A DNA stretch of 64,000 nucleotides from Methylosinus sp. H3A (GTDB lineage Bacteria > Pseudomonadota > Alphaproteobacteria > Rhizobiales > Beijerinckiaceae), in NCBI RefSeq assembly GCF_015709455.1, contig NZ_JADNQW010000005.1:1426001-1490000 (forward strand), written 5' to 3'. This document shows, one piece after another, positions 1-64,000 of the stretch. The position numbers and the translations under genes were made by a program. The first letter of the stretch is position 1, and each line of letters begins with the position of its first letter. The notes below the pieces were generated by a model, which was not told the DNA's origin, searched no databases, and was given only the letters and a program-made list of their open reading frames with translations.

Positions 1-271
1 CACGGGGCCGCGGATTTCCGATCGGCCTTTTGCGGGGCGAGGAGACGACGTCGCGCAGGGCCGGATGTCCGCCAGCCGTGGTTCTTGATGAAACTATCGG
101 AAGGTTCTAGTTTCGCGAGACAATGACGGCGAAGACCGGGCGCTCCTCGGTCTTGGCCCGACGGTCATTGGCTGCGCGCGCAGAGATTCCACTGCGCGGG
201 ACGAGGCCATTCGGCCCGGATAAATCTTCGAGGGCGGACGAAACGCTTTCTGCGAGGGGAGAGAAATTGTA

Positions 272-1996
272 ATGTCCGATACGTCCATCCCGTCGAGCGG
301 GAAAGGCAACCAGCATCTTTCTCCCAAATCCGATATCGAGATCTCCCAAGCGGCGGCGATGCGTCCGATCGTCGACGTCGCCCGCGAGAAGCTCGGCATC
401 CCCGCCGAACATGTGTTGCCTTACGGACATTACAAGGCGAAAATCTCCCTCGACTATCTGAACTCGCTGCAGGACCGCCCGGAGGGCAAGCTCGTCCTCG
501 TCACCGCCATCTCGCCGACGCCCGCCGGCGAAGGCAAGACGACGACGACCGTCGGCCTCGGCGACGCGCTCAACCACATCGGCAAGAAGGCCATCATGTG
601 CCTTCGCGAGCCGAGCCTCGGCCCCTGCTTCGGCGTGAAGGGCGGCGCCGCTGGTGGCGGCTATGCACAAGTCGTGCCGATGGAGGACATCAACCTCCAT
701 TTCACCGGCGACTTCCACGCCATCGGCGCGGCCAATAATCTGCTCTCCGCGCTCATCGACAATCATGTCTATTGGGGCAATTCGCTCGGCATCGATCCGC
801 GCCGCATCTCCTGGCGCCGCGCCGTGGACATGAACGACCGTTCGCTGCGCTCGATCGTCTCCTCGCTCGGCGGCGTCGCCAATGGTTTTCCGCGTGAGGA
901 CGGCTTCGACATCACCGTCGCCTCCGAGGTGATGGCGATCTTCTGCCTCGCCACCAGCCTCGAAGATCTGCAGCGCCGCCTCGGCGACATCATCGTCGCG
1001 CAGACGCGCGACAAGAAGAACATTCGCGCCTCCGAGCTGAAGGCGCAGGGCTCCATGGCCGCGCTGCTGAAGGACGCCATCGCGCCCAATCTGGTGCAGA
1101 CGCTCGAGAACAACCCGGCCTTCATCCATGGCGGGCCTTTCGCCAATATCGCCCATGGCTGCAATTCGGTCATCGCCACCAAGGCGGCGCTGAAGCTCGC
1201 CGATTATGTGGTGACGGAGGCCGGCTTCGGCGCCGATCTCGGCGCGGAGAAGTTCTTCGACATCAAATGCCGCAAGGCCGGAATCAAGCCGGACGTCACT
1301 GTCATCGTCGCGACAATTCGCGCGCTGAAGATGCATGGCGGCGTCGCCAAGGACGATCTGAAGGTCGAGAATGTCGCGGCGCTGGAGAAGGGCTTCGCCA
1401 ATTTGAAGCGCCACATCGCCAATGTGCAGAAGTTCGGCGTGCCGGTGATCGTCTCGGTCAACCGCTTCAGCACCGACACGCAGGCGGAGATCGAGCTGCT
1501 GCAGAAGCTTTCTCAGGCCGAGGGCGTCGATTGCGTGCTCGCCGATCATTGGGGCTCGGGCGGCGAGGGCGCGGCGGAGCTCGCGCATAAGGTCGTCTCG
1601 ACGATCGAGGCCAAGCCGTCGCAGTTCAAGCCGCTCTACGCCGACGATCTGCCGCTGGTCGAGAAAGTTCGCACCATCGCGCGCGAGCTCTATGGCGCGT
1701 CCGATATCGCGCTCGATCCCTCGGTCAAGACCCGCTTCGCCGAGCTGGAGAAAGAGGGCTTCGGCCATCTGCCCGTCTGCATCGCCAAGACGCAATACAG
1801 CTTCTCGACCGACGCCAACGCCAAGGGAGCGCCCTCGGGTCATGTGATCCCGGTGCGCGAGCTGAGGCTCTCGGCGGGCGCCGAATTCGTCGTCGTCATC
1901 TGCGGCGACATCATGACCATGCCGGGCCTGCCGAAGATTCCCGCCGCCAACAATATCGAGGTCGGCGCGGACGGGCGGATCGCCGGCCTGTTCTAG
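272..1996 (+). CDS. ftfL: Formate--tetrahydrofolate ligase
   Basis: A 574-residue protein that joins formate to tetrahydrofolate using ATP, giving 10-formyl-H4F. This is the entry of formate into the serine cycle in methylotrophs. The ATP-binding motif TPAGEGKTT is visible at about residues 83-91, followed by the conserved [20 protein letters not shown] stretch. The length fits the roughly 560-residue family. The ATG lies just after a GA-rich ribosome-binding region. It is first in a same-strand run of serine-cycle genes, which confirms the assimilatory role. The final codons overlap a palindromic repeat that starts at the stop codon. Confidence 0.97.
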
Positions 1997-2046
1997 AGCG
2001 CTCTCCGCTCGAACGGGATCGTTCGAGCGATCAGAGCTCGCTCTGA
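1995..2046. repeat. Palindromic repeat, family A copy 1
   Basis: A 52-base element with a perfect 10-base inverted repeat (CGCTCGAACG / CGTTCGAGCG). It is nearly identical to the element at 58885-58934. It begins inside the ftfL stop codon and may act as the 3' end of that message. Confidence 0.7.
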
Positions 2047-2144
2047 ACGCGGCCGCCGCGGGAAGAAGCAACGGGCGCCGGGCCTCGTTCCCCGCGTCCG
2101 GCGAAAACAAACTCGAACCGATGAGCTCGAAGGGAGCCCAAGAC

Positions 2145-3338
2145 ATGTCGAATTCCAGAATTCCGGGCCGCAATTTTCTGTTCGTCCCCGGCCCGACCAA
2201 TATTCCGGACCGTATCCTGCGCGCGATGAACGTCGTCTCCGAGGATCACCGTTCTCCGAAATTCCCCGAGCTGACGCTGCCGCTGTTCACCCAGCTCAAG
2301 AAGGTGTTCAAGACCGAGACCGGCCAGGCCTTCATCTTCCCGGCCTCCGGCACCGGCGGCTGGGAAGCGGCGATCACCAACACTCTGTCGCCCGGCGACA
2401 AGGTCATCGCGCAGCGTTTCGGCCAGTTCACCCATCTGTGGATCGACCTCGCCAAGCGCATCGGCCTCGATGTGATCGAGCAGGACGAGGAGTGGGGCGT
2501 CGGCAACAATCCCGACCGCATCGAAGAGACGCTGAAGGCCGACAAGAATCACGAGATCAAGGCCGTCTTCGCCACGCATAACGAGACGGCGACGGGCGTC
2601 ACCTCGGACATCGGCGCGGTGCGCAAGGCGATCGACAACGCCAAGCATCCGGCGCTGCTGTTCGTCGACGGCGTGAGCTCGGTCGGCTCGCTGGACTTCA
2701 AGCAGGACGAGTGGGGCGTCGACGTCGCCGTGTCCGGTTCGCAGAAGGGCTTCATGCTGCCGGCCGGCCTCGCGCTCCTCAGCGTCAGCCAGAAGGCGCT
2801 GAAGGCCGGCGAGACCGCCAAGCTGCATCGCGCTTACTTCGACTTCCAGGATCATGTGAAGGCGAACGCCACCGGCTACTTCCCCTACACGCCGGCGCTG
2901 CCGCTGCTCTACGGCCTGCGCGAGTCGCTCAATGTGCTGTTCGAGGAAGGCCTCGATCAGGTCTATGCGCGTCATCACCATCTCGCCGAGGGCGTGCGCG
3001 CCGCGGTCGCGGCCTGGGGCCTCAAGCCCTGCGCCAAGGAGGCCAAGTGGAACTCCGACACTGTGACCGCCATCGTGGTGCCGGAAGGCTTCGACGCCGC
3101 CAAGGTCATCGAGATCGCCTATAAGCGCTACAATCTCGCGCTCGGCGCCGGCCTCAACAAGGTCGCGGGCAAGGTGTTCCGCATCGGCCATCTCGGCGAC
3201 CTCAACGAGCTGATGCTGCTCGGCGCCATCGCGGGCGCGGAAATGGCGATGCTCGACGTCGGCATTCCGGTCACGGCCGGCAGCGGCGTCGCGGCGGCCC
3301 AGGCCGTCTATCGCGCCAATCCGATTCTGCAGGCCTGA
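2145..3338 (+). CDS. sgaA: Serine--glyoxylate aminotransferase
   Basis: A PLP enzyme that moves the amino group of serine to glyoxylate, giving hydroxypyruvate and glycine in the serine cycle. From ATG 2145 it is 397 residues. An in-frame ATG exists at 2121, but an AGGGAG ribosome-binding site at 2131-2136 sits 8 bases before 2145, so the shorter start is chosen. The N-terminus reads SNSRIPGRNFLFVPGPTNIP, typical of the family. The expected PLP lysine is K201 in the SGSQKGFMLP motif. It is followed by hprA, the next pathway step, with about 100 bases between them that hold a strong hairpin. Confidence 0.96.
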   Translation: MSNSRIPGRNFLFVPGPTNIPDRILRAMNVVSEDHRSPKFPELTLPLFTQLKKVFKTETGQAFIFPASGTGGWEAAITNTLSPGDKVIAQRFGQFTHLWIDLAKRIGLDVIEQDEEWGVGNNPDRIEETLKADKNHEIKAVFATHNETATGVTSDIGAVRKAIDNAKHPALLFVDGVSSVGSLDFKQDEWGVDVAVSGSQKGFMLPAGLALLSVSQKALKAGETAKLHRAYFDFQDHVKANATGYFPYTPALPLLYGLRESLNVLFEEGLDQVYARHHHLAEGVRAAVAAWGLKPCAKEAKWNSDTVTAIVVPEGFDAAKVIEIAYKRYNLALGAGLNKVAGKVFRIGHLGDLNELMLLGAIAGAEMAMLDVGIPVTAGSGVAAAQAVYRANPILQA

Positions 3339-3344
3339 AAAATC

Positions 3345-3374
3345 GCGGCCTCGCCCTGCGACGGGCGAGGCCGC
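3345..3374 (+). terminator. GC-rich hairpin after sgaA
   Basis: A perfect 12-base stem (GCGGCCTCGCCC / GGGCGAGGCCGC) with a 6-base loop, 7 bases past the sgaA stop. There is no clear T-run, so it may be an mRNA-stability or processing structure rather than a true terminator. Confidence 0.45.
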
Positions 3375-3438
3375 CCACCCGGTTTTCGAACTATCCGCGC
3401 AAGCCGAAATTGGCGGCGACTTTGGGGGAAACACAAGC

Positions 3439-4380
3439 ATGTCGCACAAAATCGTCTTTCTCGATCGCGAGACGCTCGACGCCAATTTGCGCAAGCCGAA
3501 TTTCCCGCACGATTATACGGAATACGCCCAGAGCTCCCCGGCCGATGTAGTCGAGCGTCTGAAGGGCGCGACCATCGCCATCACCAATAAGGTGCCGCTG
3601 CGCGAGGAGACGCTGAAGCAGCTTCCCGATCTCAAGCTGATCGCCGTCGCCGCCACGGGCACAGACGTGATCGACAAGGCCTATACGACGGCCAATGGAA
3701 TCACCGTCTCCAACATCCGCAATTACGCCTTCAACACGCTTCCCGAGCATGTGATCGCGCTGATCTTCGCGCTGCGCCGCAATCTCGTGAACTATGTGGA
3801 TTCCGTGCGCCGCGGCCGTTGGCAGGAGTCGAACCAGTTCTGCTATTTCGACTATCCGATCTATGACATCGCCGGCTCGACGCTCGGCATCATCGGCTAT
3901 GGCGCGCTCGGCAAGTCGATCGCGACGCGCGCCGAGGCGCTGGGCATGAAGCTGCTCATCAATGATGTGGTCCCCGGTCCCGGCATCGTCGACATTCCGA
4001 CCATTCTGCGTGAGGCCGATGTCGTCACGCTCAATCTGCCGCTGACGCCGCAGACGAAGAATCTCATCGGCGCCAAAGAGCTCGCCTCGATGAAGAAGAC
4101 GTCGATCATCATCAACACCGCGCGCGGCGGCATCGTCGACGAGCAGGCGCTCGCGGACGCGCTGCGCAATGGCGTCATCGCCGGCGCGGGCTTCGACGTG
4201 CTGACCGTCGAGCCGCCCAAGCAGGGCAATATTCTGCTCGATCCGACGATTCCCAATCTCATCGTGACGCCGCATGTCGCTTGGGCCTCCAAAGAGGCGA
4301 TGCAGGTGCTGGCCGATCAGCTCGTGGACAATATCGACGCTTTCGTCGCCGGCGCGCCGCGCAATCTCGTGACGGCGTAA
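3439..4380 (+). CDS. hprA: NADH-dependent hydroxypyruvate reductase
   Basis: A D-isomer 2-hydroxyacid dehydrogenase of 313 residues that reduces hydroxypyruvate to D-glycerate in the serine cycle. The nucleotide-binding motif GYGALG is at about residues 153-158. The family's catalytic residues are in place: R229 (NTARGG), E258 (LTVEPP) and H279 (TPHVAW). The length is close to that of the characterised methylotroph enzyme. The ATG follows a GGGGGAAACACAAGC stretch. It lies between sgaA and mtdA in the canonical order. Confidence 0.96.
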   Translation: MSHKIVFLDRETLDANLRKPNFPHDYTEYAQSSPADVVERLKGATIAITNKVPLREETLKQLPDLKLIAVAATGTDVIDKAYTTANGITVSNIRNYAFNTLPEHVIALIFALRRNLVNYVDSVRRGRWQESNQFCYFDYPIYDIAGSTLGIIGYGALGKSIATRAEALGMKLLINDVVPGPGIVDIPTILREADVVTLNLPLTPQTKNLIGAKELASMKKTSIIINTARGGIVDEQALADALRNGVIAGAGFDVLTVEPPKQGNILLDPTIPNLIVTPHVAWASKEAMQVLADQLVDNIDAFVAGAPRNLVTA

Positions 4381-4415
4381 GCGCAGTTGCAGAACGTCTC
4401 GGCGCCCGACCCACG

Positions 4416-4446
4416 CGTCATGGCCGGGACGAGCCCGGCAATGACG
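4416..4446. repeat. Inverted repeat between hprA and mtdA
   Basis: A 31-base near-perfect hairpin (CGTCATGGCCGGG ... CCCGGCAATGACG), of a kind widely scattered in alphaproteobacterial genomes. It sits in the 89-base gap ahead of mtdA and could separate or stabilise the two messages. Confidence 0.65.
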
Positions 4447-4469
4447 GCCAGCCTTTCGCAGGATCTGCT

Positions 4470-5330
4470 ATGACTCAGAAGCTTCTGTTCCTTCTCGACA
4501 CCGACGCCGTTCCGAGCGTGTTCGACACTGTGGTCGCCTATGACGGCGGCGCGGATCACGTCATCGGCTACGCCAATGTAACGCCGGAAAATGTCGGCGC
4601 GCTCGTCGACGGCGCCATCTATACGCGCGGCCCGAAGGAGAAGCAGTTCACGGCGCTGTTCGTCGGCGGCGGCAATATGGTCGCAGGCGAGGCGCTGTTC
4701 AAAGCGGTGCGCAAGCGATTCTTCAGCAATTTCCGCGTCTCCGTGATGCTCGACTCCAATGGCTCCAACACCACCGCCGCCGCGGGCGTGGCGCTGCTCG
4801 CCAAGGCCAAGCCACTCGCCGGCAAGAAGGCCGTCGTGCTCGCCGGCACCGGCCCCGTCGGACTGCGCGCCGCCGCCTTCCTGCATTCGGAGGGCGCCGA
4901 AGTCGCCATCACCTCGCGCGTGAAGGCGCGGGCCGACGCCGCGGCAGCCGCGCTTCAGGAGCGCTTCGGCTTCACGCCGACGGCGATCGAAGCCTTCGAC
5001 AATGATGCGCGCGCTTCCGCCGTCAAAGGCTCGCATATCGTCTTTGCGGCCGGCGCGATCGGCGTGCCGCTGCTCGACGAGAAGGATTGGCAGAATGATC
5101 CGACGATCGAGCTCATCGCCGATGTGAATGCGCAGCCGCCGCTCGGCGTCGGCGGCGTCGAGGCGATCGACAAGGCCAAGGAGCGTCACGGCAAGATCGT
5201 CATCGGCGCGCTCGGCGTCGGCGGCTTGAAGCTGAAGCTGCATCGCGCCTGCATCGCGCAGCTGTTCGAGAGCGCCGACAAAGTGCTCGACGCCGAGGAA
5301 ATCTACGCGCAGGCCAAGGCGAACGCCTGA
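4470..5330 (+). CDS. mtdA: NADP-dependent methylene-H4F/H4MPT dehydrogenase
   Basis: A 286-residue protein that interconverts methylene- and methenyl-tetrahydrofolate with NADP(H), linking formate assimilation to the serine cycle. The N-terminus (TQKLLFLLDTDAVPSVFD) and the dinucleotide-binding stretch VLAGTGPVGLRAA near residues 124-136 match MtdA of methylotrophs. The frame is open further upstream, but the ATG at 4470 has an AGGA ribosome-binding site and gives the family length, so the extension is rejected. fchA follows 21 bases after its stop, so the two are probably co-transcribed. Confidence 0.96.
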   Translation: MTQKLLFLLDTDAVPSVFDTVVAYDGGADHVIGYANVTPENVGALVDGAIYTRGPKEKQFTALFVGGGNMVAGEALFKAVRKRFFSNFRVSVMLDSNGSNTTAAAGVALLAKAKPLAGKKAVVLAGTGPVGLRAAAFLHSEGAEVAITSRVKARADAAAAALQERFGFTPTAIEAFDNDARASAVKGSHIVFAAGAIGVPLLDEKDWQNDPTIELIADVNAQPPLGVGGVEAIDKAKERHGKIVIGALGVGGLKLKLHRACIAQLFESADKVLDAEEIYAQAKANA

Positions 5331-5351
5331 TTTTTTTAAGGGATCGACGAG

Positions 5352-5981
5352 ATGACCAAGAACGAGACGATCGGCAAATTTCTCGACGATCTCGCCAGCG
5401 AGCGCCCGACGCCTGGCGGCGGCGGCGCGGCGGCGGTGTCGGGCGCGATCGGCGCGGCGCTGGTGTCGATGGTCGCCAATCTGACCATAGGCAAGAAAAA
5501 TTACGAAGCCGTCGAGGACGATCTGAAAGCCGCCCGCGCCGAGGCCGAGCGCCTGCGCGCCGAGCTGACCGCGGCGATCGAGGAAGACGTCGTCGCCTTC
5601 AATAGCGTGATGGGCGCTTATGGCCTGCCGCGCGCCACCGACGAAGAGAAGGCCGCGCGCAGCGCCGCGATCCAGGCTGCGCTGAAGGATGCGACGCTCG
5701 CGCCCTTGCGCGCGGTGAAGGCCTGCTTCGAGGTGATCGGTCTCTCGGAGATCGCCGCCGACAAGGGCAATCTCAACGTCATCAGCGACGCCGGCGTCGC
5801 CGTTCTCGCGGCCAATGCCGGATTGCGGAGCGCCGCGCTCAACGTCTACATCAACGCCAAGGCGATCAAGGATCGCGAATTCGCCGAGACGCAGATCGCC
5901 GAGGTGGAGGCTCTGCTCGCGGCGGCGGCCGAGAAGACCGAGGTCGTCTACACGACCGTGCGAAACAAAATCGGCTCGTGA
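5352..5981 (+). CDS. fchA: Methenyl-tetrahydrofolate cyclohydrolase
   Basis: A 209-residue protein of the FchA/FTCD cyclodeaminase-like family, which hydrates methenyl-H4F to 10-formyl-H4F. It bridges FtfL and MtdA. The N-terminal signature ([20 protein letters not shown]) is characteristic of the family. The ATG at 5352 follows an AAGGGATCGACGAG ribosome-binding region. It sits immediately downstream of mtdA and about 50 bases upstream of mtkA, as in other serine-cycle clusters. Confidence 0.95.
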
Positions 5982-6030
5982 CGATTTCGCCGCTCGCGCG
6001 GCGACAATAACGGAAAGCGGGAGAGGGAAC

Positions 6031-7200
6031 ATGGACGTCCATGAGTATCAAGCCAAGGAATTATTGGCGAGCTGCGGCGTCGCCGTGCCCCCCGGCACTG
6101 TCGCCTTCAGCCCCGACCAGGCCGTTTACGCCGCCACCGAGCTCGGCGGCTCGCATTGGGTGGTGAAGGCGCAAATTCACGCCGGCGCGCGCGGCAAGGC
6201 GGGCGGCATCAAGCTGTGCCGCACCTATCACGAGGTTCAGCAGGCCGCGCGCGAATTGCTCGGCAAGCGTCTCGTCACCAAGCAGACCGGGCCGGAAGGC
6301 AAGCCGGTGCAGCGCGTCTATGTCGAGCTCGCCGACCCTTACGAGCGCGAATTGTATCTCGGCTTCGTTCTCGACCGTAAGCTCGAGCGCGTGCGCGTCA
6401 TCGCCTCCAAGCATGGCGGAATGGAGATCGAGGAGATCGCCAAGACCGATCCCGACGCCATTCTCCAGGTTATCGTCGAGCCGGCCGTCGGCCTGCTGCC
6501 CTTCCAGGCGCGCGAGTTGGCCTTTCAGCTCGGCCTGAACCTGAAGCAGGTTTCTCGCGCGGTGCAGTCGATCCTCGGCGCCTATCGCGCCTTCCGCGAC
6601 AATGACGCGACCATGCTGGAGATCAATCCGCTGGTCGTCACCAAGGACGACAAGGTGCTCGCGCTCGACGCGAAAATGTCCTTCGACGACAATGCGCTGT
6701 TCCGTCGCCGCAACATCGTCGACATGAACGATCCGTCGCAGTCCGATCCGCGCGAGGCGCAGGCGCTCGAGCATGCGCTGAACTACATCGGCCTCGATGG
6801 CGAGATCGGCTGCATCGTCAATGGCGCCGGCCTCGCGATGGCGACGATGGACATGATCAAGCACGCCGGCGGCAATCCGGCGAACTTCCTCGATGTCGGC
6901 GGCGGCGCCTCGGCCGAGCGCGTCGCGACGGCCTTCCGTCTCGTGCTTTCCGACGCCAATGTGAAGGTGGTGCTGGTCAATATCTTCGCCGGCATCAATC
7001 GCTGTGATTGGGTCGCGCAGGGCGTCATCGACGCGGTCAAGGCGACGAATATCACCGCGCCGCTGGTCGTGCGTCTCGCCGGCACCAATGTCGAGGCCGG
7101 CCGCAAGCTGCTCGATGAAAGCGGCATCAATGTCATCACCGCCGATTCGCTGGCCGACGCCGCCCAAAAGGCCGTCGCCGCTTGGCGCTCCGTGAAGTGA
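6031..7200 (+). CDS. mtkA: Malate--CoA ligase (malate thiokinase) beta subunit
   Basis: A 389-residue ATP-grasp subunit related to succinyl-CoA synthetase beta (SucC). With MtkB it converts malate, CoA and ATP to malyl-CoA, the step before C4 cleavage. The N-terminus [16 protein letters not shown] and the loop [11 protein letters not shown] are ATP-grasp hallmarks. FLDVGGGAS and [11 protein letters not shown] are conserved C-terminal stretches. The start at 6031 follows a GGGAGAGGGAAC ribosome-binding region; longer in-frame starts run back into fchA and are rejected. Sequence alone does not separate malate from succinate activation, but the neighbours ppc and mclA do. Confidence 0.95.
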
Positions 7201-7222
7201 GCGGCAAGGCCGGGAGGAAACA

Positions 7223-8110
7223 ATGAGCATTCTGATCGACGAAAAAACGCCCATCCTCGTCCAGGGCATCACCGGCGACAAGGGCAGCTTCCACGCCAAG
7301 GAGATGATCGACTACGGCACGAATGTCGTCGCCGGCGTCACTCCCGGTAAGGGCGGCAAGACCGTTCATGGCGTGCCGATCTTCGACACGGTGCGCGAGG
7401 CAGTGAAGCAGACCGGCGCGACGACCAGCATCACCTTTGTGGCGCCGCCCTTCGCGGCGGACGCGATCATGGAGGCGGCGGACGCCGGCATTCGCCTCAT
7501 CTGCTCCATCACCGACGGCATTCCGGCGCAGGACATGATGCGCGTGAAGCGCTATTTCCTGCGCTATCCGCGCGAGAAGCGGCCTACCATGGTGGGTCCG
7601 AATTGCGCCGGCATCATCAGCCCCGGCAAGGCCATGCTCGGCATCATGCCCGGCCATATCTACAAGCAGGGCAATGTCGGCCTCATCTCGCGCTCGGGCA
7701 CGCTCGGCTATGAGGCGGCCTCGCAGCTGAAAGAGCTCGGGCTCGGCATCTCGACCTCGGTCGGCATCGGCGGCGACCCGATCAACGGCTCGTCCTTCCT
7801 CGATCATCTCGTGTTGTTCGATCAGGATCCGGAGACGGAAGCCGTGCTGATCATCGGCGAGATCGGCGGTCCGCAGGAGGCGGAGGCCGCGGCTTGGATC
7901 AAGGAGAATTTCTCCAAGCCGGTGGTCGGCTTCGTCGCCGGCCTCACGGCGCCCAAGGGTCGCCGCATGGGCCATGCCGGCGCGATCATCTCGGCGACCG
8001 GCGACAGCGCCGCGGAGAAGACCGAGATCATGAAGTCCTATGGCCTCACCGTCGCGCCGAGCCCGGCGGAGTTCGGCTCGGCCGTCGCCTCCGTGCTGAA
8101 GCGCGCGTGA
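7223..8110 (+). CDS. mtkB: Malate--CoA ligase alpha subunit
   Basis: The 295-residue CoA-binding and phosphohistidine subunit of malate thiokinase, related to SucD. The CoA-binding region begins with [19 protein letters not shown]. The expected phosphorylated histidine is H251 in [11 protein letters not shown]. The start follows a good GGGAGGAAACA ribosome-binding site, 22 bases after mtkA, consistent with one operon and translational coupling. Confidence 0.95.
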
Positions 8111-8121
8111 CGAATGAACAA

Positions 8122-8266
8122 CCTCTCCTCGCATGCGGGGAGAGGTCGAGCGAAGCGAGGGTGAAGGGCTCGGGGCGTCCGGGTCGGCGCCGAAGCGATC
8201 GGCGCATTCGTCTCGTCATCGAAATTCGGGACAATTCCCCGGCCTCTCCCCGCGAGCGGGGAGAGG
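8122..8266. repeat. Two CCTCTCCCCGC-type palindromes before ppc
   Basis: Two hairpin units lie in the 190-base gap between mtkB and ppc: 8122-8145 (CCTCTCCTCGC / GCGGGGAGAGG) and 8243-8266 (CCTCTCCCCGC / GCGGGGAGAGG). They belong to the same broad family as the repeats near 12.1, 18.3, 36.0, 59.7 and 62.0 kb. No gene is seen between them. Confidence 0.75.
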
Positions 8267-8300
8267 AGACCACCCGCCTCACGAGAGCCAGGAATACTGC

Positions 8301-11051
8301 ATGACCGCCGACCAGAAGGTCTCCATGTCCGACTCGACCTCGCCCGCCGCCCCTTCGGCGCTGGCGACGCGATCGGTCAAGGAGGCGGCGGCCTTTCTGT
8401 TCGACCAGCTCGTCGATGTGGTGAAGCGCCATCAGCCGGAGATCGAGCCGGTGCTGCGCGGCTTCGGCTCATCCGCTGGCCTACCGCCGGCTTTGCTCGG
8501 CCGCGCATTGCAGGCGCAGGGCATATGGTTTCAGCTGTTGTCGATCGCCGAGCAGGCCTCGGCCATGCGCCGGCGCCGCACGATCGAGCGCGCCAAGGGC
8601 CGCGACGAATTGCTCGGCTCCTTCGCGCATGTGCTCGCCGACGCCGCCAAGACCGGCGTGACCGCCGATGAAATCCGCGGGCAATTGAAGTCGCTGCGCA
8701 TCCGCCCGGTCATCACCGCCCATCCGACCGAGGCCAAGCGCGTCACAGTTCTCGAGAAGAACCGCAAGATCTATCTGCTGCTCAAGGATCTCGAATCCTC
8801 GCGCTGGACCGATCGCGAGCGCGCCAGCCGCATCGCCGGCGTGCGCGATCAGATCGAGCTACTGTGGCTCACCGGCGAATTGCATCTCGAGAAGCCGACC
8901 GTCGAGCACGAGGTGGCCTGGGGCCTGCATTTCTTCGGCGAGAATATCTTCGATCTCGCGCCGGAAATGCTCGCCTCCTTCGAGAGCGCTCTGCAGAGCC
9001 ATTATCCCAGCGAGCGTTTCGATGTGACGCCCTTCTTCCAGTTCGGCTCCTGGATCGGCGGCGACCGCGACGGCAATCCTTTCGTCACCAACGCCGTCAC
9101 CCGTGAGACGATGGTCGTCAATGCGCTGGCGAGCCTCGATTATTATCGCCAGCGCGTGCTCGATCTCGCCCGCGTGTTGTCGATCAGCGAGCGCTCCGTG
9201 ACGATCCCCGCGCAATTCCGCGAGGCGCTGGAGGCGGAGCTCGCGCAGCTCGAGGACGCCGACAAGATTCGCACCCGCAATCAGGGCGAAGCCTTCCGCC
9301 AATATCTCACCTGCGTGCTGCGCAAGCTCGACGAGACGATCGGCGCGACGAAAGGCGAGCCCAAGGGCAAGCCCCGCTACGCCAACGCCGACGAGCTGAT
9401 CCACGATCTCCGCATTCTCGAGCATGCGTTGAGCGAGAGCCGCAGCCCCTCGCTCGCCGCCGATCTGGTGCGGCCGGCGCGCCGCGCCGTCGAAATTTTC
9501 CGCTTCAGCACCGTGCGTCTCGATCTGCGTGAGAATACGACGCGCACCAACAACGCCTTGCGCGATATTCACCGCGTCAAGACCGGCAAGGACGCGCCGG
9601 ACGTCGACTCGCCCGAGTGGCAGGCCTGGCTCATCGCCGAGCTGGCGCAGCCGCGCACCGGCGTCGCGCTGTCCGGGCTCGCGCCCGAATCGCAGGACAC
9701 GCTCGACATGTTCGCGCTGGTCGCGGATATGCGCTCGCGTCTCGATCGCGAGGCCTTCGGCAGCTTCATCCTCTCCATGACGCATTCGGTCGCCGATGTT
9801 CTCGGCGCCTATGTTCTGGCGAAGGAGGGCGGCCTCTATCTGGACGAGGCCGGCCTCGAGCTCTGCACTCTGCCCATCGTGCCGTTGTTCGAGACGATCC
9901 CGGATCTGCGCGCCGCGCCGGTCATCATGCGCGAGCTGCTGCGCGTGCCCGTCGTGCGTCGCAGCACGCGCTGGCAGGGCAATGTGCAAGAGGTGATGAT
10001 CGGCTATTCCGACTCCAACAAGGACGGCGGCTTCATGTCGTCCAATTGGGAGCTCGCGAAAGCGCAATCGAAGCTGACGCGCCTCGGCGAGGAATTGGGC
10101 GTCGCCATCGCCTTCTTCCACGGCCGCGGCGGCTCGGTCAGCCGCGGCGGCGCGCCGACCGGCCACGCCATCGCCGCGCAGCCGGCGGGCTCCATTCGCG
10201 GCCGTTTCCGCGTGACGGAGCAGGGCGAGGTCGTCTCCTTCAAATACGCCAATCGCGGCACGGCCTCCTATCAGCTGGAGCTGCTGGCGAGCAGCGTTTT
10301 CGCTCATGCGCTGAAGTCGGAGCGCGAGGACGCGCTGGTCCCGCGCGCCGAATTCGACGACGCGTTGGAAGCGCTTTCGGGCGCCTCGCTCGCGGCCTAT
10401 GGCAAATTCATCGCCGATCCCGATCTTGTCGCCTATTTCCAGGCGGCGAGCCCGCTCGAGGAAATCTCGCTGCTCAACATCGGCTCGCGACCGGCGCGGC
10501 GTTTCGGCGCGCGCAGCCTCGCCGATCTGCGCGCCATTCCTTGGGTCTTCGCCTGGGCGCAGAATCGCCACGCCATCACCGGCTGGTATGGCGTCGGCTC
10601 CGGCCTCGCCAGCTTCATCGAGGTGCGCGGCGAGCGCGGCCTGCAGCTCTTGCATCGCATGTTCGAGGATTCACGCCTCTTCCGGCTCATCCTCGACGAG
10701 GTGGAGAAGACGCTCGCTCTCGTCGATCTCTCCATTGCGCGGCAATATGCTTCGCTCGTCGCCGACGAGGCCGTGCGCAAGAAGATCTTCTCGGCGATCG
10801 AGGCCGAATATCATCTCACTTGCGAGAGCGTGCTGCGCATCACCGGCGGCGGCGAGATCGGCGCGCGATTCACGGAATATCAGGCGCGGCTCGCGCATCG
10901 CCTCGCCACCATCAACGAAGTCAACCGCGAGCAGGTCGAATTGCTGCGCCTGTTCCGCACCACCGAAGAGGAAGCGTCGAAGGAGGAATACAAGTCGGCT
11001 CTGCTGCTGTCGATCAGCTGCATCGCCGCCGGCCTCGGCGCCACCGGATAG
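8301..11051 (+). CDS. ppc: Phosphoenolpyruvate carboxylase
   Basis: A 916-residue enzyme that fixes bicarbonate onto PEP to make oxaloacetate, the CO2-fixing step of the serine cycle. Motifs in order are VITAHPTEAKR with catalytic H141, SWIGGDRDGNPFVT, MIGYSDSNKDGG and FFHGRGGSVSRGG with R609. The chosen ATG at 8301 has AGGA upstream; 8325 is an alternative. The open frame back to 8133 runs through the palindromic repeats and is rejected. It is followed 28 bases later by mclA. Confidence 0.95.
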   Translation: MTADQKVSMSDSTSPAAPSALATRSVKEAAAFLFDQLVDVVKRHQPEIEPVLRGFGSSAGLPPALLGRALQAQGIWFQLLSIAEQASAMRRRRTIERAKGRDELLGSFAHVLADAAKTGVTADEIRGQLKSLRIRPVITAHPTEAKRVTVLEKNRKIYLLLKDLESSRWTDRERASRIAGVRDQIELLWLTGELHLEKPTVEHEVAWGLHFFGENIFDLAPEMLASFESALQSHYPSERFDVTPFFQFGSWIGGDRDGNPFVTNAVTRETMVVNALASLDYYRQRVLDLARVLSISERSVTIPAQFREALEAELAQLEDADKIRTRNQGEAFRQYLTCVLRKLDETIGATKGEPKGKPRYANADELIHDLRILEHALSESRSPSLAADLVRPARRAVEIFRFSTVRLDLRENTTRTNNALRDIHRVKTGKDAPDVDSPEWQAWLIAELAQPRTGVALSGLAPESQDTLDMFALVADMRSRLDREAFGSFILSMTHSVADVLGAYVLAKEGGLYLDEAGLELCTLPIVPLFETIPDLRAAPVIMRELLRVPVVRRSTRWQGNVQEVMIGYSDSNKDGGFMSSNWELAKAQSKLTRLGEELGVAIAFFHGRGGSVSRGGAPTGHAIAAQPAGSIRGRFRVTEQGEVVSFKYANRGTASYQLELLASSVFAHALKSEREDALVPRAEFDDALEALSGASLAAYGKFIADPDLVAYFQAASPLEEISLLNIGSRPARRFGARSLADLRAIPWVFAWAQNRHAITGWYGVGSGLASFIEVRGERGLQLLHRMFEDSRLFRLILDEVEKTLALVDLSIARQYASLVADEAVRKKIFSAIEAEYHLTCESVLRITGGGEIGARFTEYQARLAHRLATINEVNREQVELLRLFRTTEEEASKEEYKSALLLSISCIAAGLGATG

Positions 11052-11079
11052 ACTCTTACAGAGGGAAAGGAAGTAGACC

Positions 11080-12054
11080 ATGAGTTTCACTTTGATCGAG
11101 CAGGCGACGCCGCGTCTCCACCGCTCCGAGCTGGCCGTTCCGGGCTCCGCCCCCGGCATGTTCGAGAAGGCCGCGGCCTCCAAGTCCGACCAGGTCTTCC
11201 TCGACCTCGAGGACGCGGTCGCTCCGGACGACAAGGAGCAGGCGCGCAAGAACATCATCCAGGGCCTCAACGAGATCGATTGGGGCACGAAGACCATGAC
11301 GCTGCGCATCAACGGTCTCGACACGCATTACGCCTATCGCGATGTGGTCGATGTCGTCGAGAACTGCCCGCGTCTCGACGTGATCCTCATTCCGAAGGTC
11401 GGCGTCTCGCAGGACGTCTACGCCATCGACATGCTGGTCACGCAGATCGAGCAGTATAAGAAGCGCACCAAGCGCATCGGCTTCGAGCTGCTGATCGAGA
11501 CCGCGCTCGGCATGGCCAATGTCGAGGCGATCGCTCAGGCTTCGAAGCGCAATGAGGCGCTCTCCTTCGGCGTCGCCGACTACGCCGCCTCGACCCGCGC
11601 CCGCACCACCGTCATCGGCGGCGTGAACCCGGATTACGGCGTTCTCTCGGACAAGGACGCCGAGGGCAATCGCCAGTATTTCTGGGCCGACCAGTGGCAT
11701 GCGGCGCAGACGCGCTTCCTCGTCGCGGCGCGCGCCTATGGCCTGCGTCCGATCGACGGCCCGTTCGGCGACTTCGGCGATCCGGACGGCTATATCGCCG
11801 CCGCCAAGCGCGCCGCGGTTCTCGGCTTCGAGGGCAAGTGGGCGATCCATCCCTCGCAGATCGAGCTGGCGAACCAGGTCTTCACGCCCTCCGAGGCGGA
11901 AGTGAAGAAGGCCCGCCGCATTCTCGAGGCGATGGACCAGGCCGCCAAGGAAGGCAAGGGCGCCGTGTCGCTCGACGGCCGTCTGATCGACATCGCCAGC
12001 ATCCGCATGGCGCAGGCGCTGATCGACAAGGCGGATCAGATCGGCGCCGCGTAA
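11080..12054 (+). CDS. mclA: Malyl-CoA lyase
   Basis: A 324-residue member of the HpcH/HpaI (CitE-like) aldolase family. It cleaves malyl-CoA to glyoxylate and acetyl-CoA, closing the serine cycle. The N-terminal stretch RLHRSELAVPGSAPGMFEKA and the metal and substrate region DQVFLDLEDAVAP are typical of methylotroph malyl-CoA lyases. A good ribosome-binding site (GAGGGAAAGGAAG) precedes the ATG. It directly follows ppc in the same orientation. Confidence 0.96.
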   Translation: MSFTLIEQATPRLHRSELAVPGSAPGMFEKAAASKSDQVFLDLEDAVAPDDKEQARKNIIQGLNEIDWGTKTMTLRINGLDTHYAYRDVVDVVENCPRLDVILIPKVGVSQDVYAIDMLVTQIEQYKKRTKRIGFELLIETALGMANVEAIAQASKRNEALSFGVADYAASTRARTTVIGGVNPDYGVLSDKDAEGNRQYFWADQWHAAQTRFLVAARAYGLRPIDGPFGDFGDPDGYIAAAKRAAVLGFEGKWAIHPSQIELANQVFTPSEAEVKKARRILEAMDQAAKEGKGAVSLDGRLIDIASIRMAQALIDKADQIGAA

Positions 12055-12075
12055 TTCGCAAATCTCCGGGTTCAT

Positions 12076-12128
12076 CCTTCTCCCACTCGTGGGAGAAGGT
12101 GGCCCGGGGAAGCCGGGTCGGATGAGGG
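12076..12128 (+). repeat. 53-base palindromic repeat, family B, left copy
   Basis: A unit beginning CCTTCTCCC and ending GGTCGGATGAGGG. It contains a short GGGAGAAGG palindrome and a GC hairpin. It matches the inverted copy at 12358-12410 at about 47 of 53 positions. The two copies bracket the DUF559 remnant. Confidence 0.85.
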
Positions 12129-12136
12129 TTCTCGCA

Positions 12137-12429
12137 ATGCCGACGCGAGTCTCGAAGTCCAAAACCGCATTCGCGAGAAGGCTTCGGCGCGAGATGACGA
12201 ACGCCGAGGAAATCCTCTGGCGTTCGTTGCGCGGATCGGCGCTCGCTGGCTGCGTGAACAGGGTTACCATGTCCTCCGCCTCGACAATGATCTCGTCATC
12301 GGCGGCGGAAATATTCCGTTGGAGCGGGTTCGGGAGGCGATCGCAAATCGTCGCGGACCCTCATCCGACCCGACTTCGTCGGGCCACCTTCTCCCGCAAG
12401 CGGGAGAAGGGAGAACACGAAGATCGTAG
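12137..12429 (+). pseudogene. DUF559 (endonuclease-like) gene remnant
   Basis: A broken DUF559 gene. Translation from ATG 12137 gives the family N-terminus (FARRLRREMTNAEEILWRSL). At about 12244 the frame shifts, and the other frame gives the family C-terminus (RWLREQGYHVLRLDNDLV, then VIGGGNIPLERVREAI) to a stop at 12427-12429. The central part, where the family carries its nuclease core, is missing. This is what an internal deletion with a frame change would leave. DUF559 proteins are small, putative endonucleases. The reading is from remembered family patterns, so the call is firm on shape but not on ancestry. Confidence 0.7.
12358..12410 (-). repeat. 53-base palindromic repeat, family B, right inverted copy
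   Basis: An inverted copy of the 12076-12128 unit, differing at about 6 positions. It overlaps the last codons of the DUF559 remnant, whose reading frame runs into the repeat. Confidence 0.85.
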
Positions 12430-12439
12430 GGCGGCCCTT

Positions 12440-12463
12440 CCTTCTCCTGCAGGCGGGAGAAGG
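12440..12463. repeat. Short palindrome before gckA
   Basis: CCTTCTCCTGC / GCGGGAGAAGG followed by GAGAACACCGAAG. The same trailing sequence (with one base less) follows the repeat ending at 12410, so this looks like a local partial duplication. It ends about 10 bases before the gckA ribosome-binding site. Confidence 0.7.
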
Positions 12464-12485
12464 GAGAACACCGAAGGCTTAGATA

Positions 12486-13763
12486 ATGTCTGACGACTAC
12501 CGCACGCTTCTCCGCGCCATGTTCGACGCCGCTGTCGGCGCGGCGCATCCGTCCGTCTGCCTACCGGCCTTCCTCGAGAAGATCGCGCCGCCCAAAGGCC
12601 GCACCATCGTCGTCGGCGCGGGCAAGGCTGCCGCCTCCATGGCCGCCGCGGTCGAAAAGCATTGGCCGCATCCGCTCGAGGGCCTCGTCGTCACCCGTTA
12701 CGAGCATGGCGCTCCCACCTCCAAGATCGAGGTGATCGAGGCCTCGCATCCTGTGCCGGACGCCGCCGGCCGCGCCGCCGCGGGCCGCATCCTCGAGAAA
12801 GTGCAGGGCCTCACGGAAGACGATCTCGTGCTCGCGCTCATTTCCGGCGGCGGCTCGGCGCTGATGGCGCTGCCGGCGGACGGCGTCAGCCTCGAGGAGA
12901 AGCAGGCCGTCAACAAAGCGCTTTTGAAAAGCGGCGCGACCATTTCCGAGATGAATTGCGTGCGCAAGCACCTCTCGGCCATCAAGGGTGGGCGCCTGGC
13001 CCGCGCCGCGGCGCCGGCCAAGGTCGTCGCGCTGCTGATCTCCGATGTGCCGAACGACGATCTCTCCGTCATCGCCTCCGGCCCCACCGTGCCGGACCCG
13101 ACGACGCGCGCGGACGCGCTCGCCGTCATCGCCAAATATAAGATCGACGCGCCCGCCGCCGTGCTCGCCTATCTTTCGACCGACGCCTGTGAGACGCCCA
13201 AGCCCGGCGACAAGATTTTCGACCGCGTCGAGAATATCCTCATCGCGACGCCGCAAGGCTCGCTGGACGCCGCCGCCGCAGTGGCGAGCAAAGCGGGCTT
13301 CACACCGCTCATCCTCGGCGATCTCGAGGGCGAATCGCGCGACGTCGCGCTTGTCCACGCCGGCATCGCCCGCCAGATCGCCCGCCATGCGCAGCCGATC
13401 GCGCCGCCCGTCGCCATCATCTCCGGCGGCGAGACCACCGTCACCGTGCGCGGCAATGGCAAGGGCGGCCGCGACGCCGAATTCCTGCTGGCGCTGACGC
13501 TGGCGCTCGAGGGCTTCGGCGGCATTTCCGCCATCGCCTGCGACACGGACGGAATCGACGGCAGCGAGGACAATGCGGGCGCGATCATGACTGCGGATAG
13601 TTTCGCGCGGGCGGCGGCGCAGGGCGTCGACCTCAAGGCGCTGTTCGCCAATAATGACGCCTATACCGCTTTCGAGAAGCTCGGCGACCTCCTCGTCACC
13701 GGCCCGACGCGCACCAATGTGAACGACTTTCGCGTCATTCTCGTGCCGAGGCGGACCAGCTGA
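12486..13763 (+). CDS. gckA: Glycerate 2-kinase (MOFRL family)
   Basis: A 425-residue kinase that phosphorylates D-glycerate to 2-phosphoglycerate in the serine cycle. It has the DUF4147 N-terminal fold (TIVVGAGKAAASMAAAVE, LALISGGGSALM) and a C-terminal MOFRL domain (AIISGGETTVTVRGNGKGG, AIACDTDGIDG). A GAAGG ribosome-binding site lies 8 bases before the ATG. It is separated from mclA by the repeat and DUF559 remnant, so it may have its own promoter even though it completes the pathway. Confidence 0.94.
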   Translation: MSDDYRTLLRAMFDAAVGAAHPSVCLPAFLEKIAPPKGRTIVVGAGKAAASMAAAVEKHWPHPLEGLVVTRYEHGAPTSKIEVIEASHPVPDAAGRAAAGRILEKVQGLTEDDLVLALISGGGSALMALPADGVSLEEKQAVNKALLKSGATISEMNCVRKHLSAIKGGRLARAAAPAKVVALLISDVPNDDLSVIASGPTVPDPTTRADALAVIAKYKIDAPAAVLAYLSTDACETPKPGDKIFDRVENILIATPQGSLDAAAAVASKAGFTPLILGDLEGESRDVALVHAGIARQIARHAQPIAPPVAIISGGETTVTVRGNGKGGRDAEFLLALTLALEGFGGISAIACDTDGIDGSEDNAGAIMTADSFARAAAQGVDLKALFANNDAYTAFEKLGDLLVTGPTRTNVNDFRVILVPRRTS

Positions 13764-13791
13764 GGGCATTCCGAGCTTGCCCGCCATTGGC

Positions 13792-13804
13792 GTTATAATA
13801 TAAC
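13792..13804. promoter_or_regulatory. Probable Zur box
   Basis: GTTATAATATAAC is a perfect 6-base inverted repeat around one central base, followed by ATTTG. It resembles the alphaproteobacterial Zur operator (GTTATANTATAAC core). It contains a TATAAT hexamer that could be a -10 element. It stands 9 bases before the first gene of a zinc-type ABC transporter run, which supports zinc-dependent repression. Confidence 0.7.
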
Positions 13805-13812
13805 ATTTGGAA

Positions 13813-13986
13813 ATGACCCGTCCGCAATCGGCGACTTTTCCCAAGGCTGCGCCTGCCGCGCATTCCCGTCGCGACGGGTCCGACGGGCGCATCTCGCTCC
13901 TGCGCTTGTCGGCGGCCGAGCGGCTCCTCGCCGCCGCCGCCGTGCTGGCGCTTCTGTGGGTGGGCGTCTATTGGGCGCTGAACTGA
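13813..13986 (+). CDS. Small single-span membrane protein
   Basis: A 57-residue reading frame with a basic N-terminal half (RPQSATFPKAAPAAHSRRDG) and one predicted membrane helix at about residues 38-55 (LLAAAAVLALLWVGVYWAL). It starts 9 bases after the Zur-like box and ends 10 bases before the ABC ATPase gene, so it would be the first gene of the zinc unit. I do not recognise the family. Its tight position between operator and transporter argues that it is real and zinc-related. The ribosome-binding site is weak. Confidence 0.55.
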   Translation: MTRPQSATFPKAAPAAHSRRDGSDGRISLLRLSAAERLLAAAAVLALLWVGVYWALN

Positions 13987-13996
13987 GGCGCGGCGC

Positions 13997-14755
13997 ATGA
14001 GCGCGGGTTCGATCCGGCTGGACAATGTGACCCTCGGCTATGAGCGACGGCCGGCCGTGCATCACTTGACCGGCCTCGTCGAGGCCGGCGCCGCGCTCGC
14101 CGTCTGCGGGCCCAATGGCGCCGGAAAATCCACGCTGCTGAAAGGCCTCGCCGGCCTGCTCGCGCCCATAGGCGGCAGCATCGCCTGGGACGGCCTCTCG
14201 ACGCGCGAGATCGCCTATCTGCCGCAATCCGCCGAGATCGACCACGCCTTTCCGATCGACGTGCTGGATTTCGTTTCCATGGGCGCCATGCGCCGCATCG
14301 GCCTTTTCGGCCGCGTCGGAGGAGAGGAGCGGGCGCGCATCGCCGCGGCGCTCGCCTCGGTGGGGCTCGAGGGCTTCGAAGACCGTCAGATCGGCACGCT
14401 CTCCGGCGGCCAGATGCAGCGGGCGCTGTTCGCGCGGCTCTTGGTCGAGGACAGTCCGGTCATTCTGCTCGACGAGCCCTTCGGCGCGATCGACGCCAAG
14501 ACGATCGACGATCTCGTAAAAATCATCGCGCGCTGGCGCGAGGAGCGTCGCACGGTGATCGCCATTCTGCACGAGCTCGATCTCGCCCGTCGCGCCTTTC
14601 CGCAGACGCTGCTGCTGGCGCGCGAGCCGATCTTCTGGGGCCCGACGCGCGAGGCGCTGTCCGACGCGCGCGTCGCGGAGGCGAGCCGCATGGTCGAGGC
14701 TTTCGATCGCGACGCGGAAGAATGCCGGCGCGACGAGACCCCCCATGCTGCATGA
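13997..14755 (+). CDS. znuC: Zinc/manganese-type ABC transporter ATPase (ZnuC-like)
   Basis: A 252-residue ABC ATPase. Walker A GPNGAGKST begins at residue 38. The signature LSGGQMQRALFARLL, Walker B VILLDEP and the switch histidine (LHELD) are all present. It energises uptake of divalent metal with the permease and binding protein encoded next. Its end overlaps the permease start by 11 bases, indicating coupling. The Zur-like box and the His-rich GTPase downstream favour zinc over manganese; the protein itself does not decide this. Confidence 0.88.
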   Translation: MSAGSIRLDNVTLGYERRPAVHHLTGLVEAGAALAVCGPNGAGKSTLLKGLAGLLAPIGGSIAWDGLSTREIAYLPQSAEIDHAFPIDVLDFVSMGAMRRIGLFGRVGGEERARIAAALASVGLEGFEDRQIGTLSGGQMQRALFARLLVEDSPVILLDEPFGAIDAKTIDDLVKIIARWREERRTVIAILHELDLARRAFPQTLLLAREPIFWGPTREALSDARVAEASRMVEAFDRDAEECRRDETPHAA

Positions 14756-15614
14756 GCTCTTCGTCGCGCCTTTCGTCGATTATGAATTCATGCGCCGCGC
14801 GCTCATCGGCGCGGTGGCGCTCTCTATTTCCGGCTGCCCGCTCGGCGTGTTCCTCATTCTACGGCGCATGTCGCTCGCCGGCGACGCGCTCTCACACGCC
14901 ATATTGCCCGGCGCGGCGATCGGCTATCTGGTCTGCGGACTGTCGCTGCCGGCCATGACCTTCGGCGGTCTGGTCGCCGGCCTCGCCGTCGCCGTGGCCT
15001 CGAGCGCGGCGGCGCGCTGGACCGCTCTGCGGGAGGACGCCTCGCTCGCGGCTTTCTATCTCGTCTCGCTCGCGCTCGGCGTCGCCCTCGTCTCGCTCAA
15101 GGGCTCGAATGTCGATCTGTTGCACGTGCTTTTCGGCTCGGTGCTGGCGCTGGACGATGCGACGCTGATCTTCCTCGCGGCGATCGCCAGCTTCACCTTA
15201 TCGGCGCTCGCGCTCGCCTATCGGGCTTTGGCGCTGGACACTTTCGATCCGCTGTTCGCGCGGCGCATCAGCCCGTTCGGGGAGTGGATTCCCTTCACTT
15301 TTCTGGCGCTGGTCGTGCTCAATCTGGTGGCCGGATTCCATGCGCTCGGCACGCTGATGGCGGTGGGAATCATCATGCTGCCGGCGGCCTCGGCGCGGTT
15401 GTGGACGCTCGATCTCACCGCGGCGTTGCCGCTCGCGGCGGCGATCGGCGTGGTTTCCTCCTATTTTGGCTTGGTCCTGTCCTTCGGCTCCGGCCTCGCC
15501 GCGGGGCCGGTCATCATTCTCGTGGCGGGCGCCGCCTATTTCCTCTCGCTGATTTTCGGACGGACGGGCGGAATCATTCGCCTGCGGAGGCCGAAGCGAC
15601 ATTTGGAGGGGTGA
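14745..15614 (+). CDS. znuB: Zinc/manganese-type ABC transporter permease (ZnuB-like)
   Basis: A 289-residue hydrophobic protein of the ABC-3 family with about eight membrane segments. The region RRMSLAGDALSHAILPGAAIGYL is the hallmark ABC-3 loop that contacts the ATPase. It is translationally coupled to znuC, and the binding-protein gene starts directly after its stop, so the three form a complete metal importer in the inner membrane. Confidence 0.88.
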   Translation: MLHELFVAPFVDYEFMRRALIGAVALSISGCPLGVFLILRRMSLAGDALSHAILPGAAIGYLVCGLSLPAMTFGGLVAGLAVAVASSAAARWTALREDASLAAFYLVSLALGVALVSLKGSNVDLLHVLFGSVLALDDATLIFLAAIASFTLSALALAYRALALDTFDPLFARRISPFGEWIPFTFLALVVLNLVAGFHALGTLMAVGIIMLPAASARLWTLDLTAALPLAAAIGVVSSYFGLVLSFGSGLAAGPVIILVAGAAYFLSLIFGRTGGIIRLRRPKRHLEG

Positions 15615-15615
15615 C

Positions 15616-16545
15616 ATGGATATGTCTCGCCAGACGCCCGCAGCCCGACCGCGGTCCCGCGCCGCTCTGTCGCGACGCTCGCTCCTCGGGGCGCTCGCGC
15701 TTCTCGCCACGCCGCTTCGCGCCCAGCAGGCGCCGCCGCCGAGGCTGCCTGTCGTCGCGAGCTTTTCCATTCTCGGCGATCTCGTGCGCTTCGTGGGCGG
15801 CTCCCGCGTCAATGTCACGACGATCGTCGGACCGGACGGCGACGCCCATGTCTATCAGCCGAGCCCCCAGGACGGCCGCCGCCTCGCCACGGCGAGGCTC
15901 GTCTTCGTCAATGGGCTCGGGTTCGAAGGCTGGATCGATCGGCTCGTCGCCGCCTCCAAGACCAAGGCGCGCATCGTCGTCGCGAGCCGCGCCGTCACGC
16001 CCCGCAAGGACGGGGAGGGGGTCGATCCGCACGCCTGGCAGGACGTCGCCAATGTCAAAATCTATGTCGCCAATATTCGCGACGCGCTCATAGACGCCGA
16101 TCCGGAGGGCGCGGAATTATACAAGGTCAACGCCGGGCATTATCTCACGGCTCTGGGCTTGCTGGACGCCGAGATCGTCGCGGCGATCTCCGGGATTCCG
16201 CAGGCGCGGCGCCGCGTGGTCTCCACGCATGACGCTTTCGGCTATTTCGCGGCGCGCTATGACGTCGAATTCATCGCGCCGCAGGGCGTCTCCACCGACG
16301 CCGAGGCCAGCGCGCGCGATATCGCCCGCATTGTCGACGCAGTGAAGGCGCATAAGGTCGCGGCCGTGTTCCTCGAGAATATCGTCGATCCCCGTTTCGC
16401 CCGGCGCATCGCGGCGGAGACGGGCGCAAAAATCGGCGGCACGCTCTACTCGGACGCGCTTTCCGCGCCCGACGGCCCGGCTCCCACCTATCTCAGGCTG
16501 ATGCGCTACAATGTGAAGCAATTGACCGACGCGCTGGCGCCGTGA
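15616..16545 (+). CDS. znuA: Metal-binding periplasmic protein (ZnuA-like)
   Basis: A 309-residue solute-binding protein of the cluster A-I (ZnuA/TroA) family. A twin-arginine-like signal (RRSLLGALALLATPLRA) ends near residue 36. Likely metal ligands are the histidines in GDAHVYQPSP, NAGHYLTAL and VVSTHDAFGYF, plus an acidic residue near the end (LYSDAL). Unlike many zinc ZnuA proteins it lacks a long His- and acid-rich loop. It follows the permease by one base. Confidence 0.87.
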   Translation: MDMSRQTPAARPRSRAALSRRSLLGALALLATPLRAQQAPPPRLPVVASFSILGDLVRFVGGSRVNVTTIVGPDGDAHVYQPSPQDGRRLATARLVFVNGLGFEGWIDRLVAASKTKARIVVASRAVTPRKDGEGVDPHAWQDVANVKIYVANIRDALIDADPEGAELYKVNAGHYLTALGLLDAEIVAAISGIPQARRRVVSTHDAFGYFAARYDVEFIAPQGVSTDAEASARDIARIVDAVKAHKVAAVFLENIVDPRFARRIAAETGAKIGGTLYSDALSAPDGPAPTYLRLMRYNVKQLTDALAP

Positions 16546-16638
16546 GGCGCGCGCTCCGGCCGACGCCTTTCAGCCGGATTTTCGTCTATACTGGGCAAAG
16601 ACGCGCCTTCGAGATCGCGCGCCGCGGAGCCCTGTTCC

Positions 16639-17178
16639 ATGCGATTTCGCCTCTCTCTCGGCGCAGCATTTTGCGTCGTCTGCCTCCCTGCCGTCTCGGC
16701 CGTCGCGGATGAAATGCCGCGCCGCAAGCCCGGCTTGTGGAGCATGGAGTTCGTCACTCAGGGCGCGCCATCGCCGACCGGCGGCGTGGAGATGTGTATC
16801 GACGAGAAGACCGATGACATCATGCGCCAGAACATGGGCGATCAGACGCAGCAGTGCGAGAAGCTGAGCTTCACCCGCGACGGCGACAAATATCGCGTCG
16901 GCTCGATCTGCAAGCTCGACAAGTCGGTGACGAAGACGGAAGGCGTCTTCACCGGGAGCTTCGACTCCGCCTATCGCGGCGAGTTCCATATCACTTATAC
17001 GCCGCCGATCCACAATCTCGCCTCGACCGATCTCGTCATCGAGGCGAAATGGCTCGGTCCCTGCAAGCCGGGCCAAAAGCCGGGCGACATCGTCATGCCG
17101 GGGCTGAAGGGGGGCGGACAGATGAATATGCAGGAGCTCATGAAGAAGCGCGAGCAGCTCCGCAAAGGCGCGCAATAG
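16639..17178 (+). CDS. DUF3617-type exported protein
   Basis: A 179-residue protein with a signal peptide (residues 1 to about 24, ending AVSAVADE) and the start [13 protein letters not shown], typical of DUF3617 periplasmic proteins of unknown function. Cysteines at C54, C75, C95 and C143 (approximate) may form disulfides, as is common in this family. It sits 93 bases after znuA and 10 bases before the His-rich GTPase gene, so it may belong to the same transcript. No function is claimed. Confidence 0.75.
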
Positions 17179-17188
17179 GAGAACCGCC

Positions 17189-18313
17189 TTGACCGACAAG
17201 ATTCCCGTCACCGTCCTCACCGGCTATCTCGGCGCCGGCAAGACGACACTGCTGAACCGCATCCTCACCGAGCAGCACGGACGGCGCTACGCCGTCATCG
17301 TCAATGAATTCGGCGAGATCGGCATCGACAATGACCTCGTCGTCGGCGCCGACGAGGAAATCTTCGAGATGAACAACGGCTGCATCTGCTGCACCGTGCG
17401 CGGCGATCTGATCCGCATCATCGAAGGTCTGTTGAAGCGCCGCGGCAAATTCGACGCCATCATCGTCGAGACGACGGGCGTCGCCGATCCGGCGCCGGTC
17501 GCGCAGACCTTCTTCGTCGATCAGGACGTGAAGGCGGCGGCGCGGCTCGACGCTGTGGTCACGCTCGCCGACGCCAAATTTTTGGCGCAGCGCCTCGCCG
17601 ACGCGCCGGAGGCGAAGAATCAGATCGCCTTCGCCGATGTCATCGTGCTGAACAAGACCGATCTGGTGACGCGCGAAGAGCTCGCCGAAGTGGAGGGGCG
17701 CATTCGCGCGATCAACCCCTACGCCACGCTGCATCACGCCGTGAAAGCGCAGGTGCCGATAGAGGCGGTGCTGGAGCGCAACGCTTTCGATCTCGAGCGC
17801 ATCCTCGAGATCGAGCCGCATTTCCTCGAGGCGGAGGATCATGATCATCACGACCATGGGCAAGATCATCACGCACATGATCATCACGCGCATGATCACG
17901 AGTGCGGGCCGGATTGCGGCCATGATCATCACGACCATGATCATCACGATCATGGCCATGAGCGTCATCACGACGACCATGGCCACGGGCTGAAGCACTA
18001 TCACGACGAGGAGATGGGCTCGGTTTCGATTCTCCACGAGGGAGAGGTCGATCCCGACATCTTCGTGCCCTGGCTCAATGAATTCGTGCAGCGCGAAGGG
18101 GCGGATATTCTGCGCTGCAAGGGCATCGTCGCCTTCACCGACGAGCCCAAGCGCTTCGTCTTCCAGGGCGTGCATATGATTTTGGACGGCGATCTCCAGC
18201 GCGAGTGGCGCACCGACGAGAAGCGCAGCGCGCGTCTCGTCTTCATCGGCCGCAAGCTGAAGGAGGAGGCGATCCGCGAGAGCTTCGAGAAGGACGTGCT
18301 GCGGAAGATGTAG
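17189..18313 (+). CDS. CobW/COG0523 GTPase with long His-rich region (putative zinc chaperone)
   Basis: A 374-residue G3E GTPase. It has Walker [13 protein letters not shown], the metal-binding CxCC motif in [13 protein letters not shown] (residues 62-68) and NKTD. At about residues 216-274 lies a run with about 25 histidines and two cysteines, which can bind several metal ions. The C-terminal CobW domain follows. COG0523 proteins deliver metal, often zinc, to client enzymes under zinc limitation. The start is TTG, with AGGAG 7 bases upstream. The zinc transporter upstream supports a zinc role, but cobalt or nickel handling is not excluded by sequence. Confidence 0.88.
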
Positions 18314-18332
18314 TTTCGCGACAACCTTGGTG

Positions 18333-18370
18333 CGCGTCTCCTTCTCCCGCTTGCGGGAGAAGGAGACGCG
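18333..18370. terminator. Shared hairpin between convergent genes
   Basis: A perfect 18-base stem (CGCGTCTCCTTCTCCCGC / GCGGGAGAAGGAGACGCG) with a TT loop. It contains the family B palindrome core. It lies between the convergent GTPase and hisS genes and probably works as a bidirectional terminator, although it lacks a T-run. Confidence 0.6.
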
Positions 18371-18388
18371 AACTTGCAGTGGTTGCGC

Positions 18389-19879
18389 TTATCCCTGCCG
18401 CGCCAGCAGCGCCTTGATCTGCTCCACCAGCTCGCTTTCCGGCGTGGAGAATTGCGCAGGGCGCGCCGACTTCCATTCCTCATTGGTGGCGATGGCGGCG
18501 CTCGCTCGCGCGCCGGCGATCAGGTCTTTGATCTGCACCTCGCCCTTGGCGCGCTCGTCCGAGCCCTGAATCACCACGGCCGGGCTGTTGCGCTTGTCGG
18601 CATATTTCATCTGCGCCTTCATGCCCGAGGCGCCGAGATAGAGCTCCGCCGAAACGCCGGCGTTGCGCAGAGCGGCGACCATGCGCTGATAATCGGCGAT
18701 ATGGTCGCGGTCGAGCGCCAGCACGACGACCGGGCCGAGCCGCGTCACCGCCGAGACGACCGGGCTGCCGACGAGCTTCAGCGCCGCATAGAGGCGCGAC
18801 ACGCCGATCGAAAAGCCCGTCGCCGGCGTGTTGTCGGAGCGGAAACGGCCGATGAGCCCGTCATAGCGTCCGCCGCCGCCGACCGAGCCGAAGCGCACCG
18901 GATGGCCCTTCTCGTCCCTGGTCTCGAAGGTGAGATCGGCCTCGAACACCGGCCCCGTGTAATATTCGAGCCCGCGCACGATGGAAGGATCGATGCGGAT
19001 GCGGTCCGGCCCGAAGCCGGCGTCGCGCACCAGATCCTCTATCTCGAGCAGCTCCTCGGCGCCTTCCGCGCCGACATTGCTGCGGCCGAGCAGCTCGAAC
19101 AGGCCGAAGCGCGGCTCGCCGTCCTTATATTGCCCGCCGAGGGTGAAAGAGAGGATCGTCGCCACGGCGTCATCGGCGAGGCCGGCGCCTTTGGTGAAGT
19201 CGCCGCTCTCGTCCTTGCGGCCGGGGCCGAGCAGCAGGCGCACGCCCTCGGGGCCGAGCCGGTCCATCTTGTCGATGGCGCGCAGCACGGTGAGGCGACG
19301 GCCGGCGTTCTCGTCGCCCTCGAGGCCGATGGCCTTCATCACCCCGTCCAGCACCTTGCGACTGTTGATCTTGATGACGTAATCGCCGCGCGGAATGCCG
19401 AGCTTCTCCAGCGTGTCGGCGGCCATCATGCAGATTTCGGCGTCGGCCGCCGGCGAGGCCGCGCCCACCGTATCGGCGTCGAATTGCATGAATTGGCGGA
19501 AGCGCCCCGGCCCCGGCTTCTCGTTTCGATAGACATTGCCGAAGCGGTAGGACCGGAACGGCTTTGGAAGCCGGTCGAAATTCTGCGCGACATAGCGGGC
19601 CAGCGGCGCGGTGAGGTCATAGCGCAGCGACAGCCATTGCTCGTCGTCGTCCTGGAAGGAGAAGACGCCCTCATTGGGGCGGTCCTGGTCCGGCAGGAAT
19701 TTGCCGAGCGCGTCGGTATATTCGATCGCCGGGGTCTCCAGCGCCTCGAAGCCATAGAGCTCATAGACGGAGCGAATCACGTCGAGCATGCGGCCGGCGG
19801 CGGCCAGCTCTGCGGCGTCGCGGTCGGCGAGGCCGCGCGGGGAGCGGGCCTCTATCTTGGATTTCTTCTGGTCTGACAT
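18389..19879 (-). CDS. hisS: Histidyl-tRNA synthetase
   Basis: A 496-residue class II synthetase that charges tRNA-His. Motif 2 is seen in [22 protein letters not shown]. The histidine-specific motifs are [18 protein letters not shown] and [12 protein letters not shown]. The C-terminal anticodon-binding domain starts near residue 390 ([17 protein letters not shown]). The length is somewhat above the 420-residue bacterial average, as in other alphaproteobacteria. It follows a DUF123 gene by 25 bases. Confidence 0.96.
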
Positions 19880-19904
19880 TGGGTGCGCCTTTTCGGCGCT
19901 CTTC

Positions 19905-20408
19905 CTAGCATTTTTGCGCGGCGAGGAAAGCCGGGGCTGCGCCCTCCGGCCAAAGCAGCAGATGGCTGCGGCAGCGCGGGCAGTCCGAGCTGCCGAATCC
20001 CTCGAGCGGAACCGGCAGCGCGGAGAGCGCCGCGACGAGCTCGCATTCGCCCTTCGTCTCAGTGATCCAGGCGCCGAGCGATTCGCCGGCCTCGGTTAGC
20101 TGGTCGATATGCCAGCGGCGCCGCTTGTCCTTTCGCATATGCCGGCCGAGCCTCGCGCGCAGCCCGCCCGGACCTTTGGCCGAGCCGCAATAGAGATAGC
20201 GCCCCGGCGCGAGCGTCGCCTTGCTGCGGCCGGTCTTCGCCTCGAGCGGGCGCGACAGCGCGATGAGCAGCGCATAGGCGCCGGGCGCGGCCGGCGCCTC
20301 GGATGCGGCGTGGATGAAAGCGAGCGAAGAAAACGATTCGTCGGGAGCCGCTGGGCGTTCAGCGCGCGCCGAGCGGCGCATCGAAACGGAAATGGTTTCT
20401 GACGCCAT
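19905..20408 (-). CDS. DUF123 (GIY-YIG-like) family protein
   Basis: A protein of about 167 residues. The core [35 protein letters not shown] and RRWHIDQLT matches the DUF123 family, which resembles GIY-YIG nucleases but has no established role. Conserved cysteines CPRC occur near the end. ATG 20408 is used; ATG 20381 is an alternative. The chosen start overlaps the upstream DUF4274 gene by about 50 bases, so translation may be coupled or the later start used. Confidence 0.7.
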
Positions 20409-20907
20409 GTTGCAAGCCGAGCTTTCGTCCGGGGATCGAGACGCGCATTTCCGGCGGAATGACGAGATCGAGCGCCGCCTGGTGGAAACGCGCCGGCAGG
20501 CGAGCCTCGCGCGCCAGCGCCTCCACCGCATCGAAGCGGAGCGTCGACGCCCGATAGAAGCCGTTGACATAGCGCATTCTGATCTCGCCGATCAAATCAT
20601 AGGCGCGCTTCATCGGCTCGGGGACTGTGGCGCGATCTTTTCCATAGGCGAGCAGCAGGCCCGGACGAGAAAGATAGAAAATGCCGAGCGCGGTCGCTTT
20701 CTCGCAGCGCGCTTGCCGCATGATCCAGAACAAAGGCGCATCGCCGAGATCGCGATTATGGCCGAGGATCATTCTGTGCCAATCGTCGCTCGAGGCGAGC
20801 GGCAGCCAATCGGCGATGAATTGCGCATATTCGCCGTCGCCCGGCTCCAGGCTCGCGGCTCGCTCCTCGACCCAGCGACGCAAGAGATCGTCGACCGCGA
20901 GCGACAT
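20359..20907 (-). CDS. DUF4274 domain protein
   Basis: A 182-residue soluble protein. The central region (DWLPLASSDDWHRMILGHNR, then PLFWIMRQARCEKATALGIF) fits the DUF4274 domain, whose role is unknown. ATG 20907 is chosen because AGGAG lies 8 bases upstream; a TTG at 20925 is rejected. It appears to head a three-gene run with the DUF123 gene and hisS. Confidence 0.7.
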   Translation of the reverse strand: MSLAVDDLLRRWVEERAASLEPGDGEYAQFIADWLPLASSDDWHRMILGHNRDLGDAPLFWIMRQARCEKATALGIFYLSRPGLLLAYGKDRATVPEPMKRAYDLIGEIRMRYVNGFYRASTLRFDAVEALAREARLPARFHQAALDLVIPPEMRVSIPGRKLGLQHGVRNHFRFDAPLGAR

Positions 20908-21062
20908 AGGGAAGACTCCTGCCAAAGTTCGAAACCGCCGACGCCGAGCGTTTGGACCGGGGGCGCATTGTTTGGAAGAGGTCGGCGCGGCGTCATGCGC
21001 CGCGGACGGACACGCGTCCGATCTCTCTTCCCGCGCGACGGATTTTCAGGGTAGAAAAGGGG

Positions 21063-21098
21063 CTCCCCGTCCCGCGCGTGCGCGAAACGGGGAGTTTT
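21063..21098 (+). terminator. Orphan terminator-like hairpin
   Basis: CTCCCCGT / ACGGGGAG stem with a GC-rich inner pairing, followed by TTTT (21095-21098). No + strand gene precedes it, so it could end an unrecognised short transcript or the beta-helix gene's upstream leader. Confidence 0.45.
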
Positions 21099-21410
21099 GG
21101 ACAACACCGTGAGAACCTGAACCGCAAAGAGACCGACCCCGACGGATGAGGCCGCGCTCCGGAGGGAAGAGCGATGTCGAAAGGAGAACCGCCTCTACGA
21201 ACAGAGCGATGTCGCAAGTCGCAGAGCCATCGAGGCGGGGCCTTAACTTGTTCTTTGCAAGACGATTACCCGTTTGGGCGCTCTCTTTATGCCTCGGATC
21301 GTTATGTAACGCAACTACATAAATAAGGCAGAATGCTCGATTTCGCGCGCGTTGCGTGCAAAAACAACCGGCAGGCCGCGCTGGACGCGGCGCATCTCAC
21401 GAGCTGGCCG
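21099..21410. other. Intergenic region upstream of the beta-helix gene
   Basis: No protein gene is supported here. A 12-base sequence AGAGCGATGTCG occurs twice (21168 and 21203). A CCGCCTC / GAGGCGG pairing encloses 21189-21236. These could form a structured RNA or leader. An AT-richer stretch at 21290-21330 could hold a promoter. Confidence 0.3.
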
Positions 21411-22724
21411 ATGTCGCCGCCGCCCACAAGACGCCGTTTCCTCGCCTATGGCCCGGCCGCCCTGGCCGGCGCCGCCTATTCCGGCCGCGCGCTCGCGGCC
21501 TCGCCCGATTCCACCCAATGGTTGCAGCAACGCCTGCGAGAGGCCGCTCGCAGCGGCGGCGCGCTGCGTCTGCCCGCTGGCGTTTTGCGAATCCGCTCCA
21601 TCGCGATCGAGGACAAGGTCGCCATCGTCGGCGCCGTGGCGGGGACGACGTTGCAGGCGATCGGGCCTGGCCCTTTGCTCCGCGCGGCGAATGTCGCGGC
21701 TCTGTCGCTCGAGAATGTGAATTTCGACGGCGCCGGAGCGCGCTTTGCCGATCCGAAACAAGGTCTGCTCGATTTCGCCGACATTCCGAAACTCGCGATT
21801 CACGGCTGCGCGATTCGCCATTCGGCCGCGCGTGGCGTCAATCTCCTGCGCTGCGGCGGGCGCTTCGCGCAGAATATCGTCGAGGACGCCCGCGACGCCG
21901 GCTATTTCTCGCTCGACGGGCTCGGCGTCGACATAGACAATAACAAGGTGCGCCGCTGCGGCGACAATGGCGTGCAGGTGTGGACCACGGCGGCCGGGCG
22001 CTATGAGGGTTCGCGCATCCGCAACAATGAGATCAGCGACATTCGCAATCTCTCCGGCGGCGACGGCGCCTATGGCAATGGCGTCAGCATATGGGGCTCC
22101 GGCTTCGTGCGCGTGGAGAAGAATGTCATTCGCCGCTGCGCCTATACGGCGGTGCGCAACAACGCCGGCCATGATGTGGAGGTCGTCGGCAATGACTGCT
22201 CAGGCTTCGGCGAGCGCGCAATGTATGCAGAGTTCGGCGCCAAGCGAGCGACATTCCGCGACAATAAGATCGATGACGCCGGCGCCGGCATAGCGCTCGC
22301 CAACGCCGAGCGGGGCACGGATATAGGCTTCGTCATCGGCAATCAGATCACCGGCCTGCACGAGACGCATCCCGATGACGAGTTCGGCCCCATTATGAGC
22401 TGGCTCACCGGCATAGAGGCGGAGAGCAATGTCGAGATCGCCGGCAATACGGTGGTCGGCGGCTGGATGGGCGTGCGCTGCGGCGGCTATCGCCAGAATA
22501 TTCGCGTCGAGGGCAATCGCCTCGTCGACAATGATTATGGCGTCACCTTCCAGATCGGCGAGGGTGTCGGGACCGCCGTCATCGCCCGCAACAGGATCAT
22601 CGGCGTGAAGAAAGCGGCGATCGCGGCCATCGCGGGCCAGGATATTCTTCCCGGCGACGCCAGCCGTCCGGAAATCGCGGCGAAATACCCGCGGCTCCGT
22701 ATCGAGGCCAATGAGATCGGCTGA
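21411..22724 (+). CDS. Tat-exported parallel beta-helix repeat protein (TIGR03808-like)
   Basis: From ATG 21411, 437 residues. A twin-arginine signal (TRRRFLAYGPAALAGAAYSG) is followed by right-handed beta-helix repeats with many N-x-I or N-x-V turns (VDIDNNKVRRCGDNGVQVW, IRNNEISDI, IEGN-like coils). It matches the RR-plus-repeat family seen in alphaproteobacteria, of unknown function. An upstream ATG at 21333 with AAGG close by would add 26 residues; the shorter form puts the Tat motif near the N-terminus. The partner of this periplasmic protein is not evident. Confidence 0.78.
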   Translation: MSPPPTRRRFLAYGPAALAGAAYSGRALAASPDSTQWLQQRLREAARSGGALRLPAGVLRIRSIAIEDKVAIVGAVAGTTLQAIGPGPLLRAANVAALSLENVNFDGAGARFADPKQGLLDFADIPKLAIHGCAIRHSAARGVNLLRCGGRFAQNIVEDARDAGYFSLDGLGVDIDNNKVRRCGDNGVQVWTTAAGRYEGSRIRNNEISDIRNLSGGDGAYGNGVSIWGSGFVRVEKNVIRRCAYTAVRNNAGHDVEVVGNDCSGFGERAMYAEFGAKRATFRDNKIDDAGAGIALANAERGTDIGFVIGNQITGLHETHPDDEFGPIMSWLTGIEAESNVEIAGNTVVGGWMGVRCGGYRQNIRVEGNRLVDNDYGVTFQIGEGVGTAVIARNRIIGVKKAAIAAIAGQDILPGDASRPEIAAKYPRLRIEANEIG

Positions 22725-22787
22725 ACCTTAACATTGCGTCAAGAACCTCGGGCGCATGATGGAGGGCCAGTCCTTCGGAATGTTTCC

Positions 22788-23585
22788 ATGACGACGCTCT
22801 CCACCTATCTGCAGATCGCCAATAACCAGTCCAAATGGCAGGCGATCACCGCCAAATCGCCGGACGTCGCGACGCAGACAAAATATTTCAAGGACAATAT
22901 CGGCAAGGTGACGACGGTCGACGCCTTCATGAAGGATGCGCGGCTGTTCAATTATGCGATGACCGCCTTCGGCCTCGGCAGCATGACCTACGCCAAAGGC
23001 CTCATGCATAAAGTGCTCGATGGCGGCGTCAGCAGCAGCTCGGCGCTCGCCAATACGTTGAACAGCTCCAACATCAAGGCCTTCGCCCAGGCCTTCGACT
23101 TCGCCGACAATGGCGATGCGACGACGACGTCCTCGACGCTCGTCGACACTGTGGTCAGCCGCTACACCGAGCAGGCGCTGGAGACGAGCCAGGGCAAGCA
23201 GAATCCAGGCGTGCAGCTCGCGCTCTATTTCCAGCAGCATGCGCCGAGCCTTACCAGCGTCTACGGAATTCTGGCCGACAGCAATATATTGACCGTCGTC
23301 CAGACGGCGCTGGGTATTTCGTCGAGCACCTCATCACAGTCGGTCGACACGCAATATCGGCTTTTGTCGTCGAAAGTGAAGCTCGACGATTTCAAAGACC
23401 CGACGAAGCTGCAGCAGTTCATCGCCCGCTTCGCCGCGCAATATGACTATAACAATGGCGGCGACGCCAATTCGCAGAGCTCGCTGCTCTCGACATTGTT
23501 CGACACGTCGAGCAGCAGTTCGAGTTTCGGACTCGACACGAGCCTGCTGCTGAGCGTGCAAGGAACGAAGTTTGGCTATTTCTGA
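22788..23585 (+). CDS. DUF1217 family protein
   Basis: A 265-residue protein starting TTLSTYLQIANNQSKWQAIT and rich in Ser and Thr, with the repeated pattern VDAFMKDARLFNYAMTAFGL seen in DUF1217 proteins of Rhizobiales. Relatives are often encoded near flagellar genes, but no flagellar genes occur here. ATG 22788 is preferred over the earlier in-frame 22734, because the latter would add a basic, unrelated N-terminus. Confidence 0.72.
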   Translation: MTTLSTYLQIANNQSKWQAITAKSPDVATQTKYFKDNIGKVTTVDAFMKDARLFNYAMTAFGLGSMTYAKGLMHKVLDGGVSSSSALANTLNSSNIKAFAQAFDFADNGDATTTSSTLVDTVVSRYTEQALETSQGKQNPGVQLALYFQQHAPSLTSVYGILADSNILTVVQTALGISSSTSSQSVDTQYRLLSSKVKLDDFKDPTKLQQFIARFAAQYDYNNGGDANSQSSLLSTLFDTSSSSSSFGLDTSLLLSVQGTKFGYF

Positions 23586-23598
23586 CCGCCGGCGAAAT

Positions 23599-24033
23599 CT
23601 ACAGAATATTCACCGTGACGGTGAAATGCGCGACGCCGCCCGAGCCGGAGTACCAGTCGTAGGAGAAGGTGTCGGTCCCGGAGGCGTGGGCGTTGGCGTG
23701 GTAGAAAAGCTTGGTGCCGGGCACGCGCTGGGAATTGCAGCGCGATCGCGGATTGGCCGGACGGAAATAGGCGTAGCCGGTTTCGTGCCGGATATCGACC
23801 CGGCCCTGTGACGGGCTCTGGGTGAGGGTGACGCGATCGGGGCTGTCGGCGGGCGTGCAATCGGGATTGATCTTGGCGACAAAGCCCAGCGAGGCCGTGG
23901 AGCCGCGCGGGACGGAGATCGTCCGTTGCACCGAGGCCTGGCTGCCGCCGGCGTAGATATAGGCGCGGGGGCCGGTGTTGCAGGCGGAGAGGCCGAGCGC
24001 GGCCGCCAAAAGAGCGATGCGTGGGAATGACAT
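23599..24033 (-). CDS. Small lipoprotein with Ig-like/cadherin-like C-terminus
   Basis: A 144-residue protein with a lipoprotein signal (lipobox LSAC near residue 18) and a beta-rich body ending in HASGTDTFSYDWYSGSGGVA, reminiscent of Ig-like or cadherin-like tandem domains (TDxFxY motif). Two further cysteines could pair. It is convergent with the DUF1217 gene, separated by 13 bases. The start is ATG 24033; TTG 24042 is also in frame. Function unknown. Confidence 0.65.
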   Translation of the reverse strand: MSFPRIALLAAALGLSACNTGPRAYIYAGGSQASVQRTISVPRGSTASLGFVAKINPDCTPADSPDRVTLTQSPSQGRVDIRHETGYAYFRPANPRSRCNSQRVPGTKLFYHANAHASGTDTFSYDWYSGSGGVAHFTVTVNIL

Positions 24034-24254
24034 TGTCGGCAATCCATTCGGGAGTGACGAGATTTTCTAGCTCGAGCGCATTTCACCTACAATAGCCGCG
24101 CCTGCGTTCTGTTGTCGCTTTTCCGGCCGCCGCCGATCCGTCGGAAATTCGGCGCGACTTCGCCGCGAGGCGGAAATATTTCCAACCTGCCGGACAAACG
24201 AGAGAAATCCTGATCGACGAAGCCGAAGCGGGGGCGTCGAAACGAGGATTTTTC

Positions 24255-24908
24255 ATGAAGCGTCACAATACGGCTATGGCTCTGGCCACCGTTTTCTTCT
24301 CCGGCGCGGCCTTGGCGGCCGATCTGCCGTCTCGAAAAGCGGCCTTCGAGCCGCCCCCGCAGCCTCCGGCCTTCGCCTGGAGCGGCGTCTATGCGGGTCT
24401 CGACCTAGGGGCCGGCTGGCTCGCCTCGGGCGGGTCGAATGTCGGCGTCTCGGGCGGCGGTCTCCTCGGCTATAATCATCGCATCGGCCCGCTCTTCGTC
24501 GTCGGCCTCGAGACCGATTTCCAGGGAACGAGCCTGAGCGGCCGCGGCGGCGGGGCGGACCCTCTCGGCCTGCGCCCAGCGGAAGGCCCGCGGACGCTTC
24601 CCTGGTTCGGGACCGTCCGCGGGCGCGCCGGCGTCACCGGCTTCGATTCCCGCGTTCTCTTCTATGGAACCGGCGGCTTCGCCTATGGCGAGACGAGTGG
24701 AGCCGTCCGCGAAGGCTGGACCGCGGGCGCCGGCGTGGAATGGGCCTTTGCGCCCCATTGGTCGGCGAAGACCGAATATCTCTTCACCGATCTCGGAAAG
24801 GGCGGCGGCGACCCCGGCGCGCTGCGCGGCGGCGCCGATTTCCATACTGTGCGCGTCGGCGTGAACTATCATTTCGATTTGTCGAAGCTGCCGGGCGGCG
24901 CGCGCTGA
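24255..24908 (+). CDS. Outer-membrane beta-barrel protein (Omp25/Omp31-like)
   Basis: A 217-residue protein with a signal peptide ending ALAADLP. The body is FAWSGVYAGLDLGAGWL, LLGYNHRIGPLFVVGLETDF, FYGTGGFAYGETSG, WSAKTEYLFTDLG and a terminal VRVGVNYHFD. This is the usual eight-strand pattern of small Rhizobiales outer-membrane porin-like proteins. The terminal phenylalanine motif is followed by an unusual tail of about 10 residues. A GAGGA ribosome-binding site precedes the ATG. Confidence 0.85.
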   Translation: MKRHNTAMALATVFFSGAALAADLPSRKAAFEPPPQPPAFAWSGVYAGLDLGAGWLASGGSNVGVSGGGLLGYNHRIGPLFVVGLETDFQGTSLSGRGGGADPLGLRPAEGPRTLPWFGTVRGRAGVTGFDSRVLFYGTGGFAYGETSGAVREGWTAGAGVEWAFAPHWSAKTEYLFTDLGKGGGDPGALRGGADFHTVRVGVNYHFDLSKLPGGAR

Positions 24909-25165
24909 AGCGCTTGCTCTGGGCGGATCGACTTGCTAAATAAATCGGTGGATGGCTGGCGGGGATTCCCTTCCAGCCTCTCCGTTTTTAAAAACCCGGG
25001 TATTTTCGATCGGGCCGCGCCGGCCAGTTCTCTCGCCAGAACTCTCGTTTCCTCCCCGATCCCGCCTTCGCGGCGGAGGGAGGAGGCCTCCGATCGAAGA
25101 CGCCCGATCCGCAACGCAAACCTCAAGCCGGCGCCACGCCCGAAGAGGGCTTCCCAGGAGAACTC

Positions 25166-26893
25166 ATGTCAACTGCTGCTGAGCGCACCCCGTCGCGCGA
25201 GGATTTTGCCGCCCTGCTCGAAGAAAGCTACGGAGAAAACGAAGCTTTCGAGGGTTCCGTCATCAAGGGCCGCGTGGTCGCCATCGAGAAGGACGTCGCC
25301 GTCATCGATGTGGGCCTCAAGACCGAAGGGCGTGTCGCCCTGAAAGAATTCACCGGCTTCGGCCGCGACCCGGCCCCGAAAGTGGGCGAAGAGGTCGAGG
25401 TCTATCTCGAGCGCATCGAGAATGCGCTCGGCGAAGCCGTCATCTCGCGCGACAAGGCGCGCCGCGAGGAGAGCTGGGTCAAGCTCGAGAAGGCCTTCGA
25501 AGGCAATGAGAAGGTCGAGGGCGTCATCTTCAATCAGGTCAAGGGCGGCTTCACCGTCGATCTCGACGGCGCCGTGGCCTTCCTGCCGCGCAGCCAGGTG
25601 GACATTCGCCCGATCCGCGACGTCGGCCCGCTGCTGAACGTGCCGCAGCCCTTCCATATTCTGAAGATGGACCGCCGCCGCGGCAATATCGTCGTGTCGC
25701 GCCGCACCGTGCTCGAGGAGAGCCGCGCCGAGCAGCGTCACGAGATCGTGGCCAACCTCGAGGAGGGGCAGGTCATCGAGGGCGTCGTCAAGAACATCAC
25801 CGATTACGGCGCCTTCGTGGATCTCGGCGGCATCGACGGCCTGCTGCATGTCACCGATGTGGCGTGGCGCCGCGTCAATCATCCGAGCGAGGTTCTGTCC
25901 ATCGGCCAGACCGTGCGCGTGAAGATCATCAAGATCAATCACGAGACGCACCGCATCTCGCTCGGCATGAAGCAGCTGCTCGAGGATCCGTGGCAGGGCA
26001 TCGAGGCGAAATATCCGATCGGCGCCAAGTTCCATGGCCGCGTCACCAATATCACCGACTACGGCGCCTTCGTGGAGCTGGAGCCGGGGATCGAGGGTCT
26101 CGTCCACGTCTCGGAAATGTCCTGGACGAAGAAGAACGTGCATCCCGGCAAGATCGTCTCGACGAGCCAGGAGGTCGACGTGCAGGTGCTCGAGGTCGAT
26201 CCGGTCAAGCGCCGCATCTCGCTCGGCCTCAAGCAGACGCTGCAGAATCCTTGGGAGGCCTTCGCCGAGAAGCACCCGCAGGGCTCCACCGTCTCCGGCG
26301 AGGTCAAGAACAAGACCGAGTTCGGCCTGTTCATCGGCCTCGATGGCGATGTGGACGGCATGGTCCATCTCTCCGATCTCGACTGGAACCGCCCCGGCGA
26401 GCAGGTCATCGAAGAGTATAAGAAGGGCGACGTCATCACCGCTCAGGTGCTCGACGTCGATATCGAGAAGGAGCGCATCTCGCTCGGCGTGAAGCAGCTC
26501 GCCAGTGATCCTTTCGCGTCGGTCGCCGAAGAAGGCGCTGGCGGCGAGGTGAAGAAGGGCGCTGTCGTGACGACCGAGGTGCTCGAGGTGAAGGAAGCCG
26601 GCCTCGAGGTGAAGATCCTCGGCACCGACCTCACCACCTTCATCAAGCGCAACGAGCTGGCGCGCGATCGCGCCGACCAGCGTCCGGAGCGCTTCGCCGT
26701 CGGCGAGAAGGTGGACGTTCGCATCACCCTCTTCGACCGCAAGGCGCGCAAGGTCGCCGTTTCGATCAAGGCGCTGGAAATGGCCGAGGAGAAGGAGGCG
26801 ATCGCCCAATACGGCTCCGCCGATTCGGGCGCCTCGCTCGGCGACATTCTGGGCGCGGCCCTCAAGGCCCGCGAGGAAGCGCCGAAGAAGTAA
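25166..26893 (+). CDS. rpsA: 30S ribosomal protein S1
   Basis: A 575-residue protein with six S1 RNA-binding domains, each with patterns such as GVVKNITDYGAFVDLGGIDG, RVTNITDYGAFVELEPGIEG and ISLGMKQL or ISLGLKQT. It binds mRNA on the small ribosomal subunit. A CAGGAG ribosome-binding site stands before the ATG. The cmk gene that commonly precedes rpsA is absent; the outer-membrane protein gene occupies that place. A clear intrinsic terminator follows. Confidence 0.96.
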   Translation: MSTAAERTPSREDFAALLEESYGENEAFEGSVIKGRVVAIEKDVAVIDVGLKTEGRVALKEFTGFGRDPAPKVGEEVEVYLERIENALGEAVISRDKARREESWVKLEKAFEGNEKVEGVIFNQVKGGFTVDLDGAVAFLPRSQVDIRPIRDVGPLLNVPQPFHILKMDRRRGNIVVSRRTVLEESRAEQRHEIVANLEEGQVIEGVVKNITDYGAFVDLGGIDGLLHVTDVAWRRVNHPSEVLSIGQTVRVKIIKINHETHRISLGMKQLLEDPWQGIEAKYPIGAKFHGRVTNITDYGAFVELEPGIEGLVHVSEMSWTKKNVHPGKIVSTSQEVDVQVLEVDPVKRRISLGLKQTLQNPWEAFAEKHPQGSTVSGEVKNKTEFGLFIGLDGDVDGMVHLSDLDWNRPGEQVIEEYKKGDVITAQVLDVDIEKERISLGVKQLASDPFASVAEEGAGGEVKKGAVVTTEVLEVKEAGLEVKILGTDLTTFIKRNELARDRADQRPERFAVGEKVDVRITLFDRKARKVAVSIKALEMAEEKEAIAQYGSADSGASLGDILGAALKAREEAPKK

Positions 26894-26930
26894 GACGACG
26901 AGGGACGTCGTTCCCTCGTTCGAAATTCAG

Positions 26931-26962
26931 CGCCCGCTCTCTTCGTCGAGAGCGGGCGTTTT
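26931..26962 (+). terminator. Intrinsic terminator of rpsA
   Basis: A perfect 10-base stem CGCCCGCTCT / AGAGCGGGCG with an 8-base loop, followed by TTTT, 38 bases after the rpsA stop. Confidence 0.9.
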
Positions 26963-26992
26963 GCGTTTCCGAAGCGCTGGGGATGAAGGCTC

Positions 26993-27114
26993 CTTCGTGC
27001 TTCGAGACGCCCCGCTGTGCGGGGCTCCTCAGCATGAGGGAGCCTTCACTCCGCGCCTTCTGAAGCCCCTCGTGCTTCGAGATGGCTCCTGCGGAGCCTC
27101 CTTCAGCATGAGGG
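26993..27114. repeat. Two direct copies of a palindromic repeat (family C)
   Basis: Copies at 26993-27040 and 27069-27114 share TCGTGCTTCGAGA at one end and CAGCATGAGGG at the other, with different inner hairpins. This family is common in alphaproteobacterial genomes. The whole 300-base gap from the rpsA terminator to the AAA+ gene is repeat sequence, and no gene is seen. Confidence 0.8.
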
Positions 27115-27170
27115 GGATTGCGGCGGCCCTCTCGTTTCTTCCGCTTTTAAAACCGCAACGTCCGACGTCC

Positions 27171-27246
27171 CGTCATCGCGAGCGCGGCGATCCGGGAGGC
27201 GTGGGGCGGCTCCTGGATTTGCTTTTCGCCTTCGGCTCGCGATGAC
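27171..27246. repeat. Long inverted repeat (family D) copy 1
   Basis: CGTCATCGCGAGC at one end and GCTCGCGATGACG at the other, with a degenerate centre containing GATCC and TGGAT. Related copies occur at 33096-33174 and 56554-56630. Confidence 0.75.
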
Positions 27247-27263
27247 GCCAGCGAAAGGGGCGC

Positions 27264-28982
27264 CTATTCCGCCGCGGTCTTCAACTCCTCGACGCGCACG
27301 ACATCCAGACCGCGGAAGATCGCGCAGCGCTGGAAGACGGCGAGATCCGGCGGCACCTGCTTTTGATGACAGAATTTCGCCGTCAGCTTGGCGAGGCCCT
27401 TGATGTCGCGGCCGGTGGCTTTGGGGAACACCGAGACCAGATCGTCGATCAGCGCATCGCCGACCTTCAGCTCGAACTGATCCGCCATCACCCGCCAGAT
27501 GCGCCGCTTCGCGTCATCGTCCGGCGGACTATATTTTATGAGCGCGATGCAGCGCGACACGATCGCCTCGTCGATGTCGTCCACGCGGTTCGTCGTCAGG
27601 AACAACAGCCCGTTGAAATATTCGAGCACGCGCAGGAACACGCCGACGACGGCGTTCATCGCGATATTGTCGTCACGCCGCTTGATATAGACGTCGGCTT
27701 CGTCGATCAGCATCACCGCGCCCCAGCGCTGCGCGCGGGTGAGGATTTCTTTCAGGGCCGTCTCCATCGTCGAGACATTGAGGCCGAGCTGGCCCGAATG
27801 CACGCGATAGAGCGGACGCTGGATGATCTCCGAATAGACTTCCGCCGTCAGCGTCTTGCCGACGCCGGGCGGGCCGGCGCAGAGCACGGTGGTGCCGCCC
27901 GACTTGCCGGCGACGATGTCGTCCATCAGCACATCCATCTCAGCCGTCAGAATGTCGATGAGATCGGTCTGCTCGGGCGGCAGCACGAGCTTTTGCTTCA
28001 GCGCCGGCTTGTATTGATAGAGCGCCATCTCGTCGACATGCACCCAGACATGGTGATGCAGATCGAGATGGAACATCAGAATGTAGGGATGCACGGGAAC
28101 GCGCTTGAACAGCCCCTCGGGGATATGCTGCTGCAATTCCGCGAGCTCGTCCTCGACATTGAAGCGATTGCTCTTCGACGCTTTGCGGATGAAATGGCCG
28201 AGCACGTCGCCGGGCGATTCGAGCGTGAGGCTGCGCGCCGCCAATATGGCCTCGTCATTGACGAGGCGCGCGTCGCCGCCGCTCGTCGACAGCACGACGA
28301 CATCCTTGCGCGCCCAATCCATGTCGCGATGCGAGGCGTTGGGGTCTTCCGCATGGAAGCCCGTGCCGCGGCCGGTGAACTGCTCGCCGTAGCGGCCGCG
28401 CCAGTCGAAATAAGTCTCGGTCGCCACGTCGAAGGCTTCGATCAGCTCGGGCGTCTCGCGCAGAAAGCCCTTGGCGGCGAGGATTTCGTTGATCGTGCGG
28501 CCCGCCACCTCGGCGGCCATGATGCGGATGGCGTTGGTGGTCAGCACGCCCTTGGCGTTGGATTTCAGCTCGATCATCACCTTGCCGGCTTCGTCGTTCG
28601 ACGCCGGCACATAGTCGAAGCGGGTGATGACATAAGGCAGCGGCTTGGAGGCGACGCTCGCTGTGAACAGCCAGCCGCGAATGGCGTTGGCGGTCAGATA
28701 GCGCACCATCGCCGGCAGCACTTGCTCGAGCTCATTGGGCTCGAAGCGCTTGCCGCCGGCCTTCAGCGCGTCACGCAGCGTCGCCAGCTGCGCGGCGCGC
28801 GCCCGCATGTCCGGACCCGCCGCGCGGTACTGATCTTCGAGGAAGGTCAATTCCTCGTCGGAGAGATGGACGAAGTCGATCTCGACCCTGTCGCTGAAGC
28901 GCAACTGCTCGGCGAGTCCGGCGCGGGCCGGAAAACGCTCCATCAGCGCTTCGACATATTGGCGTTCGATTTGAATATTCAT
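27264..28982 (-). CDS. AAA+ ATPase with long N-terminal domain
   Basis: A 572-residue protein. The first about 340 residues match no domain I can name. The AAA+ core follows: Walker A AGPPGVGKTLTAE (about residues 368-380), Walker B VMLIDEADVYIKRR (about 422-435), sensor 1 FLTTNRVDDIDEA and a sensor 2 region (KATGRDIKGLAKL). It may be a remodelling ATPase. Its ATG overlaps the stop of the SagB-type dehydrogenase gene by 4 bases (ATGA), so the two are translationally coupled. The client of this ATPase is unknown; the partner flavoenzyme is the first candidate. Confidence 0.8.
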   Translation of the reverse strand: MNIQIERQYVEALMERFPARAGLAEQLRFSDRVEIDFVHLSDEELTFLEDQYRAAGPDMRARAAQLATLRDALKAGGKRFEPNELEQVLPAMVRYLTANAIRGWLFTASVASKPLPYVITRFDYVPASNDEAGKVMIELKSNAKGVLTTNAIRIMAAEVAGRTINEILAAKGFLRETPELIEAFDVATETYFDWRGRYGEQFTGRGTGFHAEDPNASHRDMDWARKDVVVLSTSGGDARLVNDEAILAARSLTLESPGDVLGHFIRKASKSNRFNVEDELAELQQHIPEGLFKRVPVHPYILMFHLDLHHHVWVHVDEMALYQYKPALKQKLVLPPEQTDLIDILTAEMDVLMDDIVAGKSGGTTVLCAGPPGVGKTLTAEVYSEIIQRPLYRVHSGQLGLNVSTMETALKEILTRAQRWGAVMLIDEADVYIKRRDDNIAMNAVVGVFLRVLEYFNGLLFLTTNRVDDIDEAIVSRCIALIKYSPPDDDAKRRIWRVMADQFELKVGDALIDDLVSVFPKATGRDIKGLAKLTAKFCHQKQVPPDLAVFQRCAIFRGLDVVRVEELKTAAE

Positions 28983-30589
28983 CGCCGCTCTCGCCTGTCA
29001 TCGGGATAGGGGGGAAGCGTCAGAATGCGCGTGTCCTCGACAGGCGCTCCGACGGTGAAGTGGTAGACATCCTGGAATTGCGTGTCGCCCGGCGGCAGGC
29101 CCAAAAGCTCATGGACCGTGTCGTCGAAGAAGCAGCCTATGCCGGTCCCGGCGATCCCGACCGCAGTCGCCCAGAGATAGAGAGCCTGGCCGATGAGCCC
29201 GGCCTCGAAATGCAAGCGGCGATAGGCGAAGGCGCCGTCCGCCGCGAGCCCGCGATCGAAATCGGCGATCATCGCGACGCTGAAGCAGCCCTTGCCGGAA
29301 ATGGGCTGGAGACAGGCGAGCTTCGTCGCCTCTTTTTCGACTGAGCCCGCATAGAGCCGATAGAGCGGGAGCCCGTCGAGATCGACGAGCGCCCATTCGA
29401 AATCCTGCCGGCTGGCGGCGCGCAGCCGCGCGGCGACATCCGAGTCGCGGTGCAGCGCATAGAGGCCGGGCTCCAGGCCATCGACGCGATGCACGAAGAG
29501 AATGAGCGTGATCGCCGCGCCCCAAGGAAAGGCGGAGAGCAGCGTGGATTCGCTCGGCAGAGTCGAGGCGATGAGCGCGGCGAAGGCCTCGCGCGAGATG
29601 GAGGTGGCGCCATCCATCTTCTGCGCGCTGCGCCGCTTGCGCACGGCGGCGCCGATCGAGACGCCTTCGAAGGAGGGCGCCGGCCCTTGCGCGCGCGTCG
29701 GCGCCGGGGGCCTCGGCTGACGCGGCTTGCGGCAGAATTGCCCGGCGAGATCGATGATCGGCCAGCCGTCGTGATCCTCGCTCAGCCGATTGGCCTGGCC
29801 GCGAAACTCGCGCGGCGCGTCGATCAGCGCGAAAAGGTCGAGCGGCGTCGCCGGCCCCGGCTCGGTCGCGATCCACATCAGCAGATCGGGATGCTCAGGC
29901 TCGCGCCTGTGCCAGGCGTCCTCGCGATCGAGGCCGACGAGCGCGGCGATCTCGCCGTCGGAGGGCTCGGCCAGCGCCTGCGCGCGCCAGCCGAGCGCGG
30001 CCGCGGCCTGAGCGACGGCGCCGATCGCATGACCGGCGTCGAGCTGGCAATAGCGATAGGCGCGCTCGCCATATTTCCAGGCCTCGCGCCAGGGAACCGA
30101 TGAGAGAGCGAGCAGAAAGCCGCCCTTCGGCAGCACGCGCTCGGCCGTATAGACCGCCCGCTCCTCGAGCGCATGCAGCAGCGGCGCATAATGATAGAGA
30201 GCGGCGCTGCTCGCGAGGCCCGCGACCGCGTCGAGCAGCACATAGGATTCGGTGGGGTGCAGATTGCCGGAGGAGGGATTGTTGCGCAGCGCCCAGGTCG
30301 AGCCCTCATAGCTCTTCCAGGCGCTGATGCCGAAGGCGAGCTCCAGGAACAGCCCCAGCGCCCGAAGATCGAGCGCGGCCGGCTGCGGCGCCGGCCCGGG
30401 GAAGGCCGGGGTTTCGTCGATGAGGGGCAGCGGCGTCTGCGTCACGCCCTCGAACAGGCGGAAGGGCGCAGGCTGCGACGTCCAATCGAGAAAGCCCGGA
30501 CCCATCGCATAGCGGTTCGGCGCATGTTTGGTGCGCCGATGATAGCCGCGAATATCCGTCGGCATCGTGTCGCGGTCGTCGGAACTCAT
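28979..30589 (-). CDS. SagB/ThcOx-type flavin dehydrogenase with two nitroreductase domains
   Basis: About 536 residues from ATG 30589, which has GGGAG nearby; longer in-frame starts exist. Two nitroreductase-like halves are seen, about residues 50-240 and 300-520. The N-terminal half carries RRTKHAPNRYAMGPGFLDW and the FMN-site pattern NNPSSGNLHPTESYVLLD. The C-terminal half carries GAAVRKRRSAQKM and ends in CFFDDTVHELLGLPPGD. SagB-type enzymes oxidise azoline rings in modified peptides, but many stand-alone versions have no known substrate. No YcaO, precursor peptide or protease is encoded nearby, so an azole-peptide role is not supported. Confidence 0.82.
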   Translation of the reverse strand: MSSDDRDTMPTDIRGYHRRTKHAPNRYAMGPGFLDWTSQPAPFRLFEGVTQTPLPLIDETPAFPGPAPQPAALDLRALGLFLELAFGISAWKSYEGSTWALRNNPSSGNLHPTESYVLLDAVAGLASSAALYHYAPLLHALEERAVYTAERVLPKGGFLLALSSVPWREAWKYGERAYRYCQLDAGHAIGAVAQAAAALGWRAQALAEPSDGEIAALVGLDREDAWHRREPEHPDLLMWIATEPGPATPLDLFALIDAPREFRGQANRLSEDHDGWPIIDLAGQFCRKPRQPRPPAPTRAQGPAPSFEGVSIGAAVRKRRSAQKMDGATSISREAFAALIASTLPSESTLLSAFPWGAAITLILFVHRVDGLEPGLYALHRDSDVAARLRAASRQDFEWALVDLDGLPLYRLYAGSVEKEATKLACLQPISGKGCFSVAMIADFDRGLAADGAFAYRRLHFEAGLIGQALYLWATAVGIAGTGIGCFFDDTVHELLGLPPGDTQFQDVYHFTVGAPVEDTRILTLPPYPDDRRERR

Positions 30590-30815
30590 CTCGTCTCCCG
30601 CTCCGCCGCTCTTCAAACAGCGGGGAAGGTATGGATTTTGATTGTCGGTCCCCTCACGAGACCAACTCGGCGGAGCTCGCCCCGCGGCCTATAGGATTCA
30701 AGGATCGTGCCTTGTTCGCTGCGCCGCAAAAAAATGATCGACTCTAGCAAAATCAAATAGTTGAAAAAATGAAGCCGTATCGAATAGGGAACGGCTCTAG
30801 CAAAGGAGCCTCGCA

Positions 30816-31133
30816 ATGTCGCAAATGGTCGAAGTCGCCGCCGCCGAGCATAGGCATTTTGGCGCATTGGTGACGATTCGGGTGGGCGAGCAGCCGGCGC
30901 GCCGGCTGACCCCGAACGAGGCCGGCATTCTCTCCCGCGCGCTGGCGGCCGTCGCCAATGGCGCGAGCGCCGAAAAGCAGATTTTCATGAGCCCGATCGC
31001 CAGCGATCATGAATTCGAGGCCTTCGCCCAGGACGATGGCGTCGCCGTGAAGGCCCCCGGCTGCCCGGATATATTTCTGGACTGGACGCAGACCCGCGCT
31101 CTGGCCGAGGCGCTGGCGCGGCTGGCGGGCTGA
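30816..31133 (+). CDS. Conserved-looking 105-residue protein
   Basis: A 105-residue soluble protein with an excellent ribosome-binding site (AAGGAG, 8 bases before ATG). It has no signal peptide or membrane span. I do not recognise the family. It is divergent from the SagB/AAA+ operon across a 226-base AT-rich gap that probably holds both promoters. Codon use is like the neighbours. It may be related to the divergent operon or just be adjacent. Confidence 0.7.
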   Translation: MSQMVEVAAAEHRHFGALVTIRVGEQPARRLTPNEAGILSRALAAVANGASAEKQIFMSPIASDHEFEAFAQDDGVAVKAPGCPDIFLDWTQTRALAEALARLAG

Positions 31134-31156
31134 CGAGCCTTCATGCGTCCTCATGC

Positions 31157-31185
31157 TTGCAACCAGAGGCGAAGGCGCGTATTTT
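31157..31185 (+). promoter_or_regulatory. Candidate promoter of the leuA leader
   Basis: TTGCAA (31157-31162) and TATTTT (31180-31185) are separated by 17 bases, a sigma-70-like arrangement. The leader peptide starts 55 bases after the -10. Confidence 0.5.
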
Positions 31186-31239
31186 CGCGGGCGGATCGGC
31201 AAAGCGCCGATGAGACCGAGGATGTTGGATTTGGCGGCA

Positions 31240-31329
31240 ATGGCCTCCATCACGAATGACGCGGCGCGCTCCTCGGCGCATGAGGCCGCGCGTCTGCTTT
31301 CGAGCCTGCTGCTTCTTAGTCGCCCCTGA
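31240..31329 (+). CDS. leuL: leuA leader peptide
   Basis: A 29-codon reading frame ending in ARLLSSLLLLSRP. Six of its last eleven codons encode leucine, with four in a row. It ends 98 bases before leuA. Its stop codon lies inside one arm of a hairpin (31323-31365). This is the classic layout for transcription attenuation by leucine starvation; such leaders are described for alphaproteobacterial branched-chain amino acid genes. The ribosome-binding site (TTGGCGGCA) is weak. Confidence 0.72.
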   Translation: MASITNDAARSSAHEAARLLSSLLLLSRP

Positions 31330-31365
31330 ACGCCCCCAGGGCCACCCGGCCCAGGCATTCAGGGG
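31323..31365 (+). promoter_or_regulatory. Attenuator-type hairpin ahead of leuA
   Basis: Arms CCCCTGAA (31323-31330) and TTCAGGGG (31358-31365) pair perfectly and enclose a smaller GGGCC / GGCCC hairpin. The left arm overlaps the leader-peptide stop, so ribosome position would decide whether it forms. No T-run follows, so the exact mechanism is open. Confidence 0.55.
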
Positions 31366-31427
31366 ACTGCGACGAGAGACGAAACGAGCGCCCGCGCGAC
31401 GGGCCCAGCAGTTCAGGACGAAACATC

Positions 31428-32996
31428 ATGACCGACAAGACCTCTGACGCATCCAACGCCGATCGCGTTGTCATTTTCGACACCACTCTGCGCGACGGCG
31501 AGCAATCGCCCGGCGCCTCGATGAACTTCGAGGAGAAGCTCGAGGTCGCCGATATTCTGGACGAGCTGGGCGTCGACATCATCGAGGCCGGCTTTCCCGT
31601 CGCCAGCCAGGGCGATTTCGACTCGGTGCTGGAGATCGCCAAGCGCGTGAAGAACGCGACCATCGCCGGCCTCGCCCGCGCCGCCGCCAAGGATATCGAC
31701 CGCTGCGCCGAGGCGCTGCGCCACGCCCGCAATCCGCGCATCCACACCTTCATCTCCACCTCGCCCGTCCATATGAAATACAAGCTCCAGATGGAGCCGG
31801 AAAAAGTATTGGAGATGATTGCGTCTTCCGTTTCGCGGGCGCGAAATCATGTCGCGGACGTCGAATGGTCGGCCGAGGACGGCACGCGCACCGAGCATGA
31901 TTTCCTGTGCCGCTGCGTGGAGACGGCGATCGACGCCGGCGCGACGACGATCAACATCCCCGATACGGTCGGCTATTCCACGCCGCAGGAATATGAGGCG
32001 CTGTTCCGCATGGTGCGCGAGCGCGTGCCGAACGCCGACAAGGCGATCTTCTCGGTTCATTGCCACGACGATCTCGGCCTCGCCGTCGCCAATTCGCTGG
32101 CCGGCGTGCGCGGCGGCGCGCGGCAGATCGAATGCACCATCAACGGCATAGGCGAGCGCGCCGGCAACGCCGCGCTGGAAGAGGTGGTGATGGCGATGCG
32201 CACGCGCCCCGATGCGCTGCCCTTCCACACCAATATCGACGCCAAGCTGCTGACGCGCGCGTCGAAGCTCGTGTCCGCCGTGACCTCCTTCCCGGTGCAA
32301 TATAATAAGGCCATCGTCGGCCGGAACGCCTTCGCGCATGAGAGCGGCATCCATCAGGATGGCATGCTCAAAAACGCCCATACGTACGAAATCATGACGC
32401 CGGAGAGCGTCGGCGTGTCCAAGACCTCGCTGGTCATGGGCAAGCATTCCGGCCGCCACGCCTTCAAGGAGAAGCTCAAAGAGCTGGGCTATGAGCTGGG
32501 CGAGAATGCGCTGGAGGACGCCTTCAAGCGCTTCAAGGATTTGGCCGACCGCAAGAAGCTCGTCTATGACGAGGACATCGTCGCCCTGGTCGACGACGAG
32601 ATCGTGACCGCCAATGACCATATCAAGGTCGCGGCGCTCACCGTCATCGCCGGCACGGCCGGGCCGCAGACGGCGGCGCTGACCCTGGACATAGACGGCG
32701 AGAAGAAGACGCATCAGGCGACCGGCAATGGTCCCGTCGATGCGATCTTCAACGCCATCAAAGCGCTGGCTCCGCATGAGGCGGCGCTCGAATTGTTCCA
32801 GGTCCATGCCGTAACGGAAGGCACGGATGCTCAAGCGGAAGTCTCCGTGCGTCTCTCCGAGAATGGCAAATCCGTCACCGGGCGCGGCGCCGATCCGGAT
32901 ACTCTGGTCGCCTCCGCGCGCGCCTATGTGGCGGCGCTCAACAAGCTGATGGTCAAGCGCAATAAGACCAAGCCCGAGGCGATGAAAGCGGGCTGA
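31428..32996 (+). CDS. leuA: 2-isopropylmalate synthase
   Basis: A 522-residue enzyme that condenses acetyl-CoA with 2-ketoisovalerate, the first leucine-specific step. The N-terminal TIM barrel shows FDTTLRDGEQSPGASMNF and the metal-binding HCHDDLGLAVANSLAGV. The C-terminal regulatory domain starts near residue 395 (VAALTVIAGTAGPQTAALTL) and gives leucine feedback inhibition in the family. The length is standard for the long bacterial form. Regulation by the upstream leader peptide is likely. Confidence 0.96.
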   Translation: MTDKTSDASNADRVVIFDTTLRDGEQSPGASMNFEEKLEVADILDELGVDIIEAGFPVASQGDFDSVLEIAKRVKNATIAGLARAAAKDIDRCAEALRHARNPRIHTFISTSPVHMKYKLQMEPEKVLEMIASSVSRARNHVADVEWSAEDGTRTEHDFLCRCVETAIDAGATTINIPDTVGYSTPQEYEALFRMVRERVPNADKAIFSVHCHDDLGLAVANSLAGVRGGARQIECTINGIGERAGNAALEEVVMAMRTRPDALPFHTNIDAKLLTRASKLVSAVTSFPVQYNKAIVGRNAFAHESGIHQDGMLKNAHTYEIMTPESVGVSKTSLVMGKHSGRHAFKEKLKELGYELGENALEDAFKRFKDLADRKKLVYDEDIVALVDDEIVTANDHIKVAALTVIAGTAGPQTAALTLDIDGEKKTHQATGNGPVDAIFNAIKALAPHEAALELFQVHAVTEGTDAQAEVSVRLSENGKSVTGRGADPDTLVASARAYVAALNKLMVKRNKTKPEAMKAG

Positions 32997-33010
32997 GCCC
33001 CGCATTTCCG

Positions 33011-33046
33011 GCGGGGGCGCGATGTCGCGTCCCCGCTTCGTCTTTG
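33011..33046 (+). terminator. Terminator hairpin after leuA
   Basis: A 12-base stem GCGGGGGCGCGA / TCGCGTCCCCGC with one G-T pair and a 2-base loop, then TTCGTCTTTG, 15 bases past the leuA stop. Confidence 0.65.
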
Positions 33047-33095
33047 CTCGCTGGCCTGAAATTCTCTAGAAGGATTTGCCGCGGGCGCGACGCGG

Positions 33096-33174
33096 TCATT
33101 GCGCGGAGCGGAGCGACGAAGCAATCCAGAGCCTTCCCCATGGCTCTGGATTGCTTCGCCTCGTTCGCAATGAT
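33096..33174. repeat. Long inverted repeat (family D) copy 2
   Basis: TCATTGCGCGGAGCGGAGCGACGAAGCAATCCAGAGCC pairs, with mismatches, with GGCTCTGGATTGCTTCGCCTCGTTCGCAATGA. It fills most of the gap between leuA and acnA. Confidence 0.8.
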
Positions 33175-33230
33175 GCAACGACCGGCGTCCATATTCTTTA
33201 TCTGACCCCACCAGCGAAGGAAGCGCGACA

Positions 33231-35960
<2,730 letters not shown>

Positions 35961-35978
35961 ATGCGTTGTCTCGCCCTT

Positions 35979-36011
35979 CGCCCCTTCTCCCGCTGAGCGG
36001 GAGAAGGGGCG
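35979..36011. terminator. Repeat-derived hairpin after acnA
   Basis: A perfect 15-base stem CGCCCCTTCTCCCGC / GCGGGAGAAGGGGCG with a TGA loop. It is a member of the CCTTCTCCCGC repeat family, placed 19 bases after the acnA stop. Confidence 0.65.
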
Positions 36012-36023
36012 CGCGCCCGTATA

Positions 36024-36040
36024 GATGAAATTAACTCATC
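36024..36040. promoter_or_regulatory. 17-base palindrome, copy 1
   Basis: GATGAAATTAACTCATC, with GATGA / TCATC arms. The same arms recur at 36102-36118. A terminator-like hairpin lies between the two. Likely an operator for the LysR-type regulator encoded next or for another regulator. Confidence 0.5.
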
Positions 36041-36044
36041 TCTT

Positions 36045-36075
36045 GCTTTGCCGTCAAAGCCACGGCAAAGCTTTT
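36045..36075 (+). terminator. Hairpin between the twin palindromes
   Basis: A perfect 10-base stem GCTTTGCCGT / ACGGCAAAGC with a 7-base loop followed by TTTT. It has intrinsic-terminator form and could end read-through from acnA or cut the lysR leader. Confidence 0.65.
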
Positions 36076-36101
36076 GACAAAGCGCATAATTCCGCCCATC
36101 A

Positions 36102-36118
36102 GATGAAATGAATTCATC
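36102..36118. promoter_or_regulatory. 17-base palindrome, copy 2
   Basis: GATGAAATGAATTCATC, with GATGAA / TTCATC arms, 14 bases before the GTG start of the lysR gene. A binding protein here would block translation or transcription start. It resembles copy 1 at 36024-36040. Confidence 0.5.
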
Positions 36119-36132
36119 CATGGAGGCGGGCG

Positions 36133-37041
36133 GTGCGCTCTCTCCCTTCACTCGCGTCTCTACGGGCTTTCGAGGCCGCCGCTCGGTGCGAGAGCTTCAA
36201 GCTCGCCGCCGCCGAGCTCGGCGTGACGCCGACTGCGATCAGCCATCAGATCAAGAGCCTCGAGACCGAGGTCGGCATGCGGCTGTTCACGCGCAAGGCG
36301 CGGGAGATCGCGCTGACCCCCGACGGGCTCGCGCTCTATCTCGATCTGCGCATCGCTTTCGACTCCATGGCGGAGTCGATCGCGCGGCTACGCCGGCCGC
36401 AAAATCGCCGGCAGACGGCCACTCTCTCGGCGACGGTCGCCCTCACCTCGCGCCTGCTGGTTCCACGCGCGGAGGCCTTTCGCGCCCGCTCGCCCGGTTG
36501 GGATTTGCGGCTGCACGCTTCCGACCGTCCCGCCGATCTTTGCGGCGGCGAGGCCGATGCGGCGATCCGCTGCGGCGGCGGCCAATATAAGGGCCAGGTC
36601 GCGACGCCGCTGTTCACCGATCGCTATGCGCCGATTTGCAGTCCGCGTCTCGACATCAGCCGCCCCAAACATCTCGCCGGGACAGCGCTCATCCATCGCG
36701 AATGGGGGCCGCATGCGAGCGGCCCGCGCCTGCCGAGCTGGCGCCGCTGGGTGGAGGAGCGCGGCGCCAAGAGCGTCGATCCCGAATCCGGGGTCGTCGC
36801 GGCCGACGAGGAGAGCGCCATTCGCGCCGCCGTCGCCGGGCAGGGCGTGGCGCTGGCCAGCCTGCCGCTGGTGGCGGCGGAACTCGCCTCCGGCGCTCTC
36901 GTCCAACCCTTCGGCCCCGTGCTCGAAGGGCTGCAATATGACTTCGTTCATCCTCTCGGCGCGGAGGACCGGCCCGCGGTCGCCATGCTGAGAGAATGGG
37001 TCACGGCCGAATTCGCGGCCGCGGCCGCGAATTGCGCCTGA
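36133..37041 (+). CDS. LysR-family transcriptional regulator (GcvA-like)
   Basis: A 302-residue protein starting at GTG 36133, behind GGAGGCGGG. The winged-helix N-terminus (LPSLASLRAFEAAARCESFK, then ELGVTPTAISHQIKSLE) and the effector-binding domain (from about residue 95) resemble GcvA-type regulators. The target is not evident. The next gene is convergent, so autoregulation through the twin upstream palindromes is the simplest idea. Effector unknown. Confidence 0.88.
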   Translation: MRSLPSLASLRAFEAAARCESFKLAAAELGVTPTAISHQIKSLETEVGMRLFTRKAREIALTPDGLALYLDLRIAFDSMAESIARLRRPQNRRQTATLSATVALTSRLLVPRAEAFRARSPGWDLRLHASDRPADLCGGEADAAIRCGGGQYKGQVATPLFTDRYAPICSPRLDISRPKHLAGTALIHREWGPHASGPRLPSWRRWVEERGAKSVDPESGVVAADEESAIRAAVAGQGVALASLPLVAAELASGALVQPFGPVLEGLQYDFVHPLGAEDRPAVAMLREWVTAEFAAAAANCA

Positions 37042-37049
37042 GCGCGTGG

Positions 37050-37631
37050 TCAGTTGCCGAAGGGGCTCGTCATCGGCGCCGATTGCCAGCTCTTCACGCT
37101 GGTGACGGAGCGATAACGCTGACCCGGGCCATAGGCGAGCGCATGGGAGCGATGCGACCGATGCAGGCTCGCGACATTGCTCCGATGCGCCTTATGCGCC
37201 GCAAAGCGCGTGGGCGACGAGCCGGTGATGGATATCTGCGCTCCCTCGCCCTGCACGAGCTTGTAGAGCGTCGCGGCGTTGGACGGCGAGATGCGAACAC
37301 AGCCGTGCGAGGCCGGGCGGCCGAGCGCGCCGGTCGCATAAGTGCCATGGATCGCATAGCCGCCGTTGAAGAAGATCGAATGCGGCATGGGCGACATGTG
37401 ATATTTGCGCGAATAGTGCATTTTCTGGAGGCCGGTCGGCGCATAGGTGCCGCGCGGCGTCACATAGCCCGCGCGCGCCGTCGAAACCGGCCAGCTATAC
37501 GAGCCCTTGGACGACTCGACCTGCATTCTCTGGGTCGAGAGATCGATATGGATTTGCACGGTCGCCTGCGCCGCCCCGATCGATGCGATCATCGCAGCGA
37601 GAACGAGCACGAGGGCTTTGAAACAACGCAT
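37050..37631 (-). CDS. L,D-transpeptidase (YkuD family)
   Basis: A 193-residue exported enzyme that forms 3-3 crosslinks in peptidoglycan or anchors proteins to it. A signal peptide ends near AAQATVQIHID. The YkuD catalytic motif is GYAIHGTYATGALGRPASHG followed by CVRIS, with the active-site cysteine in SHGCVR. The tail after the domain is basic and rich in His and Ser. ATG 37631 is chosen because GGGGAG lies 8 bases upstream. It is divergent from mepA, another cell-wall enzyme. Confidence 0.9.
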   Translation of the reverse strand: MRCFKALVLVLAAMIASIGAAQATVQIHIDLSTQRMQVESSKGSYSWPVSTARAGYVTPRGTYAPTGLQKMHYSRKYHMSPMPHSIFFNGGYAIHGTYATGALGRPASHGCVRISPSNAATLYKLVQGEGAQISITGSSPTRFAAHKAHRSNVASLHRSHRSHALAYGPGQRYRSVTSVKSWQSAPMTSPFGN

Positions 37632-37692
37632 GACAAACACTCCCCGCGAACACGAGACACACGCCGCACAGTTAGGGCGGCATAAAAACGTG

Positions 37693-37708
37693 GCCCCTAC
37701 GTAGGGGC
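37693..37708. promoter_or_regulatory. Perfect 16-base palindrome between ldt and mepA
   Basis: GCCCCTACGTAGGGGC is a perfect palindrome, about 60 bases upstream of the transpeptidase start and about 165 bases upstream of mepA. It may be an operator in the divergent promoter region. No known regulator is assigned. The rest of this 240-base gap shows no gene. Confidence 0.4.
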
Positions 37709-37871
37709 AATCTATATCCGACGGTAAGGTTGACGTGAAAGCGGAAAAACGAGGCGAATCGAATCACCTCTTCTTCGCCTTGCCGCGCGGGCTGGCGAAA
37801 AGACCGAAAAGCGACGAGAATCCGACCGATTCTCGCTCGCCGTCACTCACATCGCCACGAAAGCCGCAGAC

Positions 37872-38786
37872 ATGAACCATTGGAGATCGGCCGCAATCGT
37901 TCTCTGGCTGGCCGCGGCGGGGCCGGCCTTCGCGCAGGACAAGGGGACTCTGGACCCCAAGCCCCTGCCGCCTCTCGCCCATCCCGATGATCCGTCGACG
38001 CCGGCCAAGGAGTTCTTCGGCCGCGCGACGAGCCCCGCCCCGCTCGATCCCGATCCGATCGGCTTTTATTCGCATGGCTGCCTCGCCGGCGCCGAGCCAT
38101 TGCCCGTCAACGGGCCGAACTGGCAGATCATGCGGCTCTCGCGCAATCGCTTCTGGGGCTATCCTGCGCTCATCGCCTTTCTGCAGCGGCTCGCGCCGGC
38201 GGCGTCGCAGGCATCCGGCTGGCCGGGCCTGCTCATCGGCGATATTTCGCAGCCGCGCGGCGGGCCCATGCTCACCGGCCACGCCTCCCATCAGATCGGC
38301 CTCGACGCCGATATTTGGCTCACCCCCATGCCGCAGCGGGAATTGTCCCGCGCCGAGCGGGAGGAGATGTCGGCGACCGATATGGTGCGCGAGGATCGGC
38401 TCGACATCGATCCGAGCGTGTGGACCGAGGGCCATCTCGCCGTTCTGCGCACGGCGGCGCGGGCGCCGGAGGTACAGCGCATCTTCGTCAACGCGGCCAT
38501 CAAGCGGGCGCTGTGCCGGCAGGCGACGGGCGACCGCTCCTGGCTCGCCAAGGTGCGCCCCATGTTCGGGCACAATTATCATTTTCACATTAGGCTCTAT
38601 TGCCCGCGCGGCGCGGAGAGCTGCAAGGATCAGGATCCCGTGCCGCCGGGCGACGGCTGCGATTCATCCCTGGCCTGGTGGTTCACCGACGAGGCGCTGC
38701 ACCCGAAGAAATCGACCAAGACATGGCCGCCCATGACCATGTCGAAGCTGCCGACCGAATGCCGCGAGGTGTTGAAGGCGAAATAG
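37872..38786 (+). CDS. mepA: Penicillin-insensitive murein endopeptidase
   Basis: A 304-residue periplasmic metallopeptidase that cleaves D-Ala-mDAP crosslinks in peptidoglycan. The signal peptide ends AGPAFAQ. Family motifs are SHGCLAGAEPLP, GDISQPRGGPMLTGHASHQI with the zinc ligands and DADIW, and GHNYHFHIRLYCP. Cysteines in the C-terminal part (YCPRGAESC, GDGC) fit the disulfides of the family. The length is a little above the E. coli enzyme. Confidence 0.93.
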   Translation: MNHWRSAAIVLWLAAAGPAFAQDKGTLDPKPLPPLAHPDDPSTPAKEFFGRATSPAPLDPDPIGFYSHGCLAGAEPLPVNGPNWQIMRLSRNRFWGYPALIAFLQRLAPAASQASGWPGLLIGDISQPRGGPMLTGHASHQIGLDADIWLTPMPQRELSRAEREEMSATDMVREDRLDIDPSVWTEGHLAVLRTAARAPEVQRIFVNAAIKRALCRQATGDRSWLAKVRPMFGHNYHFHIRLYCPRGAESCKDQDPVPPGDGCDSSLAWWFTDEALHPKKSTKTWPPMTMSKLPTECREVLKAK

Positions 38787-38797
38787 ATGAATTGAAT

Positions 38798-39391
38798 TCA
38801 GCCTGGAGTCGCGCCCGGATCGACGCCGAGCCCGACGGGGCAGGCGACGCCCGTACCGCCGAGCCCGCAATAGCCGTCCGGATTCTTGGCCAGATATTGC
38901 TGGTGGTAGTCCTCGGCGTAATAGAAGAGCGGGGCCGGTGCGATCTGCGTCGTGATCGGCCCGAAGCCCTGCGCCGCGAGCGCTTCGCCATAGGCCCGCC
39001 GCGAGGACTCGGCGACCCGCAGCTGCTCGTCCGAATAGCAGAAGATCGCCGAGCGATATTGCGTGCCGATATCATTGCCCTGGCGGTTGCCCTGCGTCGG
39101 GTCGTGGCTCTCCCAAAAGACGCGGAGCAGCTCCTCGAAGGAGATGTTCGCCGGATCGAAGACGACGAGCGCCACTTCCGCATGGAAGGTGCGGCCGGCG
39201 CAGACCTCCTTGTAAGTGGGGTTTTCCGTGGTCCCGCCGGCATAGCCGACCGCGGTCGAATAGACGCTCTCGCCGAGCTTCCAGAAGCGCCGTTCCGCGC
39301 CCCAGAAACATCCGAGCCCAAAGACGGCCTGTTCCAGCCCCGGCGGGAAGGGGCCGTGGATGGGATGGTGATTGACGAAGTGATCGCTCAT
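38798..39391 (-). CDS. msrA: Peptide methionine sulfoxide reductase A
   Basis: A 197-residue enzyme that repairs methionine-S-sulfoxide. The catalytic cysteine is in [36 protein letters not shown] holds the C-terminal resolving cysteine region. ATG 39391 is preferred (AAAGG upstream); ATG 39466 would add about 25 residues of poor quality. The frame remains open through the next gene and tRNA, which is only a shadow. It is convergent with mepA, separated by 11 bases. Confidence 0.94.
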
Positions 39392-39465
39392 GTCGGTCGA
39401 CCTTTCGCTAAGCGACGCGCCTCCGCCCCGATATGGCCCCGCGGCGCCGGCGACGAAAGGGGACA

Positions 39466-39783
39466 TCAGCGCAAGGGAAAGTCGATCGGCCGGCGGCGCT
39501 TGCGGCTCAATGCAATGAGCAGGCCGCCGAGGCCGGTGAGCGCGAGGCTCAGCGGCGCGAGCAGCAGCGTGAAGACGACCGGGCTCCAGAATTGCGGCGC
39601 CTTTTGCTCGATGGCGATTCGAAACGCCTTCATTTGAGCCGGAAAAAGATCGGCGGCGCCTTCGCTCAGCGGCGTGACATGGAGCCCGTCGCCGGCGAGC
39701 GAACGCGCGCCATCGACGATGAGGGCGGCGAATCCGCCGGCGAGGAGGACGAGACCGAGAAAACGAATGAGCAATCTCAGCAT
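39466..39783 (-). CDS. Small two-span membrane protein
   Basis: About 105 residues from ATG 39783 (ATG 39813 also possible). Hydrophobic helices occur at about residues 2-22 ([20 protein letters not shown]) and 66-92 ([20 protein letters not shown]), with a basic C-terminus. Similar small proteins are common in Rhizobiales and some carry an unconvincing cytochrome b6f PetM label. Function unknown. It lies 74 bases upstream of msrA on the same strand. Confidence 0.65.
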
Positions 39784-39970
39784 GGCGGTTTCGAGCCCGA
39801 CGCGGAGCTTCATGCATAGAATGTGCGGAGCCGCCTGTCCACGCCGGGCCGCTACGGGGCGGCGAGCCGAAGTTTGACCGTGGACGGCTCACGGAATGAT
39901 TTGCACTCTGGCGGCTTGTGAATATAGTGCGCGCCGATCCAAGGCCGAATCTACGCCGGCCAGGATTCAC

Positions 39971-40060
39971 GGAGGGGTGGCCGAGTGGTTGAAGGCGCAC
40001 GCCTGGAAAGTGTGTATACGGGAAACCGTATCGCGGGTTCGAATCCCGCCCCCTCCGCCA
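39971..40060 (+). tRNA. tRNA-Ser (GGA)
   Basis: A 90-base tRNA with an acceptor stem GGAGGGG / CCCCTCC, anticodon loop CTGGAAA (anticodon GGA), a long variable arm (TATACGGGAAACCGTA), T-arm GGGTTCGAATCCC and an encoded CCA. All four stems pair. Confidence 0.97.
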
Positions 40061-40233
40061 GCCGATAGCCACGAGTATCGACGCGACCGGGTTTTCGCGC
40101 TCGGGCGGCGTCCGACCCCGAATGAGCAGCTTTCACGGGCAGAGGTCGAGCGCCGATGAGCGCCAGACGCAGCAAAACCGCGGGCGCTATACTCGCACCC
40201 ACGTTCGCTGCTCGATTGGCCCGATTTGATTTT

Positions 40234-40308
40234 TGGAGCGGGCGAAGGGATTCGAACCCTCGACCCCAACCTTGGCAAGGTTGTGCTCTACCCCTGAGCT
40301 ACACCCGC
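40234..40308 (-). tRNA. tRNA-Gly (GCC)
   Basis: On the minus strand: acceptor GCGGGTG / CGCCCGC, D-arm GCTCAGGGGTAGAGC, anticodon arm AACCTTGCCAAGGTT (anticodon GCC), T-arm GAGGGTTCGAATCCCTT and encoded CCA. The length is 75 bases. Confidence 0.97.
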
Positions 40309-40516
40309 ATCCATGCCGCGTCGCCGCGACGGGGCCCTTATGCCGTAATCGAAGCGTCATTGCAACTGTCTCGAACGTCTGCGCACAGGGAGAGGCGATC
40401 TATCTTTTCGCCGCCGCCTGCGCTAATCGGTCGAGGTTCCGCGCCGGCGCCCGAAATGGCGGCCTGGCGCGCGAACTCTTGTACGCCGCCCAGTCCCAGT
40501 CCGCGGATTTCCGCCC

Positions 40517-40807
40517 TTGAGCGCCTCAGCTTCAGACGATCCCGACATTCGCCGCCGGCGCATAAAAATTCGCGCCTGGCGTCGCGGCATGCGCGAAATG
40601 GACATTTTGATGGGCCGTTTCGTCGACGCCGAGATCGCCGCTCTGCCCGAGGCCGAGCTCGACGATCTCGAAGCGCTGCTGGACGCGCAGGACGACGAGG
40701 TCTTCCGCTGGCTGTCGCGCGCCGAGCCGGTTCCGGCGCGCTATGACACGCCCCTTTTCCGCCGGATCGCGGCTTTCCATAACCATGAGAAGCCGCTCGA
40801 TCTCTAG
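40517..40807 (+). CDS. sdhE: FAD assembly factor SdhE
   Basis: A 96-residue protein of the SdhE/SDH5 (DUF339) family, which helps attach FAD to the succinate dehydrogenase flavoprotein. The conserved RRGMREMDILMGRFVD matches the RGxxExD motif. The start is TTG 40517 by frame and context; an internal ATG (40590) would remove part of the motif. It lies directly upstream of mfd, separated by a palindromic repeat. Confidence 0.9.
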   Translation: MSASASDDPDIRRRRIKIRAWRRGMREMDILMGRFVDAEIAALPEAELDDLEALLDAQDDEVFRWLSRAEPVPARYDTPLFRRIAAFHNHEKPLDL

Positions 40808-40808
40808 A

Positions 40809-40853
40809 GCATGTTCCTGAAAACCGCGAAGCGGTTTTCGGACAAGAACATGC
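40809..40853. repeat. Palindromic repeat (family E) between sdhE and mfd
   Basis: GCATGTTCCTGAAAACCGC pairs with GCGGTTTTCGGACAAGAACATGC, with one bulge. It belongs to a repeat type widespread in Rhizobiales. It may end sdhE transcripts. Confidence 0.75.
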
Positions 40854-40886
40854 GAACTCAAACAGCTCTAAAGACCCGACAGGATC

Positions 40887-43800
40887 ATGACCGATCTTCG
40901 ATCCGCCGTCGCCCGTATCGAAAAAGGCGACAAGCTCCGCTTCGTGAATGTCCCGGACGGTTTCGACGCCTTCGTCGCCGCCGATCTCACCCGCGCGCTG
41001 GCCCGCGTCGCGGAAGGGCGGCCGGCCGTCTTCGTCCATGTGGCGCGCGACGCGCAACGCTCGGCGGCCTTTCGCGAGGCGTTGCGATTCGCCGCGCCCG
41101 AGGCGGAGGCGCTGGATTTCCCCGGCTGGGACTGCCAGCCCTATGATCGCGTCTCGCCCAACGCCGCCATCTCCGCCCGCCGCATGACGGCGCTGGCGCG
41201 GCTCGCCCGCTCCAAATCCTCGGCCGAGCGGCCGCGCGTTCTCGTCACCACAGTGGATTGCCTGCTCCAGCGCGTCCCGCCGCTGGAAAGCGTCGCCGCC
41301 GACACGTTCTCGGCCGCGCCGGGCAATGTCGTGCGTCTGGACGAGCTCGCCCTCTGGCTCGAGACCAACGGCTTTCTGCGCTCCTCCACCGTGCGCGAGA
41401 CCGGCGAATACGCCCAGCGCGGCGGTATCGTCGATCTCTACGCGCCGGGAATGCCGGGGCCGATCCGCCTCGATTTCTTCGGCGACACGCTCGAATCGAT
41501 TCGCAGCTTCGATCCAGAGAGCCAGCGCACCATTGGGCAATTGCGCTCGCTCGATCTCGTGCCGATGAGCGAGCTGCGCCTCACCAGCGACACGATGCGG
41601 CGCTTCCGCCAAGCCTACACCACGCGCTTCGGCGGCCAAACGCGCGGCGATGCTCTTTATGAGGCGATCAGCGAGGGCCGCCGCCATCAGGGCGCGGAAC
41701 ATTGGCTGCCGCTCTTTTATGCGCGCATGGGCAGTGTTTTCGATTATGTGGGCGAGGCGCCGCTGCTGCTCGATCCGCTGGTCGAGGAAGCCGCCGGCGA
41801 GCGGCTGACGCAGATCGCCGATTATTACGACGCGCGCAAATTCGCCTATGACGCCGCCCCGGCCGACTCCAACTACAAGCCGCTGCCGCCGGATCAGCTC
41901 TATCTCACCATAGAGGAATGGCGCGGCAAGCTCGAGGGCCGCAGCCTCGCGACATTCTCGCCCTTCGCCGCGCCCGACGGCGCCGGCAAGGAGACGATCG
42001 ATTGCGCCGCCCGCGCCGGCCGCGATTTCGCGCCCGAGCGCAATAATGAGGACACCAATGTCTTCGAGGTCGCCGTCGAGCATGTGAAGGCGCTGCGCGG
42101 CGCCGGCAAGAGCGTCGTCGTCGCCGGCTGGTCGGATGGGTCCTGCGAGCGTCTCGGCAGCGTGCTCGCCGAGCATGGGCTGCGCGATCTGAAGACGGTT
42201 TCCTCTCTGCCGGCGGCGCTGGCGCTCGGCAAGGGCGCGGCGGCGCTCGCCGTGCTCGGCGTGGAGCATGGCTTCGAGACGGAAGGCCTCGCCATTCTCG
42301 GCGAGCAGGATATTCTCGGCGACCGCCTCGTGCGCCGCCGGCGCAAGACCAAGCATACGGAAAATCTTCTCGGCGAGGTCGCGGCGCTCTCGGCCGGCGA
42401 TCTCGTCGTGCATGTCGATCACGGCATCGGCCGCTTCATCGGCCTGGAGACGATCACCGCCGCCGGCGCGCCGCATGATTGCCTCGAGATTCACTATGCC
42501 GGAGGCGACAAGCTCTATCTGCCGGTCGAGAATATCGAGCTGCTGACGCGCTACGGCTCCGAGGATACGGAGGCCGTTCTCGACAAGCTCGGCGGCGTCG
42601 GCTGGCAGACGCGCAAGGCGCGGCTGAAGAACCGCATTCGCGAGATGGCCAAGGGCCTCATCGCGATCGCGGCGCAGCGCAGTCTGCGGCAGGCGACCAA
42701 GCTCGTCCCGCCGGAAGGACTCTACGACGAATTTTGCGCGCGTTTTCCTTACGACGAGACGGAGGATCAGGCCGCGGCGATCGAGGCCGTGCTCGACGAT
42801 CTCGGCTCTGGCCGTCCGATGGATCGGCTCGTCTGCGGCGACGTCGGCTTCGGCAAGACGGAAGTGGCGCTGCGCGCCGCCTTCTGCGCGGCGATCAATG
42901 GCCGCCAAGTGGCCGTCGTCGTGCCGACGACATTGCTCGCGCGTCAGCATTACAAGACTTTCTCGACGCGCTTCTCCGGCCTGCCGATTCGCGTCGCGCA
43001 ATTGTCGCGCATGACTCACGCCTCTGACATGCGCCTCGCCAAGGCCGGCATTGCGGATGGAACCGTCGATATCGCCGTCGGCACCCATGCCGTGCTCGGC
43101 AAGGCGATCTCCTTCAAGGATCTCGGCCTCGTCATCATCGATGAGGAGCAGCATTTCGGCGTCGGCCATAAGGAGCGGCTGAAGGAGCTGCGCGCCGAAG
43201 TGCATGTGCTGACGCTTTCGGCGACGCCCATCCCGCGCACTTTGCAGCTCGCCATGACCGGCGTGCGCGAATTGTCGCTCATCGCCACCGCGCCGGTCGA
43301 TCGCCTCGCCGTGCGCAGCTTTGTTTCTCCCTTCGATCCGCTCATCGTGCGCGAGGCGCTGCTGCGCGAGCGCTATCGCGGGGGCCAGGCCTTCTTCGTC
43401 TGTCCTCGTATCGAAGATCTGGAGGACGCCGCCGCCTTTTTGCGCGAGGCCGTGCCGGAGGCGAAATTCGTCATGGCGCATGGGCAAATGGCGGCCGGCG
43501 ATCTCGAGGAGCGCATGACCGCCTTCTACGAGGGGAAATTTGACATTCTCCTCTCGACCACCATCGTCGAATCCGGGTTGGACATTCCGACCGCCAACAC
43601 GCTCATCGTCTGGCGCGCCGATATGTTCGGCCTCGCGCAGCTCTATCAGCTGCGCGGACGCGTCGGCCGCGCCAAGACGCGCGCCTATGCGCTGTTCACC
43701 ACGCCCGCCAATAAGACGATCACGCCGCAAGCGCAAAAGCGTCTCGAAGTGCTGCAGAGCCTCGACACGCTGGGCGCCGGCTTCCAGCTCGCCAGCCACG

Positions 43801-44408
43801 ATCTCGATATTCGCGGCGCCGGAAATCTTCTCGGCGAGGAGCAGTCCGGCCATATCAAGGAGGTCGGCTACGAGCTCTATCAGCAGATGCTGGGCGATGC
43901 GATCACCCTGCTGAAGGCCGGCATAGAGGAGCCGGAGGAGGAGGCCTGGTCGCCGACCATCGCCATCGGAGCGCCGGTGACGATACCGGAAGATTATGTG
44001 CAAGACCTCACTTTGCGCCTGCAGCTCTATCGCCGCCTCTCGACGCTGGAGACGGATCAGGACATCGAATCCTTCGCGGCGGAGCTGATCGACCGTTTCG
44101 GCCCGACGCCGCCGGAGGTGGAGCTGCTGCTCAAGATCGTCGCCATCAAGGCGCTCTGCCGAAGGGCGCATGTGGAGAAGCTGGAGGCGGGGCCCAAGGG
44201 CGTCATCGTCGCTTTCCGCGACGGCAATTTCGCCGATCCCGCCGGCCTCGCGCGTTTCGTCATGGAGCCGGGCACGCAGGCAAAGGTGCGCCCGGACATG
44301 AAGATCGTCTTCATCCGCGATTTCGCCGATATGAAGAGCCGTCTCGAGGGCGCGCGCCGAATCTTGCGCACGTTGGTGTCGATTGCGGAGAAGAAAAAGG
44401 CGGCGTGA
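40887..44408 (+). CDS. mfd: Transcription-repair coupling factor
   Basis: An 1173-residue ATP-driven translocase that removes RNA polymerase stalled at DNA damage and recruits UvrA. Order: UvrB-like N-terminal domain (VAEGRPAVFVHVARDAQRSA, FPGWDCQPYDRVSPN), the RNA-polymerase-interacting CarD-like domain near residues 490-570 (DLVVHVDHGIGRFIGLE), helicase domain with Walker A GDVGFGKTEVALRAA and DEEQ box (IIDEEQHFGVGHKERLK), motif VI-like QLRGRVGRAKTRAYAL, and the C-terminal regulatory domain. The length is normal. Confidence 0.96.
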   Translation: MTDLRSAVARIEKGDKLRFVNVPDGFDAFVAADLTRALARVAEGRPAVFVHVARDAQRSAAFREALRFAAPEAEALDFPGWDCQPYDRVSPNAAISARRMTALARLARSKSSAERPRVLVTTVDCLLQRVPPLESVAADTFSAAPGNVVRLDELALWLETNGFLRSSTVRETGEYAQRGGIVDLYAPGMPGPIRLDFFGDTLESIRSFDPESQRTIGQLRSLDLVPMSELRLTSDTMRRFRQAYTTRFGGQTRGDALYEAISEGRRHQGAEHWLPLFYARMGSVFDYVGEAPLLLDPLVEEAAGERLTQIADYYDARKFAYDAAPADSNYKPLPPDQLYLTIEEWRGKLEGRSLATFSPFAAPDGAGKETIDCAARAGRDFAPERNNEDTNVFEVAVEHVKALRGAGKSVVVAGWSDGSCERLGSVLAEHGLRDLKTVSSLPAALALGKGAAALAVLGVEHGFETEGLAILGEQDILGDRLVRRRRKTKHTENLLGEVAALSAGDLVVHVDHGIGRFIGLETITAAGAPHDCLEIHYAGGDKLYLPVENIELLTRYGSEDTEAVLDKLGGVGWQTRKARLKNRIREMAKGLIAIAAQRSLRQATKLVPPEGLYDEFCARFPYDETEDQAAAIEAVLDDLGSGRPMDRLVCGDVGFGKTEVALRAAFCAAINGRQVAVVVPTTLLARQHYKTFSTRFSGLPIRVAQLSRMTHASDMRLAKAGIADGTVDIAVGTHAVLGKAISFKDLGLVIIDEEQHFGVGHKERLKELRAEVHVLTLSATPIPRTLQLAMTGVRELSLIATAPVDRLAVRSFVSPFDPLIVREALLRERYRGGQAFFVCPRIEDLEDAAAFLREAVPEAKFVMAHGQMAAGDLEERMTAFYEGKFDILLSTTIVESGLDIPTANTLIVWRADMFGLAQLYQLRGRVGRAKTRAYALFTTPANKTITPQAQKRLEVLQSLDTLGAGFQLASHDLDIRGAGNLLGEEQSGHIKEVGYELYQQMLGDAITLLKAGIEEPEEEAWSPTIAIGAPVTIPEDYVQDLTLRLQLYRRLSTLETDQDIESFAAELIDRFGPTPPEVELLLKIVAIKALCRRAHVEKLEAGPKGVIVAFRDGNFADPAGLARFVMEPGTQAKVRPDMKIVFIRDFADMKSRLEGARRILRTLVSIAEKKKAA

Positions 44409-44480
44409 CGCCGTCTTTGCGCGCTATGCGCGGACGCACTGGACCGCGCGCCGCGAGACGCGCAGACTATTCGATCGAAT

Positions 44481-45740
44481 ATGATTACGAAGGATAGTCC
44501 ATTGCATTCGACGAATGACATCGAAAAGCTCTCCGGCCTCCTCGGCTATTGGCGCGCGACGCCGCTCTATGCTCGCATCATCGCCGCCGTGGCGCTGGGC
44601 GTCGGAGCCGGCCTCGCGCTGGGCGATGCGGCGCAAATCCTCGAGACGCCGGCCAAGCTCGTCCTGCGCCTGCTCGGCGCTCTGGCGCCGCCGCTGATCC
44701 TGCTCGCCATCGTGCAGGCGCTGATGCGCGCGCATTTGGGCGGACGACAGGCGCTACGTCTCGTCACGCTGCTGCTCACCAATACGCTGGTGGCGATCTT
44801 CATCGGCCTCGCTGTGGCCAATGTGTTGCAGCCCGGCGCCTGGATGTCGGCCGTCCCTGGCGCACCGGCGGCCAAGCCCGTGGGGGGCGGCGCCGATCCG
44901 CTGTCGCAATTCCTCGACAGCGTGCCCAAGAGCATCGTCGGGCCCTTCTCCGACAATGGCGCGGTGATGGGCGTCATCTTCATCGCGATCGCCTTCGGCA
45001 TAGCGCTGCGCGGGCTGAAGACGCATGAGGTCTGCACGGTCGAGGATCTCGTGCATGTGGCGCTGACCAGCCTCATCACCATTCTGCATTGGATCATCGA
45101 TGTCGTGCCCTTCGCCGTCTTCGGCCTCGTCGCCAGCATCGTCGGGGTGAAAGGCTTTCGCGATTTTTTCGCGCTCGGCGGATTCTTCATCGCCGTGCTG
45201 ACCGCGCTGGCGCTGCAATTCCTCTATTATGCGCTGCGCATAAGGTTCGGCTCATGGGCGAGCCCGCTGCATGTCGTCGGCGGCGTGCGCGATGCGCTGC
45301 TCATGGCCTTTTCGACCGGCAGCTCCACAGTGACAATGCCGCTGACCTATGAGCGTCTGCGCGACAAGGTGGGCCTGCGCGAGCAATCGGCCAGCATGGG
45401 CGCGCTGGTCGGCTCCAATTTCAACAATGACGGCACGGCGCTCTATGAGGCGATGGCGGCGCTGTTCGTCGCGCAATTGCTGGGGTTGCAATTGACGCTC
45501 GGTCAGCAGTTTCTGGTGGTGCTGACCTCGGTCGTCGCCTCTGTGGGCGCGGCCGGCATTCCGGAAGCCGGCCTCGTGACCATGACCATGGTGTTCCGCG
45601 CCGTGTCGCTGCCGACGGATTATATCGCGCTGCTGCTGACGGTCGACTGGCTCTTGGACCGCTGCCGCACGGCGATCAATGTGATGGGCGATGTGACGGT
45701 GAGCTGCTTGTTGGACGGCAAGGTGCGGGAGGAGAAATAG
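44481..45740 (+). CDS. Dicarboxylate/amino acid:cation symporter (DAACS family)
   Basis: A 419-residue membrane carrier. Family hallmarks are the serine-rich re-entrant loop (AFSTGSSTVTMPLTYE), the substrate/cation region SNFNNDGTALYEAMAALFVA, the second loop VGAAGIPEAGLVTMTMV and DWLLDRCRTAINVMGD. It probably imports a C4-dicarboxylate or glutamate/aspartate with protons or sodium; the residues do not decide which. In this context C4 acid uptake or balance is possible. It starts about 70 bases after mfd. Confidence 0.9.
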   Translation: MITKDSPLHSTNDIEKLSGLLGYWRATPLYARIIAAVALGVGAGLALGDAAQILETPAKLVLRLLGALAPPLILLAIVQALMRAHLGGRQALRLVTLLLTNTLVAIFIGLAVANVLQPGAWMSAVPGAPAAKPVGGGADPLSQFLDSVPKSIVGPFSDNGAVMGVIFIAIAFGIALRGLKTHEVCTVEDLVHVALTSLITILHWIIDVVPFAVFGLVASIVGVKGFRDFFALGGFFIAVLTALALQFLYYALRIRFGSWASPLHVVGGVRDALLMAFSTGSSTVTMPLTYERLRDKVGLREQSASMGALVGSNFNNDGTALYEAMAALFVAQLLGLQLTLGQQFLVVLTSVVASVGAAGIPEAGLVTMTMVFRAVSLPTDYIALLLTVDWLLDRCRTAINVMGDVTVSCLLDGKVREEK

Positions 45741-45792
45741 CCGGGCCGCGTCGCGCGGCAAAATCCGAAGGCGCATCACGGAACGGAAATAT

Positions 45793-46941
45793 TTGTCGCG
45801 AGCGAGAAAAGCGCCGGCAAAATTTCTCGCGCAATCTCGCCTGCGAGATGCCGCGCACGGCGTGGGACGTTCTTCGGATCCGGGTGAGAGCTTGAAGGAA
45901 GCGCTCGCGCATTGCGCAGTTGCGGGCATGATGCTGGTCGCCCTCCTGCGCCCGACATTGGGAGCCGATCCCACCGGCTGCTCGACCTATGCTTTCGTTC
46001 CCGCGACAATCTCGGCGGACGGCAAGCGGCTGCTGACGAAGATCGGCAGGAATCGCACCGCCGTTCCCACTTTGCCGGAGCCCGGCGATCACAATGGCTG
46101 GGCGCGGCTCCAGGCCGCCGCGGCTTCGGCGCGCGAGGTCGATCTCGACGCGCTGAAGACGCAGGACGTCACTGTGTCTCGGGTCGAGATCGGCGGCGCG
46201 GCCTATTTCGACATAGAGCCGCGCGGGCTCGTCGCCGACGGGTCGGCGATCGTCTATCTCCATGGCGGCGCCTTTGTGTATTTCGACGCGCGCGGGTCGC
46301 TCGCCGGAATGACGAAGCTCGCGCGCGCCTTCGGCCGTCGCGTGATCGTCGTCGACTATCGCCTCGCGCCCGCGGCGAAATGGCCGCAGGTCACCGACGA
46401 CGTCGTCACCGTGGTGAAGCGCCTGCTGGCGTCTGGATCGCAGATGCGGCGGATCGCCATTTTCGGCGATTCCGCCGGCGGCAATCTCGCGGTCGCGACG
46501 ACGCTGAAAATGCGCGACCAGGGCCTCGGCCTGCCGGCGGCGGTGGTGACATGGTCGCTCACCGCCGATTTCGGCAACGCCGCCGACACGCGCGTGACGC
46601 TGCGCGACGCCGATCCCATCATGGCCTATGACCGCCAGATCAAAAACGCCATGCTCGCCTATGCGGACGAGAAGGATTGGAGCCATCCTTACGTCTCGCC
46701 CGTCTATGGCGATTTCGAGAAGGGCTTTCCGCCGGCTCTCATCCAGGCGGGCACGCGGGAAATTCTGCTCAGCGATTCGGTGCGGCTGTATCAGGCGATC
46801 GAGGCCGCGGGCGGCACGGCCAAGCTCGACGTCTATGAGGGAATGCCGCATGTGTTCCAGGCGCAAATTCCCGATGCGCCGGAGTCGCGGCTGGCCCTCG
46901 CCAAAGTGAAGGCGTTTCTCGACCGGCATTTGGCGCAGTGA
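45793..46941 (+). CDS. Exported alpha/beta hydrolase (HSL family)
   Basis: A hydrolase of the hormone-sensitive lipase type. The oxyanion motif is VYLHGGAFVYFD, the nucleophile elbow GDSAGGNLAVA and the catalytic histidine EGMPHVFQ. The listed start (TTG 45793) is the longest frame of 382 residues. A start at TTG 45892 or ATG 45928 would give a neat signal peptide (MMLVALLRPTLGADP), so the mature enzyme is likely periplasmic. Substrates of this group are small acyl esters. The true start is uncertain. Confidence 0.8.
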   Translation: MSRARKAPAKFLAQSRLRDAAHGVGRSSDPGESLKEALAHCAVAGMMLVALLRPTLGADPTGCSTYAFVPATISADGKRLLTKIGRNRTAVPTLPEPGDHNGWARLQAAAASAREVDLDALKTQDVTVSRVEIGGAAYFDIEPRGLVADGSAIVYLHGGAFVYFDARGSLAGMTKLARAFGRRVIVVDYRLAPAAKWPQVTDDVVTVVKRLLASGSQMRRIAIFGDSAGGNLAVATTLKMRDQGLGLPAAVVTWSLTADFGNAADTRVTLRDADPIMAYDRQIKNAMLAYADEKDWSHPYVSPVYGDFEKGFPPALIQAGTREILLSDSVRLYQAIEAAGGTAKLDVYEGMPHVFQAQIPDAPESRLALAKVKAFLDRHLAQ

Positions 46942-46972
46942 GCGAAGCTTCGCTCACCCATGCACCCCAGGC

Positions 46973-48595
46973 TCACCCATGCACCCCCGGCGCCTCGCGC
47001 CCGGTGCGCGCGACATATTCCGTATAGCCGCCGCCGAACTGATGCACGCCCTCCGGCGTCAGTTCCAGCACGCGATTGGAGAGCGCCGCCAAAAACCGCC
47101 GGTCGTGAGAGACGAACAGCATGGCGCCCTCATAGGCCGCGAGCGCTTCGACCAGCATCTCCTTCGTGCCCAAGTCCAGATGGTTCGTCGGCTCGTCCAG
47201 CACCAGGAAATTCGGCGGGTCATAGAGCATTTTCGCCATCACCAGCCGCGCCTTCTCGCCGCCCGAGAGCACGCGGCATTTCTTCTCCACATCGTCGCCG
47301 GAGAAGCCGAAGCAGCCGGCGAGCGAGCGCAGCGAGCCTTGCCCGGCCTGCGGAAAAGCGTCCTCCAGCGCCTCGAAGACGCTGTGCTCGCCATTCAGCA
47401 GCTCCATGGCGTGCTGCGCGAAATAGCCCATCTTCACATTGGCGCCGAGCGCCGCGGCGCCCTCGTCCGGCCGAGTCGCGCCGGCGATGAGCTTCAGCAG
47501 CGTGGATTTGCCGGCGCCATTGACGCCCATCACGCACCAGCGCTCCCTGCGCCGCACCTGAAAGTCGAGCCCTTCATAGATGCTGCGCGAGCCATAGCGC
47601 TTGTGAACGCGCGACAGCGTCGCCACCTCCTCGCCGGAGCGCGGCGCGGGGGCGAATTCGAATGCGACCGACTGGCGCCGGCGCGGCGGCTCGACGCGCT
47701 CGATCTTGTCGAGCTTCTTCACGCGGCTCTGCACCTGCGCGGCATGCGAGGCGCGCGCCTTGAAGCGCTCGATGAATTTGATCTCCTTGGCGAGCATGGC
47801 CTGCTGGCGCTCGAATTGCGCCTGCTGCTGCTGCTCGTTCTGCGCGCGCTGGCGCTCGTAGAATTCATAATCGCCGGAAAAGCTGGTGAGCGAGCCGCCG
47901 TCGATCTCGATGATCTTGCCGACGATGCGATTCATGAACTCGCGATCATGCGAGGTCATCAGCAGCGCGCCGGGATAGCCCTTCAAAAACTCCTCGAGCC
48001 AGATGAGGCTTTCGATATCGAGATGGTTGCTCGGCTCGTCGAGCAGCATGGCGTCCGGGCGCATCAGCAGAATGCGCGCCAGAGCGACGCGCATCTTCCA
48101 GCCGCCGGAGAGCGAGCCGACATCGCCGTCCATCGTCTCTTGGCTGAAGCCGAGGCCGGCGAGCACCTCGCGCGCGCGCCCGTCCAGCGCATAGCCGTCC
48201 AGCTCCTCGAAACGCGCCTGCACCTCGCCATAGCGCTCGAGGATTTCGTCGAAATTCTCCGCGGCGTCGGGATCGGCCATGGCGGCCTCGAGCTCGGCCA
48301 GCTCGGCGGCCACGGCGCTCACCGGGCCTGCGCCGTCCATCACCTCGGCGACGGCGCTGCGGCCGGCCATCTCGCCGACATCTTGGTTGAAATAGCCGAT
48401 GGTGACGCCGCGATCGACCGACACCTGGCCCTCATCGGGGCGTTCCTGCCCCGCGATCATGCGGAACAATGTCGTCTTGCCGGCGCCATTGGGGCCGACG
48501 AGGCCCACTTTCTCGCCGGAAAGGAGCGCCGCAGAGGCTTCGATGAAGAGGAGCTGCTGGCCGTTCTGCTTGGTGATGTTTTCGAGGCGTATCAT
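46973..48595 (-). CDS. ABC-F family ATPase
   Basis: A 540-residue soluble protein with two ABC domains and no membrane segment. First domain: VGPNGAGKTTLFRM, LSGGWKMRVALARILL, MLLDEPSNHLD. The linker (about residues 250-310) is rich in Gln and charged residues (QRAQNEQQQQAQFERQQ), as in ABC-F proteins. Second domain: MGVNGAGKSTLLKL, LSGGEKARLVMAKML, LVLDEPTNHLD. Such proteins act on ribosomes in translation control or antibiotic protection. It looks like a housekeeping type; no antibiotic-resistance role is implied. Confidence 0.93.
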   Translation of the reverse strand: MIRLENITKQNGQQLLFIEASAALLSGEKVGLVGPNGAGKTTLFRMIAGQERPDEGQVSVDRGVTIGYFNQDVGEMAGRSAVAEVMDGAGPVSAVAAELAELEAAMADPDAAENFDEILERYGEVQARFEELDGYALDGRAREVLAGLGFSQETMDGDVGSLSGGWKMRVALARILLMRPDAMLLDEPSNHLDIESLIWLEEFLKGYPGALLMTSHDREFMNRIVGKIIEIDGGSLTSFSGDYEFYERQRAQNEQQQQAQFERQQAMLAKEIKFIERFKARASHAAQVQSRVKKLDKIERVEPPRRRQSVAFEFAPAPRSGEEVATLSRVHKRYGSRSIYEGLDFQVRRRERWCVMGVNGAGKSTLLKLIAGATRPDEGAAALGANVKMGYFAQHAMELLNGEHSVFEALEDAFPQAGQGSLRSLAGCFGFSGDDVEKKCRVLSGGEKARLVMAKMLYDPPNFLVLDEPTNHLDLGTKEMLVEALAAYEGAMLFVSHDRRFLAALSNRVLELTPEGVHQFGGGYTEYVARTGREAPGVHG

Positions 48596-48693
48596 GTCCG
48601 CGCGCTTATCGGTGAATTGCGCGGGTCTTATGACATGGCGGAACGGATTCCCGAAACGGAGCTGTTTCGGGCGGTCTCGTCGCCCCTCGGCGG

Positions 48694-48727
48694 CCCTCTC
48701 CCCGCTGGCGCGGGAAGAGGGGAAGAG
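48694..48727. repeat. CCCTCTCCCCGC-type palindrome
   Basis: An imperfect copy of the family B core (CCCTCTCCCCGC ... GCGGGAAGAGGGG), between the ABC-F gene and the hemerythrin gene and ending 7 bases from the hemerythrin stop. Confidence 0.6.
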
Positions 48728-48733
48728 GCGCTG

Positions 48734-49141
48734 TCAGGCCACGCCCTTCTCATTGAGGAAGGAGCCGTAGAGCTTGTCGATCTTCGGAATATGATCCGTC
48801 AGCCAGCCGACGAGAAAGGCGGCCGTATCGGCGGTCACTTCGGCCTCGCCGGCGTGGAACTTCTTCTGCAGATCGAGCGCTGTGGCGACGAGCTTGTCGT
48901 GCTCGGCCTTGTGGCCGGGGAAGGCCGGATAGCCATAGGCTTCGAAATTCGCCTCTTCCGACGCGAAATGCTCCGCCACATAGTCGATGAGCGCGTCGAG
49001 ATCGCGGCCGACGGCGGCGCGGTCGCCGCTCGCGACCGAATCGCCCAGAACATTCAGCAGTCTGAAAATTTCCTGATGCTCTATGTCATGCTTGGAGACA
49101 TTGGTGGCGAATTGCTCGGGCGTCCAGGTGATGAGCGACAT
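48734..49141 (-). CDS. Bacteriohemerythrin
   Basis: A 135-residue single-domain hemerythrin that binds O2 at a di-iron site. Iron ligands are visible in order: H22 and E25 (HDIEHQEIF), then HFASEE, HKAEHDKL and the C-terminal HIPKIDK. There is no signal peptide, so it acts in the cytoplasm. In methanotrophs such proteins are thought to supply O2 to particulate methane monooxygenase, which fits the inferred lifestyle but is not shown here. Confidence 0.9.
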   Translation of the reverse strand: MSLITWTPEQFATNVSKHDIEHQEIFRLLNVLGDSVASGDRAAVGRDLDALIDYVAEHFASEEANFEAYGYPAFPGHKAEHDKLVATALDLQKKFHAGEAEVTADTAAFLVGWLTDHIPKIDKLYGSFLNEKGVA

Positions 49142-49360
49142 GCCTTTTCCTCCATCGAAGACTCATTGGTCCGAAGCGAGCGACACGCAGGAAAATGCGA
49201 GAAGACACGCGCCGCGATCGAACGAGGCTCGGCGTAAACGGCGTGCGGACGCGCGTCTTTGATCGGCGTCAATAAAGGACGAATTGCCGCTGCGGCATGA
49301 TGCGGCCTTAAGGGCCGCGCCAGACGAGAGCGAGCCTTCAGGCTCGCTTCTCGAGCGGCC

Positions 49361-50419
49361 TCACGCCTGCGCTTTGGCGGCCTGGCTTTTCTGCTTGCGC
49401 CGGCGCTTCTGCTCCGCGGCGCCGGGACGTGCGGCGGATGCGGCGGCGGCGCGCTCCTTCTCCTGGCGCAGCGAGCCGGTCATGGCGCCGACGAGCCGTT
49501 GCGCGGCGCGCGGCGGCGTCGAGCGCATCAGCGCGACCAGCGAGCGGATACGCTCCACATCCGGCGCGTCGCGTTCCGCGCCGAGGAAAATGCGGATTGC
49601 CGTGTCCTCGCCGACGCCGAGCGCGACGAGGGCGAGCGCCAGCGCCTCGCCGCCACGGTCCATGAGAATGGCGCGCGCGCGCGATTTGCGGCAGTCGAGT
49701 GCTTCGGCGAGCGCCTCGGCCAGCCCCTCGAAATCGCGGGCGATGGCGCAGGCGTCGATCTCCTCGGCGAGAGCGGGGACGGGCCGCGCGACATGCTCCG
49801 GCCCATTGGCGACGAGCGCCCGCGTCGCCGCCTCGAGCAGAATGCGCGAGCGCTCGCCGGAATCGGCGGCCAGGAACAGCGCCTCCGGGTCGAGCGCGAG
49901 ATCGCCGCGGTCCAGCAATATGCGGGCGAGCCGCAGATCGTCGCGCGCGGCTTGCAACAGGGAGCGCCGCGCCGCCTGATCGAGATGGAGGCGCCGGTTG
50001 GCCGCGAGCGCGCAGAGCACCTCGCTCTCGCCGCGTGAGGCGAGGCTCCCGACGATCTTGCGCTCGAGCGAGGAGCGGCGGGCGATGGCGACGGCGAGCT
50101 CGGCGGAGCCATGCTCGGCGAGCGCGCGGACGAGCCCGGCATGGATCGCCGGCGCATATTCTATGGCGATGCGCGAGACGCGCCCGCCCTTGTCCAAGAG
50201 CTGCGCGACCACGCCGCGCGGCGTATCCGGATGGCGGCACAATTCGAGCGTCCGCTCGGCGACGACATCGGCGTCGAGCATCTCGATGAAGCCGCTGGCG
50301 AGCGTCTCGAACTGCTCGACATCGGCCGCCGGATGCAGCGGACGCGCGACGAACTGGTCGACGATCTCGCGGAACAGAGCCGCCTCGGCCTTTCGCCGTT
50401 CGCTTTCGCATCGTGGCAT
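49361..50419 (-). CDS. DUF2336 family protein
   Basis: A 352-residue all-helical, Ala- and Leu-rich protein with repeated pairs such as RVSRIAIEYAPAIHAGLVRALAE and GSLASRGESEVLCALAANRR. This HEAT-like pattern is typical of DUF2336, an alphaproteobacterial family of unknown role. It ends in a very basic tail (AEQKRRRKQKSQAAKAQA), which may bind nucleic acid or membrane. It is divergent from a small + strand gene across a 138-base gap that should hold promoters. Confidence 0.8.
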   Translation of the reverse strand: MPRCESERRKAEAALFREIVDQFVARPLHPAADVEQFETLASGFIEMLDADVVAERTLELCRHPDTPRGVVAQLLDKGGRVSRIAIEYAPAIHAGLVRALAEHGSAELAVAIARRSSLERKIVGSLASRGESEVLCALAANRRLHLDQAARRSLLQAARDDLRLARILLDRGDLALDPEALFLAADSGERSRILLEAATRALVANGPEHVARPVPALAEEIDACAIARDFEGLAEALAEALDCRKSRARAILMDRGGEALALALVALGVGEDTAIRIFLGAERDAPDVERIRSLVALMRSTPPRAAQRLVGAMTGSLRQEKERAAAASAARPGAAEQKRRRKQKSQAAKAQA

Positions 50420-50557
50420 TTACGCACCAATCGCAACTTTAATACTCGAACGGCGAATTTAGCGCGCGGACATTGACGCAACATTAACCCTCGGCGGCCC
50501 CTAATCGCCGCATCGACCAATCGCGCGATTTACGTGCTTCATTGCGGGGGCGATGAA

Positions 50558-50746
50558 ATGGGCGAACTCATAGCCTTCTCCTCGAGGGCGAGGTCGGCGG
50601 CCGTGGCGCCGCCCGTCGTCGGCGAGGCGCAGATACTTTTCTTTCTCGGCGTTCGCTATGTGAGGCCACAAGAGGCGGCGACGAATGCGCCGAGCGACAA
50701 GGGCGGGACGACGAGCGGCGGACGCAAGCGCAAACGCCGTGCGTGA
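50558..50746 (+). CDS. Small conserved-type protein, 62 residues
   Basis: The N-terminus is MGELIAFSSRARSAA, followed by GEAQILFFLGVRYVR and a basic Gly/Lys/Arg tail (GGRKRKRRA). Similar short proteins with an ILFFxGVRY core occur in Rhizobiales and are of unknown role. ATG 50558 is preferred over the earlier in-frame start at 50534, which would give a Cys-containing stub. It ends 4 bases from the convergent CAP-domain gene. Confidence 0.6.
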   Translation: MGELIAFSSRARSAAVAPPVVGEAQILFFLGVRYVRPQEAATNAPSDKGGTTSGGRKRKRRA

Positions 50747-50750
50747 TTCG

Positions 50751-51263
50751 TCAGTCGGCCAGAATCAGCGCCCAATAGACCTTGTATTTCGCATTGGGCG
50801 CATAGGCCGTCGCGAGCCCCATGCGCGTCGCTTTTTTCATCAACAAATTCTTATTGTGCGGCGGCGACTGCCGCCATCCCGAAAAAGCCTCGGCGAGCGT
50901 GTGATAGCCGGCCGAGACATTCTCCGCCGCGCTGACGCTGCGCATGCCGCGCGCGGTGAGGCGCATGTCCAGCGTTCCGCGCACATTATGGTCCAGCGAA
51001 TTGGCGGCCGCCATCGCATCGGCCTGCGCCTGCGCGGCCTCGCGCAGCGATTCGTCCAGCGCGAGCGTCGAGAGCCCGTTGTTGCGGCGATAGAGCGAGA
51101 TCATCTCGCGCGCCGCCTCCGCGTCGACGCGCGCGCCGGGCGCTGCGAGCGAGCGATAGAAGCTCGGCTGCTCGGGCTCGCGCGGCAGCCGGCTCCCGTC
51201 TGAGCAGGCGGAAAGAAAGAGCAGCGCCATGGCGACGGGGGCGAGGCGGGCAAGTGTGGACAT
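50751..51263 (-). CDS. CAP-domain (SCP/PR1-like) lipoprotein
   Basis: A 170-residue protein. The lipobox LSAC is near residue 18, so it is likely anchored in the membrane. The CAP domain shows MISLYRRNNGLSTLALDESL, ANSLDHN with the conserved histidine, ENVSAGYHTLAEAFSGWRQS and HNKNLLM. The function of bacterial CAP proteins is mostly unknown. GGGAG precedes ATG 51263; longer in-frame extension is repeat-like and rejected. Confidence 0.85.
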   Translation of the reverse strand: MSTLARLAPVAMALLFLSACSDGSRLPREPEQPSFYRSLAAPGARVDAEAAREMISLYRRNNGLSTLALDESLREAAQAQADAMAAANSLDHNVRGTLDMRLTARGMRSVSAAENVSAGYHTLAEAFSGWRQSPPHNKNLLMKKATRMGLATAYAPNAKYKVYWALILAD

Positions 51264-51414
51264 GGTGCTTTCTCCCTCGGCGAGGGTTGAGACAAAGTTA
51301 AGCATGGGCGCACCTTGCAGCCGAACGCCCCTTCGCTTCGGGGGCTTTCCAAACGCGTTCTTACCGGACTTTCTCGACGGTATTCGCGTTCGAGGCCTCG
51401 ACGTCCGGCGCCAG

Positions 51415-52719
51415 CTAGCGGCCGCCCGACGCCCAATCGACGATCGCTTCGACCCCACGCTCCGCTCGCATGGATATGGCGAAATCTCGCGCCGCGCGCA
51501 GATAGCGTTGGTCGCGAAGCTCGGCGAGAGCTTTCGTGGAATTTTTCAGATCATAGTCGGACAGCCTCAGAGCGAAACCAACGCCCAGCCGTTCGATGCG
51601 TTTGCCGTGGTCGGGCTGGTCTCCGAAAAAAGGCACGATCAACTGCGGCTTTCCCGCTCGCAAGGCTTGGGCAGTCGTTCCGATGCCACCGTGATGGACG
51701 ATGCAGGAGGCGAACGGAAAGAGCTCGTCGTGAGGCGCATCGTGGCAGACGAACTCGCTCGGGCCGACCGAAGACGAAAGTCGAGCGGCGTCTTTCGGGC
51801 CGGTGAGCAGGATGGCTCGAGCTCCCGAGGCGCGGGCGGCGCTTATGCTGACATCGTAGAAGCCGCCCGACACTTGGGGTGCGAACGAGCCCAAAGTGAA
51901 GACGACCGGAGCGTCGCCCGACGAAAGGAAAACTCTCAAAGGCTCGCTGAGCGCGCGTCGACGCTCGTCTCGGGGCGCGTAGAAGGGAAAACCGGGAACC
52001 TCCATATTGTCCGGTCCATCTGGTGGAGGCGAGGCGAAGCCGGGTGAGTAGAGACCGTAGATTTTAGATGCGCTGTTCGTCCTGCCGAAGTCGAGAAACA
52101 GGTCTTCCCGGCTGCGCGGCAGTCCGACCTTTCTCCGAAAAACGTGCAGACGCTTCAGTCGCAGATTTATGCCGGTTCGTATGAACGATCGCACCAGTTC
52201 GTTGTATCTGATCGCCAAGCGCGTCTCGGGTCGCAGGATATATGGCGCCGGAGGGGTGAACGACGGAGCGGCTGCCGACTGGACGTATAGAGGCGCGAGC
52301 GCGACCCGCGCGGACGGGAGGCCAGATTTTTCAGCCGCCAGGTTTGCGCCGACGAGAAGGCTGTGCGTGACGATCGCGTCCGCTCCTTCCGCCGCCGTCA
52401 AAGTATCGTGATAGGTCTCGGAGAGGAATCGCAGATAAATTTCGTCAAGAATGAAATAGGGATTCTGGAGCATGATCTGGAAAGCGCCCGGTATGTCGAC
52501 GCCGAGCGCGCCGACGATGTCGTTCTCGTGCGGACGCAAGCGTGTGTATGCGATACCCTCGCGCTCGATCGATCCTCGGTGCATCTCGGGCGCGGCGATC
52601 ACGACATCGAGACTTCGCTGACGCATCGAGTGGGCAATGGCGATGAATGGATATATATCGCCGAGAGTCCCAAATGTGGCGAGCAATATCCGTTTACGCT
52701 TTTCTGTCGAACCATTCAT
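51415..52719 (-). CDS. GT-B glycosyltransferase (UGT/sterol glucosyltransferase-like)
   Basis: A 434-residue family 1 glycosyltransferase. The acceptor half begins KRILLATFGTLGDIYPFIAI. The donor half has VVFTLGSFAP and the nucleotide-sugar motif HHGGIGTTAQALRAGKPQLI, then PFFGDQPDHGKRIERLGVG. It would glycosylate a lipid or small molecule; the acceptor is not evident. Its DNA is visibly less GC-rich than its neighbours, suggesting transfer. The start at ATG 52719 has a weak ribosome-binding site. Confidence 0.83.
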   Translation of the reverse strand: MNGSTEKRKRILLATFGTLGDIYPFIAIAHSMRQRSLDVVIAAPEMHRGSIEREGIAYTRLRPHENDIVGALGVDIPGAFQIMLQNPYFILDEIYLRFLSETYHDTLTAAEGADAIVTHSLLVGANLAAEKSGLPSARVALAPLYVQSAAAPSFTPPAPYILRPETRLAIRYNELVRSFIRTGINLRLKRLHVFRRKVGLPRSREDLFLDFGRTNSASKIYGLYSPGFASPPPDGPDNMEVPGFPFYAPRDERRRALSEPLRVFLSSGDAPVVFTLGSFAPQVSGGFYDVSISAARASGARAILLTGPKDAARLSSSVGPSEFVCHDAPHDELFPFASCIVHHGGIGTTAQALRAGKPQLIVPFFGDQPDHGKRIERLGVGFALRLSDYDLKNSTKALAELRDQRYLRAARDFAISMRAERGVEAIVDWASGGR

Positions 52720-52824
52720 TTCGATACGAAACCCCGATGAATCGTTTGACCTGAAATTCTTGACTATTGGTCGTAGCGCACGGGATTTTTCAGCGCGAGG
52801 AGGTCGCAAATTCAGTTGAATTTT

Positions 52825-55461
52825 TCAGCGTTGCCCGGCGATCACATAATCCCGCTCGTCTTCTCGCGAAAGCGCCGGCGGAGCGAAGGGCTCCAGCCCC
52901 ATCACCTGCACCACGGCCGGCGCCGGCGCCGGCGGCGAAATTTTGAGGCCCGCCTCGGCGAAGCGGCGATAAATGTCGAAATGCAGATCGCTCTTCACCC
53001 GCGTCGCCTGCTCGACATCGTCGACGAAGCACCAGAGCTCGAAGCGAAACGCCGTCTGCTCCATGGAAAGGAACATCACTTGCGGCGCTGGAATGCGCAG
53101 CAGCCCGTCCTGCGCCTTGGCGGCGGCGAGGAGAATTTCGCGAATCTCTTCTGGATCGACGCCCGAATGCGGCGCTATGGCGATTTTGATGCGGCCGACG
53201 CGATCATTGCGCAACCAATTCTTCACCACGCCGGAAACGAGATTGGAATTGGGCACGATCATCGTGGCGCGGTCGAAAGTCTCGATCTCCGTGGAGCGCA
53301 CATTGATGCGCTTCACATAGCCCTGCTCCTCGCCCAGCACGACCCAGTCGCCGACGCGGATCGCCCGCTCCCAGAGCAGGATGAGGCCGGAGACGAAATT
53401 ATTGACGATCGATTGCAGGCCGAAGCCGATGCCGACAGACAGCGCGCCGGCGACGATGGCCAGCCGCTCGAGGCTGAGGCCGAGCTCGGCCAGCGCCACC
53501 GAGACGGAGAGCAAGAATCCCGCATAGCCGAGACTGGCGCCGATGGAGTGGCGCAGCCCCATGTCGAGGCGCGTCAGTGGAAGCAGCCGCTGATCGAGCC
53601 AGCGGCGCAGCGCCTTGGTCGCCCCATAGGTGAACGCGAAGAGAGCGAGCGCCGTCGCCATTCCGGCGGGCGAGATCGACACTTCGCCGATCTTGAAGCC
53701 GGCGTAAGCGGTCTGGAGATTGCCGAAGAAATCGCCCGACTGGAATCCGTAAGGGACGAGCGCGACGAAGAGCGCGAAGGCGTAGAGGCCGAGCGTGGCG
53801 ACGCCGGTCAGCAGCACGGCGAATTGTCCGAGCGACTCCGGCTGCGCGCCGAAGCCGGAGACGAGCGCGCGGCCGAGCGGCGTCTGCGGCTGGAAGGCGC
53901 GCGCGAGGCCGGTCTCGACGAAAGCGAGCAGCAGATAGAGCGCCGCGCCGACAGCCGCGAGCCAGGCGATCTGCAGCACCAGAAAATTGGCGAAAGCCAC
54001 ATAGCCGGCCGCCAGCGCCCCGGTGATGACCGCGATCTCCGCCCAGGCGAGCAGGCGCAGCGCATAGACCCAGTCGCGTCCCTCGAGATCGGCGCCGGGG
54101 TCGTTCTCGCGCGTCTCGTGGCGCGTGGCGACCGTGACGACGAGAAAGACGATGGCGATGAACAAGGCGCCTGCGCCGCGCGTCAGCACGATGACCGGCA
54201 GGCCCGCCTGCACGAATTCGGCGATCTGCTCCAGCACGCGCGTCGCCGCGGCGACGAAGCCGACGAGCACGGCGAGATAGAGCAGCCGCCGCGCCAGCCG
54301 GTCGCCGAAGCCGACCAGCCGCCATTGCGGCAGGCCGGGCGCCAGCAGACCGCGCGCCAGCCCATAGGAGACGGCGACGAAAGTCACCGCCTCCGAGAGC
54401 CGCCGGCCGAGCGGCGCGAGAAAGGCGTCCTCGAGCTGGAAGGCGTCGATGGCCAGAGCGATCGCCGCGACGAGGACGACCGGCAACGCCGCCGTCACCA
54501 AAGTCGTCGTCAACGCCGCGGTCGTCTTGCGGAATCGGTCCGGCGCTTCGACCGCGGCTTCGCGCTTGGAGAAGCGGCGGGCGAGCAAGGTCGCTGGCGC
54601 GGCGAGCAGCAGCACGCCGAAAATCGTCGCCAGAAAACTCGCGAGCTGGCCGTCGCGCAGCCGGGCCGTTACCGCGGCGCCGCGCTGCTCGAGCAGCAGG
54701 CCGAAGACTTTCGCGTCAAAGGGCAACTCCTGCAGAGCGGCGCTCCACAGTGCCGGAGAGAACAGCCCGCTCGTGCGCAGGAACAGCGTCTTGGCGAAGA
54801 GCGCCCGCTGCCGCGCGCGGATCACGAGCCCGGTCTGCCGCGCCTCGATCGACAGCGCCCGCGCGCGCTTCAGCGTGGCGTCCACTTCATCGTAGAGCTT
54901 CTTTTGCTCCGACCATTCGGCGTTGACGCTCGCCGTCGCCAGCGAGCCGCCCTCGACCGCAGGGGCCGGCGCAGGGACGACAGGCGCGGGCCGCGTCTCG
55001 GCGGAGGCCTTGGCGATGATCGCCCTGCCATTGGTCGGCGCGCGCGCGCCTTTTCCGGGAGCGACCTCGTCCTTCTTGGGCGGCGCTTCGGCCGGCGCGG
55101 GAGGCGGAGCGGCGGGGGCGTCTTTCGTCTCGCTCGCGGGCTTGGCCGGGCCCGAGAGCTCGTCGAGCCGCGCCTGCAAGGCGGCGAGGCGTGGCGTCAG
55201 CCGATCGACGACATCCTGAAGCTCGGCCGGCAGAGTGTCGACCCGATCGCGCAGGCTCTTGAGCGTGGCGTCATTGAGCGAGGGATCGGCGAGCGTCTTC
55301 TCCACATCCTCGAGCGTCGCCCGCGCGGCGTCGAGCCTCGCATTGAACAGATCGAGCGAGGAGGAGGGCTCCGCGGCGACGGCCGCGCTGGCGAAGAGAA
55401 GGACGAGGCAAAGGGCGATAAAACGGCGCAAGGCGAAGCTTTCGTTGACGAGACGAGCCAT
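52825..55461 (-). CDS. Large MscS-type mechanosensitive channel with DUF3772
   Basis: An 878-residue inner-membrane protein. The signal peptide (LCLVLLFASAAVAAEP) is followed by a periplasmic DUF3772-like coiled region, a low-complexity Ala/Pro/Lys linker near residues 110-165, about ten membrane segments and a C-terminal MscS domain (AGALSVGIGFGLQSIVNNFV, then GLILLWERAIRVGDWVVLGE). It probably releases solutes upon hypo-osmotic shock. It ends 105 bases from the glycosyltransferase start. Confidence 0.9.
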   Translation of the reverse strand: MARLVNESFALRRFIALCLVLLFASAAVAAEPSSSLDLFNARLDAARATLEDVEKTLADPSLNDATLKSLRDRVDTLPAELQDVVDRLTPRLAALQARLDELSGPAKPASETKDAPAAPPPAPAEAPPKKDEVAPGKGARAPTNGRAIIAKASAETRPAPVVPAPAPAVEGGSLATASVNAEWSEQKKLYDEVDATLKRARALSIEARQTGLVIRARQRALFAKTLFLRTSGLFSPALWSAALQELPFDAKVFGLLLEQRGAAVTARLRDGQLASFLATIFGVLLLAAPATLLARRFSKREAAVEAPDRFRKTTAALTTTLVTAALPVVLVAAIALAIDAFQLEDAFLAPLGRRLSEAVTFVAVSYGLARGLLAPGLPQWRLVGFGDRLARRLLYLAVLVGFVAAATRVLEQIAEFVQAGLPVIVLTRGAGALFIAIVFLVVTVATRHETRENDPGADLEGRDWVYALRLLAWAEIAVITGALAAGYVAFANFLVLQIAWLAAVGAALYLLLAFVETGLARAFQPQTPLGRALVSGFGAQPESLGQFAVLLTGVATLGLYAFALFVALVPYGFQSGDFFGNLQTAYAGFKIGEVSISPAGMATALALFAFTYGATKALRRWLDQRLLPLTRLDMGLRHSIGASLGYAGFLLSVSVALAELGLSLERLAIVAGALSVGIGFGLQSIVNNFVSGLILLWERAIRVGDWVVLGEEQGYVKRINVRSTEIETFDRATMIVPNSNLVSGVVKNWLRNDRVGRIKIAIAPHSGVDPEEIREILLAAAKAQDGLLRIPAPQVMFLSMEQTAFRFELWCFVDDVEQATRVKSDLHFDIYRRFAEAGLKISPPAPAPAVVQVMGLEPFAPPALSREDERDYVIAGQR

Positions 55462-55487
55462 AGACGCGCAATGAGACGAACAATCCG

Positions 55488-56648
55488 TCAATCTTGCGGC
55501 GACGCCTGACTTTGCTCCCGCTCTCCCGCCGGATAGGGATGCCGCCGCCCGGCGCGGTCGCGGACGAACCAGCCGTTTTTCTCGTCGCCCTCGAGATGCG
55601 ATTGCTGAAGCGGAACCTTACCGAATCCGCCCGGAATGTCGAGAACGTAAGAGGGAAGCGCAATTCCCGAGACCCGCTGCGCCAGCGCGCCATAGAGCGC
55701 CCGCCCTCGCTCGAGCGAAAGGCGGAAATGGCCTGTGCCGGGGGCGAGGTCGGGATGGTGCAGGTAATAGGGCTTGATCTGCGCCGTGACGAGGGCGCGC
55801 ATCAGCAGCTCCAGCGTGTCGACGTCGTCATTGACGCCGGCGAGCAGCACCGTCTGCGCGAGCGTCGAAATCCCCGCCCTCTGGATGCGGAGGACGGCCT
55901 CCCGCGCCGGAGCGGAAAGCTCGCGCGCATGATCGACATGCAGCACCATGAAGACGGCCTTGCCGCTCGCCTTCAGCGCCTCGAGCCGCTCCGCCGTGAC
56001 GAGGCGCGGCGCGGCGGTCGGCGCGCGCGTATGGATGCGCAGCACGGCGACATGCGGAATGGCCGCGAGCCGCTCGGCCACCGCGCGCAGCCGCCGAGCC
56101 GAGAGCGCCAGCGGATCGCCGCCGGTGAGGATGACCTCGAAAATCTCCGGCCGCGCGGCGACATAGGCCAGCGCTCTATCCAGCGCCTCTTCGGAGAGGG
56201 AGGCGCCCTTGCCGAGGCCCACCGTCTCGCGGCGGAAGCAGAAGCGGCAATAGACCGGGCACACAGAGAGCAGCTTCAGCAGCACGCGATCGGGATAGCG
56301 ATGCACGAGGCCTTCCGTCGGGCTGAAGGCGTCGTCGCCGATCGGATCGGCGCGCTCTTCCGGGCGCGTCTCCAACTCGCGCAGATCCGGCAGAAATTGC
56401 CGGGCGATCGGGTCCGCGGGGTCGGCGGGATCGATCAGCGCGGCGATCTCCGGCGTGACGGCGACGCTATAGCGCGCCTCGACGGCGCGCAGAGTCTCCG
56501 CCCGCGCCGGCTCCAGCAGACCGGCGGCGGCGAGCTCGGCGACGGATTTCGACGTCGTATCATTACGAGCGGAGCGAGGGCCGGCGGGCGGCTCCTGGAT
56601 CGCTTCGTTGCTCCGCTCCTCGCGATGACGGGCGCTGGATTCGGTCAT
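55488..56648 (-). CDS. epmB: EF-P lysine 2,3-aminomutase EpmB
   Basis: A 386-residue radical-SAM enzyme that converts lysine to beta-lysine for EF-P modification. The cluster motif is CPVYCRFCFR (CxxxCxxC). Conserved stretches are FEVILTGGDPLALS and PYYLHHPDLAPGTGHFRLS. The epmA and efp genes are close by. The first about 30 residues (SSARHREERSNEAIQEPPAG and on to NDTT) are encoded by a palindromic repeat, and the recognisable protein begins at KSVAELAAAGLLEPAR. A start after the repeat is not available as ATG. ATG 56648 is used. Confidence 0.92.
   Translation of the reverse strand: MTESSARHREERSNEAIQEPPAGPRSARNDTTSKSVAELAAAGLLEPARAETLRAVEARYSVAVTPEIAALIDPADPADPIARQFLPDLRELETRPEERADPIGDDAFSPTEGLVHRYPDRVLLKLLSVCPVYCRFCFRRETVGLGKGASLSEEALDRALAYVAARPEIFEVILTGGDPLALSARRLRAVAERLAAIPHVAVLRIHTRAPTAAPRLVTAERLEALKASGKAVFMVLHVDHARELSAPAREAVLRIQRAGISTLAQTVLLAGVNDDVDTLELLMRALVTAQIKPYYLHHPDLAPGTGHFRLSLERGRALYGALAQRVSGIALPSYVLDIPGGFGKVPLQQSHLEGDEKNGWFVRDRAGRRHPYPAGEREQSQASPQD
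56554..56630. repeat. Family D repeat inside the 5' end of epmB
   Basis: Inverted arms TCATTACGAGCGGAGCGA (left) and, on the right, GCTCCGCTCCTCGCGATGACG. It matches the copies at 27171-27246 and 33096-33174. Here it lies inside coding sequence and is open in frame. Confidence 0.8.
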
Positions 56649-56655
56649 CCGCCGC

Positions 56656-56817
56656 TTATAAGGAGGAATCTGCGGGCGGCAATGCCGGCTTCGGCGCGAA
56701 CAGGCGTTCGATTTTGTCCTGACCCATGCTGTCGAAGTCGACCGGGGTCGTGATCTGGCCGGCCATGCATCCAAGCCGCGAGACCGACCCGGACGGAGAC
56801 TCGGCCCCACAGATTAC
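56656..56817 (-). pseudogene. Possible Phd-type antitoxin C-terminal remnant
   Basis: An open frame reading SVSRLGCMAGQITTPVDFDS, then MGQDKIERLF, to a TAA at 56656. The pattern resembles the C-terminal, toxin-binding end of Phd/prevent-host-death antitoxins (small residue, G-x-I, VP-DFD, then an acidic helix ending LF). No N-terminal domain or toxin is found. The rest of the gap 56818-56977 shows no gene. The family match is from memory and weak. Confidence 0.35.
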
Positions 56818-56977
56818 TGACCCGAACTGGCCAAATCCTTATTTTCCTCACCCGCCATGGCGCCAATTGGGGCGAGCGGTCCGATCATGTCAAGGCGCGG
56901 TGGAGCAGTTTGAATTTCCCTTTTTGACACGAAGCGGTCGTTGATGCTTTCCGAAAGCAGCCCTTCAGCGGAGGCCG

Positions 56978-57733
56978 TCAGCGATGCAGCTCTGCTGCAT
57001 TCGCTGGGTCGGGCTCGTTCCTCGTAGAAGGCAGAGCCCATCGCAGCGCATCTGGCAGCGTATGGCTCCATGCTGCGAAATCGTGACCTCCATCGAATTC
57101 GACATAACGAGGTTGGTAGCCGTGTCGCAGCAATGCGTCTCGAAATCTCTTCACCGCTTCGATCTGGGAGACTGCCTGCAAAACATCCTCTTTGTGCAGA
57201 ACGTTTTCCTGCGTCTCTTGAAGACCCACATCCAGGTAAAATTCTGTTTTTGGCTTGGGATCAAGTTTCTCAAAATAATCGATAATCCAACAATCGTTTG
57301 ACCAGAATGAGCCGGACTGGGCGATCACCTTCGTGAATCGGGACGGATTCATCATAGAGACATAAGCCGCGGCCAAACCGGTATAGCTAAGACCCGCGAT
57401 CACGCGCTCCTGGGCTTCGTGCGCCCTGAGATAGGCTCTCTCCAGCCACGGGAATAATTCTTCTTCTATGAACTGAGCGAACGGAGGATAGCAGGGGCAC
57501 TCCACCCACCTGGATGCGGCGCTCTCCATTGAGACAAAGACAAAAAGTGAACTATCAATGTCACCCTTGGAGTTTAGGGCGTCGATGATCGATGTCGCGC
57601 CAACACGGTCTCGGTAAAGCTCCGCATCCAGAAACACCGTCACGTTCGTGGCCCTATGCTCCGGCTCACGCACCCATACCGCCCGCTCATTCGCAAGGTG
57701 GATGCTCTTTAAAGTGTGCTGTGTTTCTTTCAT
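56978..57733 (-). CDS. Esterase D/enterochelin-esterase-like hydrolase
   Basis: A 251-residue protein. The nucleophile elbow GLSYTGLAAAYV (GxSxxG), PSRFTKVIAQSGSFW and a terminal FDGGHDFAAWSHTLPDAL with the catalytic histidine match the Fes/esterase D family. These act on siderophore esters or other thioesters or esters. The DNA is clearly less GC-rich than its neighbours and lies between epmB and epmA, so it was probably acquired by transfer. Start ATG 57733. Confidence 0.8.
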   Translation of the reverse strand: MKETQHTLKSIHLANERAVWVREPEHRATNVTVFLDAELYRDRVGATSIIDALNSKGDIDSSLFVFVSMESAASRWVECPCYPPFAQFIEEELFPWLERAYLRAHEAQERVIAGLSYTGLAAAYVSMMNPSRFTKVIAQSGSFWSNDCWIIDYFEKLDPKPKTEFYLDVGLQETQENVLHKEDVLQAVSQIEAVKRFRDALLRHGYQPRYVEFDGGHDFAAWSHTLPDALRWALPSTRNEPDPANAAELHR

Positions 57734-57771
57734 TTTTTGCTCAGATTCGCAGTCCAGCTGTATGAAAACCG

Positions 57772-58815
57772 TCAGAGCGGCGTCCCCGTCTCCGCCACAG
57801 GCGTCCACAACACTTGCTCGATGCGCTCCGCCCCGCTCGCCAGCATGACGAGCCGATCGAAGCCGAGCGCCACCCCGCTCGCCGGCGGCATATGGGCCAG
57901 CGCCGCCAGAAAATCCTCGTCGATCGGATAGCGGTCGCCATAGATGCGGGCGCGCTTTTCCATCTGCTCCGTGAAGCGACGGCGCTGCTCGGCGGGGTCG
58001 GTCAGCTCGCCGAAGCCGTTGGCGAGCTCCACCCCGCAGGCGAAAAGCTCGAAGCGCTCGGCGAAACGGGGGTCTTCCGCCTTGGGCCGGGCCAGCGCCG
58101 CCTCGCTCGCCGGATAGTCGCAGAGCAGCGTCGCCCGCGCCCGGCCGAGCTGCGGCTCCACCTTCTCGGAGAGAATTTTGCTGAAGAGGTCCGACCAGTC
58201 ATCGTCCGCCGCGACCCGAATCCCGTCCCGCTCGGCGGCGCGGGCGAGGCCGTCGCGGTCGCCGATCAGCGCGGCGAGGTCTATGCCCGCATAGCGGTCG
58301 AAGGCCTCGCGGCAGGAGATCGCCTCCGGCTCCTCATAAGGATCGACGCTCGCGCCCCGATAGGCGAATCGCTCCACGCCCAGGGCCTCGGCGGCGGCGG
58401 CGAGCAGGCCGGCGCAATCCTCCATCAGCCGCTCGGGCGGCTCATTCGCCCGATACCACTCCAGCATGGTGAATTCCGGATGGTGCAGGGCGCTGCGCTC
58501 GCCATTGCGGAACACGCGGGCGAAGGTGAAGATGCGCTCCTCCCCCGCCGCCAGCAGCTTTTTGCAGGAAAACTCCGGCGATGTATGGAGATAGAGCCGG
58601 CTCGCCTCCCCCGCGTCCGAGACCAGATCGACGCCGAAGGCGCTGATATGCGTCTCATTGCCGGGCGAGAGCTGGAGCGCCGCCGTCTCGACCTCGGCAA
58701 AGCCCTCGCGGAGGAAAAACTGCCGCAGGGCGGCGGCGATTTTCGCGCGAGCCTTGAGAAATGGCTTGCGATCGGCGTAAACATCCCGGGCCCACCAGGG
58801 CGACACTCGCGTCAT
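57772..58815 (-). CDS. epmA: EF-P--(R)-beta-lysine ligase EpmA
   Basis: A 347-residue paralog of class II lysyl-tRNA synthetase without the anticodon domain. It attaches beta-lysine to a lysine of EF-P. Motif 2 region: RVFRNGERSALHHPEFTMLEWY. Motif 3: GVALGFDRLVMLASG. The N-terminus (ARAKIAAALRQFFLREGFAEV) matches the family. efp lies divergently upstream, and epmB is two genes downstream. Confidence 0.94.
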   Translation of the reverse strand: MTRVSPWWARDVYADRKPFLKARAKIAAALRQFFLREGFAEVETAALQLSPGNETHISAFGVDLVSDAGEASRLYLHTSPEFSCKKLLAAGEERIFTFARVFRNGERSALHHPEFTMLEWYRANEPPERLMEDCAGLLAAAAEALGVERFAYRGASVDPYEEPEAISCREAFDRYAGIDLAALIGDRDGLARAAERDGIRVAADDDWSDLFSKILSEKVEPQLGRARATLLCDYPASEAALARPKAEDPRFAERFELFACGVELANGFGELTDPAEQRRRFTEQMEKRARIYGDRYPIDEDFLAALAHMPPASGVALGFDRLVMLASGAERIEQVLWTPVAETGTPL

Positions 58816-58884
58816 TCGTCGAGCCGTTCAAAGGTTCGAGGGCGGCGGCCGGGTTCCGCGCATGACGCGCGGATCGAGCCTTCA

Positions 58885-58934
58885 AGAGCGCTTTCCGCTC
58901 GAACGTGACCGTTCGAGCGATCAGAACTCGCTCC
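58885..58934. repeat. Palindromic repeat, family A copy 2
   Basis: It matches the 1995-2046 element at nearly every position, with the same GCTCGAACG / CGTTCGAGC palindrome. It lies in the epmA-efp divergent gap. Confidence 0.75.
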
Positions 58935-58944
58935 ACTGCAAATT

Positions 58945-58982
58945 AGACCCTTTTCCGATCCGTTTCGATCGGAAAAGGGTCT
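58945..58982. promoter_or_regulatory. 16-base perfect hairpin upstream of efp
   Basis: AGACCCTTTTCCGATC / GATCGGAAAAGGGTCT with a 6-base loop, ending 51 bases before efp. It could be an efp leader structure or a repeat. There is no T-run. Confidence 0.45.
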
Positions 58983-59033
58983 GAGGCGTTCATAGACCCG
59001 CCGCGCGCGGCCAGCAATCGAGGATGAAAAATC

Positions 59034-59603
59034 GTGAAAGTCATCGCCAGTTCGATCCGAAAGGGCAATATCATCGAGAAGGAGGACGGCCATCTCTATG
59101 TCGTTCTGAAGGCCGAGAGCTTCTTCCCCGGCAAGGGCACGCCGACGACGCAGATCGACATGCGCCGCCTCGCCGACGGGGTGAAGGTCGCCGACCGCTA
59201 CAAGACGACAGAGCAGGTCGAGCGCGCCTTCGTCGAGGATCAGGATTTCAGCTATCTCTTCGGCGACGACGACGGCTTCACCTTCATGAACACCGCGACC
59301 TATGACCAGGTCATCGTGCCCAAGGATGTGATCGGCGATCAGGCCCAATGGCTGCAGGAGGGCATGGTCTGCATCCTCTCGCTGTTCAATGGCGTGGCGG
59401 TCGGAATCCAGCTTCCCGCGCGCGTCACGCTCGAGATCACCGAGACCGAGCCGGCGATGAAGGGCCAGACGGCCTCGTCTTCCTACAAGCCCGCGATCGC
59501 CTCCAACGGCGCCCGCGTGATGGTGCCGCCGCACATCCAGGCCGGCACGCGCATCGTCATCCAGACGGAAGACGGCTCTTACGTCGAGCGCGCCAAGGAC
59601 TGA
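59034..59603 (+). CDS. efp: Elongation factor P
   Basis: A 189-residue factor that rescues ribosomes stalled on polyproline. The modified lysine is expected at K34 in [12 protein letters not shown], the usual position. Three beta domains are inferred from length. The start is GTG, with AGGA 9 bases upstream; the ATG at 59024 is out of frame. The EpmA/EpmB genes nearby predict beta-lysylation of K34. The hydroxylase EpmC is not in the window. Confidence 0.96.
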
Positions 59604-59789
59604 TTCGAGGCCCCCGTCCTCTCGTTCCCCCGATTCGCGGGAGAGGGAGTCTTCGACGTCTCGCGAACCTTTGATGAAGCGCCGAATCTGCGCCCTCTCC
59701 CGCGAAGCGGGGGAGGGTCGGGGAGGGGGCTCGAGCGCCCTTCACATTCGGTGATGCGACTCAGTCGTCCACGCACGACCGCCGACTCA
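59604..59789. repeat. Repeat cluster between convergent efp and vsr
   Basis: It contains degraded CCCTCTCCCGC-type palindromes (for example CGCCCTCTCCCGCGAAGCGGGGGAGGG). No gene is seen. It probably serves as the shared 3' end of efp and vsr. Confidence 0.6.
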
Positions 59790-60194
59790 CTACTCACTCA
59801 AAAAGTCCCGCAGCTTCGCTTCCAGCGTCGCGCGGTCCTTCAGCTCGCATTCCCACACGACGAGCGCGCGCCAGCCGAGCGCGGCGAGCCTCTCCTGATG
59901 CGCAATGTCGCGGGCGCGATTGCGGGCGATTTTGGCGCGCCAATAATCGGCGTTGGTTTTCGGCTGCCGCGCGCCGCGCGCGCAATCATGCCCATGCCAG
60001 AAACAGCCATGCACGAAGATGGCGCGTTTTCTCCCCACATAGGCGATGTCGGGATTGCCGGGCACATCTTTGCGATGCAGCCGGTAATGCGGCGCGAAGC
60101 CGCGCAACATCGTGCGCACTGCGATTTCGGGAGAGGTGTTGCGCGACTTTACGGCGCGCATCACGGCGGAGCGTCGGGCGGGGTCTTCGGCCAT
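59790..60194 (-). CDS. vsr: Very short patch repair endonuclease
   Basis: A 134-residue mismatch endonuclease that nicks T:G mismatches arising at 5-methylcytosine. The sequence shows MRAVKSRNTSPEIAVRTMLR, NPDIAYVGRKRAIFVHGCFW and HGHDCARGARQPKTNADYW, all typical of Vsr with the conserved Asp and zinc-binding His/Cys. It ends the pair with a DNA cytosine methyltransferase gene 7 bases upstream, the usual dcm-vsr partnership. Confidence 0.95.
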   Translation of the reverse strand: MAEDPARRSAVMRAVKSRNTSPEIAVRTMLRGFAPHYRLHRKDVPGNPDIAYVGRKRAIFVHGCFWHGHDCARGARQPKTNADYWRAKIARNRARDIAHQERLAALGWRALVVWECELKDRATLEAKLRDFLSE

Positions 60195-60201
60195 GGGGGC
60201 C

Positions 60202-61353
60202 TCAGGCGGCGGCTCTGGTGAGGCCGCGCGAAGCTTCGAGCAGCGGCTCGAGAATCTGCGCCGCGAGATGCCGCGCCACGGGCGCGACGACGCCGTCGCC
60301 CGTCAGATGATAGGCCTCGTTATAATTGCGCGGCAGCAGGTAATCTTCGGGCAGGCCCATCAGCCGCGCCGTCTCGCGCGCCGAGATCAGCCGCGAGCGC
60401 ACGCGCCCCTTCTCGACGAGCAACACGAATTGTCGGCTGGAGCCGCCGGTTGGCGTGCGCAGGCAGCCGGCGAGATCGTCGAAACGCGCCTCGGCGCGCT
60501 GGATTTTCTCGCCACCCACGCCGTAGCGCGTGCGCCGATAGAGCGCGCCGACCATGCGTCGCCCGGAGGCTTTCGCGGCTTCTACTTTAGCGCGATTGAC
60601 GTCGCTCATCTTGGCGAGCAACGCTCGAGTCTCCTCGCTCTTGTGCCAGGCGACGCCTTGCGGCGCATCGTCGATGACCTCCGCGAGGCCGATGTTGCGC
60701 GCGGCGGGCGCAGCGAGCCGCCACCATATCCATTTTTCGCGCAGCGCGCGCGGCAGGCGCTCATGCGCGGCGGTCAATGCGCGCGTATGCCAGAGCGGAG
60801 AGGGCTCCGTCGCCGTCAATTCGGACGATGGCGCGATATCGCCCTGCAGAGCGACGATGAACAGGCGCGGACGCGATTGCGGCACGAAGAGCGCCGCATC
60901 TATGACCAGCGCGCCGAAGCGATAGTTCTCGCCGCCGAGCGCGCGGCAGATGGCCGTAAAATCCTCACCGCCATGCGAGGTCAGCGCGCCGCAGACATTC
61001 TCCAGAACCAGCAGCGGCGGATGGCGTCCCTCTTTGCGCAGCTTTTTGACGATGTCGAAAAACGGCCAGAAGCTTCCCGAGCGCTCGCCCTTCAACCCCG
61101 CGCCGGCGCCGGCGAGCGAGAGATCCTGGCAAGGGAAGGAGGCCCAGACGAGATCGGCGCGGCCGGGCAGATCGGCGGTCGTCACCTTGCGCACATCGCC
61201 GGGAAAGAGCTCTTCGCCGCCCCAATTGGCGCGATAGGTCTCGCATTTTTTCAGGTCGAAATCATTGGCGAAGAGGCATCGCCAGCCCGAGCCGAGCCCG
61301 GCGCGCGCCATGCCGCCGCCAGCGAAGAATTCGTAATAGCTCGGCTTTTCCAT
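60202..61353 (-). CDS. DNA (cytosine-5-)-methyltransferase
   Basis: A 383-residue Dcm/HpaII-type enzyme. The SAM site is YEFFAGGGMARAGL. The catalytic loop PCQDLSLAG contains C75. ENV occurs near residue 117, and PQSRPRLFIVAL is the motif with conserved arginines. The target-recognition region spans about residues 190-290. No restriction gene is nearby, so it may be an orphan methylase. The 4- to 6-base target cannot be told from sequence. vsr follows at once. Confidence 0.93.
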   Translation of the reverse strand: MEKPSYYEFFAGGGMARAGLGSGWRCLFANDFDLKKCETYRANWGGEELFPGDVRKVTTADLPGRADLVWASFPCQDLSLAGAGAGLKGERSGSFWPFFDIVKKLRKEGRHPPLLVLENVCGALTSHGGEDFTAICRALGGENYRFGALVIDAALFVPQSRPRLFIVALQGDIAPSSELTATEPSPLWHTRALTAAHERLPRALREKWIWWRLAAPAARNIGLAEVIDDAPQGVAWHKSEETRALLAKMSDVNRAKVEAAKASGRRMVGALYRRTRYGVGGEKIQRAEARFDDLAGCLRTPTGGSSRQFVLLVEKGRVRSRLISARETARLMGLPEDYLLPRNYNEAYHLTGDGVVAPVARHLAAQILEPLLEASRGLTRAAA

Positions 61354-61390
61354 GCGGCGAGTCTAGCGCGATTCGAGGGGCGGCGACATG

Positions 61391-61430
61391 CCCCCACTCC
61401 GGCGCTCCCGCGCTTCGCGGCGGAGGGGGT
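61391..61430. repeat. Degenerate palindrome between methylase and ccmH
   Basis: CCCCCACTCCGGCGCTCCCGCGCTTCGCGGCGGAGGGGG. It separates the methylase/vsr pair from the ccm genes. Confidence 0.55.
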
Positions 61431-61443
61431 TAGACTCGGCGCT

Positions 61444-62109
61444 TCACGGCGGGTTCGCGGAGCCTTTGCCGCTTCCCTCTCCCGCGTCGGCGGAGGAGGC
61501 TGTGGGAGGGGGCTCCACCCCGAGCGCCTGCAATTGCGCGCGTTCTTCCTCCGTCAGCGCGAGCGCGCCGGTGCGTCGCCGGTCGCGTCGCACCGCGGCG
61601 TAGATCGCCCATGCGCCGCCGAGGAGAGCGATCGCGGGCGCGGCCCAGAGCAGCAGCGTCTCCGGCTTGACGGGCGGACGCAGCAGCACGAAATCGCCGT
61701 AGCGCGCAACGACATAGTCGCGCACTTGGGCGTCGCTCGCGCCGTCTTTCAGCCTCTCGCGCACGATGACGCGCAAATCCTTGGCGAGAGGCGCGTCGGA
61801 ATCGTCGATCGACTGATTCTGGCAGACGAGACAGCGCAATTCGCTGGCGATGGCGCGGGCGCGCGCTTCGAGCTTGGGATCGGCGAGGAGCTCGGAGGGC
61901 TCGACGGCGAAGGCGGGGGTAATGCTCGACAGAAGGGCGACGACGATGTGCGCGGCTCCCCTCTCCCGTGCGCGGGAGAGGGTGGCTCGACGAAGTCGAG
62001 ACGGGTGAGGGCCCGCGCCGAAGCCCTCATTCGCCGCGCATTCGCGTGGCGCCTTCTCCCGCAGGCGGGAGAAGGGGAGAACGGCGAGTTGACGCAACAT
62101 TCCCATCAT
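61444..62109 (-). CDS. ccmH: Cytochrome c maturation protein CcmH
   Basis: A 221-residue inner-membrane protein that reduces apocytochrome c for heme attachment. The redox motif is ELRCLVCQNQSIDDSDAPLA. A membrane helix lies near residues 155-175. The signal peptide is unusual: after MMGMLRQLAV comes a stretch of about 42 residues encoded by palindromic repeats before the normal VVALLSSITPAFAVEPSE. Its start overlaps the ccmF stop (ATGA). No later ATG or GTG start exists in frame, so translation probably begins before the repeat. Confidence 0.9.
   Translation of the reverse strand: MMGMLRQLAVLPFSRLREKAPRECAANEGFGAGPHPSRLRRATLSRARERGAAHIVVALLSSITPAFAVEPSELLADPKLEARARAIASELRCLVCQNQSIDDSDAPLAKDLRVIVRERLKDGASDAQVRDYVVARYGDFVLLRPPVKPETLLLWAAPAIALLGGAWAIYAAVRRDRRRTGALALTEEERAQLQALGVEPPPTASSADAGEGSGKGSANPP
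61958..62075. repeat. Family B repeat pair inside the ccmH signal sequence
   Basis: Two units, 61958-62011 and 62024-62075, in opposite orientation with a 12-base spacer. Each has the CCTTCTCCCGC-like core and the CCCTCATxCG tail seen at 12.1-12.4 kb. The arrangement equals that flanking the DUF559 remnant, but without cargo. Confidence 0.8.
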
Positions 62110-64000
62110 TCCGCCGCCTGCGCTTGCGCCGCCGCGCGGGCGCGGGAGGCGACGCCGATGCGCAGACGCCGATCCGCCAGCGAGAGGCCGCCGCCGAGCG
62201 CCATCACCACGGCGCCGAGCCAGATCAGCAGCACCAGCGGCTTGTAATAGAGCCGCGCATCCAGCGTTCCGTCCTCATGCTGCTCGCCGAGCGCCGCATA
62301 GACCTGTCCGAAGCCGAGCGTGACGATGCCCGCCTCGGTGCGCGCCATGCGCCGCGCTTGATAGAAGCGCTTCGCCGGCTCTATGCGCGCGATCGTCTCG
62401 GCGCCTTTGCGCAGCGCCATCACCGCATAGGTCTCCGTGTAATTGGGGCCGGCGCGCGAGGCGATGTCCTCGATCGCGATCTGGTAAGGCCCGACCTCAT
62501 AGGCGACGCCGGGTTTCATGGCGACGATCTGCTCGACGCCCCAGCCCGTCGCGGCGAGGCCGAGCAGGGTGAGCCCCATGCCGGCATGGGCGACGGCGGT
62601 TCCCCAGGCCGAGAGCGGCAGGCCGCGCAAACGCGCGAGCGCATTGCCGAGCGTCGCGCGCTGCGCGATGTCGGTGAAGGCGCCGATGACGAGATAGACG
62701 GCGAGACCGGCCGAGACCACAGAGAGGACGGGCGCGCCATAGAGCGCGCCGAAACCCGCCAGCGCGACGACGCCGGCCGCGAAAGCTGCGCGCAGGCGTT
62801 GCAGCGCGCCGACGAGATCGCCGCGCTTCCAGGCGAGCATCTGGCCGATCGGCATCAGCAGAATGAGCGGCAAAGCGAACGGAATCAGGACGATATTGTA
62901 AAACGGCGCGCCGACTGAGATTTTTAGACCCATCGCGTCTGTCGCCAGCGGATAGAGCGTGCCGAAAACGACGACGAAGCAGACCACCGTCAGCAGCAGA
63001 TTATTGACGACCAGCGCGCCCTCGCGCGAGATCGGCGCGAAGAGCCCGCCCGTCGGCAATGCGCTCGCGCGCAAGGCGAACAGCGCCAGCGCGCCGCCGA
63101 TGAAGAAAACGAGAATGGCGAGAATGAACACGCCGCGCTCGGGATCGCTGGCGAAAGCATGCACGGAGGTGAGCACGCCCGATCGCACCAGGAAGGTGCC
63201 GAGCAGGGACAGCGAGAAGGCGAGAATGGACAGAAAGATCGTCCAGACTTTGAGCGCTTCGCGCTTCTCCATCACAGCGGCGCAATGCAGCAGCGCCGTG
63301 CCGGCGAGCCAGGGCATCAGCGACGCGTTCTCGACCGGATCCCAGAACCAGAAGCCGCCCCAGCCGAGCGTGTAATAGGCCCAATAGGAGCCCATCGCGA
63401 TGCCGAGCGTGAGGAAGATCCAGGCGGCGAGCGTCCACGGCCGCACGAAGCGCGCCCAGGCGGCGTCGATGCGTCCGCCGATCAGCGCCGCCGCAGCGAA
63501 GGAGAAGACGATCGAGAAGCCGACATAGCCGAGATAGAGCAGCGGCGGATGAATGGCGAGGCCGGGGTCTTGCAGAATGGGATTGAGGTCGCGGCCTTGC
63601 CACGGCGGATCGGCGACGCGCGCGAAAGGATTGGACGTCAGCAGGATGAAGGCCAGAAAGGCCGCGCCCATCAGCCCCTGCACGGCGAGCGTGTCGGCGC
63701 GCAGCAGATCCGGCATGGCGCGCGAGAGCAGGGCGATGGCCGCGCCGCAAGCGGCCAGAACCAGCACCCACAGCAGCATGGAGCCTTCGTGATTGCCCCA
63801 GACGCCGGAGATTTTATAGATCATCGGCTTCAGCGAATGCGAATTCTCGATCACATTGACGAGCGAGAAATCCGAGACGACATGCGCGTAAGTGAGCGCG
63901 CCATAGGCGAAGGCGACGAGAAGGAATTGCGCGACCGCCACGGGGCGGGCGACGCGCATCAGCGAAACATCGCGCAGACGCGCGCCGGCGAAGGGAAGAA
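62106..64000 (-). CDS. ccmF: Cytochrome c maturation protein CcmF (5' end outside window)
   Basis: A large membrane protein of the heme lyase complex. The heme-handling WWD-type motif is WGGFWFWDPVENASLMPW. Other conserved parts are YKISGVWGNHEGSMLLWV and GGALALFALRAS. The first ATG in view is at 63959, but conserved coding (PFAGARLRDVSLMRVARP) extends to the window edge, so the gene starts beyond 64000 and is partial. It is translationally coupled to ccmH. Confidence 0.95.
   Translation of the reverse strand, partial: LPFAGARLRDVSLMRVARPVAVAQFLLVAFAYGALTYAHVVSDFSLVNVIENSHSLKPMIYKISGVWGNHEGSMLLWVLVLAACGAAIALLSRAMPDLLRADTLAVQGLMGAAFLAFILLTSNPFARVADPPWQGRDLNPILQDPGLAIHPPLLYLGYVGFSIVFSFAAAALIGGRIDAAWARFVRPWTLAAWIFLTLGIAMGSYWAYYTLGWGGFWFWDPVENASLMPWLAGTALLHCAAVMEKREALKVWTIFLSILAFSLSLLGTFLVRSGVLTSVHAFASDPERGVFILAILVFFIGGALALFALRASALPTGGLFAPISREGALVVNNLLLTVVCFVVVFGTLYPLATDAMGLKISVGAPFYNIVLIPFALPLILLMPIGQMLAWKRGDLVGALQRLRAAFAAGVVALAGFGALYGAPVLSVVSAGLAVYLVIGAFTDIAQRATLGNALARLRGLPLSAWGTAVAHAGMGLTLLGLAATGWGVEQIVAMKPGVAYEVGPYQIAIEDIASRAGPNYTETYAVMALRKGAETIARIEPAKRFYQARRMARTEAGIVTLGFGQVYAALGEQHEDGTLDARLYYKPLVLLIWLGAVVMALGGGLSLADRRLRIGVASRARAAAQAQAAE

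What the first reader, a model, noticed from the sequence alone, without database searches (positions are those of the whole stretch)
12076..12463. Inverted palindromic repeats bracket a decayed DUF559 nuclease gene
The sequence shows two 53-base units in inverted orientation (12076-12128 and 12358-12410, about 47 of 53 bases shared) with only a DUF559 remnant between them. The same inverted pair without cargo occurs in ccmH (61958-62075). This is the layout expected if the repeat is a MITE-like or REP-like element once mobilised by a DUF559-type endonuclease. REP elements and their RAYT transposases are a known parallel. No DUF559-repeat system is established to my knowledge.
Basis: partly seen in the sequence, partly recalled or inferred. 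Interest (0 to 1): 0.75.

Follow-up and report, generated by a model that had tools for sequence, protein, structure and literature searches.

The report
Nuclease gene carried inside palindromic repeats
Genes for a little-studied bacterial DNA-cutting enzyme (DUF559, related to the Vsr repair nuclease) are usually framed by a facing pair of short palindromic repeats, and the same repeats are scattered without the gene in genomes that have the enzyme, so the enzyme may be the missing driver of a large class of orphan bacterial repeats.

Summary
At 12076-12410 two 53-base units (47 of 53 identical) face each other around a DUF559 gene that has lost 142 bp including its catalytic core; six sister species keep an open frame between the same arms. 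Among 80 named loci (the best 80 of a longer hit list), 59 of 77 usable DUF559 genes are bracketed by inverted repeats, against 5 of 869 neighbouring ORFs. CT-rich hairpins stand on both sides of 105 of 126 DUF559 genes and of 0 of 604 control ORFs. In 96 genomes of the window's class the repeat occurs in 20 of 26 with a full-length DUF559 and in 4 of 70 without; Y1/RAYT transposases show no link. Some paralogous copies match from arm to arm and no further; no target-site duplication is detectable; sites lacking the element exist. It works like REP/RAYT but with an unrelated PD-(D/E)XK nuclease, nearest to the homing endonuclease I-Bth0305I and to Vsr. That DUF559 moves the repeats is inferred, not shown. 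No report of the link was found in the open-access library searched.

The parts
12076..12129 (+). Left arm: palindrome CCTTCTCCC-N6-GGGAGAAGG, GTGG, second hairpin, tail GGATGAGGG
   Evidence: 48 of 54 to the unit; shuffles reach 32 at most
12137..12357 (+). Remnant of a DUF559 (PF04480) gene: N-terminal third kept, 142 bp with the catalytic core missing at about 12245/12246, frame shifted after it
   Evidence: PF04480 2-33 at 12158-12253; alignment to six sister genomes
12357..12410 (-). Right arm, inverted copy of the unit
   Evidence: 54 of 54 to the unit, which is essentially this arm
12440..12463 (.). Single hairpin where six sister genomes carry a complete second, gene-less pair
61959..62012 (+).
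   Evidence: conserved at this site in 8 of 10 genus members
62022..62075 (-). Right arm of the gene-less pair

Best explanation
A DUF559 element: a small mobile unit made of a gene for a Vsr-like PD-(D/E)XK nuclease between two oppositely oriented palindromic units, their tails more often towards the gene. Gene-less facing pairs scattered over the same genomes are its non-autonomous relatives. SHOWN: the bracket, its unit structure, its spread over phyla, association of the repeats' presence with DUF559 presence, arm-to-arm boundaries in two pairs of paralogs, sites with and without the element, no detectable target-site duplication. INFERRED: DUF559 recognises the unit (hairpin plus tail) when it is extruded or single-stranded, nicks or cuts at the outer foot of the hairpin, and the pair with or without the gene is then copied to a new place by repair. 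SPECULATIVE: the tail GGGTGAGGG nearly repeats the 3' strand of the hairpin (GGGAGAGGG), so CCCTCTCCC can pair with either; pairing with the tail leaves a mismatched T, the kind of lesion that Vsr proteins read. The window copy is a dead element: arms intact, gene deleted inside.
For: Bracket: 59 of 77 DUF559 against 5 of 869 ORFs, Fisher 2.6e-71; hairpins on both sides 105 of 126 against 0 of 604. Co-occurrence 20 of 26 against 4 of 70 genomes, p 8e-12; in genomes of 3 Mb or more 17 of 19 against 0 of 20. Boundaries: in G065 two copies at different places are alike from CCCTCTCCC to GGGAGAGGT and fall to shuffled level outside; likewise a pair in G021. Gene-less pairs have the layout of the gene-bearing ones: 17 of 19 pairs in G000 are (+)(-), two of these being the gene-bearing copies. 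Sites without it: L002 site in G008 and G006; two Deinococcus species carry DUF559 in different gaps of the same hpa operon. Protein identity and arm similarity correlate over non-orthologous pairs in the genus, r 0.46, p 5e-4. Enzyme fold: 3hrl, I-Bth0305I, Vsr.
Against: No movement was observed. Copies within one genome are old (67-82% alike in the longer matches), so current activity is not shown; in one pair (G102, L250/L251) the likeness runs on about 930 bp past the element, so these two may share their site by descent or by a larger duplication. Linkers of most gene-less pairs do not resemble DUF559 ends: 4 of 21 beat all 30 shuffles, one of the four is the intact L002 element itself and one spans an ordinary gene; the pair finder was incomplete (27 pairs from 157 units). 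The DUF559 3' end in the neighbouring gene-less element beats 500 shuffles in 4 of 6 genomes, which are copies of one element, not independent. Cross-class co-variation is weak (r 0.12, p 0.04). 18 of 77 named loci fall below the bracket threshold, and 7 of 12 plasmid-collection loci do, E. coli ycjD among them. Caulobacter VsrA, a DUF559 protein, has been given a mismatch-repair role (PMC12907096, passages).
Confidence: 0.7

Rival explanations
1. DUF559 is a homing-type passenger: it cuts gene-less repeat pairs that something else spreads, and is copied between their arms by repair.
For: Closest solved folds include the homing endonuclease I-Bth0305I. DUF559 sits in the same (+)(-) layout as empty pairs. 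Most gene-less linkers are not DUF559 remnants, as expected if pairs exist first.
Against: Repeats are rarely found without DUF559 (4 of 70 genomes, and 2 of these 4 have partial DUF559 hits). I tested one other candidate mobiliser: Y1 transposases are not linked (3 of 24 against 11 of 72). At the L002 site arms and gene are absent together in G008 and G006.
Confidence: 0.2
2. The hairpins are ordinary functional elements (terminators, insulators) that happen to frame a small solitary gene; nothing is mobile.
For: Units are hairpins, largely between genes, and some are conserved in place across the genus.
Against: Neighbouring ORFs of similar size lack the bracket (2 of 249 ORFs up to 600 bp). 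In many families the arms are inverted copies with tail or second hairpin, families differ between DUF559 clades, and similarity of two pairs of paralogs ends at the arms.
Confidence: 0.06
3. The repeats are REPs moved by a RAYT (Y1) transposase, and DUF559 is incidental.
For: Same general layout as REPtrons (PMC2817692, passages). In the window's own repeat family GTGG stands right before the second palindrome, like a REP head.
Against: The window's genome has no Y1_Tnp match at E<=1e-10; Y1 is in 3 of 24 repeat-bearing and 11 of 72 other genomes; a GTAG/GTGG head before a stem is found in 7 of 97 bracketed loci, all 7 in this genus.
Confidence: 0.02

Closest known systems
REP/RAYT system (REPtrons, REPINs)
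   Same: Short palindromic units, facing pairs, enzyme gene flanked by two inverted units, gene-less units scattered, no target duplication seen here (recalled as true of IS200/IS605 too)
   Different: Enzyme is a PD-(D/E)XK Vsr-like nuclease, not a Y1 HUH transposase; no general GTAG head (7 of 97 loci have a GTGG before a stem); unit is longer (hairpin, optional second hairpin, tail)
EDxHD / Vsr-like homing endonucleases (I-Bth0305I)
   Same: Second-best solved match after 3hrl; selfish nuclease genes (recalled)
   Different: Here the gene stands at many unrelated sites, usually with its own inverted palindromic ends, and empty pairs spread in the genome; no intron or intein seen at the loci read, though not searched for
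Vsr mismatch nicking and Caulobacter VsrA
   Same: Fold; VsrA is reported to contain a DUF559 domain (PMC12907096, passages)
   Different: Standalone DUF559 genes here are bracketed by repeats; whether vsrA itself is bracketed was not tested
Orphan palindromic families: E. coli BoxC, rhizobial RIME/ABC, Brucella Bru-RS
   Same: E. coli ycjD is DUF559 and a hairpin+TTAGGGTGAGGGG unit lies in the ycjD-fabI gap, a gap with matches at a median of 13 places per genome; an S. meliloti DUF559 is framed by double units of about 115 bp, the right one apparently cut by ISRm16
   Different: ycjD is not bracketed by the measure used. That these units are BoxC and RIME is my recall; the original sequences were not compared. 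Bru-RS not tested
CGTC-tagged REPs
   Same: Palindromic repeats, also in Alphaproteobacteria, said to lack a dedicated transposase (PMC3733652, abstract and passages)
   Different: No CGTC end noticed on our units; relation not tested

Membership tests
REP/RAYT (REPtron) | Y1 HUH transposase of the IS200/IS605 group encoded between the repeats | tested here: not met
   Gene is PF04480; model matches 3hrl, I-Bth0305I, Vsr; no Y1_Tnp match at E<=1e-10 in the window's genome
REP/RAYT (REPtron) | GTAG/GTGG head right before the palindrome | tested here: inconclusive
   Found in 7 of 97 bracketed loci, all in this genus: the window's own family has GTGG before its second palindrome; the other 90 loci lack it
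REP/RAYT (REPtron) | Enzyme gene flanked by two units in inverted orientation, with further units scattered | tested here: met
MITE of a DDE transposon | Target-site duplication at both ends | tested here: not met
   Direct repeat of 4 bp or more in 9.3% of 54 elements, 6.9% (sd 3.3) expected from re-paired flanks; ends taken from the arm alignment with up to 3 bp of play
MITE of a DDE transposon | Short element with terminal inverted repeats sharing ends with an enzyme-bearing parent | tested here: met
   Gene-less and gene-bearing pairs share arms and orientation; internal remnant of the gene shown for one element only
DUF559 (PF04480) | Profile match over the curated cut-off | tested here: met
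   Remnant 23 bits against cut-off 20.6
Vsr / EDxHD nuclease fold | PD-(D/E)XK fold with conserved E, D, ExD, H | tested here: met
   Invariant E19, D47, E58, D60, H64 in A1; Foldseek E 1.2e-7 for 3hrl, 1.1e-3 for I-Bth0305I, 8.8e-3 for Vsr. That these residues are catalytic is inferred
Homing endonuclease | Cuts the allele that lacks its own gene and is copied there by repair | not testable with these tools
   Needs a cleavage or homing assay

The most novel reading that the evidence does not exclude
Vsr-like DUF559 nucleases are the dedicated enzymes of a second, RAYT-independent REP-type system spread over many bacterial phyla: they spread arm-gene-arm elements and their gene-less pairs, and several long-known orphan repeat families (possibly E. 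coli BoxC with ycjD, and rhizobial RIME-type elements) belong to it.
Probability: 0.6. Interest if true: 0.92.

Novelty: categorically new. Interest (0 to 1): 0.86.

Why it matters
Many bacterial genomes hold families of palindromic repeats with no known enzyme behind them; one paper states this outright for the CGTC class (PMC3733652, abstract and passages). The DUF559 bracket gives such a repeat class a testable enzyme, in laboratory strains too (ycjD in E. coli). If it holds, a homing/mismatch-repair type nuclease has been turned into a transposition-like engine, and a common domain of unknown function with a solved structure (3hrl) gets a role.

Tried and rejected
Considered and rejected: chance (shuffles, controls); RAYT as mobiliser; DDE-type MITE (no target duplication). 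Tried with little yield: gene-less pairs as a whole being internal deletions of DUF559 elements (most linkers show nothing); exact insertion points from genus comparisons (intergenic DNA too diverged); recent copies within a genome (all old); S. meliloti strains for empty sites (no other record covers 80% of the queried locus); E. coli sapF-fabI (ycjD is shown to be missing in one strain with an efflux operon there, and the other was read only part of the way; this says nothing about insertion ends); a literature search by sequence (420 papers, the 25 listed mostly on telomeres).

Corrections made on the way: one search gave 61 of 79; two of those were artefacts (L080 masked bases, L065 a run of C) and were dropped with the edge locus L119 for the final 59 of 77. 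L090 and L035 appear to be the same contig (same length and place); L090 stays in the named count, L035 in the class count, both in the 126, L090 out. Left out of all counts as partial or fused: L004, L005, L014, L028, L029, L055-L058. DUF559 flanks start at the edge of the profile or tblastn match, control flanks at ORF ends. The 604 control ORFs of the hairpin test come from the first 60 of the 80 named loci. For pair orientation in G000 I used the 43 of 78 rows that reach the tail. One search's orientation count (54, 1, 16) was crude and counted some outward tails as inward; one search replaces it. Shuffles kept base content only. The class search held 30 loci, at most the best per genome; the named scan kept 80 of 564 relatives.

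Full report
OBSERVATION. The window holds two 53-base units in inverted orientation at 12076-12128 and 12358-12410, 47 of 53 identical; shuffled windows give at most 32 of 54 where the arms give 48 and 54. Each unit is a palindrome (CCTTCTCCC..GGGAGAAGG), a short spacer, a second small palindrome and a tail GGATGAGGG. Between them lies a DUF559 (PF04480) remnant, matching profile positions 2-33 at 12158-12253. The gene-less pair at 61959-62075 is also real.

THE LOCUS IN SISTER SPECIES. Between the same two neighbours (malyl-CoA lyase-like and glycerate kinase-like genes; names from my reading of the ORFs, no call) G001, G002, G004, G005, G007 and G009 have an open DUF559 reading frame between the arms, G008 a frameshifted one, and G003 and G006 none. 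The window copy lacks 142 bp with the catalytic core. Next to it six species carry a second, gene-less pair; its linker aligns with the DUF559 3' end above all 500 shuffles in 4 of 6 (G001, G004, G007, G009), ties with the best shuffle in G002 and does not beat it in G005. In G000 and G008 this second element is one hairpin.

IS IT GENERAL? The own genome has three intact standalone DUF559 genes; L002 is bracketed by the same family, L001 stands between two complete double units of another family, L003 has units on one side. I then took 80 named loci from one scan of species genomes, the best 80 of 564 relatives: by record title Alpha-, Beta-, Gamma- and Deltaproteobacteria, Nitrospira, Chloroflexi, Omnitrophota, Planctomycetota, Gastranaerophilales and others. 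Scoring the best inverted match between the 220-bp flanks, 59 of 77 DUF559 genes reach 16 or more, against 5 of 869 other ORFs in the same loci and 2 of 249 ORFs of at most 600 bp (Fisher 2.6e-71). The unnamed sets give 19 of 25 (class) and 20 of 24 (genus). CT-rich hairpins stand on both sides in 105 of 126, on one side in 18 and on none in 3; control ORFs: 0 both, 63 one, 541 none of 604. Of 44 plasmid-collection records with a match I read 12: Sphingomonas, S. meliloti Ak57, two Deinococcus and Pseudanabaena reach 16 (5 of 12); Synechocystis and Picosynechococcus score 12.5; two E. coli records, Azospirillum, Sinorhizobium sp. K101 and N. gonorrhoeae 7.5-10, some of them with units on one side.

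UNIT. Across phyla the arm is typically a hairpin such as CCCTCTCCC..GGGAGAGGG, in some families followed by a second variable hairpin, then a tail such as TTGGGGTGAGGGG. Of 97 bracketed loci a motif test puts the tail towards the gene in 66, away in 10, both in 2 and cannot assign 19. In the own genome 17 of 19 pairs are (+)(-), 2 are (-)(+), and 5 units are single, counting the 43 of 78 matches that reach the tail. In G069, by eye, (-)(+) is commoner among the listed matches. GTGG before a stem, as in a REP head, is found in 7 of 97 loci, all in this genus.

ASSOCIATION WITH DUF559. A strict pattern for the GRTGAGGG superfamily, with no match in any of the 96 genomes when read backwards, was counted in 96 genomes of 95 families of the window's class. 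The pattern occurs in 20 of 26 genomes with a DUF559 match at E<1e-20 (466 matches) and in 4 of 70 without (13 matches); p 8e-12. Split further: 2 of 12 with only weaker DUF559 hits (G043, G054) and 2 of 58 with none (G011, G020). Among genomes of at least 3.0 Mb it is 17 of 19 against 0 of 20. DUF559 genomes without a match can carry other unit families, as L042 in G096 does. Y1_Tnp, the RAYT family, is in 3 of 24 repeat-bearing and 11 of 72 other genomes and absent from the own genome at E<=1e-10.

ELEMENT BOUNDARIES AND SITES. Paralogous copies in G065 (L253, L255) and G021 (L238, L240) are alike from the outer foot of one hairpin to that of the other; outside, similarity is at about shuffled level. 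Against this, the G102 pair L250/L251 stays alike for about 930 bp beyond the element. Of 54 elements 9.3% show a direct repeat of 4 bp or more at the ends, expected 6.9% (sd 3.3): no target-site duplication. The L002 element is missing at its site in G008 (22 bp between the matched flanks) and G006 (33 bp); G003 has 67 bp with one hairpin-like stretch. In G001, G002 and G005 the two flanks are about 13-15 kb apart; G004, G007 and G009 gave no match. In Deinococcus proteolyticus DUF559 lies between hpaB and an oxidoreductase gene; in Deinococcus sp. NW-56 it lies between that oxidoreductase and hpaE, genes that overlap in D. proteolyticus, while a VOC-family gene and no DUF559 stands after hpaB. 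The 61959-62075 pair is old: same site in 8 of 10 species.

CO-VARIATION. By eye, DUF559 clades of the genus tend to keep one repeat family each; but L002 shares the family of the L012 clade at about 51% identity, and L024 has no bracket. On 158 non-orthologous pairs protein identity and arm similarity correlate (Spearman 0.458, p 5e-4, 2000 permutations), though only 4 of these pairs exceed 60% protein identity; other loci grouped as Alphaproteobacteria 0.353 (p 0.002); cross-class 0.122 (p 0.04). Shared descent of close genomes is not corrected for in the last two.

ENZYME. The A1 profile finds 3hrl (E 6.5e-36), I-Bth0305I 3r3p (8e-4) and, weakly, Vsr 1cw0 (0.28) among solved structures. A model of the L002 protein (mean pLDDT 84.8) gives 3hrl (1.2e-7), I-Bth0305I (1.1e-3) and Vsr (8.8e-3) in Foldseek, the first alone below 1e-3. 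Conserved E, D, ExD and H fit a PD-(D/E)XK site. A DUF559 protein of Caulobacter, VsrA, is needed for an SOS response in cells lacking a cytosine methylase (PMC12907096, passages), so such proteins can probably damage DNA in living cells.

E. COLI. ycjD is annotated as DUF559. A hairpin+TTAGGGTGAGGGG unit lies in the ycjD-fabI gap; that gap has matches at a median of 13 places per E. coli genome. ycjD has no such unit on its sapF side and is not bracketed by the measure. BoxC is listed, as I read the table, with 22 copies found against 32 known in a survey of stem-loop families (PMC2267715, passages). That the ycjD unit is BoxC is recalled, not compared.

LITERATURE. 14 papers of the library contain 'DUF559', 9 with 'repeat'; I judged them by title and abstract start, except PMC12907096, of which I saw passages. 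None appears to link DUF559 to repeats. Searches with RAYT plus endonuclease, Vsr plus palindromic, and 'endonuclease domain-containing protein' plus palindromic repeats gave no paper; ycjD with repeat and intergenic gave one, on promoters. Subscription papers and preprints were not searched.

VERDICT. The bracket is a real and widespread property of DUF559 genes and is not chance. That DUF559 is the engine of the repeats is the best reading (0.7); a homing passenger is the main rival (0.2).

Noticed in passing
L201 4498-5218; L192; L193 (E. coli): E. coli ycjD is a DUF559 gene between sapF and fabI; 3362 of 5426 E. coli genomes hold at least 80% of the queried locus. In two of the others an efflux operon stands next to sapF; in the O157 one it reaches up to fabI without ycjD.
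   Followed up: partly
L199 2968-3309 and L259 1468-1806: Two Deinococcus plasmids carry DUF559 elements in different gaps of the same hpa operon, each gap free of DUF559 in the other species.
   Followed up: partly
L001 1322-1446 and 1919-2043: A DUF559 gene lies between two complete, nearly identical double units of another repeat family (CCCTCCCC..GGGGTGGGG), in direct order: a composite-like layout.
   Followed up: no
window 8122-8268, 59624-59716, 18339-18362, 35984-36006: Further palindromic hairpins like those of related families: two neighbouring pairs and two single hairpins.
   Followed up: no
translations: Open frames of DUF559 genes often run into the arms and end in peptides such as SDPTSSGHLLPQAGEG, so annotated DUF559 proteins may carry translated repeat as tails.
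   Followed up: no
window 61950-62085: In G005 the pair has collapsed to one hairpin that looks like the outer halves of both arms; in G006 a pair of another family stands at the same place.
   Followed up: partly
L004, L028, L029: A DUF559 domain inside long ORFs (1874 aa in G000 and G002, 1404 aa in G001; helicase-like by my reading), left out of the bracket counts.
   Followed up: no
L002, L012, L019, L020, L021, L023, L026: In this genus's CTTCTCCC family GTGG stands right before the second palindrome, as in REP heads, although the window's genome has no Y1 transposase match.
   Followed up: partly
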